A stretch of DNA of 24,536 nt, from positions 1 to 24,536 of the IMG/VR virus record IMGVR_UViG_3300035701_000280. The stretch is one strand, 5' to 3'. Shown piece by piece: positions 1-24,536 of the stretch; the stretch's first letter is position 1, and each line of letters starts with the position of its first letter. The stretch is from a virus. The notes under the pieces are model-generated. The model saw nothing but the letters and a program-made list of their open reading frames with translations. It did not search any database and was not told the origin of the DNA. The position numbers and the translations under genes are program-made.

Positions 1-249
1 GACGCCCTCGATCAGCGCGACGACGGGAACGACGATATGCTCGCGGCCGTCGAACTGGGCGGTGCGAATCGCGGCGGCAGCGGCATGGAGAGCGAGCGAT
101 CGGCGAGCGCTGGCGCTATAGCTGCCTTCTTTACCGATCGACCACGTGCAGATGGCAGCGGCGCTGGAAGAATCGTAACCGCGCTTCTGCACGCTCTCCC
201 AGCAGCGATGCCACTTGGCTGAATGGTGCTTACCTTTGCTTCCCGGCAT
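1..249 (-). CDS. Small phage protein with W..C..V..G...A...C..S.G motif (C-terminus cut by edge)
   Basis: The frame is open from an ATG at 249 to the window edge, giving 83 residues with no stop. It starts inside the end of the HELxE protein gene, with a 20-bp overlap that fits the tight packing of this arm. Residues 9-36 contain HSAKWHRCWESVQKRG followed by a short gap and AICTWSIG. This resembles a short module that I associate with small conserved proteins, and with the tails of other proteins, in phage head-gene regions. The pattern is a Trp/Cys pair, a basic helix, then A..C..S.G. The rest is Ala-rich and ends mid-protein. The function is unknown; a role in the head region is inferred only from position. 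A competing minus-strand frame over the same bases is Arg/Ser/Pro-rich and looks like a shadow. Confidence 0.6.
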   Translation of the reverse strand, partial: MPGSKGKHHSAKWHRCWESVQKRGYDSSSAAAICTWSIGKEGSYSASARRSLALHAAAAAIRTAQFDGREHIVVPVVALIEGV

Positions 250-793
250 TGGCGCTCCTCGGATCGATTGCCTGCTCGTACTGTCTCCAATTCACGTCGA
301 GCTGCGATGCGGTCATTCGCTCTATGACATCGGCGAATCGGTGTTCGCGACGGTACGGCGCATCGCGATGATCGCCAGGTTCGCTGCCGTCGTTCGCTGC
401 CCTCGCCGCCCCGAACTTCATGTCGAACTCGGTGATGGTGGACTCATCGACCGCGTGATGCTTGCACAGCGCCATCTCGACCAGTTCGTGTATCGCGACG
501 AGGAAGCTATAGCGCCAGTCGGGAAGGTTGCTGATCCGAATGTGCCATGCGCCGTCCTCCGCCATCCACCAGTCGCCTACGGTCGGGTAGCGTTGCTCCT
601 CAGCCGGAATCGACTGGATGATGACCGCGGGGAATCCGAGCGTGGTGGCCATCTCCGCCGTCACCATCGCATTCGCCGGCAGCTCCGGTACTGCCGGGTA
701 CGGTCTCGCTTTCGCTGCCGCGTCCGCCTTGCCTTGGCGTACTGCGCCTGCGCTGTCCTGACGCACTACGCCCGTTCGCGACTTCGCTTTCAT
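230..793 (-). CDS. Conserved phage protein with HELxE putative metal-binding motif
   Basis: 187 aa. The ATG overlaps the stop of the ATP-grasp gene (ATGA), so the two are translationally coupled. The first 45 residues are basic, Ala-rich and probably disordered. The core has a GDWWMAEDGAWHIRI strand-rich stretch, then a helix with AIHELVEMALCKHHAVDE. A Thr/Asp/Phe segment (TEFDMKF) and a C-terminal PYRREH....A..IER helix ending in W..Y follow. The His-Glu-x-x-Glu arrangement with later His residues recalls a metal site but is not a canonical HExxH zinc protease motif. I recognise the overall pattern as a recurrent hypothetical protein of tailed phages, but no function is established as far as I know. 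It lies at the downstream end of the head cassette. Confidence 0.75.
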   Translation of the reverse strand: MKAKSRTGVVRQDSAGAVRQGKADAAAKARPYPAVPELPANAMVTAEMATTLGFPAVIIQSIPAEEQRYPTVGDWWMAEDGAWHIRISNLPDWRYSFLVAIHELVEMALCKHHAVDESTITEFDMKFGAARAANDGSEPGDHRDAPYRREHRFADVIERMTASQLDVNWRQYEQAIDPRSANAGKQR

Positions 794-2103
794 AGCAACC
801 TCATCGATTTGAGCGCCGAGTATCGCCTCAGCGGTGCACCACGATAATTGTCGCGGTGCAGGTCGGTACGGAACGCCATATCGGGGAAGCTGATCGCCTC
901 ATTGAACAGCAGCTTATTCAGGCATCCTTCCGCCGCCTCCTCAATCGTGTAATCGTGATCGGTGAAGATTCCGATCTCGTTGCTGTAGCCAGCGAGGAGC
1001 AGGTCGGCGCCGGACTTGTAGCCCTCGAACGCGTAGAACTGCGGCGCTGCACGTGGGTTGATGTGAAGCGGGAGCCCGGCCCGCGGATGATCAATAAAGA
1101 GGGTAATGGATGCGCCGAACCCGGCACGGAAGCGGGACGGGATGGCAGCTATCTTGTCCGACTCGCCCTCCATCCAATCGACCATGGTGTCACCGAACCT
1201 GCCCAGCGCGCAAGTCAGGAAAAGATTGGGATGCGCGTTATAGCCGAATCGATTGCAGACCTCCAGGAACCAGGTCGCGTTGTCGCCCACGATCACGTTA
1301 ACATCGGCGAATCCGCTGTAGTTGCGCTGCCAGTAGAACGGGAACATGCGGCCGATCGTGCGCAGGACGAGTGGGGAGTCGAGCGGAACCACGAATGCGA
1401 TGTCACCCGCGCACCCGCTCATTTCACCGAGATCGTGATCCCACTTGCGCTTGTTCTCAAGATTGCAGACCGCCATGAACGGCGCGCCATCGTGGAACCA
1501 GACCTCCACATTGACCTCGACGCCCGGCTTGCGCTCCTGGAGGACGTAGCCACTCGCCATCTCGGGCTGATTCCGCAGATAGCACAGCAGCTCGTGATTC
1601 GCGTCCTCCACCTCCTCGCGGAACGGCACGAACGTCGAGAAGGCGGCATCGCTGGCATTCGGCTTGAGCACGTAGGCAGTCGTGGGGTGCTGCTCGACGA
1701 AGGCGACGCCGGCATCTACCCGGTCGAATGCGAACGTGGGAGGAGAGGGCAGTCCCATGCGGGCAGCGAGATCGACGGTAAAGGCGCGGTCATTCTCCAT
1801 CCGCTCACTCAACACGGAAGTGCCGAACACGTGCTGGCCAGCGCCGCGCAACCAATCGGCGACGGCTGACTGAATATTGCGCTCGAACAGCCAGTAGGTA
1901 GCGGGACCGAGCCGGGACTTGAGCGCGACCTCAAGCGGCTCACAATCGATCAGCCCACGACCGACGAGGTCGAACAGATCCAGCCTGTCCTCCTTTGGTC
2001 CCGGCGCCTTGGCGAACACAACCTGCTCTCCCTCCTCCTGGAGCTTCTTCGTCCAGCCAAGCCCGGAAGTATCCTGCGTCACCACGACAAAGAGTCGCGC
2101 CAC
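790..2103 (-). CDS. ATP-grasp enzyme resembling PurD (GAR synthetase-like)
   Basis: 437 aa, close to the usual PurD length. The start is a GTG directly after the TAA of the head gene, with a GGTGGTG stretch just upstream. A Rossmann-like N-domain begins RLFVVVTQDTSGLGW. The ATP-grasp part follows: a helix with DRAFTVDLAARMGLPSPP, the ATP-binding lysine in AYVLKPN (K147), then YVLQERKPGVEVNVEVW (E190). Next is NLENKRKWDHDLGEMSG, which lines up with the DHKR..DGD.GPNTGGMG block of PurD. Last is WFLEVCNRFGYNAHPN (E281, N284), matching the E.N.RFGDPE metal/ATP site but with FGD changed to FGY. The family ligates a carboxylate to an amine using ATP. The PurD-like changes and its place between head genes argue against a plain purine-synthesis role. 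Peptide or small-molecule ligation on a virion component is only inference. Confidence 0.82.
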   Translation of the reverse strand: MARLFVVVTQDTSGLGWTKKLQEEGEQVVFAKAPGPKEDRLDLFDLVGRGLIDCEPLEVALKSRLGPATYWLFERNIQSAVADWLRGAGQHVFGTSVLSERMENDRAFTVDLAARMGLPSPPTFAFDRVDAGVAFVEQHPTTAYVLKPNASDAAFSTFVPFREEVEDANHELLCYLRNQPEMASGYVLQERKPGVEVNVEVWFHDGAPFMAVCNLENKRKWDHDLGEMSGCAGDIAFVVPLDSPLVLRTIGRMFPFYWQRNYSGFADVNVIVGDNATWFLEVCNRFGYNAHPNLFLTCALGRFGDTMVDWMEGESDKIAAIPSRFRAGFGASITLFIDHPRAGLPLHINPRAAPQFYAFEGYKSGADLLLAGYSNEIGIFTDHDYTIEEAAEGCLNKLLFNEAISFPDMAFRTDLHRDNYRGAPLRRYSALKSMRLL

Positions 2104-2811
2104 TTACACCACCAGTCCTATCGTGCACCGGCATCGCGGGTGTGCGGGCGGTCCGTCCATTTCCTCACCGTCCACATCGAATGTATCGCCTAGTCCGGTC
2201 GTCTGTCCGTCCATTGGCTCGCAGATGTCGCATAGGCGGTCATCGGGAGTGGTTATCCACTCGACCTGCTCCTCACCGGTGAGTAGCCCATCCTCGACCG
2301 CCTGATCCCATGCCTCCAACTGACCCTCATTCGAGGCCCGCATCGTCTCCGTGCGCGCGATGTTATCGGCCCGATTCGGGTCATCGAGTAGCGCATTGAG
2401 CTCGTCCGCGATCTCGGCAACGGTTTTATCCTGGTCCTCGAATGCCGTCGCCATCGTATCGCGGATGTCGTCGCGCAAGGTCTCGCTGATGCCGTCGATG
2501 AGCTCGGCGCCGTGCTTGTCGATCCAGTCAACCGCGCGGGGATCGGTCGAGCGGAACTGGCTCTCGTCGCCCTTGCGATAATAGATCTCAACATTGGCGC
2601 GCGTATAGGGCGAGGGGGTGGACGGCTCGCCTGGTCCCGCGGCGGCGGCAGCAAGATTCAACTGTCTGCGCAATCGTAGCAATGACGAGTGCGCCGCGGT
2701 GTCGCGCACATCAGCGAGAGCGGCAAGTAATGGCGCACGGATTGCGGCCCTCATCGCCTCGCCAGCGACGGTAGCAACTTCCTCCGCGCTGTGGTAATTG
2801 CGCAAGATCAT
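2104..2811 (-). CDS. Phage head morphogenesis / minor capsid protein (SPP1 gp7 / Mu F type)
   Basis: 235 aa from an ATG at 2811, which lies 7 nt after the portal stop. The C-terminal half carries the family signature: ARTETMRASNEGQLEAW, then EWITTPDDRLCDICEPMDG, and a final PPAHPRCRCTIGL. The paired Cys/His residues are typical of the Phage_Mu_F/SPP1 gp7 domain. Such proteins sit at the portal vertex or inside the head and are encoded next to the portal. The frame stays open upstream to 3087, and codon composition looks native until about 2950, so the true start may lie within the portal gene. One candidate is the GTG at 2868. No convincing ribosome site precedes any of these starts. The stop TAA abuts the next gene's GTG. 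Confidence 0.85.
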   Translation of the reverse strand: MILRNYHSAEEVATVAGEAMRAAIRAPLLAALADVRDTAAHSSLLRLRRQLNLAAAAAGPGEPSTPSPYTRANVEIYYRKGDESQFRSTDPRAVDWIDKHGAELIDGISETLRDDIRDTMATAFEDQDKTVAEIADELNALLDDPNRADNIARTETMRASNEGQLEAWDQAVEDGLLTGEEQVEWITTPDDRLCDICEPMDGQTTGLGDTFDVDGEEMDGPPAHPRCRCTIGLVV

Positions 2812-2818
2812 CGCACGC

Positions 2819-4495
2819 TCAATTGAGACGCCGACTGCCACCCTCGTTGCGTCGAGCGCAGCCCGCACTACGCGCCTGAATCGGCCTATGAAACCTATCG
2901 GCCGTCGCGTGTGCGGGGTGCCGACCTCCTCTCGTCGCCCATCGCGATCCGGTAGTCGGCTGAATGGGCGATTCCACGATGCGCTGCTCCTCGATGGTAC
3001 CGGGTGTCGTATCCTTGCCAGGAAGCGCGACGACCGTATCCGCCGTATCCAGCGGGTCGAGTCCCAGGCAGTGATCGCGGATCTCATCGCCGGTTACGAC
3101 GATCTGAGCCGCGGACTTATTCAGGGCTGCCCACTTGCCCGCGATATCGGCGCGCTGATTCTCGTTCAGGTTCTTGATTTCGGGCCACTTCACTTCCCAT
3201 GACCCGGCCGGCTGCGGGAGCGCGCCCAGGCGGATGAGCCGATCGACAAATGGCTTGACGACCTGAGGACCGGCGAATTCAGTGCGGCGATCGAGGACCC
3301 GCTCGTCCCAATTGTCCGCGTCCGACGTGCCGGCCAGCTTCGCCTGCTCCGATCCCATGAGAATGCGCTGCGGAATTTCGCTGGCGGCCGAGATGAGCGC
3401 CATCAGTCCGTCCACATCCGCCGAGATGGAGGTCACCTCCGACCCGAGCGGCGTGGCGGTGATTCCTCGCGTCGTCAGCACCCGCCTGAGATCGTGCTCG
3501 TATTCGTCGATCTGATCCTTGAGCGCGTCGAGCTGCGGATACCGGCCCGTTGCCGGGTCTTTCGCGATCTGCACCATTGGATCGAGATCAAGAATGAGCC
3601 CCTGGTCAACCCGCTTCCAGTACGCCTCGGCTCCGCCCGCGGTGACCTTCTCAAGATCGTCGAGCAGATTCCACACCTTCTCAAGCCGCGGAATGCCGTA
3701 GACGTGATCGTCGAGCAGCGAATCGGCGATATGGAGGACGCGGGTGTAATGGACGCGGCGGCCGACGATCTCGGGAGTGTTCACTCGCGTGGTTGCGGAG
3801 GGAGCGAGCCGCCGTACCGCGTAGAAGGCGGGAAGCCCGAACCGAGGCGACTTGATGTCGGTGTCGAACTTCTCGATTTGCGCATCCTCCTCGCTGAACG
3901 GAGTAAGATAGACGAGCGAGTCGGCCGCCAGCGATTCGAGCGGGGTCTCCAGATCGCCCGGCGTGCCGAGCAGGATGATGGCATAACGGCCAAGGCCGGC
4001 GAGAATGTCGGCGCGGTGGAAGATAGCCCAGACGTTCAGCCGGCGCTCAAGCGCCTCCCAAGCGAGCTCGAACTGCGACTGCTCCGAGGCGTCCGATTCG
4101 ATGATCTCCGCGCCGCCGCGCCACGTGTGCTTCGGCGCCGCGGTGACGATGCGGGCTGCGACACCGTTGCGGCGGAAGCGGGAGCGGTACATCTGCGGCG
4201 TGATCGTGCGAGAGTAGCCGCATGCTCGGTAGAGATCACGCCGGCCGTGGAAGGTAATGCCGGCGATATTGTCCATGAAGCGCGAGCGCGACACCAGCGC
4301 CTGCGCCGCGGTGCGGAGCCGCGCGTCCTTTGATGCCAGCGCCCGCTTGACCGCAGTCCGATTCGCTGGCGTCCTCGCTGCGGCAGCACGATCGATCAGC
4401 GCCTCCGCCGCAGCGCGAAGGCCATCATCGCGCGAGCGTAGCGCCGATTTGATCACGGCGCCATTTCGCCGGCCTGAACGCTTGTGCTCTACCAT
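2819..4495 (-). CDS. Phage portal protein, DUF1073-like
   Basis: About 558 aa. An ATG at 4495 and a GTG at 4501 are both possible; either overlaps the terminase stop by a few bases, and neither has a strong ribosome site. The first 70 residues are basic and Ala-rich. The core matches the DUF1073 portal family, some of whose members are labelled 'anti-CBASS Acb1-like portal' in databases. It includes YRACGYSRTITPQMYRSRFRRNGVAARI, AGLGRYAIILLGTPGD, HYTRVLHIADSLLDDHVYG, AYWKRVDQGLILDLD, ASEIPQRILMGSEQ and LNENQRADIAGKWAALNK. It would form the dodecameric DNA-entry ring of the head and dock the terminase. The last 40 residues are Arg/Gly-rich with poorer codon bias and overlap the upstream extension of the head gene. 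Confidence 0.85.
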   Translation of the reverse strand: MVEHKRSGRRNGAVIKSALRSRDDGLRAAAEALIDRAAAARTPANRTAVKRALASKDARLRTAAQALVSRSRFMDNIAGITFHGRRDLYRACGYSRTITPQMYRSRFRRNGVAARIVTAAPKHTWRGGAEIIESDASEQSQFELAWEALERRLNVWAIFHRADILAGLGRYAIILLGTPGDLETPLESLAADSLVYLTPFSEEDAQIEKFDTDIKSPRFGLPAFYAVRRLAPSATTRVNTPEIVGRRVHYTRVLHIADSLLDDHVYGIPRLEKVWNLLDDLEKVTAGGAEAYWKRVDQGLILDLDPMVQIAKDPATGRYPQLDALKDQIDEYEHDLRRVLTTRGITATPLGSEVTSISADVDGLMALISAASEIPQRILMGSEQAKLAGTSDADNWDERVLDRRTEFAGPQVVKPFVDRLIRLGALPQPAGSWEVKWPEIKNLNENQRADIAGKWAALNKSAAQIVVTGDEIRDHCLGLDPLDTADTVVALPGKDTTPGTIEEQRIVESPIQPTTGSRWATRGGRHPAHATADRFHRPIQARSAGCARRNEGGSRRLN

Positions 4496-6000
4496 GTGCA
4501 CTCGCTGGGCGCTTCCTTGGTATCCGATGTCAGCTCGTCGTAGCCGGCCGAGGTGCCATCAACCTGATCATCGTAAGTGCTGTTAGGAAACCCGCACAGC
4601 TCGCGGATGTAATCGCGGTTCCAGGGAGCCCGCAGTACGCGCACGTTGCCGACCGACGCCTGCGACTTGAACGGACGCGCCCGCGTCACCTTATCACCGG
4701 TAGATGGCGCACCAGTATAAGGATAACCATGGAGCAGCTTCGCGTGCGCCGCGATCACCTTCTTACCGGCGGAGCCCGGCTCCTGCTCCTCGCGCTGGCG
4801 CACCTTCCTGCCGTCGCTCACTACGGTCGATCTGAATATTCCCGTATCGCCCTCGAATTCATCCGATCCCCACTGGCCGCGCACGACATCCTCGATGATG
4901 ATCAGACCGCCGCGGGTCAGCGCGAGCAGGACGCCCACTGAGTAGTCTCCCGCGCCCTCCGTGCCGGCGCAGTCCCAACCTCGGGCGCGGGCCACGATCT
5001 GCGATTCGGCCAGCATCACGTCAATTACAGGTAGCCACGCCTCCTTGAATAGACCGCCCGATTCAGGAATGGGCCGCTGCTGGCACTGACCGCTCACGCC
5101 GAATTCACCCATGGTAGCGCGAAGCTGCGCCTCCATCTTCTCGACTCGGGGAAGAGGGAACAGGTCGGGACACAGCAGCTCGCCCGGCTTCTCGCGCGGG
5201 TCCGTCCTGCCGAGTGGAGTTGGCGACATGCGCGGAGCGAGCACGCCGTCAACCACGGCAGGAGGCTCGTACCGCATCGGCAGGCAGATGAAGGTGTAAC
5301 GCTCGCGCAATTGGCGCAGGATATGCCCGCTAAGGTCGTCCTCGTGAAGGCGCTGCATGATGACGACCGTTACCGCATCAAGGGTAATGCCGCGCGAGCC
5401 GAGTGTCAGGTCGAACCAGGTAATGGCCTCGCGCCGTGATAGGGCGGAAAGGGAGCGCTTGACATTATGAGGATCGTCGATGATCTTGTAGTGCGGGTGC
5501 TCGCCCGTGCCCGGACCGCCGACCGATGTCGCCATGCGCCAGCCAGTCTTCTCATTCTCGTAGCGCGTCTTCATGTCGATGTCGTGGCGCATCGGTAAGG
5601 GCCATCTCGCCTGGTACCAGGGAGATTTGATGATGGTCCGCATTCGAAGTGAGTCGCGGACGGCGAGAGATTCATCGTACGAACCGCACAGGAATCGCTT
5701 CTCCGGGCAGTGAATCCACTCCCAGCTCGGCCACATCACCGAGACCAAGATCGACTTCATCGTGCCGGGCGGAACGTTGATCAGCGTGTCGCCCAGCTCT
5801 CCTGCGCTTATCGCTTCGAGGTGCTCGGCTAGAAAGCCGATGTGCCACGAATTGATGAAGGGAGTACGGGGCTCAATCAGGTGCCACGCCTGCTCGGTGA
5901 ATTCGATCAGGCTGCGCTCAGCCAGTTCTCGCTCGACCTCGAATAGATCGGGCACGGGATCGATGGCAGCGATGGACGGGAGCGTGGAGAACGATGTCAC
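4489..6000 (-). CDS. terL: Terminase large subunit (ATPase and nuclease)
   Basis: 503 aa, normal for TerL. The GTG start overlaps the TerS stop as GTGA. The N-terminal ATPase has INVPPGTMKSILVSVMWPSW, with a variant Walker A common in phage terminases (K82). It continues with a Trp-rich coupling segment, the acidic pair in YKIIDDPH (D175-D176) and VIMQRLHEDDLSGHIL. The C-terminal RNase-H-like nuclease begins at RGWDCAGTEGAGDYSVG (D343), has IIIEDVVRGQW as its second strand, and ends with the acidic FPNSTYDDQVDGTSAG motif. The enzyme cuts concatemeric DNA and pumps it into the procapsid through the portal encoded next. All catalytic landmarks are present, so it is probably functional. Confidence 0.93.
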   Translation of the reverse strand: MTSFSTLPSIAAIDPVPDLFEVERELAERSLIEFTEQAWHLIEPRTPFINSWHIGFLAEHLEAISAGELGDTLINVPPGTMKSILVSVMWPSWEWIHCPEKRFLCGSYDESLAVRDSLRMRTIIKSPWYQARWPLPMRHDIDMKTRYENEKTGWRMATSVGGPGTGEHPHYKIIDDPHNVKRSLSALSRREAITWFDLTLGSRGITLDAVTVVIMQRLHEDDLSGHILRQLRERYTFICLPMRYEPPAVVDGVLAPRMSPTPLGRTDPREKPGELLCPDLFPLPRVEKMEAQLRATMGEFGVSGQCQQRPIPESGGLFKEAWLPVIDVMLAESQIVARARGWDCAGTEGAGDYSVGVLLALTRGGLIIIEDVVRGQWGSDEFEGDTGIFRSTVVSDGRKVRQREEQEPGSAGKKVIAAHAKLLHGYPYTGAPSTGDKVTRARPFKSQASVGNVRVLRAPWNRDYIRELCGFPNSTYDDQVDGTSAGYDELTSDTKEAPSECTW

Positions 6001-6722
6001 CTCTCGCCTCCCGTGGGCACCGGCTCGACTTTCGCTTCCTTGAGCCAGTCGCGCATCTGTCGCAAGCGCTCCGTTGGGACTTTACTGAGGTCAACCGTAT
6101 GGGCGAGTTCGACGGGGCCGCCACCAGGACCGCTGATCTCGGCGCGATCACGGAATACATCACCGCGGCGGCCCTTCAAGTAGAAGATCAGGCACGCGTC
6201 CGACTTGCGCGTTACCGTGTCAACCCGCTCGCCCTGGTAATGCACCGGCTCCTGGATGCCATGAACGCCGCGTCGCTTCAATTCAGCTTCAGCCTCATCG
6301 ACGACCTCCTCGGTCGCAATCCTGAAGTGAGCGGCGAACGTGGGATCTTCCTTCATCCATGAGTAATACGTCGTCTGCGGTATATCTGCGGCCTGACATG
6401 CGGAGCTGATGACGCCGGCCAGTACATACGCTTCCAGGAATGCGGCTTTACGATCAGCGACAGGCGGATTCGGCCTACCCGGAGTAGGACCGCCCAGATC
6501 GCTTACACGGCGCGGTGTCTTAGGCAATGCCGCTCTGAACGATTCCAGCGGCGAGAGCGCACTGCTTTCTTTTTTTCCCGCTATGATCCCACGATCGGTT
6601 GCAGGAGCAGCGGTAGCGCTGAGTTTGGCGGCTTTGGTAGATTTATCTGCAACGGCTCGCGGTGATCGGCTTGACTTATGCCGAGAGGTAGCGAGTGGCG
6701 GGCGAGTACGGCGATTTGCCAA
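5997..6722 (-). CDS. terS: Terminase small subunit
   Basis: 241 aa. The chosen start is a TTG at 6722 with AGGA nine bases upstream; there is no in-frame ATG before the conserved domain. The first 80 residues are Lys/Arg/Ala/Pro-rich and look disordered. From about residue 85 there is a helix-turn-helix of the kind found in phage TerS and related proteins: RKAAFLEAYVLAGVISSACQAADIPQTTYYSWMKEDPTF. Next come AHFRIATEEVVDEAEAELKRR and KSDACLIFYLKGRRGDVFRDR. It would recognise the packaging site and load the large subunit, whose GTG overlaps this gene's stop. The unusually long basic N-terminus and the weak start leave the exact 5' end uncertain. Confidence 0.85.
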   Translation of the reverse strand: MANRRTRPPLATSRHKSSRSPRAVADKSTKAAKLSATAAPATDRGIIAGKKESSALSPLESFRAALPKTPRRVSDLGGPTPGRPNPPVADRKAAFLEAYVLAGVISSACQAADIPQTTYYSWMKEDPTFAAHFRIATEEVVDEAEAELKRRGVHGIQEPVHYQGERVDTVTRKSDACLIFYLKGRRGDVFRDRAEISGPGGGPVELAHTVDLSKVPTERLRQMRDWLKEAKVEPVPTGGER

Positions 6723-6811
6723 ACTGTCCGATCCTGGAAACGGCGGCGGTATTACCTACCTTGCCTTCACAGAACGGACAGGGCGATCGGGGAAGTTGGA
6801 GAAGGCGGTCC

Positions 6812-7132
6812 TTACGCCGCCTTCCCGCGCCGACGAATCTCGCGCACCGTGCGACGGCCGCGAATATTGAAACCAGGCTGGGCGCGAATGTAGGCACGCA
6901 GCTCGTCAAGCGAGACGGAGGCGGCGTCGGCGATGGACGCGCCGACCCAGAACGAAGCGCCCTTGATTCCCCGCAGCACGCGGCCGACATGCTGCGGGGA
7001 GAGACCGACTCGGCGACTGATCGAGCGATAGTTGCCCGGACCGAGGATGCGCGAAAGCTGCGAAACCGGACGGCAGCGCACCGGCTTGATATTGGAAACG
7101 TCGTGAGCGAGAGCGCGATTCTTGTGTTCCAT
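6812..7132 (-). CDS. HTH (XRE/Cro-like) DNA-binding protein
   Basis: 106 aa from the ATG at 7132, preceded by AAGG at nine bases. An earlier in-frame ATG at 7207 is rejected because it overlaps the -10 of a strong promoter. Residues about 33-75 form a helix-turn-helix: YRSISRRVGLSPQHVGRVLRG, followed by a helix with IADAASVSLDELRAYI, as in XRE-type repressors. The C-terminus is Arg-rich (RGRRTVREIRRRGKAA). It is the first gene downstream of the 7206-7235 promoter and lies just before terS, with an 89-bp gap. It may regulate phage transcription. Whether it binds the CCGG dyads or the promoter spacers in this window is inference. Confidence 0.75.
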   Translation of the reverse strand: MEHKNRALAHDVSNIKPVRCRPVSQLSRILGPGNYRSISRRVGLSPQHVGRVLRGIKGASFWVGASIADAASVSLDELRAYIRAQPGFNIRGRRTVREIRRRGKAA

Positions 7133-7205
7133 GGTCTTCGACCTTGTCTCGTATCCTGATAAGGGAGAGGAGGATCTATCCCCTCCCGCCTCCGTGAACG
7201 ACTTC

Positions 7206-7235
7206 ATTGTAGCACAGGCTAACGGTGTCTGTCAA
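7206..7235 (-). promoter_or_regulatory. Promoter, TTGACA-N18-TACAAT, leftward
   Basis: Read on the minus strand, the -35 TTGACA (7235-7230) and the -10 TACAAT (7211-7206) are separated by 18 bp, and TGC precedes the -10 (extended -10). Transcription would start near 7199, leaving a leader of about 67 nt before the HTH gene. This site probably drives the HTH gene and then the terminase/head genes. The spacer lacks the ACC...GTGG pattern seen in its relatives at 10441, 11117 and 15068. Confidence 0.75.
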
Positions 7236-7331
7236 GTAGTAGGGATTACCGGGCGGGAGGGCGGTAAATCGGGGGATCGAGCGGAGGCTCTACTTGCGCG
7301 AGCGGTCCTCCTCTCTGGCCGGAATCAGGAC

Positions 7332-7535
7332 CTACTTCACGAATTCGTCCAGAATGGCCGGGAGCGCCGGCGTTACCGCGTTCCTTCTGGTTCTCAGCTC
7401 CTCTTTCAGGGAGCCGGCGCACCCTTCGCAGAGTAGCACATCGAACACGCGCTGCTTGCCCCTGGCGATGACCACATCGAATCGCTCGGCGTCCATCACC
7501 TTGCCACAACTGTCACAGAATTGGAAGCCAGCCAT
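7332..7535 (-). CDS. Small Cys-rich (zinc-ribbon-like) protein
   Basis: 67 aa. The ATG is 2 nt after the helicase stop, with an AGGGGTG ribosome site inside the end of that gene. FCDSCGKVMD and LLCEGCAGSLKEEL supply two C-x2-C pairs about 25 residues apart, the layout of a treble-clef or zinc ribbon. The last 20 residues are a polar helix. No specific family is recognised. It is co-transcribed with the SF1 helicase and could be an accessory or host-directed binding protein, but that is inference. Between its stop and the next promoter about 96 bp hold no gene, only a weak TTACCG/CGGTAA inverted repeat at 7246-7267. Confidence 0.7.
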   Translation of the reverse strand: MAGFQFCDSCGKVMDAERFDVVIARGKQRVFDVLLCEGCAGSLKEELRTRRNAVTPALPAILDEFVK

Positions 7536-7537
7536 GC

Positions 7538-9514
7538 TTATTTCACCCCTGTCACCCACACGAGCTCCCGTTTCGCCCGCGTGATCGCGACGTAGCCGAT
7601 GTTGAATTCCTCGGTCTGTTTAGCGGCGGCCGGACGATACTCGGCGCACGAGCATCGAGGGCAGCGGGCCGCACCCCAGCCGTGCCGGTGCCCGCATTCG
7701 CAGCTCACGTGCAGGTAGAGCGTATCGCGCAGCACCCATACGCGATTGGACTCAAGCCCCTTCGCCTTGTGCACGGTCGAGCAGACGATGAAGGCGCCGC
7801 GGGAATCGACCGCGACATCGCCGAACAGCGTGTCGATGCGCGCCTCGATCTCATGGATGCCGGTAACGCCTTCGCTGATGGCAACGAGAGTCCGCGCCTT
7901 GTCGCGGATGTTGTCTACCTTGCCGGGAAGGTCGGCGCGCTCGGCCCGGGCGACCTCACGATCCTCCCATTCACGCAGGCGGTCCAGCCAGACAGGGATA
8001 GGCGTAGTAGCGCCGGTGCTACCCTGATACAAGAGCGGACCCGCGGCCAGTTTGCGCGCGATGGATTTGAGATTCGTGCCGATATCGCGGCCCTCGATAC
8101 GGGTCCGCTTGCCGGCGCGGATGAGTGCCATCGCGACGGCGACAAGGGGAGCGTTGGTGCGCGAGAGGACGAAATCGCCTACCGCCGCGGTAGCGAGAAG
8201 GCGATCGAGGTCGGCGGCGGTAACACTGCCCTCATGCGGCGCGCCCGGTAGGAAATCCGGTACGATTTTCGCTGCCTCGGCGACAATGGCGCGGCCACAG
8301 CGATAAGTCGTGTTGAGCCCCAACTCAGTCGCGTGGAGCTCATGCTTGAGCCGATCGAGCGAGCCGGTGTCGGCGCCGCGGAAGCCGTAGATCGCCTGCC
8401 GGTCGTCGCCCACGATCGCGATGCGGCCACTGGGAGCCAACATGCCCAGCGCGATCTCGAGCTGAGGTGCGCTCATGTCCTGCGCCTCATCCACCACGAC
8501 GAGATCATAGGCCGGCCGCAGCCAGCCATTACGGACCGGCAGATAGATCATGTCGGCGAAGTCGATGCCAGCAATGGGACGAGTAGCGGCGGCGAGCTCC
8601 ATCGCCTCGATCGCGCGCCCGCAGACGAAGGCGGTATCGTAGCCCTCAGCCACCCAATCGTCATCGGGAACGCAATCGAACACGATCGCGGCGAGAGCGA
8701 GATCGGCGGCGGCGGTGACGTGAGGGTGAATCTCGCGGGCGACGGTGTGAAGCTTGGAAATGAGCCGCTTCACCTGATCGGGAACGTGAGGAGAGCAGAC
8801 GGCGTCAGTAAGCTTCGCAGCACGACCGCGGCGCCCATCCTCATCTACGCGGATGCCCTCCCAGCGGCGGCGCACGCAGCGGAAGCCGATCGAATGAAGG
8901 GTGGCGGCCTCGGCACTGGAATTGGTAAGGCGCTCCTGGAGCTCGACCGCGATGCGCTTGTTGAAGGCGGCGAGGAGGATGCGGCGCTCGGGTGCGCGGC
9001 CTATGGCAGCGAGAATGGTGGTGGTCTTGCCGGTGCCGGCGCGGGCGCGCACGACGAGGTGAAGAGGAAGGTTGCTGACACCGCGGCGGGCGGGATGTGC
9101 GAACCAGGCGAATATCGCCTCCTGCTGCGCGCTCCAGCGCTGCTCAACCTCGAACGTGCCCATCGGGGCGACGGCACGCACCTCGCTGAACGGGGAGGCG
9201 GGCTCGAATACGGCAAGCGAGGCGGCCGCGGCGGGAGTGAGCTGCGCAACCGGCGCTCCGATCAGCGATGCGCAATTCTTCGCGTGCGCGTCGGCGCCGT
9301 GCTGTTTCGGCTTCTGCGCGTTACCGGAGGCGGCGCAATCGCACGCGGCGAACCCGACCCGCGAGCGCGCCTCCTCCCTCCTGAATATTGCGGTCCGCTT
9401 GCAGCTCGCACAGGTGACCTTATCCGGATCGCCCGTGAAAAAAAGAGGCACACCCCGCGCGTTTGCACCGCACGCGGGCGCGGCATCGCGCGAGATCTCC
9501 AGATGGACCCTCAT
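7538..9514 (-). CDS. UvrD/Rep-like superfamily 1 DNA helicase with extra Cys clusters
   Basis: 658 aa. The start is an ATG overlapping the previous stop (ATGA), with GGCGAGG upstream; an ATG nine codons earlier is less likely. Helicase motifs in order: RARAGTGKTTT (Walker A, K163), VVVDEAQDM (Walker B, D342-E343), VGDDRQAIYGFRGAD (motif III), NTTYRCGRAI (IV), STVHKAKGLE (V) and NIGYVAITRAKREL (VI). It should unwind DNA 3'-5' as UvrD-family enzymes do. Two Cys groups are unusual. The N-terminus has VTCASCKR with further Cys. Between motifs V and VI lies SCECGHRHGWGAARCPRCSC (residues 604-623), a zinc-ribbon-like insertion. The 120-residue N-terminal extension has no motif I know. Its place in an early operon suggests a role in phage replication or recombination. 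Confidence 0.9.
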   Translation of the reverse strand: MRVHLEISRDAAPACGANARGVPLFFTGDPDKVTCASCKRTAIFRREEARSRVGFAACDCAASGNAQKPKQHGADAHAKNCASLIGAPVAQLTPAAAASLAVFEPASPFSEVRAVAPMGTFEVEQRWSAQQEAIFAWFAHPARRGVSNLPLHLVVRARAGTGKTTTILAAIGRAPERRILLAAFNKRIAVELQERLTNSSAEAATLHSIGFRCVRRRWEGIRVDEDGRRGRAAKLTDAVCSPHVPDQVKRLISKLHTVAREIHPHVTAAADLALAAIVFDCVPDDDWVAEGYDTAFVCGRAIEAMELAAATRPIAGIDFADMIYLPVRNGWLRPAYDLVVVDEAQDMSAPQLEIALGMLAPSGRIAIVGDDRQAIYGFRGADTGSLDRLKHELHATELGLNTTYRCGRAIVAEAAKIVPDFLPGAPHEGSVTAADLDRLLATAAVGDFVLSRTNAPLVAVAMALIRAGKRTRIEGRDIGTNLKSIARKLAAGPLLYQGSTGATTPIPVWLDRLREWEDREVARAERADLPGKVDNIRDKARTLVAISEGVTGIHEIEARIDTLFGDVAVDSRGAFIVCSTVHKAKGLESNRVWVLRDTLYLHVSCECGHRHGWGAARCPRCSCAEYRPAAAKQTEEFNIGYVAITRAKRELVWVTGVK

Positions 9515-10110
9515 CGCTGCCTCGCCGGATCGCTGAGCCATATATTAAGCGTGTCGTGGATGGCGGCGAGGGCGCGGCGCCGGTTGGCTTCGCAGCCATC
9601 GGCGATGACGTGGCTGACCACCAACCGCATGTGATCGAGCTCCGGTCCGGTCACGCGAACCAGAGCGGACTCGATTCCGTCGGGTACCAGCGGGAGCGGG
9701 ATCGCGTAGTCGTTGCGCGTCTCGATGCTCGGCCGGTAAGGTGCGCGGTCCGCCAGCGCCTCGATGTCACTCCACTCCTGCCCGGCGATGTAGGCGGCGC
9801 GCTCATCCGGCGCCGCGACGATCGTATGCGCGAAGCGGACCGCGCCGGGGCCGAACTCAGCGAGCAGGCGCGTGTTCGCGATCGCCTGGACGTAGAGCCA
9901 GCGGGAGCGAGATACGGGCTGCGCTGCCGCAGGTGAGAGAAGCTGCGCTGCCTCCTCAGGCGAGATCGCGCGAGGATCGGCAAGTGAGAGCTGAGCCGGC
10001 CGATCGGTTGGATTGTCGTCATTAGGTGTGCGCGCAGCCTCGATCGCGCGCAAGCTGGCCTCGAACTGCCGCTGCGTGATCTTCTTCTCTCCGCCAAGCT
10101 TCCTATTCAT
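9511..10110 (-). CDS. Hypothetical protein upstream of the SF1 helicase
   Basis: 199 aa. The ATG is preceded by GGAGA, and the stop overlaps the helicase ATG (ATGA). I do not recognise a family. The first 55 residues are charged and Pro/Asp-rich. A helical region follows (RSRWLYVQAIANTRLLAEFG), then a mixed segment with an Asp/Glu/Arg-rich middle. Near the end is a helix with two His and one Cys (LDHMRLVVSHVIADGCEANR). No Cys pairs, membrane segment or signal peptide is seen. Tight coupling to the helicase suggests the two proteins act together or are needed at a set ratio, but that is inference. Confidence 0.7.
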   Translation of the reverse strand: MNRKLGGEKKITQRQFEASLRAIEAARTPNDDNPTDRPAQLSLADPRAISPEEAAQLLSPAAAQPVSRSRWLYVQAIANTRLLAEFGPGAVRFAHTIVAAPDERAAYIAGQEWSDIEALADRAPYRPSIETRNDYAIPLPLVPDGIESALVRVTGPELDHMRLVVSHVIADGCEANRRRALAAIHDTLNIWLSDPARQR

Positions 10111-10136
10111 ATTGCGTCTCCATTTCTGAGCGAAGC

Positions 10137-10421
10137 CTACTCGCTGATGACCTCGCGAATGACGCGGACCTTACCGATCTGAACTGCGTGCAGTCGCGGC
10201 GGTACCGCCTTGTCGTAGTAGAGCACGAACAGCCGCTTGCCGGTGCCGAATTCGGGATCGGCGAATCGCTCGCTCGTCGTGACGAAGTGGGCGAAATCGG
10301 GCAACACCGAGATCGCTGCAATGGTACGGCACTGGAAGTCACTCAATGCCGGCGAGAAAACGAGCTCGTGCTGCTCCTCCATCCGATCGAATGCGGCGAA
10401 CTGCGGCGCTACCGTCGTCAT
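10137..10421 (-). CDS. Hypothetical small protein, first gene after promoter at 10441
   Basis: 94 aa. The ATG at 10421 sits seven bases after GGAGG; the GTG at 10427 is too close to that site. The promoter's expected start point near 10434 leaves a leader of only about 13 nt that still contains the ribosome site. The protein is mostly mixed alpha/beta, with a hydrophobic stretch in KRLFVLYYDKAVPPRL and a short basic/acidic end. No family recognised. It heads the transcription unit that continues into the 199-aa protein and the SF1 helicase. Confidence 0.7.
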   Translation of the reverse strand: MTTVAPQFAAFDRMEEQHELVFSPALSDFQCRTIAAISVLPDFAHFVTTSERFADPEFGTGKRLFVLYYDKAVPPRLHAVQIGKVRVIREVISE

Positions 10422-10440
10422 GTTCACACCTCCACTACCG

Positions 10441-10470
10441 ATTCTACCACGCCCGGTGTCCGTTTGTCAA
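10441..10470 (-). promoter_or_regulatory. Promoter, TTGACA-N18-TGG-TAGAAT type, leftward
   Basis: On the minus strand the -35 TTGACA (10470-10465) and the -10 TAGAAT (10446-10441) are 18 bp apart. TGG precedes the -10, giving an extended -10. The spacer, AACGGACACCGGGCGTGG, resembles those at 11117 and 15068. ACC-N6-GGT spans its end and the first base of the -10. It drives the gene at 10421 and probably the helicase operon. Confidence 0.85.
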
Positions 10471-10487
10471 TGAGCGATCCCGCCGTA

Positions 10488-10700
10488 TCACGTTTGCAAC
10501 ACGAGCCGGCTCTCGCCCTGCTCACGCGCGATCTTGACCACAGCACGGCGCGCACCCGAATAACGCCCGCTGACGTGGAGGATATCGCCACTATCGCCAC
10601 AGCGGAACCGCCAGATACGGACGGTCCCGATGTCCTGCGGGCGACCGTGCGCGGCGGCGAACTCGGCGACATCGACCGTGACCGGGCATGTGAGCTTCAC
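10488..10700 (-). CDS. Hypothetical small protein
   Basis: 70 aa from a GTG that overlaps the preceding stop (GTGA), with GAGG upstream. The frame is open far upstream, but that part is an antisense-like shadow of neighbouring genes. The protein is a compact alpha/beta-like chain: KLTCPVTVDVAEFAAAHG, then RIWRFRCGDSGDILHVSG with two Cys overall, and a basic helix (RRAVVKIAREQGESRL). No recognised family. It is the third gene of the three-gene unit that starts at the 11117-11146 promoter and ends just before the next promoter. Confidence 0.7.
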   Translation of the reverse strand: MKLTCPVTVDVAEFAAAHGRPQDIGTVRIWRFRCGDSGDILHVSGRYSGARRAVVKIAREQGESRLVLQT

Positions 10701-10906
10701 GGCCGTGCTCCTCTCTTGGTTAACGCGACTATTACCGCCGTCTGGACTGGGCGAGATAACCATCGCCAGCACAGGTGCAGTGCCGGATCGCGCTGATAGC
10801 TGAGGGCAATATTGAGACCCGTCTGCGCCGGCTGCGGGACCAGATCCGCGATGGCGCGCAGATCGATGTGGGCGAAGCGCCCCGGGACTGGGCGGGATTC
10901 GCTCAT
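10697..10906 (-). CDS. Hypothetical small protein
   Basis: 69 aa. The ATG overlaps the previous stop (ATGA), GGAGG is at the right distance, and the stop overlaps the next GTG. The sequence has a polar N-terminus (MSESRPVPGRFAHIDLRAIA), a central helix and a Trp/Arg/Cys segment (LHLCWRWLSRPVQTAVIVAL). The last part is moderately hydrophobic but short for a membrane span. No family recognised. Confidence 0.65.
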   Translation of the reverse strand: MSESRPVPGRFAHIDLRAIADLVPQPAQTGLNIALSYQRDPALHLCWRWLSRPVQTAVIVALTKRGARP

Positions 10907-11079
10907 TTCCGCCTCCGCAGCGCACGCAGCGCCGGCAACCATCGAGTCGCCTGCCGCGCCGGGGCGGGCGCATCGGGAGCGCCATCGGCGAGATCGTCGA
11001 GGTAATCCTCAAGCGCGTCCAGATAGGCGGTCTCGCTGTCGAGATCCGTCTCCGCCGGGAATGAAAGCGTCCGGTCCAT
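10903..11079 (-). CDS. Hypothetical small acidic protein
   Basis: 58 aa from the ATG at 11079, preceded by GGGAGG. A start 13 codons earlier is rejected because it lacks this site and falls almost on the promoter start point. The first half is strongly acidic (AETDLDSETAYLDALEDYLDDL), and the second half is basic with Trp and ends RALRRRK. This charge split is typical of small early phage proteins, including inhibitors, but no function is assigned. It is the first gene after the promoter at 11117-11146. Confidence 0.68.
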   Translation of the reverse strand: MDRTLSFPAETDLDSETAYLDALEDYLDDLADGAPDAPAPARQATRWLPALRALRRRK

Positions 11080-11116
11080 GGGTCCTCCCTTTTGTTCCCC
11101 TCGCCGGGACCCCTCC

Positions 11117-11146
11117 ATCTTACCACGAGGGGTGCCCGTTTGTCAA
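11117..11146 (-). promoter_or_regulatory. Promoter, TTGACA-N18-TGG-TAAGAT type, leftward
   Basis: The -35 TTGACA (11146-11141) and the -10 TAAGAT (11122-11117) are 18 bp apart on the minus strand, with TGG before the -10. The spacer AACGGGCACCCCTCGTGG closely matches the one at 10441. The TGA stop of the upstream gene lies inside the -35 hexamer. It would start the three-gene unit beginning at 11079. Confidence 0.82.
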
Positions 11147-11370
11147 GTGGCGGACGTGCGCGGAAACCTTGGCCCCTTCTCACGCCCGCAGCGTGGGCAC
11201 CAATACGAGCGTCGGTAAAGCTTCCCGAGCATCGAGCCACAGCGACATTGGCTACGCCAGTCTCCGACGATTGTCGAGCCAGGCGAAGCAACGAACGAAC
11301 GCCATGCCGCGGAACGTTCGCGCTCATCCTGTGACGCCCATCGGCCGCCGATTCGCCTAAGACTGATCAT
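11143..11370 (-). CDS. Small zinc-ribbon protein
   Basis: 75 aa. The ATG is 3 nt after the preceding stop. The C-terminal half has QCRCGSMLG and, 14 residues on, YWCPRCGREKG: two CxC/CxxC clusters typical of a zinc ribbon. The N-terminal half is basic with Trp and Ser. Its TGA stop is shared with the -35 hexamer of the 11117-11146 promoter, so gene end and promoter are fused. The function is unknown; nucleic-acid binding is plausible from the ribbon and its charge. Confidence 0.7.
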   Translation of the reverse strand: MISLRRIGGRWASQDERERSAAWRSFVASPGSTIVGDWRSQCRCGSMLGKLYRRSYWCPRCGREKGPRFPRTSAT

Positions 11371-11373
11371 GGC

Positions 11374-11763
11374 TTACAGCTTCCATACCGAGCCGTCGTA
11401 GTCGGTCGTCGGCGTGCCGTTCACGATGGTCATCAGTTTGGCCGCGCTCGCCGGGATCTCGCTCGCGCTGATGATGTCCTGCGCGATGCGCCGCATCCAG
11501 CCGTGGAAGCGGGCGTCGTGGCCCTGCGCGAAATGGCGATGAGGCTTGCAGGTCGAGCCGCAGCCACAGGCGCACGAGCCGCCATTCAGCTCGGTACTGT
11601 CGCTGCGGCGGATGACCGCGAGCTGGGCGCGGCGATAGGCGCGCTTGCTCCCGTCCGATTCGACCAGGTACCAGCCGCGCGAGTAGCGCTTCACGATGCC
11701 GGTCTTGCGCCCGGCGCGGACCTTGGCCCCATTCGCGATGGTAGCGGTGCCGGTGTTCGTCAT
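11374..11763 (-). CDS. SH3-like plus Cys/GHDAR-motif protein
   Basis: 129 aa from the ATG at 11763 with AAGGAGA upstream. Residues about 10-50 look like a KOW/SH3-type barrel (GAKVRAGRKTGIVKRYSRGW then YLVESDGSKRAYRRAQL). The middle holds CACGCGSTCKP, then HFAQGHDARFHGWMRRIAQ. The end is TPTTDYDGSVWKL. The same order of SH3-like strand region, C.CGCG..T, F..GHDARF.GW and PTTDY.G recurs in the rightward protein at 15108, so the two are paralogues. CGCG...GHDAR modules occur in small phage and actinobacterial proteins, and the four Cys and His suggest a metal knuckle. No function is established to my knowledge. Confidence 0.75.
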   Translation of the reverse strand: MTNTGTATIANGAKVRAGRKTGIVKRYSRGWYLVESDGSKRAYRRAQLAVIRRSDSTELNGGSCACGCGSTCKPHRHFAQGHDARFHGWMRRIAQDIISASEIPASAAKLMTIVNGTPTTDYDGSVWKL

Positions 11764-11791
11764 TGTCGTGTCTCCTTGTTGCCGAGTTATG

Positions 11792-11881
11792 CTAGTCCCG
11801 CACGAGCCGGCGACCGATGATCGCCAGCGGAATTTGCAGCGCACCAATTATGAGTAAAGCGGTCAGCATTGCGCCACCCAT
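11792..11881 (-). CDS. 29-aa membrane peptide
   Basis: A short frame whose ATG overlaps the preceding stop as TGATG, a classic coupling arrangement. The peptide is MGGAMLTALLIIGALQIPLA followed by IIGRRLVRD: one hydrophobic span of about 20 residues, then a basic tail that would favour a cytoplasmic C-terminus. A second frame over the same bases (starting near 12038) has no such coherence. Membrane-directed early phage peptides often act on the host, but this is inference. Confidence 0.55.
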   Translation of the reverse strand: MGGAMLTALLIIGALQIPLAIIGRRLVRD

Positions 11882-12078
11882 CAAAAGTCCCGATCGTACT
11901 CGTAGGCGAAGCGAGCCGCGCGCTCGAATGCAAGCTCGCGCCTGTGCGCTGCATCGTGCCGGCGCTGCGATCTTGCCGCCTTCGCTTGTCGGCAGTCGTG
12001 GCACAGGCCGGTCGCATGGGCGCGGGCGTAATTGCCACAACGGGAGCAGATCATGACGGCAGTAGCGGTAGCGCTCAT
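11881..12078 (-). CDS. Small zinc-ribbon protein
   Basis: 65 aa from the ATG at 12078, which overlaps the previous stop (ATGA). MICSRCGNYARAHATGLCHD followed by C (C-x2-C...C-x2-C) is a compact zinc-ribbon unit near the N-terminus. A strongly charged helix follows with many Arg, Ala and His (RSQRRHDAAHRRELAFERAA), ending in FAYEYDRDF. The frame can be extended upstream to 12270, but that portion lies over the DnaJ-like gene and has shadow composition. Unknown function; possibly binds nucleic acid. Confidence 0.68.
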   Translation of the reverse strand: MSATATAVMICSRCGNYARAHATGLCHDCRQAKAARSQRRHDAAHRRELAFERAARFAYEYDRDF

Positions 12079-12542
12079 TTTGTCACCTCGCTCTCGGTGA
12101 TCGTCGCGCCCTTCAGTTTGCGCGCCAGCTCCACGACGCGGAGCCAGTCGGCGCCGGCCGGCATCCGAATGACCGTCTGATCGGATCGCACGCACCATCC
12201 TGTGTCGATCACCGGCGGCCTGTGCTTGAGCGTGAACGTGATCCAGGGAATGCCAGTAGGATCGCTGCACCCGCCCGGCTCGATGGCGGTGACACGGACA
12301 CGAGAGCTGCTCACGCGAATCAGGTCGCCTACCTTCACATCGGCGACCGCGATCGTGAAGTTGGCGACGATGAACTCCTCGATCTTGGCGCGGGCGGAAG
12401 CGCCCTTACGCGTGATGCTCTTCCCCGAGCCCGCGCACTTGAAGCAGGTCGTGCCGTAGCGCTGGCAGTAGGAATAATGGCCGCTCCCGCCGCAACGGGA
12501 ACAGGAGCCGATCTCGTAGGTAATGGTGGTTTTGGTAGCCAT
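12075..12542 (-). CDS. DnaJ-type Cys-rich domain protein
   Basis: 155 aa; ATG 4 nt after the preceding stop. Residues 14-41 contain CSRCGGSGHYSYC and CFKCAGSGK, the C-x2-C-x-G-S-G repeats of a DnaJ central zinc finger (one pair of units instead of two). Then comes a region rich in beta strands with VKVGDLIRVSSSRVRVTAIE and WITFTLKHRPPVID, and a basic helical end. There is no J-domain, so it is not a chaperone DnaJ; it is a stand-alone zinc domain fused to an unknown beta domain. It is the second gene of the leftward arm. Confidence 0.75.
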   Translation of the reverse strand: MATKTTITYEIGSCSRCGGSGHYSYCQRYGTTCFKCAGSGKSITRKGASARAKIEEFIVANFTIAVADVKVGDLIRVSSSRVRVTAIEPGGCSDPTGIPWITFTLKHRPPVIDTGWCVRSDQTVIRMPAGADWLRVVELARKLKGATITESEVTK

Positions 12543-12546
12543 GGCG

Positions 12547-12762
12547 CTATTCCCAGCTTCCGTCGCGGTTGCGGCTCAGGCCAGACGAGCGGCAGATATC
12601 GTAGCGGGCGCGCCCGGCCGAATTGCGAGCGTTGCGACGGCGCAGGATGGCCCGCAGCTCGACGCAGCGGGAGTCGAGCTGTCCGGGCGGGAGAAGCGAT
12701 ACCCGCGCCCGCAGCTCGCGCCTGATTTCCTCTGTGCTCCGTCCGACCATGTTGTCCGCCAT
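12547..12762 (-). CDS. Hypothetical basic protein, first leftward gene
   Basis: 71 aa from the ATG at 12762, with AGGAGGTAGCGAG immediately upstream; an earlier ATG at 12804 lacks a ribosome site. The sequence is Arg-rich and mostly helical (VGRSTEEIRRELRARVSLLP, then RCVELRAILRRRNARN). It ends SGLSRNRDGSWE. It is the first gene leftward of the divergent control region, and its leader is identical over 13 bases to that of the first rightward gene at 13263. Function unknown; its position makes a regulator plausible, but there is no clear HTH. Confidence 0.65.
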   Translation of the reverse strand: MADNMVGRSTEEIRRELRARVSLLPPGQLDSRCVELRAILRRRNARNSAGRARYDICRSSGLSRNRDGSWE

Positions 12763-12805
12763 CTCGCTACCTCCTATCCGGTAAATATGCACAGACCGTG
12801 CCACG

Positions 12806-12847
12806 ACGAGCAGATTCTACCGGGCAACGAGCAGATTCTGCCGGGTG
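12806..12847. repeat. Tandem 21-bp direct repeat (two units)
   Basis: Two head-to-tail units, 12806-12826 and 12827-12847, differ at three positions. Each contains GAGCAGATTCT(A/G)CCGGG. They lie between the first leftward gene and the first CCGG palindrome. On the minus strand the left unit presents GGTAGAAT, like the -10 of the promoter family, but no -35 match is at the right distance. They could be iterated protein sites. Confidence 0.8.
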
Positions 12848-12850
12848 CGA

Positions 12851-12871
12851 CAACCACAACCGGTTGGGGTA
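12851..12871 (+). repeat. Repeat A1: 21-bp element with 18-bp near-palindrome
   Basis: Identical over 21 bp to the copy at 13182-13202. Its core, ACCACAACCGGTTGGGGT at 12853-12870, is a palindrome broken at a single symmetric pair, and CAACCGGTTG is a perfect dyad. A related inverted copy lies at 13038-13057. A repressor or initiator dimer site is the natural reading. Confidence 0.75.
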
Positions 12872-12970
12872 GGCAAAAGCGAAACCTACCGCCGAGCCGA
12901 GCAGAAACCTGTTCTCGAAACCGTCTCCACTAGGCTAAGGCGAAGGTGGCGATACTGTTGAATGGGGTCG

Positions 12971-12986
12971 TGTCGGCCGGTCAACA
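12971..12986. repeat. Operator-like dyad B1 (16 bp)
   Basis: TGTCGGCCGGTCAACA. With B2 and B3 it fits TGTYRRCCRGYCAACA, an imperfect palindrome centred on CCGG. It is followed directly by the left arm of an 11-bp inverted repeat. Confidence 0.6.
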
Positions 12987-13037
12987 GCGAAAATGTAGCA
13001 CCGCGCTACGGATCGGGGTAGTATTGCCTATCCGACA

Positions 13038-13057
13038 CCACTACCGGTTGTAGTTGG
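13038..13057 (-). repeat. Repeat A3: diverged inverted copy
   Basis: Read on the minus strand this begins with a Trp-codon-free run of CCAACTACAACCGGTAGTGG, resembling the A1/A2 core in opposite orientation. CTAC/GTAG arms flank the CCGG centre. Confidence 0.5.
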
Positions 13058-13077
13058 AGAGGTAATCGAGATGGCGA

Positions 13078-13093
13078 TGTCGGCCAGCCAACA
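13078..13093. repeat. Operator-like dyad B2 (16 bp)
   Basis: TGTCGGCCAGCCAACA, two mismatches from B1. Its last bases overlap the right arm of the 11-bp inverted repeat at 13091-13101. Confidence 0.6.
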
Positions 13094-13109
13094 TTTTCGC
13101 TATCCGCGG

Positions 13110-13125
13110 TGTCAACCGGTCAACA
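13110..13125. repeat. Operator-like dyad B3 (16 bp)
   Basis: TGTCAACCGGTCAACA, the most symmetrical of the three B sites. It includes ACCGGT and shares AACCGG with repeats A1/A2. B2 and B3 are 32 bp apart, about three helical turns, on the same face of the DNA. Confidence 0.6.
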
Positions 13126-13181
13126 TGGCGGGAGCGGGTCCGGGAGGCGCCAGACCGGGCTCGTAGCGGTGGACGGGCGCG

Positions 13182-13202
13182 CAACCACAACCGGTTGGGG
13201 TA
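13182..13202 (+). repeat. Repeat A2: second copy of the 21-bp CCGG element
   Basis: Exact second copy of the 12851-12871 element, about 60 bp before the first rightward gene and about 30-50 bp upstream of its ribosome site region. Together the two copies bracket the central dyads. Confidence 0.75.
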
Positions 13203-13262
13203 ATGACAGCGACAAAATTGGTGGCACGAAGGATGCATTCTGAATCGGCAGGAGGTAGCGAG

Positions 13263-13733
13263 ATGAAGCGCACGAAATCGACACTCAAACTCGGCACGAT
13301 CAGCGAAGGCACGCTCCGCAACGAGGACCTGATCCCGGCGTTCCTGGACGCGGCGGAAGGGCTACGGCTCACGCGCGAGGAGCGCGCGACGGTCCGCAAC
13401 ATCCGGCGCGAGAGCGAGCAGGAAGGCTACTACGAAGGCGCCGACACCTATCGCGATGCGAGCGCCGATGTGGACACGCTCAGCGACATCCTCAATGCGC
13501 ACTGCCCCGATCTGACCTACTTCGGCCCGCTCGAAGGCGACGGCGCCTGCTTCGGGTGCTGGACCGACAACGACGCAATCGAGAGCATGAAGCACGACGG
13601 CGATATCTACCAGTGTGCCGAGCTCAGCAACGACATCCGCGCCCGCTACCAGCTCGTCGTGACCGACCACGGCAACGAGACGCTGTATCGTCGCGCCGGG
13701 AATCGCTGGATCGAGGTGTGGTCGGTAGTGTAA
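13263..13733 (+). CDS. Hypothetical protein, first rightward gene
   Basis: 156 aa from the ATG at 13263, with AGGAGGTAGCGAG upstream; 20 codons of open frame before it have no ribosome site. The sequence is acidic. It includes FLDAAEGLRLTREERATVRN, ANVDTL-like spacing, and a segment PDLTYFGPLEGDGACFGCW then TDNDAIESM. The YFG...GDGA..G.W pattern is one I associate with uncharacterised phage and plasmid proteins, but no function is known to me. The C-terminus is strand-rich (YQLVVTDHGNETLYRRAGNR). As first gene of the arm it may be an early host-interaction or regulatory protein. Confidence 0.75.
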   Translation: MKRTKSTLKLGTISEGTLRNEDLIPAFLDAAEGLRLTREERATVRNIRRESEQEGYYEGADTYRDASADVDTLSDILNAHCPDLTYFGPLEGDGACFGCWTDNDAIESMKHDGDIYQCAELSNDIRARYQLVVTDHGNETLYRRAGNRWIEVWSVV

Positions 13734-13745
13734 TCGCGTCTTGCG

Positions 13746-13774
13746 TCGGCGCTGCGGCCAGTGCGCAGCGCCGA
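13746..13774 (+). other. Strong hairpin between cistrons
   Basis: TCGGCGCTGCG and CGCAGCGCCGA form a perfect 11-bp stem around a 7-nt loop, between the 156-aa and 90-aa genes and just before the latter's ribosome site. No T-run follows, so it is not a standard intrinsic terminator. It may stabilise or process the message, or pause RNA polymerase. Confidence 0.7.
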
Positions 13775-13789
13775 GCGGAGGATACGACA

Positions 13790-14062
13790 ATGGCAATCAG
13801 GATGACGATCGACAAGCTGGCGGAGATGGCGAACGACGCGCTCCGGGCGCGAATCGCCAGGATGCGCACCAACACGGTACGGGAATTGCTCATCGACAAC
13901 GACAGGGAGCAGTTCATGGACCTGGACCACAACGAGGCGGTCGATCTGATCTGCGAGTGGAGCGTGAACGGCAGGAAGGGGCGCAAGGACCAGACCCGCA
14001 TCGAGCTCCTCGCCGATCTCGACACAGAGATCGGTTACCGGCAGGAGGAGTCACGAACATGA
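13790..14062 (+). CDS. Hypothetical small charged protein
   Basis: 90 aa from the ATG at 13790 with GGAGGATACGACA upstream. It is helical and highly charged (TIDKLAEMANDALRARIARM, then RELLIDNDREQFMDLDHNEA). The segment DLICEWSVNGRKGRKDQTRI looks like a turn between helices. No known family recognised. The stop overlaps the next ATG (ATGA), coupling it to the DUF2786 protein. Confidence 0.7.
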   Translation: MAIRMTIDKLAEMANDALRARIARMRTNTVRELLIDNDREQFMDLDHNEAVDLICEWSVNGRKGRKDQTRIELLADLDTEIGYRQEESRT

Positions 14063-15039
14063 CCGATACCGCACTCATCAACAAGCTCATCAAGGTACTC
14101 GCTCTCACCAGTTCTCCCAACGAGGGCGAGGCAGCTGCAGCGAGCGCGATGCTGGAGAAGCTGCTCATCCAGCACAACCTCGAGATCGCCGATCTGGAAA
14201 AGAAGGGCGCGAGCGCTCCCGCCATCACCGAGGGCGCCCACGATCTCGGCAAGGCCGCATTCAGGTGGAAGCTGAATCTCGCCGACGCCATCGCGAGCCA
14301 CTACTACTGCTACAGCGCGACGGACCACGCTACCAAAAAGGTCGCATTCATCGGACGCCCGGACAACGTCGAGGCGCTCAGGATGCTGTATGGCTGGCTA
14401 ATCGACCAGATCGGGCGCATCGCGAGCAGCGAACGTCGCAACCATGAGACGGATATGGGCGAGCGCATCGATCCGCTCAGGTGGCAGGTCGGGTTCGGGC
14501 TCGGCGCGGTCGAGCGGCTGACGGACAGGCTGGCCGAACTCAAGACGGCGAGGGAGCAGACGATGGCGCGGGACGAGAACGGCGACGTGATCGCGCTCGC
14601 GATTCATCACCTCGCCGAGGTGAGCGACTACCTGGAGCGCACGCAAGGATTCCGCGTGGACGGGCGCGACACCGAATTCCAGCGGCGCTACCATCGCGAG
14701 CACGAGGAGCGCGAGGCGCGATTGGCGCAGCTCAAGCAGACCGACATCGAGGCATACTACCGCGAGCGGCCGTGGGAGCGCCCGCTGACGGCGGAACAAC
14801 AGGCGGCGCAGGACAAGGAGAACGAACGCGGGAGGAAGCGGCAGGAGCGCAACGAGCGGCGGCGCAAGGGACGCGGGACCCGCTACCGTGAGGAGAGCGA
14901 GAGCGACAGAGCGAAGCGAGTCCAGAGCCGGCACGCGCGCAAGGCCGGGTTCGCTGCGGCGGACCGGATCAACCTGGAGCCATTCCTGGCGGGAGACACG
15001 GACGAGAGCAAGCGCCGCGCAATCCGCGGCAGGAAGTAG
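14059..15039 (+). CDS. DUF2786 domain protein
   Basis: 326 aa from the ATG at 14059 (AGGAGGAGTCACGAAC upstream; ATGA overlap). Residues 6-45 match the DUF2786 pattern: LINKLIKVLALTSSPNEGEA, then AAASAMLEKLLIQHNLEIAD. A second domain follows (FRWKLNLADAIASHYYCYSA, AFIGRPDNVEALRMLYGWLI), as is common behind DUF2786. From about residue 215 the protein is a long, very charged helix/coil rich in Arg, Glu and Lys. It ends in a basic tail (DESKRRAIRGRK) that could bind nucleic acid. The family is widespread in phages and bacteria without a firm function. Confidence 0.85.
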   Translation: MTDTALINKLIKVLALTSSPNEGEAAAASAMLEKLLIQHNLEIADLEKKGASAPAITEGAHDLGKAAFRWKLNLADAIASHYYCYSATDHATKKVAFIGRPDNVEALRMLYGWLIDQIGRIASSERRNHETDMGERIDPLRWQVGFGLGAVERLTDRLAELKTAREQTMARDENGDVIALAIHHLAEVSDYLERTQGFRVDGRDTEFQRRYHREHEEREARLAQLKQTDIEAYYRERPWERPLTAEQQAAQDKENERGRKRQERNERRRKGRGTRYREESESDRAKRVQSRHARKAGFAAADRINLEPFLAGDTDESKRRAIRGRK

Positions 15040-15067
15040 CGGGTACGATGACGCCAAGATTCATAGA

Positions 15068-15097
15068 TTGACAAGCAAACACCGGCTGTGGTAGAAT
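15068..15097 (+). promoter_or_regulatory. Promoter, TTGACA-N18-TGG-TAGAAT type, rightward
   Basis: TTGACA (15068-15073), an 18-bp spacer, and TAGAAT (15092-15097) with TGG before it. The spacer AGCAAACACCGGCTGTGG shares the CACCGG..GTGG pattern with the leftward promoter at 10441. The expected transcription start (near 15104) is only about 4 nt before the first ATG of the next gene. Confidence 0.88.
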
Positions 15098-15107
15098 TGG
15101 AGATGCG

Positions 15108-15935
15108 ATGATGAAGAACGGGAAGGCAGCGAAACCGAGATCGGTAAGGTCGCCAGGGGCGAGCGCCGCAATAGCGCCGGCACCGCGCGGGCCGACGACA
15201 ATACCGGCACTGCGCGAGCCGGTCATGCCGGTGTTGCGCGTCGAATCGGGGCCGGCGCTGCAGCAAGCCGGTGACGTACTCGGCAGCGCACGGCTGCGGA
15301 TAAACAGCATCGTTGAGTACGACCACAGGCTGTGGCGGGTCGGCCTGGTGAACGACTGCCGCGCGAGACTCGACCCAATTACAGGGACCAGCGTCCGTCC
15401 CGACCCCGCGAGCGGGCGCTGCTTTACCACCTACGGCGACAGCGTCAATATCGCTCCGAGTTCAATGATCCCCGTGGTAAGCGAGACCGACCTCGATGAT
15501 GAGGCGGCAAGACGGCTGCACAATTTACGCAGCAGGCAAGGAGATGGTAGCAATATGGCGGAAGCACAGGTCAGCGCGGCCCCGGTCCCGAAGCGCAAGG
15601 CAACGAAATCGGCCAAGGCGAGTGTGCGGGCAGCGAGGCCGAAGGTCAAGCGCGAGAAGGTGGAGCGCGAGATGAAGCCGTGCATGTGCGGCTGCGGCGA
15701 GAAGACGGCGGGCTACTTCATCGCCGGCCACGACGCGCGATTCAAAGGCTGGCTGCTCAAGATCGAGCGCGGCCAGCACGCGCTGCACGGCAATGACATC
15801 GGCAAGGAGCAGGAGCGTACGCCGCTCCCGCGCAAGGTGCAGGAGCAGTTCAAGTGGGTCGGATGCGGCAACGGCGGATTCCGGCCGACGACCGACTATC
15901 GCGGGAATCCCCACAAGGGCTACGACAAGGGGTAG
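15108..15935 (+). CDS. SH3-like plus Cys/GHDAR-motif protein (long paralogue)
   Basis: 275 aa; paired ATGs at 15108 and 15111. From the promoter position the message would be leaderless or nearly so. An internal in-frame ATG at 15555, with AAGGAG at a loose distance, could give a 127-aa short form. The N-terminal 60 residues are Pro/Ala-rich. A strand-rich domain (NSIVEYDHRLWRVGLVNDCR) follows, then a Lys/Arg-rich linker. The C-terminal module is CMCGCGEKTAGYFIAGHDAR, then FKGWLLKIERGQ. It ends PTTDYRGNPHKGYDKG. The module order repeats the leftward protein at 11374. The four Cys and His suggest a metal knuckle. Function unknown. Confidence 0.78.
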   Translation: MMKNGKAAKPRSVRSPGASAAIAPAPRGPTTIPALREPVMPVLRVESGPALQQAGDVLGSARLRINSIVEYDHRLWRVGLVNDCRARLDPITGTSVRPDPASGRCFTTYGDSVNIAPSSMIPVVSETDLDDEAARRLHNLRSRQGDGSNMAEAQVSAAPVPKRKATKSAKASVRAARPKVKREKVEREMKPCMCGCGEKTAGYFIAGHDARFKGWLLKIERGQHALHGNDIGKEQERTPLPRKVQEQFKWVGCGNGGFRPTTDYRGNPHKGYDKG

Positions 15936-16000
15936 GCTACCGTCCTGCCGCGCCGCGGATAGCCTGGTGCATACGCCAGCTCCGGCCGGTAGGCGCAGGA

Positions 16001-16026
16001 AGGCGGGAGTGGTACCGCTCCCGCCT
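16001..16026 (+). other. Hairpin downstream of 15935, possible terminator
   Basis: AGGCGGGAG and CTCCCGCCT pair as a 9-bp GC-rich stem around TGGTACCG. It lies in the 110-bp gap between two genes. It is followed by CCCGATTCG rather than a T-run, so it is at best a weak or factor-assisted terminator. Confidence 0.5.
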
Positions 16027-16045
16027 CCCGATTCGAAGGCCACCT

Positions 16046-16282
16046 ATGTTCATCGACGACGACTGGACCGTCGGGTACCTCCGGAGGAGCGCGAATTGGC
16101 GCAAATATCGGTTCACCAATGACCGCGTAGGGGGTCCCGACTCATGGCCTACCAATCAGGACGTGCTCGACGCGACCGCGGCGGTAAGGCGAGGAATGGT
16201 ACTCGACATCCTACGAGGCCGGGTCTCCTATAGAGGACTGTGCTGCGAGCCGGACGGCCGGAGCTTCGAGGATCGCCCATGA
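16046..16282 (+). CDS. Hypothetical small protein
   Basis: 78 aa from the ATG at 16046 with GAAGG upstream; the longer frame upstream overlaps the previous gene and hairpin and is rejected. The sequence starts MFIDDDWTVGYLRRSANWRK and has two Trp-rich turns, then a helix (NQDVLDATAAVRRGMVLDIL). It ends in a Cys pair (GLCCEPDG). No family recognised. The stop overlaps the next ATG (ATGA). Confidence 0.65.
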   Translation: MFIDDDWTVGYLRRSANWRKYRFTNDRVGGPDSWPTNQDVLDATAAVRRGMVLDILRGRVSYRGLCCEPDGRSFEDRP

Positions 16283-16488
16283 CGACGCTGCACGCGAACG
16301 TATCCGGTCCTACGCCTCCCCGACCGCCGCTATTATCGGTGCTACTACTGATTCCGAATGCTCTGATCGCCGATCTCCGTAGCGACTGGACCCTCATGCG
16401 AGAACACTTCAATCTCCCCGCGTTCTCGTGGGCGCTGTTGATTCTGGTTGTAGTGTTTGTACTAGTCAACCTGATCGCGCTGATCTAG
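16279..16488 (+). CDS. Small membrane protein
   Basis: 69 aa from the ATG at 16279 (ATGA overlap). The last 21 residues, FSWALLILVVVFVLVNLIAL plus I, form one clear membrane span reaching the C-terminus, as in tail-anchored proteins. The region PPLLSVLLLIPNALIADL is also hydrophobic but broken by prolines. The middle is charged (RSDWTLMREHF). It sits directly before the Fe-S helicase gene. The function is unknown; nothing else suggests a holin. Confidence 0.68.
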   Translation: MTTLHANVSGPTPPRPPLLSVLLLIPNALIADLRSDWTLMREHFNLPAFSWALLILVVVFVLVNLIALI

Positions 16489-16497
16489 CTGATTGCC

Positions 16498-18186
16498 ATG
16501 CCGCCTACGCCATCCGAAGTCGGCCTACCGTGCAGGTTCACTGCCTACCGCCGCGGCCAATTCGAGGCAGCGCTGGCGGCAGCCACATCCGAGCGCCGAT
16601 TCGTCATGCTATCATCGCCGACTGGCAGCGGCAAGAGCGTCATCTACATGAGCGCAGCCCGCTTGAACGATGCGCGCACTCTAATCTTGACCAGCACCAA
16701 GGGACTGCAGGCGCAGCTCCTTGCCGATTTCGACACAATAGGGCTCGCCGACGTGCGAGGGCAGAACAATTATCGCTGCACCGCGGCAGACAAGGACGGA
16801 CCGCTAAGCGATTTCGGGAATGCGACCGGGGCACCGACTATGTGTGATGGCGCGCCGTGCCACATCGGGGTCCATTGCCCATACAAGAAGGACGCGGAGG
16901 GCAATCGCCCCGCGGAGGGCTGCTCCTACGAGGACGCGGTGGAGCAGGCAAGGACGGCGCAATTCGTCGTGACCAATTACGCCTACTGGATGACGACGGG
17001 AAAATTCGCCGATCCCGGCGCACTCGGCGAGTTCGATCTGCTGGTACTCGATGAGGCCCACGCAGCGCCGGATGAGCTCGCCGATTTTTGCGCGGTCCGC
17101 GTCGATCGGGACGAGCTCAAGCTGATCGGAATGGCGTTACCGCCGCTCGACGAGGGTACGGATGCGTGGGCGGGCTGGGCGGTGACGGCGCTAAACGCAT
17201 GTAGGGCGAAATATGTAGAAGCGCGGCGCGAGTTCGGCGCGATCGGAGCGGACAGGAGGAAGGCGGCGCGAATGCTGCGCAGGCTGACCGACCTCGGGCG
17301 CGGGCTAAAGGAGCTCGCATCGGCGCACAGATGGCGGCGGGCCGATCCGGGTAATCCCGATGTGTGGATGCCGGGAGCGCAGGTCGATTGGGTAGCCGAG
17401 GCGGTACCGACCGGCGCGCTGTTCTCACCGGTATGGGCGCACGCCTATGCCGAGGAATATCTGTTTCGCAAGATCCCGAGAGTAGTCATGGTGAGCGCAG
17501 TCCTGCAGCGAGCCACGGCGCGGTATCTGGGGATCGACGACGGCGTGCTCGACTACCGCGAATTCCCATCGACGTTCGATCCGAAGCGGCGCCCGCTCAT
17601 CTACGTGAGAACGACGAATGTGGATCGCCACATGAATGAGGGGCAGACGCGAATCTGGCTCAACCGGATCGACGCGATTGTAGCGGGCCGGCTCGACAGG
17701 AAGGGCATCATCCACACTCGCAGCTACGAGCGGGCGCGGATCATCACGGCAAGATCGAAGCATCGCGACATCATGATCACGCACACGAGCCGGACGACGC
17801 GAGATGCAGTAGCGCGATTCAGACAGGCGAAGGCGCCGTGCGTGATCGTGTCGCCCTCGCTTGAAGAGGGCTACGATTTTCCCGACGACCAGTGCAGGTA
17901 CCAGATCATCGCGAAGGTCCCGTTCGTCGATTCGCGCTCGGCCATCATGCGAGCGCGAGCGAAGAGCGACAAGGGCTACCTCAACTACCTTACTGTCCTA
18001 TCGCTCATCCAGCAAACCGGGAGAGGAATGCGGGCGGAAAGCGATATGTGCGAGAATTTCATCGTTGACGATCACATTGCCTGGTTCTGGCATGCAGCGA
18101 AGGCGATGTTTCCTCGCTGGTTCAAGGCGGCGTGGCGCAGCGAGGCGACGGTGCCACCAGCGATGGCGATGAGGAGAACGAGATGA
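16498..18186 (+). CDS. DinG/XPD-like Fe-S superfamily 2 helicase
   Basis: 562 aa, ATG 9 nt after the previous stop with a weak ribosome site. Walker A is SSPTGSGKS (K46) and the DEAH box is LLVLDEAHA (185-188). Between them lie C94, C116, C121, C127 and C142 (MCDGAPCHIGVHCPYK, EGCSYEDA), the place and spacing class of the 4Fe-4S domain of XPD/DinG/RAD3. The C-terminal half has SAVLQRAT, a VSPSLEEGYDFPDD motif V-like block, and LIQQTGRGMR (motif VI). These enzymes unwind DNA 5'-3', often on R-loops, D-loops or replication forks. It is shorter than host DinG and is co-transcribed with small phage genes, so it is likely a phage replication or recombination helicase. Confidence 0.88.
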   Translation: MPPTPSEVGLPCRFTAYRRGQFEAALAAATSERRFVMLSSPTGSGKSVIYMSAARLNDARTLILTSTKGLQAQLLADFDTIGLADVRGQNNYRCTAADKDGPLSDFGNATGAPTMCDGAPCHIGVHCPYKKDAEGNRPAEGCSYEDAVEQARTAQFVVTNYAYWMTTGKFADPGALGEFDLLVLDEAHAAPDELADFCAVRVDRDELKLIGMALPPLDEGTDAWAGWAVTALNACRAKYVEARREFGAIGADRRKAARMLRRLTDLGRGLKELASAHRWRRADPGNPDVWMPGAQVDWVAEAVPTGALFSPVWAHAYAEEYLFRKIPRVVMVSAVLQRATARYLGIDDGVLDYREFPSTFDPKRRPLIYVRTTNVDRHMNEGQTRIWLNRIDAIVAGRLDRKGIIHTRSYERARIITARSKHRDIMITHTSRTTRDAVARFRQAKAPCVIVSPSLEEGYDFPDDQCRYQIIAKVPFVDSRSAIMRARAKSDKGYLNYLTVLSLIQQTGRGMRAESDMCENFIVDDHIAWFWHAAKAMFPRWFKAAWRSEATVPPAMAMRRTR

Positions 18187-18368
18187 AGAGAGCAAGAAAG
18201 CGATACGATATCATCGAGTATTGCGACCTCGAGACGGCGACAGGCAATTGGTCGGAATGGCACGAGCTGCTCAAGCTGAGCCCAGAGCTCCGCGGAACCA
18301 CTATGAAGATTCAGAATGCGCTGCAGAAGCACATTTACGGTTATCTGTTCCGACTGAAGCAGAGGTAG
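18183..18368 (+). CDS. Hypothetical small basic protein
   Basis: 61 aa from the ATG at 18183 with GAGGAGAACGAG upstream; overlaps the helicase stop (ATGA). The chain starts KRARKRYDIIEYCDLETATG, has a Trp pair (NWSEWHELLKL), and ends in a basic helix (MKIQNALQKHIYGYLFRLKQ). No family recognised. It could be a helicase partner given the coupling, but this is inference. Confidence 0.68.
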   Translation: MKRARKRYDIIEYCDLETATGNWSEWHELLKLSPELRGTTMKIQNALQKHIYGYLFRLKQR

Positions 18369-18381
18369 CGCGGGAGGTAGG

Positions 18382-18465
18382 ATGCTGGCTCTAGTGATCG
18401 TATGCACTCTCGTCGTGGGCATCATCCTGGGCATCTTCGCTGCCGGCGCGCTCGACATCTGGTAA
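18382..18465 (+). CDS. 27-aa membrane peptide
   Basis: A short frame preceded by GGGAGGTAG. The peptide MLALVIVCTLVVGIILGIFA then AGALDIW is almost wholly one hydrophobic span with a glycine face and a Cys. Its stop is followed at once by the AAGGAGG ribosome site of the next gene, and there is no other use for this gap. Similar in style to the 29-aa peptide at 11792. Confidence 0.6.
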   Translation: MLALVIVCTLVVGIILGIFAAGALDIW

Positions 18466-18475
18466 GGAGGACGAA

Positions 18476-18727
18476 ATGGACGACACGACAGTCAAATTGC
18501 GCGATCTCCCGCCCGAGCGCCTGGTGGAGCGCATCGAGCACGTGAGAGAACAGTCGATAGCGGATAGCTTGGCAATAGAAGGCGAGTTGACCGGCACGCT
18601 CCGCTACGCCATCTACGGCGGCGCTCCGCAATTCGAGCGCGAGCGGGCGGAAATGAATGCGGTGATCGACGAGGTCGAACGCCGACTGATGAGGCGCGGC
18701 AACAAGGAGATCAGCAGTGAAGGATAG
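18476..18727 (+). CDS. Hypothetical small protein
   Basis: 83 aa with AAGGAGGACGAA before the ATG. Acidic/basic helical sequence: VKLRDLPPERLVERIEHVRE, a middle GELTGTLRYAIYGGAPQFER, then EMNAVIDEVERRLMRRG. It probably folds as a helical bundle. No family recognised. The stop lies 11 nt inside the next gene. Confidence 0.7.
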   Translation: MDDTTVKLRDLPPERLVERIEHVREQSIADSLAIEGELTGTLRYAIYGGAPQFERERAEMNAVIDEVERRLMRRGNKEISSEG

Positions 18728-18992
18728 ACCACCAGCACCGGCCGTTACCATCACTCCCACCAGCCCGGCAATCATGGAGTGGTGCGATGACGTGCCAACG
18801 TTGCAACGCCTGCTGCGAGAAGCCTGCACCGCGCACGCCAAGGCCATCAAGCGATTACGCCATGCGCGCAGGCAGCGCGACGAGGCGCGGACTGAGACGA
18901 CGCGGCTCCGAGACAAGATGGCGCGATTTCAAGATGGGGTAGACGGCGCATTAAAGCGGATTACAAAGGAGAGCAACGATGCACCAGAGTAG
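18717..18992 (+). CDS. Hypothetical coiled-coil protein
   Basis: 91 aa from a GTG at 18717 with AAGGAG upstream. The first 18 residues are Pro/Thr-rich. From EWCDDVPTLQRLLREACTAH onward it is a continuous charged helix (AIKRLRHARRQRDEARTETT, RLRDKMARFQDGVDGALKRI) with heptad-like spacing, so a coiled coil is likely. No family recognised. A later ATG at EW is a possible alternative start. The end overlaps the next gene by 14 nt. Confidence 0.7.
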   Translation: MKDRPPAPAVTITPTSPAIMEWCDDVPTLQRLLREACTAHAKAIKRLRHARRQRDEARTETTRLRDKMARFQDGVDGALKRITKESNDAPE

Positions 18993-19281
18993 GCTCGACC
19001 CAATTCGCGATCGATTGACGCCGGCTCAGCTCGTCCATCGCGCTACCCGCATCGCCAAGCGGCGTACGGACGTGGGCAACCGGATCGTCGGCAGGGACAT
19101 GCACGCGCATCGCACGCGGGGACATTTCGTTCAGTTCATTCATCGCCCAAGCCCGGAAGGAGTGCCGACAGCATTCGGCGCAATTTATGTTGGTCCGGTC
19201 GTGCGTCGGAAGTGGGTGCCCGCGCTGCTCGCGCTCGCGACCGTGATCGGCACGCGATTTCGTAAACAGAAGAGGATCTAG
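18979..19281 (+). CDS. Hypothetical basic protein
   Basis: 100 aa from the ATG at 18979, preceded by AAAGGAGAGCAACG, inside the end of the previous gene. Basic throughout, with DPIRDRLTPAQLVHRATRIA, many His in the middle (MHAHRTRGHFVQFIHRPSPE) and a hydrophobic stretch (VPALLALATVIG) before the basic tail RFRKQKRI. No family recognised. It ends just before a pair of operator-like repeats. Confidence 0.68.
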   Translation: MHQSRLDPIRDRLTPAQLVHRATRIAKRRTDVGNRIVGRDMHAHRTRGHFVQFIHRPSPEGVPTAFGAIYVGPVVRRKWVPALLALATVIGTRFRKQKRI

Positions 19282-19288
19282 CGGAGGG

Positions 19289-19334
19289 ACATGTAAGCTA
19301 CACTTTACAGATCACATGTAAGCTACACTTTACA
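19289..19334. repeat. Two 21-bp direct repeats with TGTAA/TTACA dyad (operator-like)
   Basis: Identical 21-bp copies at 19289-19309 and 19314-19334 start 25 bp apart. Each contains TGTAAGCTACACTTTACA, whose ends TGTAA/TTACA are inverted. They lie 17 to 62 bp before the KGG gene ATG, at the place of a promoter or operator. The bases are AT-richer than the surroundings. A dimeric repressor or activator site is likely. Confidence 0.75.
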
Positions 19335-19351
19335 TTGTCCGGAGGACGAAG

Positions 19352-19732
19352 ATGGACACCAAAGGCAGGCAGGGCTTCGCGTCGATGTCGGTAGAGAAGC
19401 GGCGGGAGATCGCCGGCAAGGGCGGACGGGCCGTTCACCAGAAGGGCACGAGCCACGAGTGGACATCCGAGGAGGCAAAGGTAGCGGGCAAGAAGGGCGG
19501 GACGGCGTCAGCGGGCACGGGCGCAACTCTAGGGTACGACGCCGGGCGCAACTCTAGGGTACGACGATGCCCCCCGTCGTGCGAGCTGCGCGCCAACGTT
19601 GCCCACTTGACACGACTCATCCACCTGTGGTATGCTCCGTCGTACGGGCGCTGCGCGTCTGTCGGATTGTTCCTCATGCGCTCCATCTCACACGAACGGC
19701 TAAATCCAACGCGCGGCGCCGTGCGTGCGTAA
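19352..19732 (+). CDS. KGG-repeat (stress-protein-like) protein, C-terminus probably altered
   Basis: 126 aa from the ATG at 19352 with GGAGGACGAAG upstream. Residues 5-50 match the KGG stress-induced family: GFASMSVEKRREIAGKGGRA, then HEWTSEEAKVAGKKGG, with KGG at 23-25 and 48-50. From about residue 52 the sequence changes to a Cys/Arg/Leu-rich tail with no similarity to the family and runs over the 19607-19636 promoter. A 24-bp perfect repeat (19518-19566) lies exactly where this change starts. Removing one 25-bp unit would end the protein at a TGA at 19608-19610. So the present tail may be a product of a recent duplication. The KGG family has no firm molecular function. Confidence 0.7.
   Translation: MDTKGRQGFASMSVEKRREIAGKGGRAVHQKGTSHEWTSEEAKVAGKKGGTASAGTGATLGYDAGRNSRVRRCPPSCELRANVAHLTRLIHLWYAPSYGRCASVGLFLMRSISHERLNPTRGAVRA
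19518..19566. repeat. 24-bp perfect direct repeat, 25-bp period, inside the KGG gene
   Basis: Copies at 19518-19541 and 19543-19566 are identical, each holding GGGCGCAACTCTAGGGTACG. A 25-bp step is not a multiple of three, so it shifts the reading frame. The upstream operator pair has the same 25-bp step. Confidence 0.85.
19607..19636 (+). promoter_or_regulatory. Promoter, TTGACA-N18-TGG-TATGCT type, rightward
   Basis: TTGACA (19607-19612), 18-bp spacer ending CCACCTGTGG, and TATGCT (19631-19636) with TGG before it. It matches the other family members in -35, spacer length and extended -10. A leader of about 110 nt would precede the GTG at 19755; nothing else is seen in it. Confidence 0.78.
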
Positions 19733-19754
19733 ACCTGAACAAGGAGACACAACC

Positions 19755-20606
19755 GTGGCAATCAAGAGCAGACCGACATCGGCGGTGCAGGAGCCTCCAG
19801 CGGCCGTTGCCAGCATGAATCCCGACAACATGACGAGCGGACTCAAGGACGACTTCGATGGCGAGGTGCTGAAGGCGCGACTCATTCCGTGGGACTACGA
19901 CGGCAAGATCGACCATCACATCCTCGCCGTCGCGCTCACCATCAAGCCGGACGATGAAAAGGAGCCGTTCGTGCAGCCCTACTCGTGCGGCGAGCTCGAC
20001 AACTTCGTACCGTCCATGGATGGGCGAGTAAGCGTCGATCTGGAGAATGGCGAGGGCGAGGCGCTCGAGGGCATCTACGCTCTCAAGGTCGGCAAGAAGG
20101 AGCAGCTCAACAACAGTACCAACTGGGCGCATTTCATCGGCGCGCTGCTCGACGCCGGATTCGACAAGGGCAAGCTGGCAGCGGCGGTCACGTTCGTCGA
20201 AGGCGTGTACGGCCATTGGAATCGCATCCCGCAGAAGAAACGCAGCGGGATCGTGGTCCAGCCGGTCGAAGGCGGCAGGACGAGAACGAGTGACATCCTC
20301 GTGATCACGGAGCTCAAGGAGAAGGCGGCAGGAGCGAAGGCGGCCAAGAGCGCGAAGGCGGCGCCAGCGGTAGCGGTACCGACGGCAGGCGACCTCGACT
20401 CGCGGCTCGAAGCGGTCGTAGCGGAGGCAGTGAAGAAGGCGGGCGACGACGGATTAGCTAAGGCGAAGCTCGCTGGCATCGCGATCAAGGCGTTCACCGG
20501 TCCCGAGAAGGGCAAGGCGGTCAAGCGCGTCAGCGAGGCCGAATTCCTCGAAGGCAGCGACCAGTGGGCGTTCGACGGCGACAGCGGGACGCTGATCGCG
20601 GTGTAG
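19755..20606 (+). CDS. Possible ssDNA-binding-type phage protein
   Basis: 283 aa from the GTG at 19755 with AAGGAGACACAACC upstream; an ATG ten codons earlier has no ribosome site. Residues about 25-180 form a beta-rich domain (LKDDFDGEVLKARLIPWDYD, HHILAVALTIKPDDEKEPFV, NSTNWAHFIGALLDAGFDKG, TFVEGVYGHWNRIPQKKRSG). A Lys/Ala-rich linker follows (AKAAKSAKAAPAVAV), then a C-terminal helical domain (LAKAKLAGIAIKAFTGPEKG, EFLEGSDQWAFDGDSGTLIA), winged-helix-like in feel. Phage proteins of this shape sit beside recombination ATPases and nucleases and may coat single strands. This assignment comes mostly from neighbourhood and fold impression, not from a diagnostic motif. Confidence 0.6.
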   Translation: MAIKSRPTSAVQEPPAAVASMNPDNMTSGLKDDFDGEVLKARLIPWDYDGKIDHHILAVALTIKPDDEKEPFVQPYSCGELDNFVPSMDGRVSVDLENGEGEALEGIYALKVGKKEQLNNSTNWAHFIGALLDAGFDKGKLAAAVTFVEGVYGHWNRIPQKKRSGIVVQPVEGGRTRTSDILVITELKEKAAGAKAAKSAKAAPAVAVPTAGDLDSRLEAVVAEAVKKAGDDGLAKAKLAGIAIKAFTGPEKGKAVKRVSEAEFLEGSDQWAFDGDSGTLIAV

Positions 20607-20634
20607 CGCAAGGGCAAGGGCAGGGTGAGCGCAA

Positions 20635-21243
20635 ATGGCGCCGAGACTCATCGCAGCCGGTATACCCGATCTCCTGCCGATGGAGCGCGGCGGCGAGCCG
20701 GGTTGCCACATCTCGGCCATCATTCGCTCGCTCTGCCTCAGGCTCGGCCATTTCGAGGATGGCGGCGAAATCGACGAGAAGCAGCAGACCCGGATGGAAT
20801 TGGGCTGTGCGTTCGAGGATGCGGTAGCGAAAGCACTCGCGGCTCGCTGGGCGAAGGCTTACCCGGATCGCTACGCGCAGCCGGGTGAGATGGAGAAGGA
20901 CGGCCTGATTGGGACCATGGACTTACTGGACGTGATCGATTGGGCCGCGGTTGAGATCAAGCTGACCTGGATGTCGAGCCGGCACGAGATCGAATCGGTG
21001 AAGTTCTGGCGTTATTGGGCCCAACTCAAGGCGTACTGCTACATGGCCGAAACGAGAATTGGCCGCCTCCACATCGGCCACATCAACGGCAACTACCGCG
21101 ACGACCGCGGACCGAATTATAATGTGTGGGAGGATGAGTTCAGCAAGCAGGCACTGGCTGAGAATTGGCGTATGCTCATTACTCACGCAGAGGTCATGCG
21201 AACGGGCAAGGTGGGAGCGAGGCTACGTGCTAAACACCGATAG
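20635..21243 (+). CDS. PD-(D/E)XK exonuclease (RecB/Cas4-like)
   Basis: 202 aa from the ATG at 20635, with AGGGTGAGCGCAA before it. Motifs in order: MELGCAFEDAVAKALAARW with E61, LIGTMDLLDV with D96, then VEIKLT with E107 and K109. YWAQLKAYCYMAE gives the Q130...Y134 pair typical of RecB-family nucleases. The catalytic set looks complete. These enzymes degrade or process DNA ends, and in phages they pair with annealing or Sak-type proteins. No Fe-S Cys cluster like that of Cas4 is seen. The last residues overlap the methyltransferase start by 17 bp. Confidence 0.85.
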   Translation: MAPRLIAAGIPDLLPMERGGEPGCHISAIIRSLCLRLGHFEDGGEIDEKQQTRMELGCAFEDAVAKALAARWAKAYPDRYAQPGEMEKDGLIGTMDLLDVIDWAAVEIKLTWMSSRHEIESVKFWRYWAQLKAYCYMAETRIGRLHIGHINGNYRDDRGPNYNVWEDEFSKQALAENWRMLITHAEVMRTGKVGARLRAKHR

Positions 21244-22051
21244 AACGGCGACGGCGGCAGCACAATCGAGGGCAGCGAGAGAACTGGTCGATCCAGGCGC
21301 GGGCGCGATCCGTAACCTTCCAGCGCTGGATTTACTCAAAACGGTAGCGGACGGCGCCGCAGGTGCGGTGATAACGGACCCGCCATTCTTCATCGGGATT
21401 AAGCGGGACGCTGGTGGCGCCGGGTGCGATCCTTGGGTCGGTGGGGTCGTATCAGTATTCGACGAGATGATCGCCTGGTCGATGCCACATGCTGTCCAAG
21501 TCGCGCGTATCCTGCGACCAGGCGGTGCATCGGTCGTCATGGGCGGATCGCAGTCGATCTCGGCCTGGGAGGTCGCAGCGGGACGGGCGGGACTCGTATG
21601 GATGGCGGAGCTGGTCATATTGTGGAACACAGGCAAGCCAAGAGCGCGCAAATTCGGATCGCTGACCACGCTGATCCGATGGCACGCCAAGCCGGGCTCA
21701 CGCCATGCGTTCAATTCGGGCGGACTACGCGCCATCTACTCCAATGTACTGGTGTGCGATAAGGTACCGCTGAACGAGCGCCACCATATCGCACAAAAGC
21801 CAGTCGAATTGACCAACTTCCTGGTAAGCTTGCTGACGCACGACGGCGACCTGATAGTCGATCCATTCTGTGGCAGTGGCTCGACCCTCGTCAGCGCTGC
21901 GATGTGCGAGCGGCGCTGGCTGGGAGGCGATACTGACATCGAGCAGTGCCGGATAGCCGAGACGAGAATAGGTCAGCTCGAGCTCGAGGAGGCGAACCTG
22001 CGCCCGCTGCACCTGTGGATCAACGGGCGATTACAATTAGTGGAAGGGTAG
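21227..22051 (+). CDS. DNA methyltransferase (beta-type, N6-adenine/N4-cytosine)
   Basis: 274 aa from the GTG at 21227 inside the nuclease end; the 56 codons before it are a shadow of the nuclease. The order of motifs is catalytic first: GAVITDPPFFIG (D51-F54, motif IV), and later IVDPFCGSGSTLVSAAM (D212, motif I, SAM-binding), then RWLGGDTDIEQCRIAETRI. This order is that of beta-class DNA methylases. DPPF fits adenine N6 or cytosine N4 methylation. There is no restriction endonuclease partner next to it, so it may protect phage DNA from host restriction. Confidence 0.88.
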   Translation: MLNTDRTATAAAQSRAARELVDPGAGAIRNLPALDLLKTVADGAAGAVITDPPFFIGIKRDAGGAGCDPWVGGVVSVFDEMIAWSMPHAVQVARILRPGGASVVMGGSQSISAWEVAAGRAGLVWMAELVILWNTGKPRARKFGSLTTLIRWHAKPGSRHAFNSGGLRAIYSNVLVCDKVPLNERHHIAQKPVELTNFLVSLLTHDGDLIVDPFCGSGSTLVSAAMCERRWLGGDTDIEQCRIAETRIGQLELEEANLRPLHLWINGRLQLVEG

Positions 22052-22079
22052 CCGAACCGGTAGGACTGGAGGCAGTAGA

Positions 22080-22841
22080 ATGAAACCGAGAAGGCCGAAG
22101 CCGGCGTCATCACCGAACAAGCTGATCGTCAACCTCGCTCCGCCACCAACTAAGGACCTGCCGGCGCTGCGCGCCACGGTCGAGCACATCGCCATCGCCA
22201 CCATACGCGACCGTGACTCAGCCTACGTGTTCCTACGTGAGAAGTTGCGTCCGCGCATCGCCGCGCTCAAGCAGATTTTCACCAAGATCAAGAGGCCGCT
22301 GAATGAAGCGAGAGCGGCGCTGCTTGATCTCGAAAAGTCCACACTGGCGCCCTACATCGCGCTCGATGATAGGGTAGAGGGCGCGGTGCTGGTGTTCGAC
22401 TCGGCTGAACGCAGACGGATAGCGGCCGAGATCGAGAAGCGGGCTAAGGTGCCGGCAGCGAGAGCGCAGCAGGATGCGCGGGACCTGCTCCTTGCCGCGA
22501 AGGAGCTGGTCGCGGAGGGCGACCCGGACTCAATGGCAGCAGCAAGGGACCTGCGGGAGCAGGCGACGGCGGTCTTGCGGGAATGCCCGCTCGCGACCCG
22601 GACCAAGCCGATCGAGAAGGGCCGGACCGTGCTCTACCACATCGAGATCGTCGATTTCCGCGCGCTGGTCGAGGCAGCGCTGGCGGGAACGGCGACCATC
22701 GCAGGACCAATGAGCCTCGAATTGCTTGAGCCTGAGAGGCTGGCGATGATGCACCCGAGGCTGAATCAGTTGGCGCGCGACCATGGCAGCGCGCTCGATA
22801 TCCCCGGCGTAATCGTCGTACCAGATGAATCGATTCGATAA
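22080..22841 (+). CDS. Phage coiled-coil protein of the recombination module
   Basis: 253 aa with GGAGGCAGTAGA before the ATG. The first 25 residues are Pro/Lys-rich. Then a long helical region: AYVFLREKLRPRIAALKQIF, RPLNEARAALLDLEKS, RRRIAAEIEKRAKVPAARAQ. It ends in a small strand-rich domain (VLYHIEIVDFRALVEAALAG) and a short ending IPGVIVVPDE. The pattern of a helical tract followed by a 'W/HIEIVD..L...' domain and a PGV ending is familiar from phage proteins near annealing/recombination genes. No function has been shown as far as I know. Confidence 0.75.
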   Translation: MKPRRPKPASSPNKLIVNLAPPPTKDLPALRATVEHIAIATIRDRDSAYVFLREKLRPRIAALKQIFTKIKRPLNEARAALLDLEKSTLAPYIALDDRVEGAVLVFDSAERRRIAAEIEKRAKVPAARAQQDARDLLLAAKELVAEGDPDSMAAARDLREQATAVLRECPLATRTKPIEKGRTVLYHIEIVDFRALVEAALAGTATIAGPMSLELLEPERLAMMHPRLNQLARDHGSALDIPGVIVVPDESIR

Positions 22842-22865
22842 CGCACCGGTCGTACTGGAGGTAAT

Positions 22866-23108
22866 ATGAGAGAAGGTAGATCGCGATGCGAGGCAAAGCG
22901 GCAGGAGCGGCGTACCGGTATTGCTCCGCGATTGGCGGACGGCGAGATCCGGGTGCGGCTGTACGGACGGCTGGCTCCCCACATCAAGCACGGACTGCGC
23001 ACCATCGCGGCGCACGAGAGCCGGTCAATGTCGTGGGTGGTCGAAGAGGTCCTGATCGATTACTTTCATTTGCGCCGACCGCGGTACCGCAGAAGGCAGC
23101 GCCGATGA
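22866..23108 (+). CDS. Arc/MetJ-type ribbon-helix-helix protein
   Basis: 80 aa, ATG after CTGGAGGTAAT, a leader very similar to that of the preceding gene. The body is IRVRLYGRLAPHIKHGLRTI, then AHESRSMSWVVEEVLIDYFH: a beta ribbon followed by two helices, the RHH shape. Basic tails at both ends (RPRYRRRQRR) would aid DNA contact. RHH dimers are small transcriptional repressors or modulators. Targets are unknown; the CCGG dyads of the divergent region are a candidate by inference only. Confidence 0.72.
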   Translation: MREGRSRCEAKRQERRTGIAPRLADGEIRVRLYGRLAPHIKHGLRTIAAHESRSMSWVVEEVLIDYFHLRRPRYRRRQRR

Positions 23109-23320
23109 CCAACACCACCAAGGGCGTGATTGAGTCCCTGCGCGACACGTACGGCTTCATCCGCGGCGAGGATGGAGTAAGCAGGTTCTTCCTTCCGTCT
23201 GCCCTCCAGCAGACGATTGGCATCACATTCGAGGAGCTGCAGACGGGCATGCGAGTCGAGTTCATTCATATCGACCATCCGCGCGGACCGCGCGCAATCG
23301 AGATCCTGGTAAGGAGATAG
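23105..23320 (+). CDS. Cold-shock domain protein
   Basis: 71 aa; ATG overlaps the RHH stop (ATGA). KGVIESLRDTYGFIRGEDGV then SRFFLPSAL matches the RNP1/RNP2 strands of CspA-like proteins (YGFI and FF). EELQTGMRVEFIHID and GPRAIEILV follow as the last strands. Such OB-fold proteins bind single-stranded RNA or DNA. Its place between an RHH protein and a Sak4-like ATPase suggests a single-strand-binding role in recombination or mRNA handling. Confidence 0.85.
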   Translation: MTNTTKGVIESLRDTYGFIRGEDGVSRFFLPSALQQTIGITFEELQTGMRVEFIHIDHPRGPRAIEILVRR

Positions 23321-23326
23321 TGCGCA

Positions 23327-24136
23327 ATGGCGATAAAGCTCCGATCGACGACAGCGCAGCGCATCAACGCGGGGCTCGGCGGCGAAAGCGTGAAATGGGA
23401 GCCCGCCCCTACCGAGTTCACGCGGCGCTGCGTCTCCATGCTCATCTATGGCGACACGGATACGGGGAGAACGACTCTCGCTCTGACCGCGCCGGGACCG
23501 ATCGGGTTCGCGCACGCAGCCGAGAAGATCGAGGGTATCATACAGAAGGCGGCGCGAGAGAAGAAGGTGCACACCGTCAACTTCGGCGGCGTCTTCCGCG
23601 GCAGCCCACAAGAGATTGCGGACCAGGCCAACCCGATATGGACGAGGTTGGCAGCGCGCTGGTACGACGGATATCGCTGGGCACGCACGCTCATCATGGA
23701 TTCAGATACGGAGGCGTGGGAGCTGCTCAGGCTGGCGAGGTTCGGCGAGGTGACGCCGCGGGGAAGGACCGAAAACCTGTACGGCCCGGTCAATGCGGAA
23801 TGGCGATCGATGTTCAAGCAATTCCGCCAGCAGGACGCCTGCAACGTCATCACGATCGGGGAGACGAAGGACGAGTATCGCGAGGTCAACAAAGGCGGAG
23901 TAAGGAGCAGCGAGCGCACCGGGCGGACGGTACGCGCGGGTCAGAAGGAGATGGCTTACATGGCGGATGTGGTCATCCGCTGCGATCGTACTGGGATCGG
24001 GGGAGATTTCACCGCGACAATCGAGAAGGGCTGGTTCAACGCGCACAGCGAAGGAATGACGGTCGAGAACGAAGATTGCAGGTTCAGCTACCTCATGAGC
24101 TTGATCACTGAGACGGAAGAGAGCGAGTGGGAATGA
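23327..24136 (+). CDS. Sak4-like RecA-fold ATPase
   Basis: 269 aa with AAGGAGATAGTGCGCA before the ATG. Near the start is MLIYGDTDTGRTTLALTAPG, a P-loop in which the usual lysine is Arg48. TLIMDSDTEAWELL supplies the Walker B acid (D125). Later blocks include YGPVNAEWRSMFKQFRQQDA, VITIGETKDEY and KEMAYMADVVIR. This is the layout of phage AAA_24/Sak4-type proteins, which promote strand annealing with a single-strand binding protein. The Arg in the P-loop may be normal in part of this phage family. Stop overlaps the next ATG (ATGA). Confidence 0.82.
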   Translation: MAIKLRSTTAQRINAGLGGESVKWEPAPTEFTRRCVSMLIYGDTDTGRTTLALTAPGPIGFAHAAEKIEGIIQKAAREKKVHTVNFGGVFRGSPQEIADQANPIWTRLAARWYDGYRWARTLIMDSDTEAWELLRLARFGEVTPRGRTENLYGPVNAEWRSMFKQFRQQDACNVITIGETKDEYREVNKGGVRSSERTGRTVRAGQKEMAYMADVVIRCDRTGIGGDFTATIEKGWFNAHSEGMTVENEDCRFSYLMSLITETEESEWE

Positions 24137-24536
24137 CGGCAACGCGGCTGCGCGCACTCGCCGAGAACTATCACCGCGCGTTTCCGCTGTACCCATCGCT
24201 CCGGGCTGACGGCCGCTGGCTGGACGGCGCGTGGGTGATGGGCAACAATTATAGAGGGAGCGGGTACTATGGCGCGTACCCACCGCAGTACGTGCGCCGC
24301 GTGCTGGCGATGTTCGCCGATACCGACCCGGCCGATGTGCTGCACGTATTCTCGGGATCGCTGCGCGGCCCGGGCGTGCGCATCGATTGCAGCCTAGCCA
24401 GCGCGCCGACCGCGGTAGCGATGGCCGATGCACTACCCTTCGTGGATGCGATGTTTTCGCTAGTAATGGCAGATCCGCCCTACTCGCCGGCAGACGCAGC
24501 GCGGTACGGCACGCCGATGATCGACAGGCGCAAGGT
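24133..24536 (+). CDS. Putative SAM-dependent methyltransferase (3' end cut by edge)
   Basis: 134 residues visible from the ATG at 24133 to the edge, with no stop; the start overlaps the Sak4-like stop (ATGA). ADVLHVFSGSLRGPGVRIDC resembles SAM-binding motif I. ADALPFVDAMFSLVMADPPY then SPADAARYGT carries a DPPY motif IV. So, unlike the gene at 21227, motif I comes first. DPPY fits an N6-adenine enzyme, but the DNA-binding part is missing from view. It may act on DNA, nucleotides or another substrate. Confidence 0.72.
   Translation, partial: MTATRLRALAENYHRAFPLYPSLRADGRWLDGAWVMGNNYRGSGYYGAYPPQYVRRVLAMFADTDPADVLHVFSGSLRGPGVRIDCSLASAPTAVAMADALPFVDAMFSLVMADPPYSPADAARYGTPMIDRRK

Follow-up and report, generated by a model that had tools for sequence, protein, structure and literature searches.

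The window (the whole stretch of DNA that was analysed) is a 24.5-kb virus record, and this record is probably a fragment. On its minus strand, HMM searches give the gene order TerS, TerL, portal and MuF, then the ATP-grasp and HELxE genes and the beginning of a DUF2213-like gene, with the following features.

5997-6722, minus strand: TerS, terminase small subunit (phrog_4044, 5.6e-32)
4489-6000, minus strand: TerL, terminase large subunit (phrog_38, 4.8e-71)
2819-4501, minus strand: portal protein (phrog_146, 5.5e-62; Phage_portal_3)
2104-3087, minus strand: MuF-like head morphogenesis protein, maximal ORF (Phage_Mu_F, 4.9e-12; phrog_2468)
2101-2106, minus strand: zero-base junction, the MuF stop codon TAA and then the in-frame GTG start of the ATP-grasp gene (GTGGTGTAAGTGGCG)
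790-2103, minus strand: PurD-fold ATP-grasp protein, 437 aa, GTG start (ORF; weak purD and GARS_A matches; AlphaFold model)
790-793, minus strand: ATGA overlap of the ATP-grasp stop and the HELxE start (CTATGAAAG)
230-793, minus strand: HELxE protein, 187 aa, predicted zincin-like metalloprotein and conserved partner of the ATP-grasp protein (locus pairing and model)
1-249, minus strand: N-terminus (83 codons) of a DUF2213-like head protein, truncated where the contig ends (similarity to locus L003)

The preliminary description had placed an ATP-grasp ORF between the MuF and HELxE genes, with a zero-base junction on one side and an ATGA overlap on the other, and this arrangement is borne out on the minus strand at 790-2103. 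The 3' end of the MuF gene reads ...GTG GTG TAA, and the GTG start of the ATP-grasp gene follows directly, in the same reading frame. Given this junction and the ATGA overlap with the HELxE gene, co-expression of the ATP-grasp gene with the head genes is a fair inference.

The MuF and ATP-grasp genes are in one frame, parted by TAA alone (2101-2106, minus strand), and readthrough would yield a fusion protein. The maximal MuF ORF shares 269 bp (2819-3087) with the portal ORF, hence the true MuF start is probably internal to this ORF, downstream of 3087. The DUF2213-like fragment, for which no Pfam match of its own was found, shares 69% identity with the L003 DUF2213 protein across 26 aa; in related phages, the DUF2213 proteins come after MuF, and the fragment matches their N-terminal part. 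The plus strand of the window carries genes for a DNA helicase (phrog_2488; 16498-18186), an N6/N4 DNA methyltransferase (21059-22051) and a Sak4-like/AAA_24 protein (23327-24136).

The similarity of the ATP-grasp protein to PurD is above chance. It matches NCBIfam purD (TIGR00877) at 5.4e-9 with 35.4 bits against a cut-off of 288, scores 17.9 for GARS_A against a cut-off of 27, and finds PurDs in the PDB at 1.2e-7 by sequence and at 1.5e-26 by profile. Its AlphaFold model (48-sequence alignment; pLDDT 93.3, pTM 0.91) matches PurD in Foldseek at 1.9e-23 and aligns structurally with GAR synthetases from end to end with Z of 28-30 (top Z 30.4 over 394 residues, 2QK4), and ranks 1-13 of the structural match list are all PurDs. 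The model and the Foldseek matches place the protein in the ATP-grasp superfamily by fold, and the earlier view of a PurD-like enzyme stands, as regards the fold, on the sequence searches, the model and the superposition. With the branch of PurK, PurT and the biotin carboxylases the protein shares the ATP-grasp core, but the Z there is lower (about 21-22 against 30), and the window lacks a carboxylase context.

PurD is the best family match both by sequence and by structure, and virus surveys list purD/GART among viral auxiliary metabolic genes (PMC11097641, PMC11360552), as would suit a true PurD engaged in purine synthesis. The motifs point elsewhere. Residues were counted in 48 family sequences aligned with six PurDs, and the window positions concerned are these.

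1663-1665, minus strand: K147, the ATP-binding lysine (48/48 in the family, invariant in the six PurDs)
1405-1428, minus strand: GEMSGCAG (226-233), the counterpart of PurD GPNTGGMG (PurD alignment)
1234-1263, minus strand: E281-V-C283-N-R285-FGYNA, the counterpart of PurD E-F-N-x-RFGDPE (family counts)

The RFGDPE signature is RFGYNA in the window, and its Asp and Glu occur in 0/48 family sequences, as do the Arg and Glu of GGREH; the P, G and N of PGN are found in 6, 1 and 2 of the 48, and the PL residues of PurD are lost or rare. In the counterpart of E-F-N-x-RFGDPE, E281 and R285 are retained, and the Asn and the DPE are gone: the Asn of E-x-N is seen in none of the 48, its place being taken by Thr (46/48) or Cys (2/48; C283 in the window). 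The hinge Glu that is invariant in PurD aligns with Q189. Thus, the comparison with PurD that had been proposed as a check yields a divided answer, since superposition and alignment give the PurD fold, whereas the PurD motif set is absent. That FGYNA replaces FGDPE and that the GPNTGGMG block is altered had been read correctly, and the loss of the PurD-specific residues proves to be family-wide.

The score of 35 bits against 288 further argues against a true PurD, as do the surroundings, where no other pur genes are found nearby, and four MAGs, each with a family member (425-630 bits) and, apart from it, a gene that scores as PurD (101-129 bits). We consider a purine-synthesis role very improbable, and the auxiliary metabolic gene reading was rejected on the motifs. 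In turn, some of the surveyed viral purD/GART genes (PMC11097641, PMC11360552) may belong to the family described here and not to purine synthesis. Six loci from GenBank 'phage' records (L056-L061) carry bacterial-type purD genes, with L061 in a purine operon; these look like bacterial contamination and served as PurD references only.

What the family has kept is the core for ATP and phosphoryl transfer (K147, K218, E281, R285). K147, E216, K218, D267, E281 and R285 are invariant (48/48), including the ATP-site Lys (K147) and the metal-site Glu (E281) of the superfamily. Common to the family and the six PurDs are E103, K147, G194, K218, G226, G230, G264, E281, R285, G287, P340, R412 and D414. 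Compared with PurD (1GSO, 2QK4, 2YW2), the window protein is therefore alike in full-length fold, size, the ATP lysine, the Glu of E-x-N, RxG, GxE and the C-terminal R412/D414, and differs in that its family has no FGDPE, GGREH, PGN or E-x-N Asn, has Gln for the hinge Glu, has its own invariants R106, E216 and D267 (with Q189 in 45/48), lies in a virion-operon context and has the HELxE partner. Four ATP-site residues had been listed as kept: K147 and E281 indeed are, E190 is only mostly so (39/48, the hinge Glu itself corresponding to Q189), and N284 was one position off, as the PurD Asn aligns with C283.

By all available signs from sequence and model, the protein would behave like an ATP-grasp ligase, and by its defining motifs it would not be a PurD. 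With Thr or Cys at the E-x-N Asn position (N283 of PurD) and Gln for the hinge Glu, both of which count against it, catalytic competence remains a prediction. PurK and PurT likewise lack the Asn in E-x-N.

The same replacements, a second subfamily still further changed in this region (see below) and the virion-operon location would fit a non-catalytic use of the fold, structural or regulatory, for example as a virion component or a chaperone. Against it stand the invariance of K147, K218, E281 and R285, the low dN/dS (median 0.091 in the largest podovirus cluster, 94 members), by which the family, as seen in this one cluster, is under purifying selection, and an intein (LAGLIDADG_3) in the ATP-grasp gene of another locus (L195:7782-10022), inserted exactly after E-A-T of the E-x-T motif beside the catalytic Glu. 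Insertion after such a motif is typical of inteins in active sites. A non-catalytic role is accordingly regarded as rather unlikely.

The family is large and almost unannotated. The window protein alone, in a single-sequence scan, gave no IMG/VR match, and its sole GenBank phage match lies in MW202796, in an ORF for which the record annotates no feature. This ORF led to 49 close relatives in IMG/VR, and alignment-based searches to at least 439 IMG/VR places. Two family members searched against PHROG had no significant match, and no full-length match to the family was found in BFVD, where the best viral TM on the query was 0.41, as against 0.64-0.69 for cellular PurDs. Of the relatives, L199 is the closest (43-44% identity); it shares the window's gene order, with HELxE following ATP-grasp, and a fully supported grouping unites the two. 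The family member of the Methylococcaceae, Elusimicrobia and Sphingomonas MAGs lies in each case on a contig of phage-derived appearance. A homologue in a Planctomycetota MAG (L124:7800-9092) has RFGYP for RFGDPE and lies next to a small zinc-ribbon-like ORF; due to a transport-permease-like gene on the same contig, the family may be not strictly viral.

The preliminary description had suggested that an adjacent small protein could be a partner, and the HELxE protein answers to this. Its central motif in the window is as follows.

476-490, minus strand: HELVE (H102-E106) of the HELxE protein (alignment of 38 sequences)

A scan with two HELxE sequences found 104 IMG/VR places. A PurD-like ATP-grasp gene, of the family or of the second divergent subfamily, is present in 46 of the 67 loci with a scored HELxE ORF, at a distance within 1 kb in 43 of these 46 and within 100 bp in 31, as compared to 0/25 portal-matched control loci (Fisher p 6e-10). 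After clustering at 70% identity, the pair is kept in 32/49 HELxE clusters, in both gene orders (p 8e-9); the search was seeded with two already-paired loci, so the paired fraction may be inflated. The occurrence of both gene orders and of two ATP-grasp subfamilies makes a single ancestral arrangement hard to reconcile with the pairing. Genomic linkage thus identifies HELxE as a real partner of the ATP-grasp protein, a pairing that is new here. A homologue of the window HELxE, 42% identical, lies close to the ATP-grasp gene in L196 and in L197. Most podovirus loci have no HELxE, hence the partnership is optional; in L002 and L006, which cover the MW202796 record, HELxE was likewise not detected.

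The second subfamily matches the ATP-grasp family over the full length by profile (Prob 99.9, E 1.4e-34), and its members tested against Pfam (L206, L209, L251, L205) had no matches. It lies beside HELxE in L203, L204, L206, L209, L222, L226, L234, L247, L251 and others, often right after the portal. In 21 HELxE loci, no ATP-grasp gene was detected within the sequence retrieved, or one on the opposite strand only (L238); they are found among L215, L221, L236-L244, L246, L248, L252, L254-L256, L271-L274 and L277.

H102, E103, E106, H151 and E158 are invariant in the 38 HELxE sequences. In the model (pLDDT 83.5), a small sheet is followed by helices bearing H102-E103-x-x-E106 and H151/E158. The best structural matches are zincins (CapP, IrrE, SprT-like proteins, YbeY), with low Z of 4.5-5.3 and no Foldseek match at E <0.001. 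The layout of a small sheet and an HE-helix resembles that of the zincin-type mini-metallopeptidases (IrrE/ImmA type, SprT, YbeY, abylysin), but the window protein has HExxE in place of the HExxH zinc motif, an invariant His and an invariant Glu lie on a helix further along, the Z is low, and no Pfam family match was obtained. The HELxE profile had no meaningful sequence match in the PDB, and two HELxE proteins searched against GenBank phages had none there. The model and the invariant residues support a metalloprotein, and do not firmly indicate an active protease.

Members of the ATP-grasp family are found among virion genes in several phage types. In the podovirus cluster, the gene lies between a large upstream gene and a tail-fibre gene followed by lysozyme, and overlaps the upstream gene by exactly four bases in 15 of 30 representatives (<75% identity); the upstream gene is inferred from gene order and size, without PHROG confirmation, to encode an ejection protein. 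In another phage (L128) the ATP-grasp gene is between a Phage_base_V gene and the gp25/Baseplate_J genes, and in L234 it is placed after the portal. The expectation of expression together with virion genes is supported by this neighbourhood. As for conservation of the location, the place among virion genes is kept, while the exact slot varies between phage types. The 25 loci retrieved through the portal of the window all lack the ATP-grasp gene, therefore it is not a fixed part of the window-type head module. The interval between MuF and DUF2213 is variable in related phages (L169-L193, L003), holding LamG-type proteins (Laminin_G_3 in L003), small ORFs or nothing (L176), so in the window the pair sits in an accessory slot, unlike the podovirus clade, where the place of the ATP-grasp gene is fixed. 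L175 has a gene with a Fib_succ_major domain between portal and MuF.

This neighbourhood allows more than one reading. If the pair made or remodelled a soluble amide or an envelope precursor, it would merely share the late operon with the virion genes, and could serve lysis, superinfection exclusion or a change of the host surface. Small molecules are the substrates of PurD and its relatives, the relatives of the window hold unrelated cargo in the variable slot occupied by the pair, and lysozyme-type genes are close by in several loci; however, the pair is not accompanied by further metabolic genes, and the place of the gene, flanked by the large upstream gene and the tail-fibre gene, is fixed in one large podovirus group. 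We see this reading as unlikely, though worth keeping in view.

Modification of a host protein by attachment of an amino acid is proposed, in the source passages available, for another phage ATP-grasp clade, the R2K (CDC123-like)/RimK-type enzymes (PMC4431377, PMC7824862). These have the ATP-grasp fold and occur in phages, but the BFVD viral matches to the window model do not exceed TM 0.41, the fold family differs from R2K, the same passages do not report the R2K/RimK-type as virion-operon genes, and the position of the window gene is late and virion-linked. We judge host-protein modification improbable. Phage ATP-grasp enzymes described in the parts of the literature at hand are R2K-type proteins, RNA ligases and a 291-aa early-region protein of a LUZ24-like phage, and for none of these do those parts describe a PurD fold in a virion operon. 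Our literature search found no description of the ATP-grasp family or of the ATP-grasp/HELxE pair.

The reading we tentatively prefer, with a probability slightly short of even, is a catalytically competent carboxylate-amine ligase of the PurD fold that makes no GAR and has a late, virion-linked target on which HELxE also acts. It draws on the full-length PurD fold with K147, E216, K218, D267, E281 and R285 invariant while the PurD motifs are lost, on purifying selection, on the intein at the E-x-T motif, on the virion-gene neighbourhood and on the HELxE pairing. With Mg-ATP, the enzyme would phosphorylate a carboxylate to an acyl-phosphate, which would then be joined to an amine to give an amide. 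The amine would be carried by a protein, a peptide or a small molecule that is produced late in infection, the substrate class being most likely one made or delivered with the virion, and the target would most likely be a virion or ejected phage protein. HELxE, as a small zincin-like metalloprotein, would probably have the same target, which it might, for instance, trim ahead of ligation or free of the added group, and co-transcription with the head genes would make the reaction coincide with particle assembly. A comparison of the different phage types gave no putative target protein common to them. The earlier suggestions of capsid-protein modification or peptide synthesis by the ATP-grasp protein are plausible; taken as a whole, the earlier observation is confirmed, and its interpretation is partly supported and extended.

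Hundreds of uncultured phages have a relative among their virion genes, in many cases next to a small metalloprotease-like protein, so the family probably represents an undescribed late-infection chemistry. It is possible, if doubtful, that the ATP-grasp protein and HELxE together make up a new phage module of two enzymes which, late in infection, covalently tags a virion or ejected protein or brings it to maturity. Such a module would be common among uncultured tailed phages, where it would so far have gone unnoticed behind unannotated genes or genes listed as purD auxiliary metabolism. What emerges is a large, almost unannotated phage enzyme family predicted to join molecules with ATP late in infection, whose conserved HELxE partner makes it a directly testable two-component system. 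If a virion protein is modified, capsid, tail or ejection proteins would undergo a maturation of a new type; if the product is a small molecule, phages would have a late metabolic function that is new. In both cases, a viral 'purD' counted as purine auxiliary metabolism needs to be checked for FGDPE.

Follow-up and report, generated by a model that had tools for sequence, protein, structure and literature searches.

We believe that positions 12763-13262 of the IMG/VR virus record IMGVR_UViG_3300035701_000280 probably form the central control region between the divergent arms of a tailed phage, in which each of the two gene arms would be read from a sigma-54-type promoter gated by an activator; this is a single judgment on both points, made from sequence. 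"The window" means the whole 24,536-base record, which is probably a fragment. The reading is carried by two leaders that face outwards from the region, each with the -24/-12 letters of this promoter class at the correct spacing directly ahead of a ribosome-binding site, and it is considered together with the dyads between them and with clusters of sigma-54 sites in other viruses.

Results

Gene arms

The region is precisely the interval separating two divergent start codons (Table 1). In the ORF list, the main genes to its left run leftward (UvrD-type helicase, small and large terminase, portal, Mu-F-like head protein and an ATP-grasp-like protein), and those to its right run rightward (DUF2786 protein, DEAD-box helicase, DNA methyltransferase, cold-shock-domain protein and Sak4-like recombinase). 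The products of both genes flanking the gap lack an HTH or repressor match in Pfam and PHROGs, and an integrase match is absent among the 30 window ORFs scanned against Pfam and/or PHROGs. The best 15 of 1970 matches to the terminase are 34-37% identical and come from Rhizobium, Paracoccus, Shewanella and Roseobacter phages as well as uncultured ones; at the DNA level, no close relative of window positions 12000-14500 was found among 50,697 phage records.

Several weaker matches may be mentioned. The second gene of the left arm (12075-12542, minus strand) weakly matches the DnaJ-type CXXCXGXG and Anti-TRAP zinc-binding domains; the ATP-grasp-like protein (790-2103, minus strand), which adjoins the head genes, has a weak GARS_A match below the cut-off; and for the small terminase a single weak hit to a transposase profile was obtained. 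Near the terminase genes, at 6812-7207 (minus strand) and 5.5 kb from the gap, lies the gene of a weak HTH protein (HTH_31, below the cut-off), a candidate for binding the A or B dyads described below.

Paired leaders and their promoters

The first-pass annotation overlooked an inverted pair of leaders, 45 nt long with 71% identity (12760-12804 and 13221-13265); the blocks that the two keep in common are GTGGCACG, TGCAT and the ribosome-binding site. Each arm's leader reads GTGGCACG-N5-TGCAT and then an identical AGGAGGTAGCGAG-ATG, and the distance from the -24/-12 element to the ribosome-binding site is the same in both arms. The 5 nt between GTGGCACG and TGCAT are entirely different in the two leaders, and upstream of the -24 box they share scattered letters only. 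The 16-nt AGGAGGTAGCGAGATG is found in the window at the two leaders only.

According to PMC12316311, a sigma-54 promoter reads TGGCAC-N5-7-TTGCT, the boxes being TGGCAC and TGC. Each leader contains both boxes, and their GG and GC are spaced by ten bases; the first T of TTGCW at -12 is absent in both (GTGCA and ATGCA). The fuller -24/-12 consensus of this class is YTGGCACGRNNNTTGCW, and the two leader sites rank best of all the sigma-54 sites scored in the window. Zero-mismatch matches to TGGCACGRNNNNTGCW number two in the window, one per leader, against an average of 0.015 in shuffles, and two or more occurred in 1 of 2000 window shuffles; TGGCACG-Nk-TGCW is found twice at k=5 and once (k=3) across all other k from 0 to 9. 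Since the window holds no excess of sigma-54 sites at two mismatches (8 found, 8.1 expected), it is these two leader sites that carry the claim. The letters, spacing, placement and clustering can be read off directly, and by them each arm begins with a near-consensus -24/-12 element of the sigma-54 class. Transcription is predicted to start at about 12777 (left) and 13248 (right), which would leave 15-nt leaders with little beyond the ribosome-binding site.

The earlier remark that no TTGACA-type promoter fits here agrees with our scan of 12500-13500, which gave 0 sites. No IHF-like site without mismatch was found, and the single 1-mismatch match in the region is at chance level.

Dyads and repeats between the arms

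The repeats of the region are real and non-random. The two exact copies of a 21-bp element that had been reported, CAACCACAACCGGTTGGGGTA, lie at 12851-12871 and 13182-13202, and the 18-bp near-palindrome within it (the A dyad) is complementary at 8 of 9 positions. Dinucleotide shuffling of the region produced at least two dyads of this quality in 1 of 1000 trials, and in 500 shuffles no exact repeat exceeded 13 nt, whereas the longest one observed measures 21 nt. The remaining elements of the first description were also recovered: the diverged inverted copy of the 18-bp dyad, the three 16-bp near-palindromes (B1 to B3, each with 6 of 8 pairs), the 32 bp spacing of B2 and B3, the 11-bp inverted repeat whose arms touch B1 and B2 (read in the sequence), and the tandem repeat (19 nt, 95% identical, period 21). 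We read from the sequence that the second tandem copy holds a perfect 11-bp dyad, GCAGATTCTGC, and that the first copy holds this dyad with a mismatch.

The 16-bp dyads have no further occurrence in the window at up to 3 mismatches; the 16-bp consensus alone, at 3 mismatches, is modestly above chance (6 matches, a number reached by 5 of 100 shuffles). The strength of the evidence for these dyads is their clustering.

Table 1. Positions, strands and placement of the features in and beside the divergent region
Feature	Position	Strand	Remark
First gene of left arm, 71 aa	12547..12762	-	ATG at 12762 behind AGGAGGTAGCGAG; no PHROG/Pfam match
Left ribosome-binding site and start codon, AGGAGGTAGCGAGATG	12760..12775	-	16 nt identical to right leader
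Left sigma-54-type promoter, TGGCACG-N5-TGCAT	12787..12803	-	12/13 consensus letters, GG-N10-GC spacing
Two tandem copies, ACGAGCAGATTCT(A/G)CCGGG	12806..12845	+	period 21; about -38 and -59 of left start
A1 dyad, ACCACAACCGGTTGGGGT	12853..12870	+	about -84 of predicted left start
B1 dyad, TGTCGGCCGGTCAACA (TGT-N10-ACA)	12971..12986	+	about -201 of predicted left start
11-bp inverted repeat, left arm, AGCGAAAATGT	12986..12996	+	touches B1
Terminator-like hairpin with T-rich tail, weak	12995..13009	-	scan: 1 found, 0.8 expected
A2 dyad, ACCACTACCGGTTGTAGT, diverged copy	13037..13054	+	repeat search
B2 dyad, TGTCGGCCAGCCAACA	13078..13093	+	about -162 of predicted right start
11-bp inverted repeat, right arm, ACATTTTCGCT	13091..13101	+	touches B2
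B3 dyad, TGTCAACCGGTCAACA	13110..13125	+	32 bp from B2; about -130 of predicted right start
A3 dyad, identical to A1	13184..13201	+	about -55 of predicted right start
Right sigma-54-type promoter, TGGCACG-N5-TGCAT	13222..13238	+	12/13 consensus letters, GG-N10-GC spacing
Right ribosome-binding site and start codon, AGGAGGTAGCGAGATG	13250..13265	+	16 nt identical to left leader
First gene of right arm, 156 aa	13263..13733	+	partial match to PHROG 29605, function unknown

A candidate enhancer and the search for an activator

B1, B2 and B3 all read TGT-N10-ACA, which occurs three times in the 24.5-kb window, each time in the gap. PMC2820453 gives the same format for the NifA site, which as a rule lies 100 bp or more ahead of the start. 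All three copies in the window lie at least 100 bp upstream of the predicted starts and so at a distance of the NifA type. The refined NifA site, TGT-N4-T-N5-ACA, has a central T, which is absent from the B dyads; for NtrC, paired activator sites three helical turns apart are usual. Because of the NifA-site format, the distance and the NtrC-like pairing, we regard the B dyads as a candidate enhancer and do not claim them as NifA's own site.

The activator domain PF00158 was found neither in 22 records including the window nor in 49 records with facing sigma-54 sites, many of both sets being fragments; a host activator must therefore be assumed.

We rejected TGT-N10-ACA as a general companion of viral sigma-54 clusters: its ratio is 1.30, against 1.16-1.71 for six control motifs, and its palindromic versions near clusters give 1.77 and 2.14, against 1.03-4.28 for controls, with small counts. 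TGTCAA-N4-TTGAC(A/G)-like dyads, the format of which resembles B, lie beside sigma-54 sites at L188:4250, L188:4290 and L185 (about 11675-11725).

Facing sigma-54 sites in other viruses

In two viral loci (L024 and L030), two sigma-54 sites face each other as TGGCACG-N4-TTGCA-(2-3 nt)-TGCAA-N4-CGTGCCA, with small variations. Such a facing palindrome was found in at least 120 stretches of viral contigs (scan gap 0-10; 119 loci analysed) and in 12 stretches of bacteria and archaea (257 billion bases, 84,980 genomes; gap 3-7); the scans differ in gap, and the narrower range covers 102 of 105 viral palindromes.

Spacing provides the strongest single control, and only the sigma-54 spacing is used. 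Outside the palindromes, we counted 143 single TGGCAYR-N4-TTGCW sites within 800 nt and 70 beyond that distance; TGGCAYR-Nk-TTGCW with any other k from 0 to 9 gave at most 2 in either distance class. When each sequence context is entered a single time, the k=4 sites are 117 near and 65 far, and the other k still give at most 2. Single k=4 sites are present in 85 of the 119 loci. The positions left free by the search pattern also follow the sigma-54 consensus: among 290 half-sites of 149 distinct palindromes, Y stands before TGG in 221, R after the -24 box in 213 and A/T after TTGC in 252. Spacer pairing by position is 17, 24, 38 and 31 for the 105 palindromes of the 80 viral loci listed, and all four positions pair in just one palindrome; the 4-nt spacers being unpaired, the symmetry resides in the boxes and not in a hairpin.

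The bacterial set is small, yet not empty. Its 12 stretches hold 13 palindromes, five of them with fully pairing spacers (plain hairpins) and one pairing at 3/4, while seven palindromes in six stretches resemble the viral kind in spacer pairing; if A/T is required after both TTGC, 3 of 11 bacterial genomes still match. A 4.3-kb contig of a Verrucomicrobiia MAG (L268) carries two viral-like facing palindromes and is possibly a phage contig.

Gene context gives a weak indication, the ORF calls being crude: 52 of 107 facing palindromes lie inside some ORF and 9 at an edge, and the 46 between ORFs comprise 21 divergent, 8 convergent and 17 tandem cases. The cluster in L152 is flanked by thymidylate synthase on one side and by terminase and portal on the other. 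BLAST from four array loci gave no cultured phage with sigma-54 clusters, and the isolates Slicky01 (whole) and MQM1 (43 of 63 kb) have zero sigma-54 sites.

Some arrangements deserve a separate mention. Facing-site palindromes of 34-35 bp with non-complementary spacers are seen at L024:2686-2864, L030:2309-2404 and L143:12539-12706; the four in L024 are spaced at 42-51 bp, and their inner gap alternates between 2 and 3 nt. L148, L152, L161, L168, L174, L179 and L183, which are different viral contigs, hold three or four facing palindromes in an array, in most cases with a spacing of 46-47 bp.

Helicase relatives and the spread of the A dyads

The window's helicase (16498-18186), used as the query, led to 22 viral loci; L143, which entered through the palindrome scan, was later shown to belong to a record that also encodes the helicase (41%), and identity to the window's helicase is 41-44% in the records of L024, L030 and L143. 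Among the 28 loci L004-L031, A-like dyads at up to 4 mismatches are found in L024, L030 and once in L010, with no others; in L024 and L030 they adjoin sigma-54 sites. The cluster of L143 has an A-like dyad at 3 mismatches, the sole one in the 199 loci of two motif scans. Conservation of the repeats in relatives is seen for the A dyad in some of them; no B dyads were seen in the control regions of L024, L030 and L143 that were examined. A homologue of the right-arm gene is present in L024 (33% over 93 aa, E 2e-10).

The pattern TGGCAYRNNNNNTGCW matches 10 times in the record of L024, 5 in that of L030, 8 in that of L143 and 2 in the window; in the first three records the matches are confined to one stretch of 0.4-0.5 kb each. 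It is present in 7 of 32 records searched, the three besides these four having one match each, and the reversed TGGCAYRNNNNNTGCW used as a control gave one match across all 32.

The helicase tree includes the window, the record of L143 and 19 of the 22 loci, three short loci having been left out. The window pairs with L010 (support 100/100), and L024, L030 and L143 fall in a separate clade alongside loci without sigma-54 sites; the sites, therefore, do not follow one branch. The label "with sigma-54 sites" requires four changes on the tree, against a mean of 3.8 for shuffled labels. The L010 record shares 6 of 22 window proteins tested, at 26-54% identity: portal, Mu-F protein, helicase, the proteins at 19725-20606 and 20635-21243, and recombinase; the comparison does not validly cover the methyltransferase.

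L010, the closest helicase relative, has no sigma-54 site within 1 mismatch, its best being one with 2 mismatches. It does carry a pair of A-like dyads with a spacing of 32 bp, ACCACAGCATGTAGTGGT and, recognised by eye, ACCACTGCATGTAGGGGT. At L010:2946-3030, also read by eye, the diverged A-like dyads precede a TTGACG-N18-TCTAAT-like stretch, which is possibly the same operator with a sigma-70 promoter. In L272 and L273, near-copies here, two A dyads stand 44 bp apart without a sigma-54 site. With L010, L024, L030, L143, L272 and L273, six loci are known to have A-like dyads. Because L272/L273 have them in the absence of sigma-54 sites, as L010 does with diverged ones, A is not tied to sigma-54; it would be an operator of several phages that is independent of this factor.

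We tried A as a host regulon motif and rejected it: it occurs in 2 of 385 and 3 of 288 genomes of two bacterial groups, against 5 and 7 for a reversed control. When we scanned for A dyads with a sigma-54 site behind them, 8 stretches came up; L112 and L114-L118, in AT-rich coding DNA, were judged to be chance matches, and the L024 and L030 contigs remain.

Among the right-arm-gene relatives L120-L137, 17 of the 18 loci have no sigma-54 site within 1 mismatch, the exception, L133, being the L024 contig. A seed-based search of the relatives L004-L007 gave no comparable upstream repeats, with a few short ones in L004; single 12/13 sigma-54 sites occur at 642 in L005 and in L006 and at 9953 in L007, kilobases from the gene.

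Further dyad families are seen in the control regions of L030 (2071-2657) and L143 (12364-12513): CCAC-N3-GTGG-like units, of which L030 has seven copies, and GGAACT-N3-AGTTCC-like units in both. At L024:2934-3093, between the palindromes and the A dyads, there are three copies of CGTTGGTTAAAGCTGACCA(G/A) with a TTGGT-N8-ACCA(A/G) dyad.

Discussion

Proposed mechanism

On promoters of this class, polymerase carrying sigma-54 rests in closed complexes until an upstream-bound activator ATPase acts on it. A regulated switch needing an activator had been among the first suggestions for this DNA, and it fits, because both arms carry sigma-54-type promoters and this class needs an activator ATPase. 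What follows on binding, on activation, on which activator acts and on what A, B and the tandem repeat do is what we infer. Host RNA polymerase with sigma-54 would sit on both promoters as closed complexes, unable to start alone; an activator ATPase of the enhancer-binding type would attach to some of the dyads and loop over to open these complexes. The host probably supplies it, this fragment having yielded none. For the right arm the most likely activator sites would be the B pair, at about -130 and -162, and for the left arm B1, at about -200. We presume that the A dyads and the 21-bp tandem repeat, which are nearer to the promoters, are sites of a second regulator tuning or shutting the same promoters. 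Both arms would thus be gated by one host signal, with one or two activators at the dyads.

Comparison with known systems

The glnA-type NtrC enhancer likewise consists of a dyad pair spaced by about three helical turns, which lies 100-160 bp ahead of its sigma-54 promoter; however, the dyads of the window differ from the NtrC site, and their context is that of a phage. Lambda-type operator regions also place several dyad operators between divergent phage arms, but the window has no adjacent repressor match and sigma-54 elements instead of a sigma-70 promoter, none of which was found. As described in PMC2820453, nif-type divergent regions (for example nifH-pnfA of Pseudomonas stutzeri A1501; NifA with sigma-54) resemble the window in the -24/-12 promoter, the divergent genes and TGT-N10-ACA more than 100 bp upstream. 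The window, in contrast, belongs to a phage and not to a nitrogen-fixation island, has no activator gene found in the 24.5-kb record, adds the A dyads and the 21-bp tandem repeat, and lacks the first T in both -12 boxes.

Alternative explanations

Several dyad operators between divergent arms are a classic layout, and it is tempting to propose a switch of the lysis/lysogeny type, with a phage HTH repressor on the dyads, sigma-70-type promoters, and leaders that are simply a duplicated translation leader. The weak HTH protein at 6812-7207 could serve in it, as could a phage-borne binder of A, which is conceivable because A dyads are uncommon in the bacteria sampled; the dyads of L010 ahead of a sigma-70-like stretch are of the expected kind. 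We nevertheless consider it unlikely: the scan of 12500-13500 has no sigma-70 match, the flanking genes have no repressor match, the 30 scanned ORFs include no integrase, and a plain duplication of a leader leaves unexplained why the -24/-12 letters are kept and the spacer between them differs.

A phage-specific polymerase was another early suggestion, and two near-identical leaders without a sigma-70 match could indeed be promoters of a phage-encoded RNA polymerase or of some other phage-specific sigma factor, the gene for which might be missing from what is probably a fragment. Such an origin of the leaders seems very improbable to us, considering that no polymerase or sigma match is present among the 30 ORFs scanned (Pfam and/or PHROGs), that PF04552 is missing from the 22 records searched, that the leader has just two copies in 24.5 kb, and that its letters and spacing are those of a known sigma class of the host.

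The proposal of a replication origin, with the dyads as iterons bound by an initiator, draws on the 21-bp units repeated directly and in tandem, on the change of AT and GC skew near 12.5-13 kb, and on the slightly AT-richer composition (G+C 0.586 in the region, 0.63 in the window). It found no support and merits very little credence: the repeat units are few and dissimilar, the 30 scanned ORFs of this fragment include no initiator match, the skew change coincides with, and is expected from, the switch of coding strand, and the outer elements have the placement of promoters, each with a ribosome-binding site just behind it.

Another idea is that the sigma-54 sites are a trap or roadblock holding polymerase in inactive closed complexes and not meant for transcription, as arrays of facing sites in relatives may be. 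In its favour, relatives have up to 10 sigma-54 sites in one region, and their facing sites are so close that, by geometry, both could hardly be occupied by polymerase. Just as little credence is due to it, since the window has one site per arm in the correct orientation and at the correct distance to the ribosome-binding site.

Novelty and meaning

Returning to activator-gated sigma-54 promoters, the clusters of such sites, often as facing pairs, may be a widespread undescribed control element of phages, of which the window would be a member with the pair resolved into separate divergent promoters and with dyad operators of its own; we see the chances of this as evenly balanced. Such an element could gate both arms through the host activator or hold sigma-54 polymerase. 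If the proposal is true, some phages delegate their main on/off decision to the activator-dependent sigma-54 system of the host, and infection is tied to nitrogen, stress or surface signals. The facing-site pattern, strictly spaced and seldom met in bacteria (12 stretches among 84,980 genomes), would then provide a sequence signature for such phages.

The facing-site pattern is the more novel part, compared with the window's own promoters. No paper on sigma-54 promoters of phages was found, judged by titles and the beginnings of abstracts in a search that most subscription journals lie outside; this silence is a weak sign of novelty. The nearest related study, PMC9879122, is said to concern genes of the Gifsy-1 prophage that a host sigma-54 operon requires. 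As for the facing pairs, they would be the sigma-54 counterpart of bidirectional promoters: in E. coli (PMC12825309), the symmetry of bidirectional sigma-70 promoters allows polymerase to bind in two orientations, as the facing pairs of the relatives would. Those promoters, however, depend on sigma-70, and the sigma-54 sites of the window are separated and do not face each other; sigma54 and RpoN are not mentioned in the main text of that paper.

A viral scan for a sigma-54 site with a ribosome-binding site and ATG yielded 80 stretches, which we set aside as evidence because tens are estimated to arise by chance. Two or three such starts with a ribosome-binding site per contig were noted in L033/L075 (one 166-kb contig), L099 and L110, which are possible phage sigma-54 regulons.
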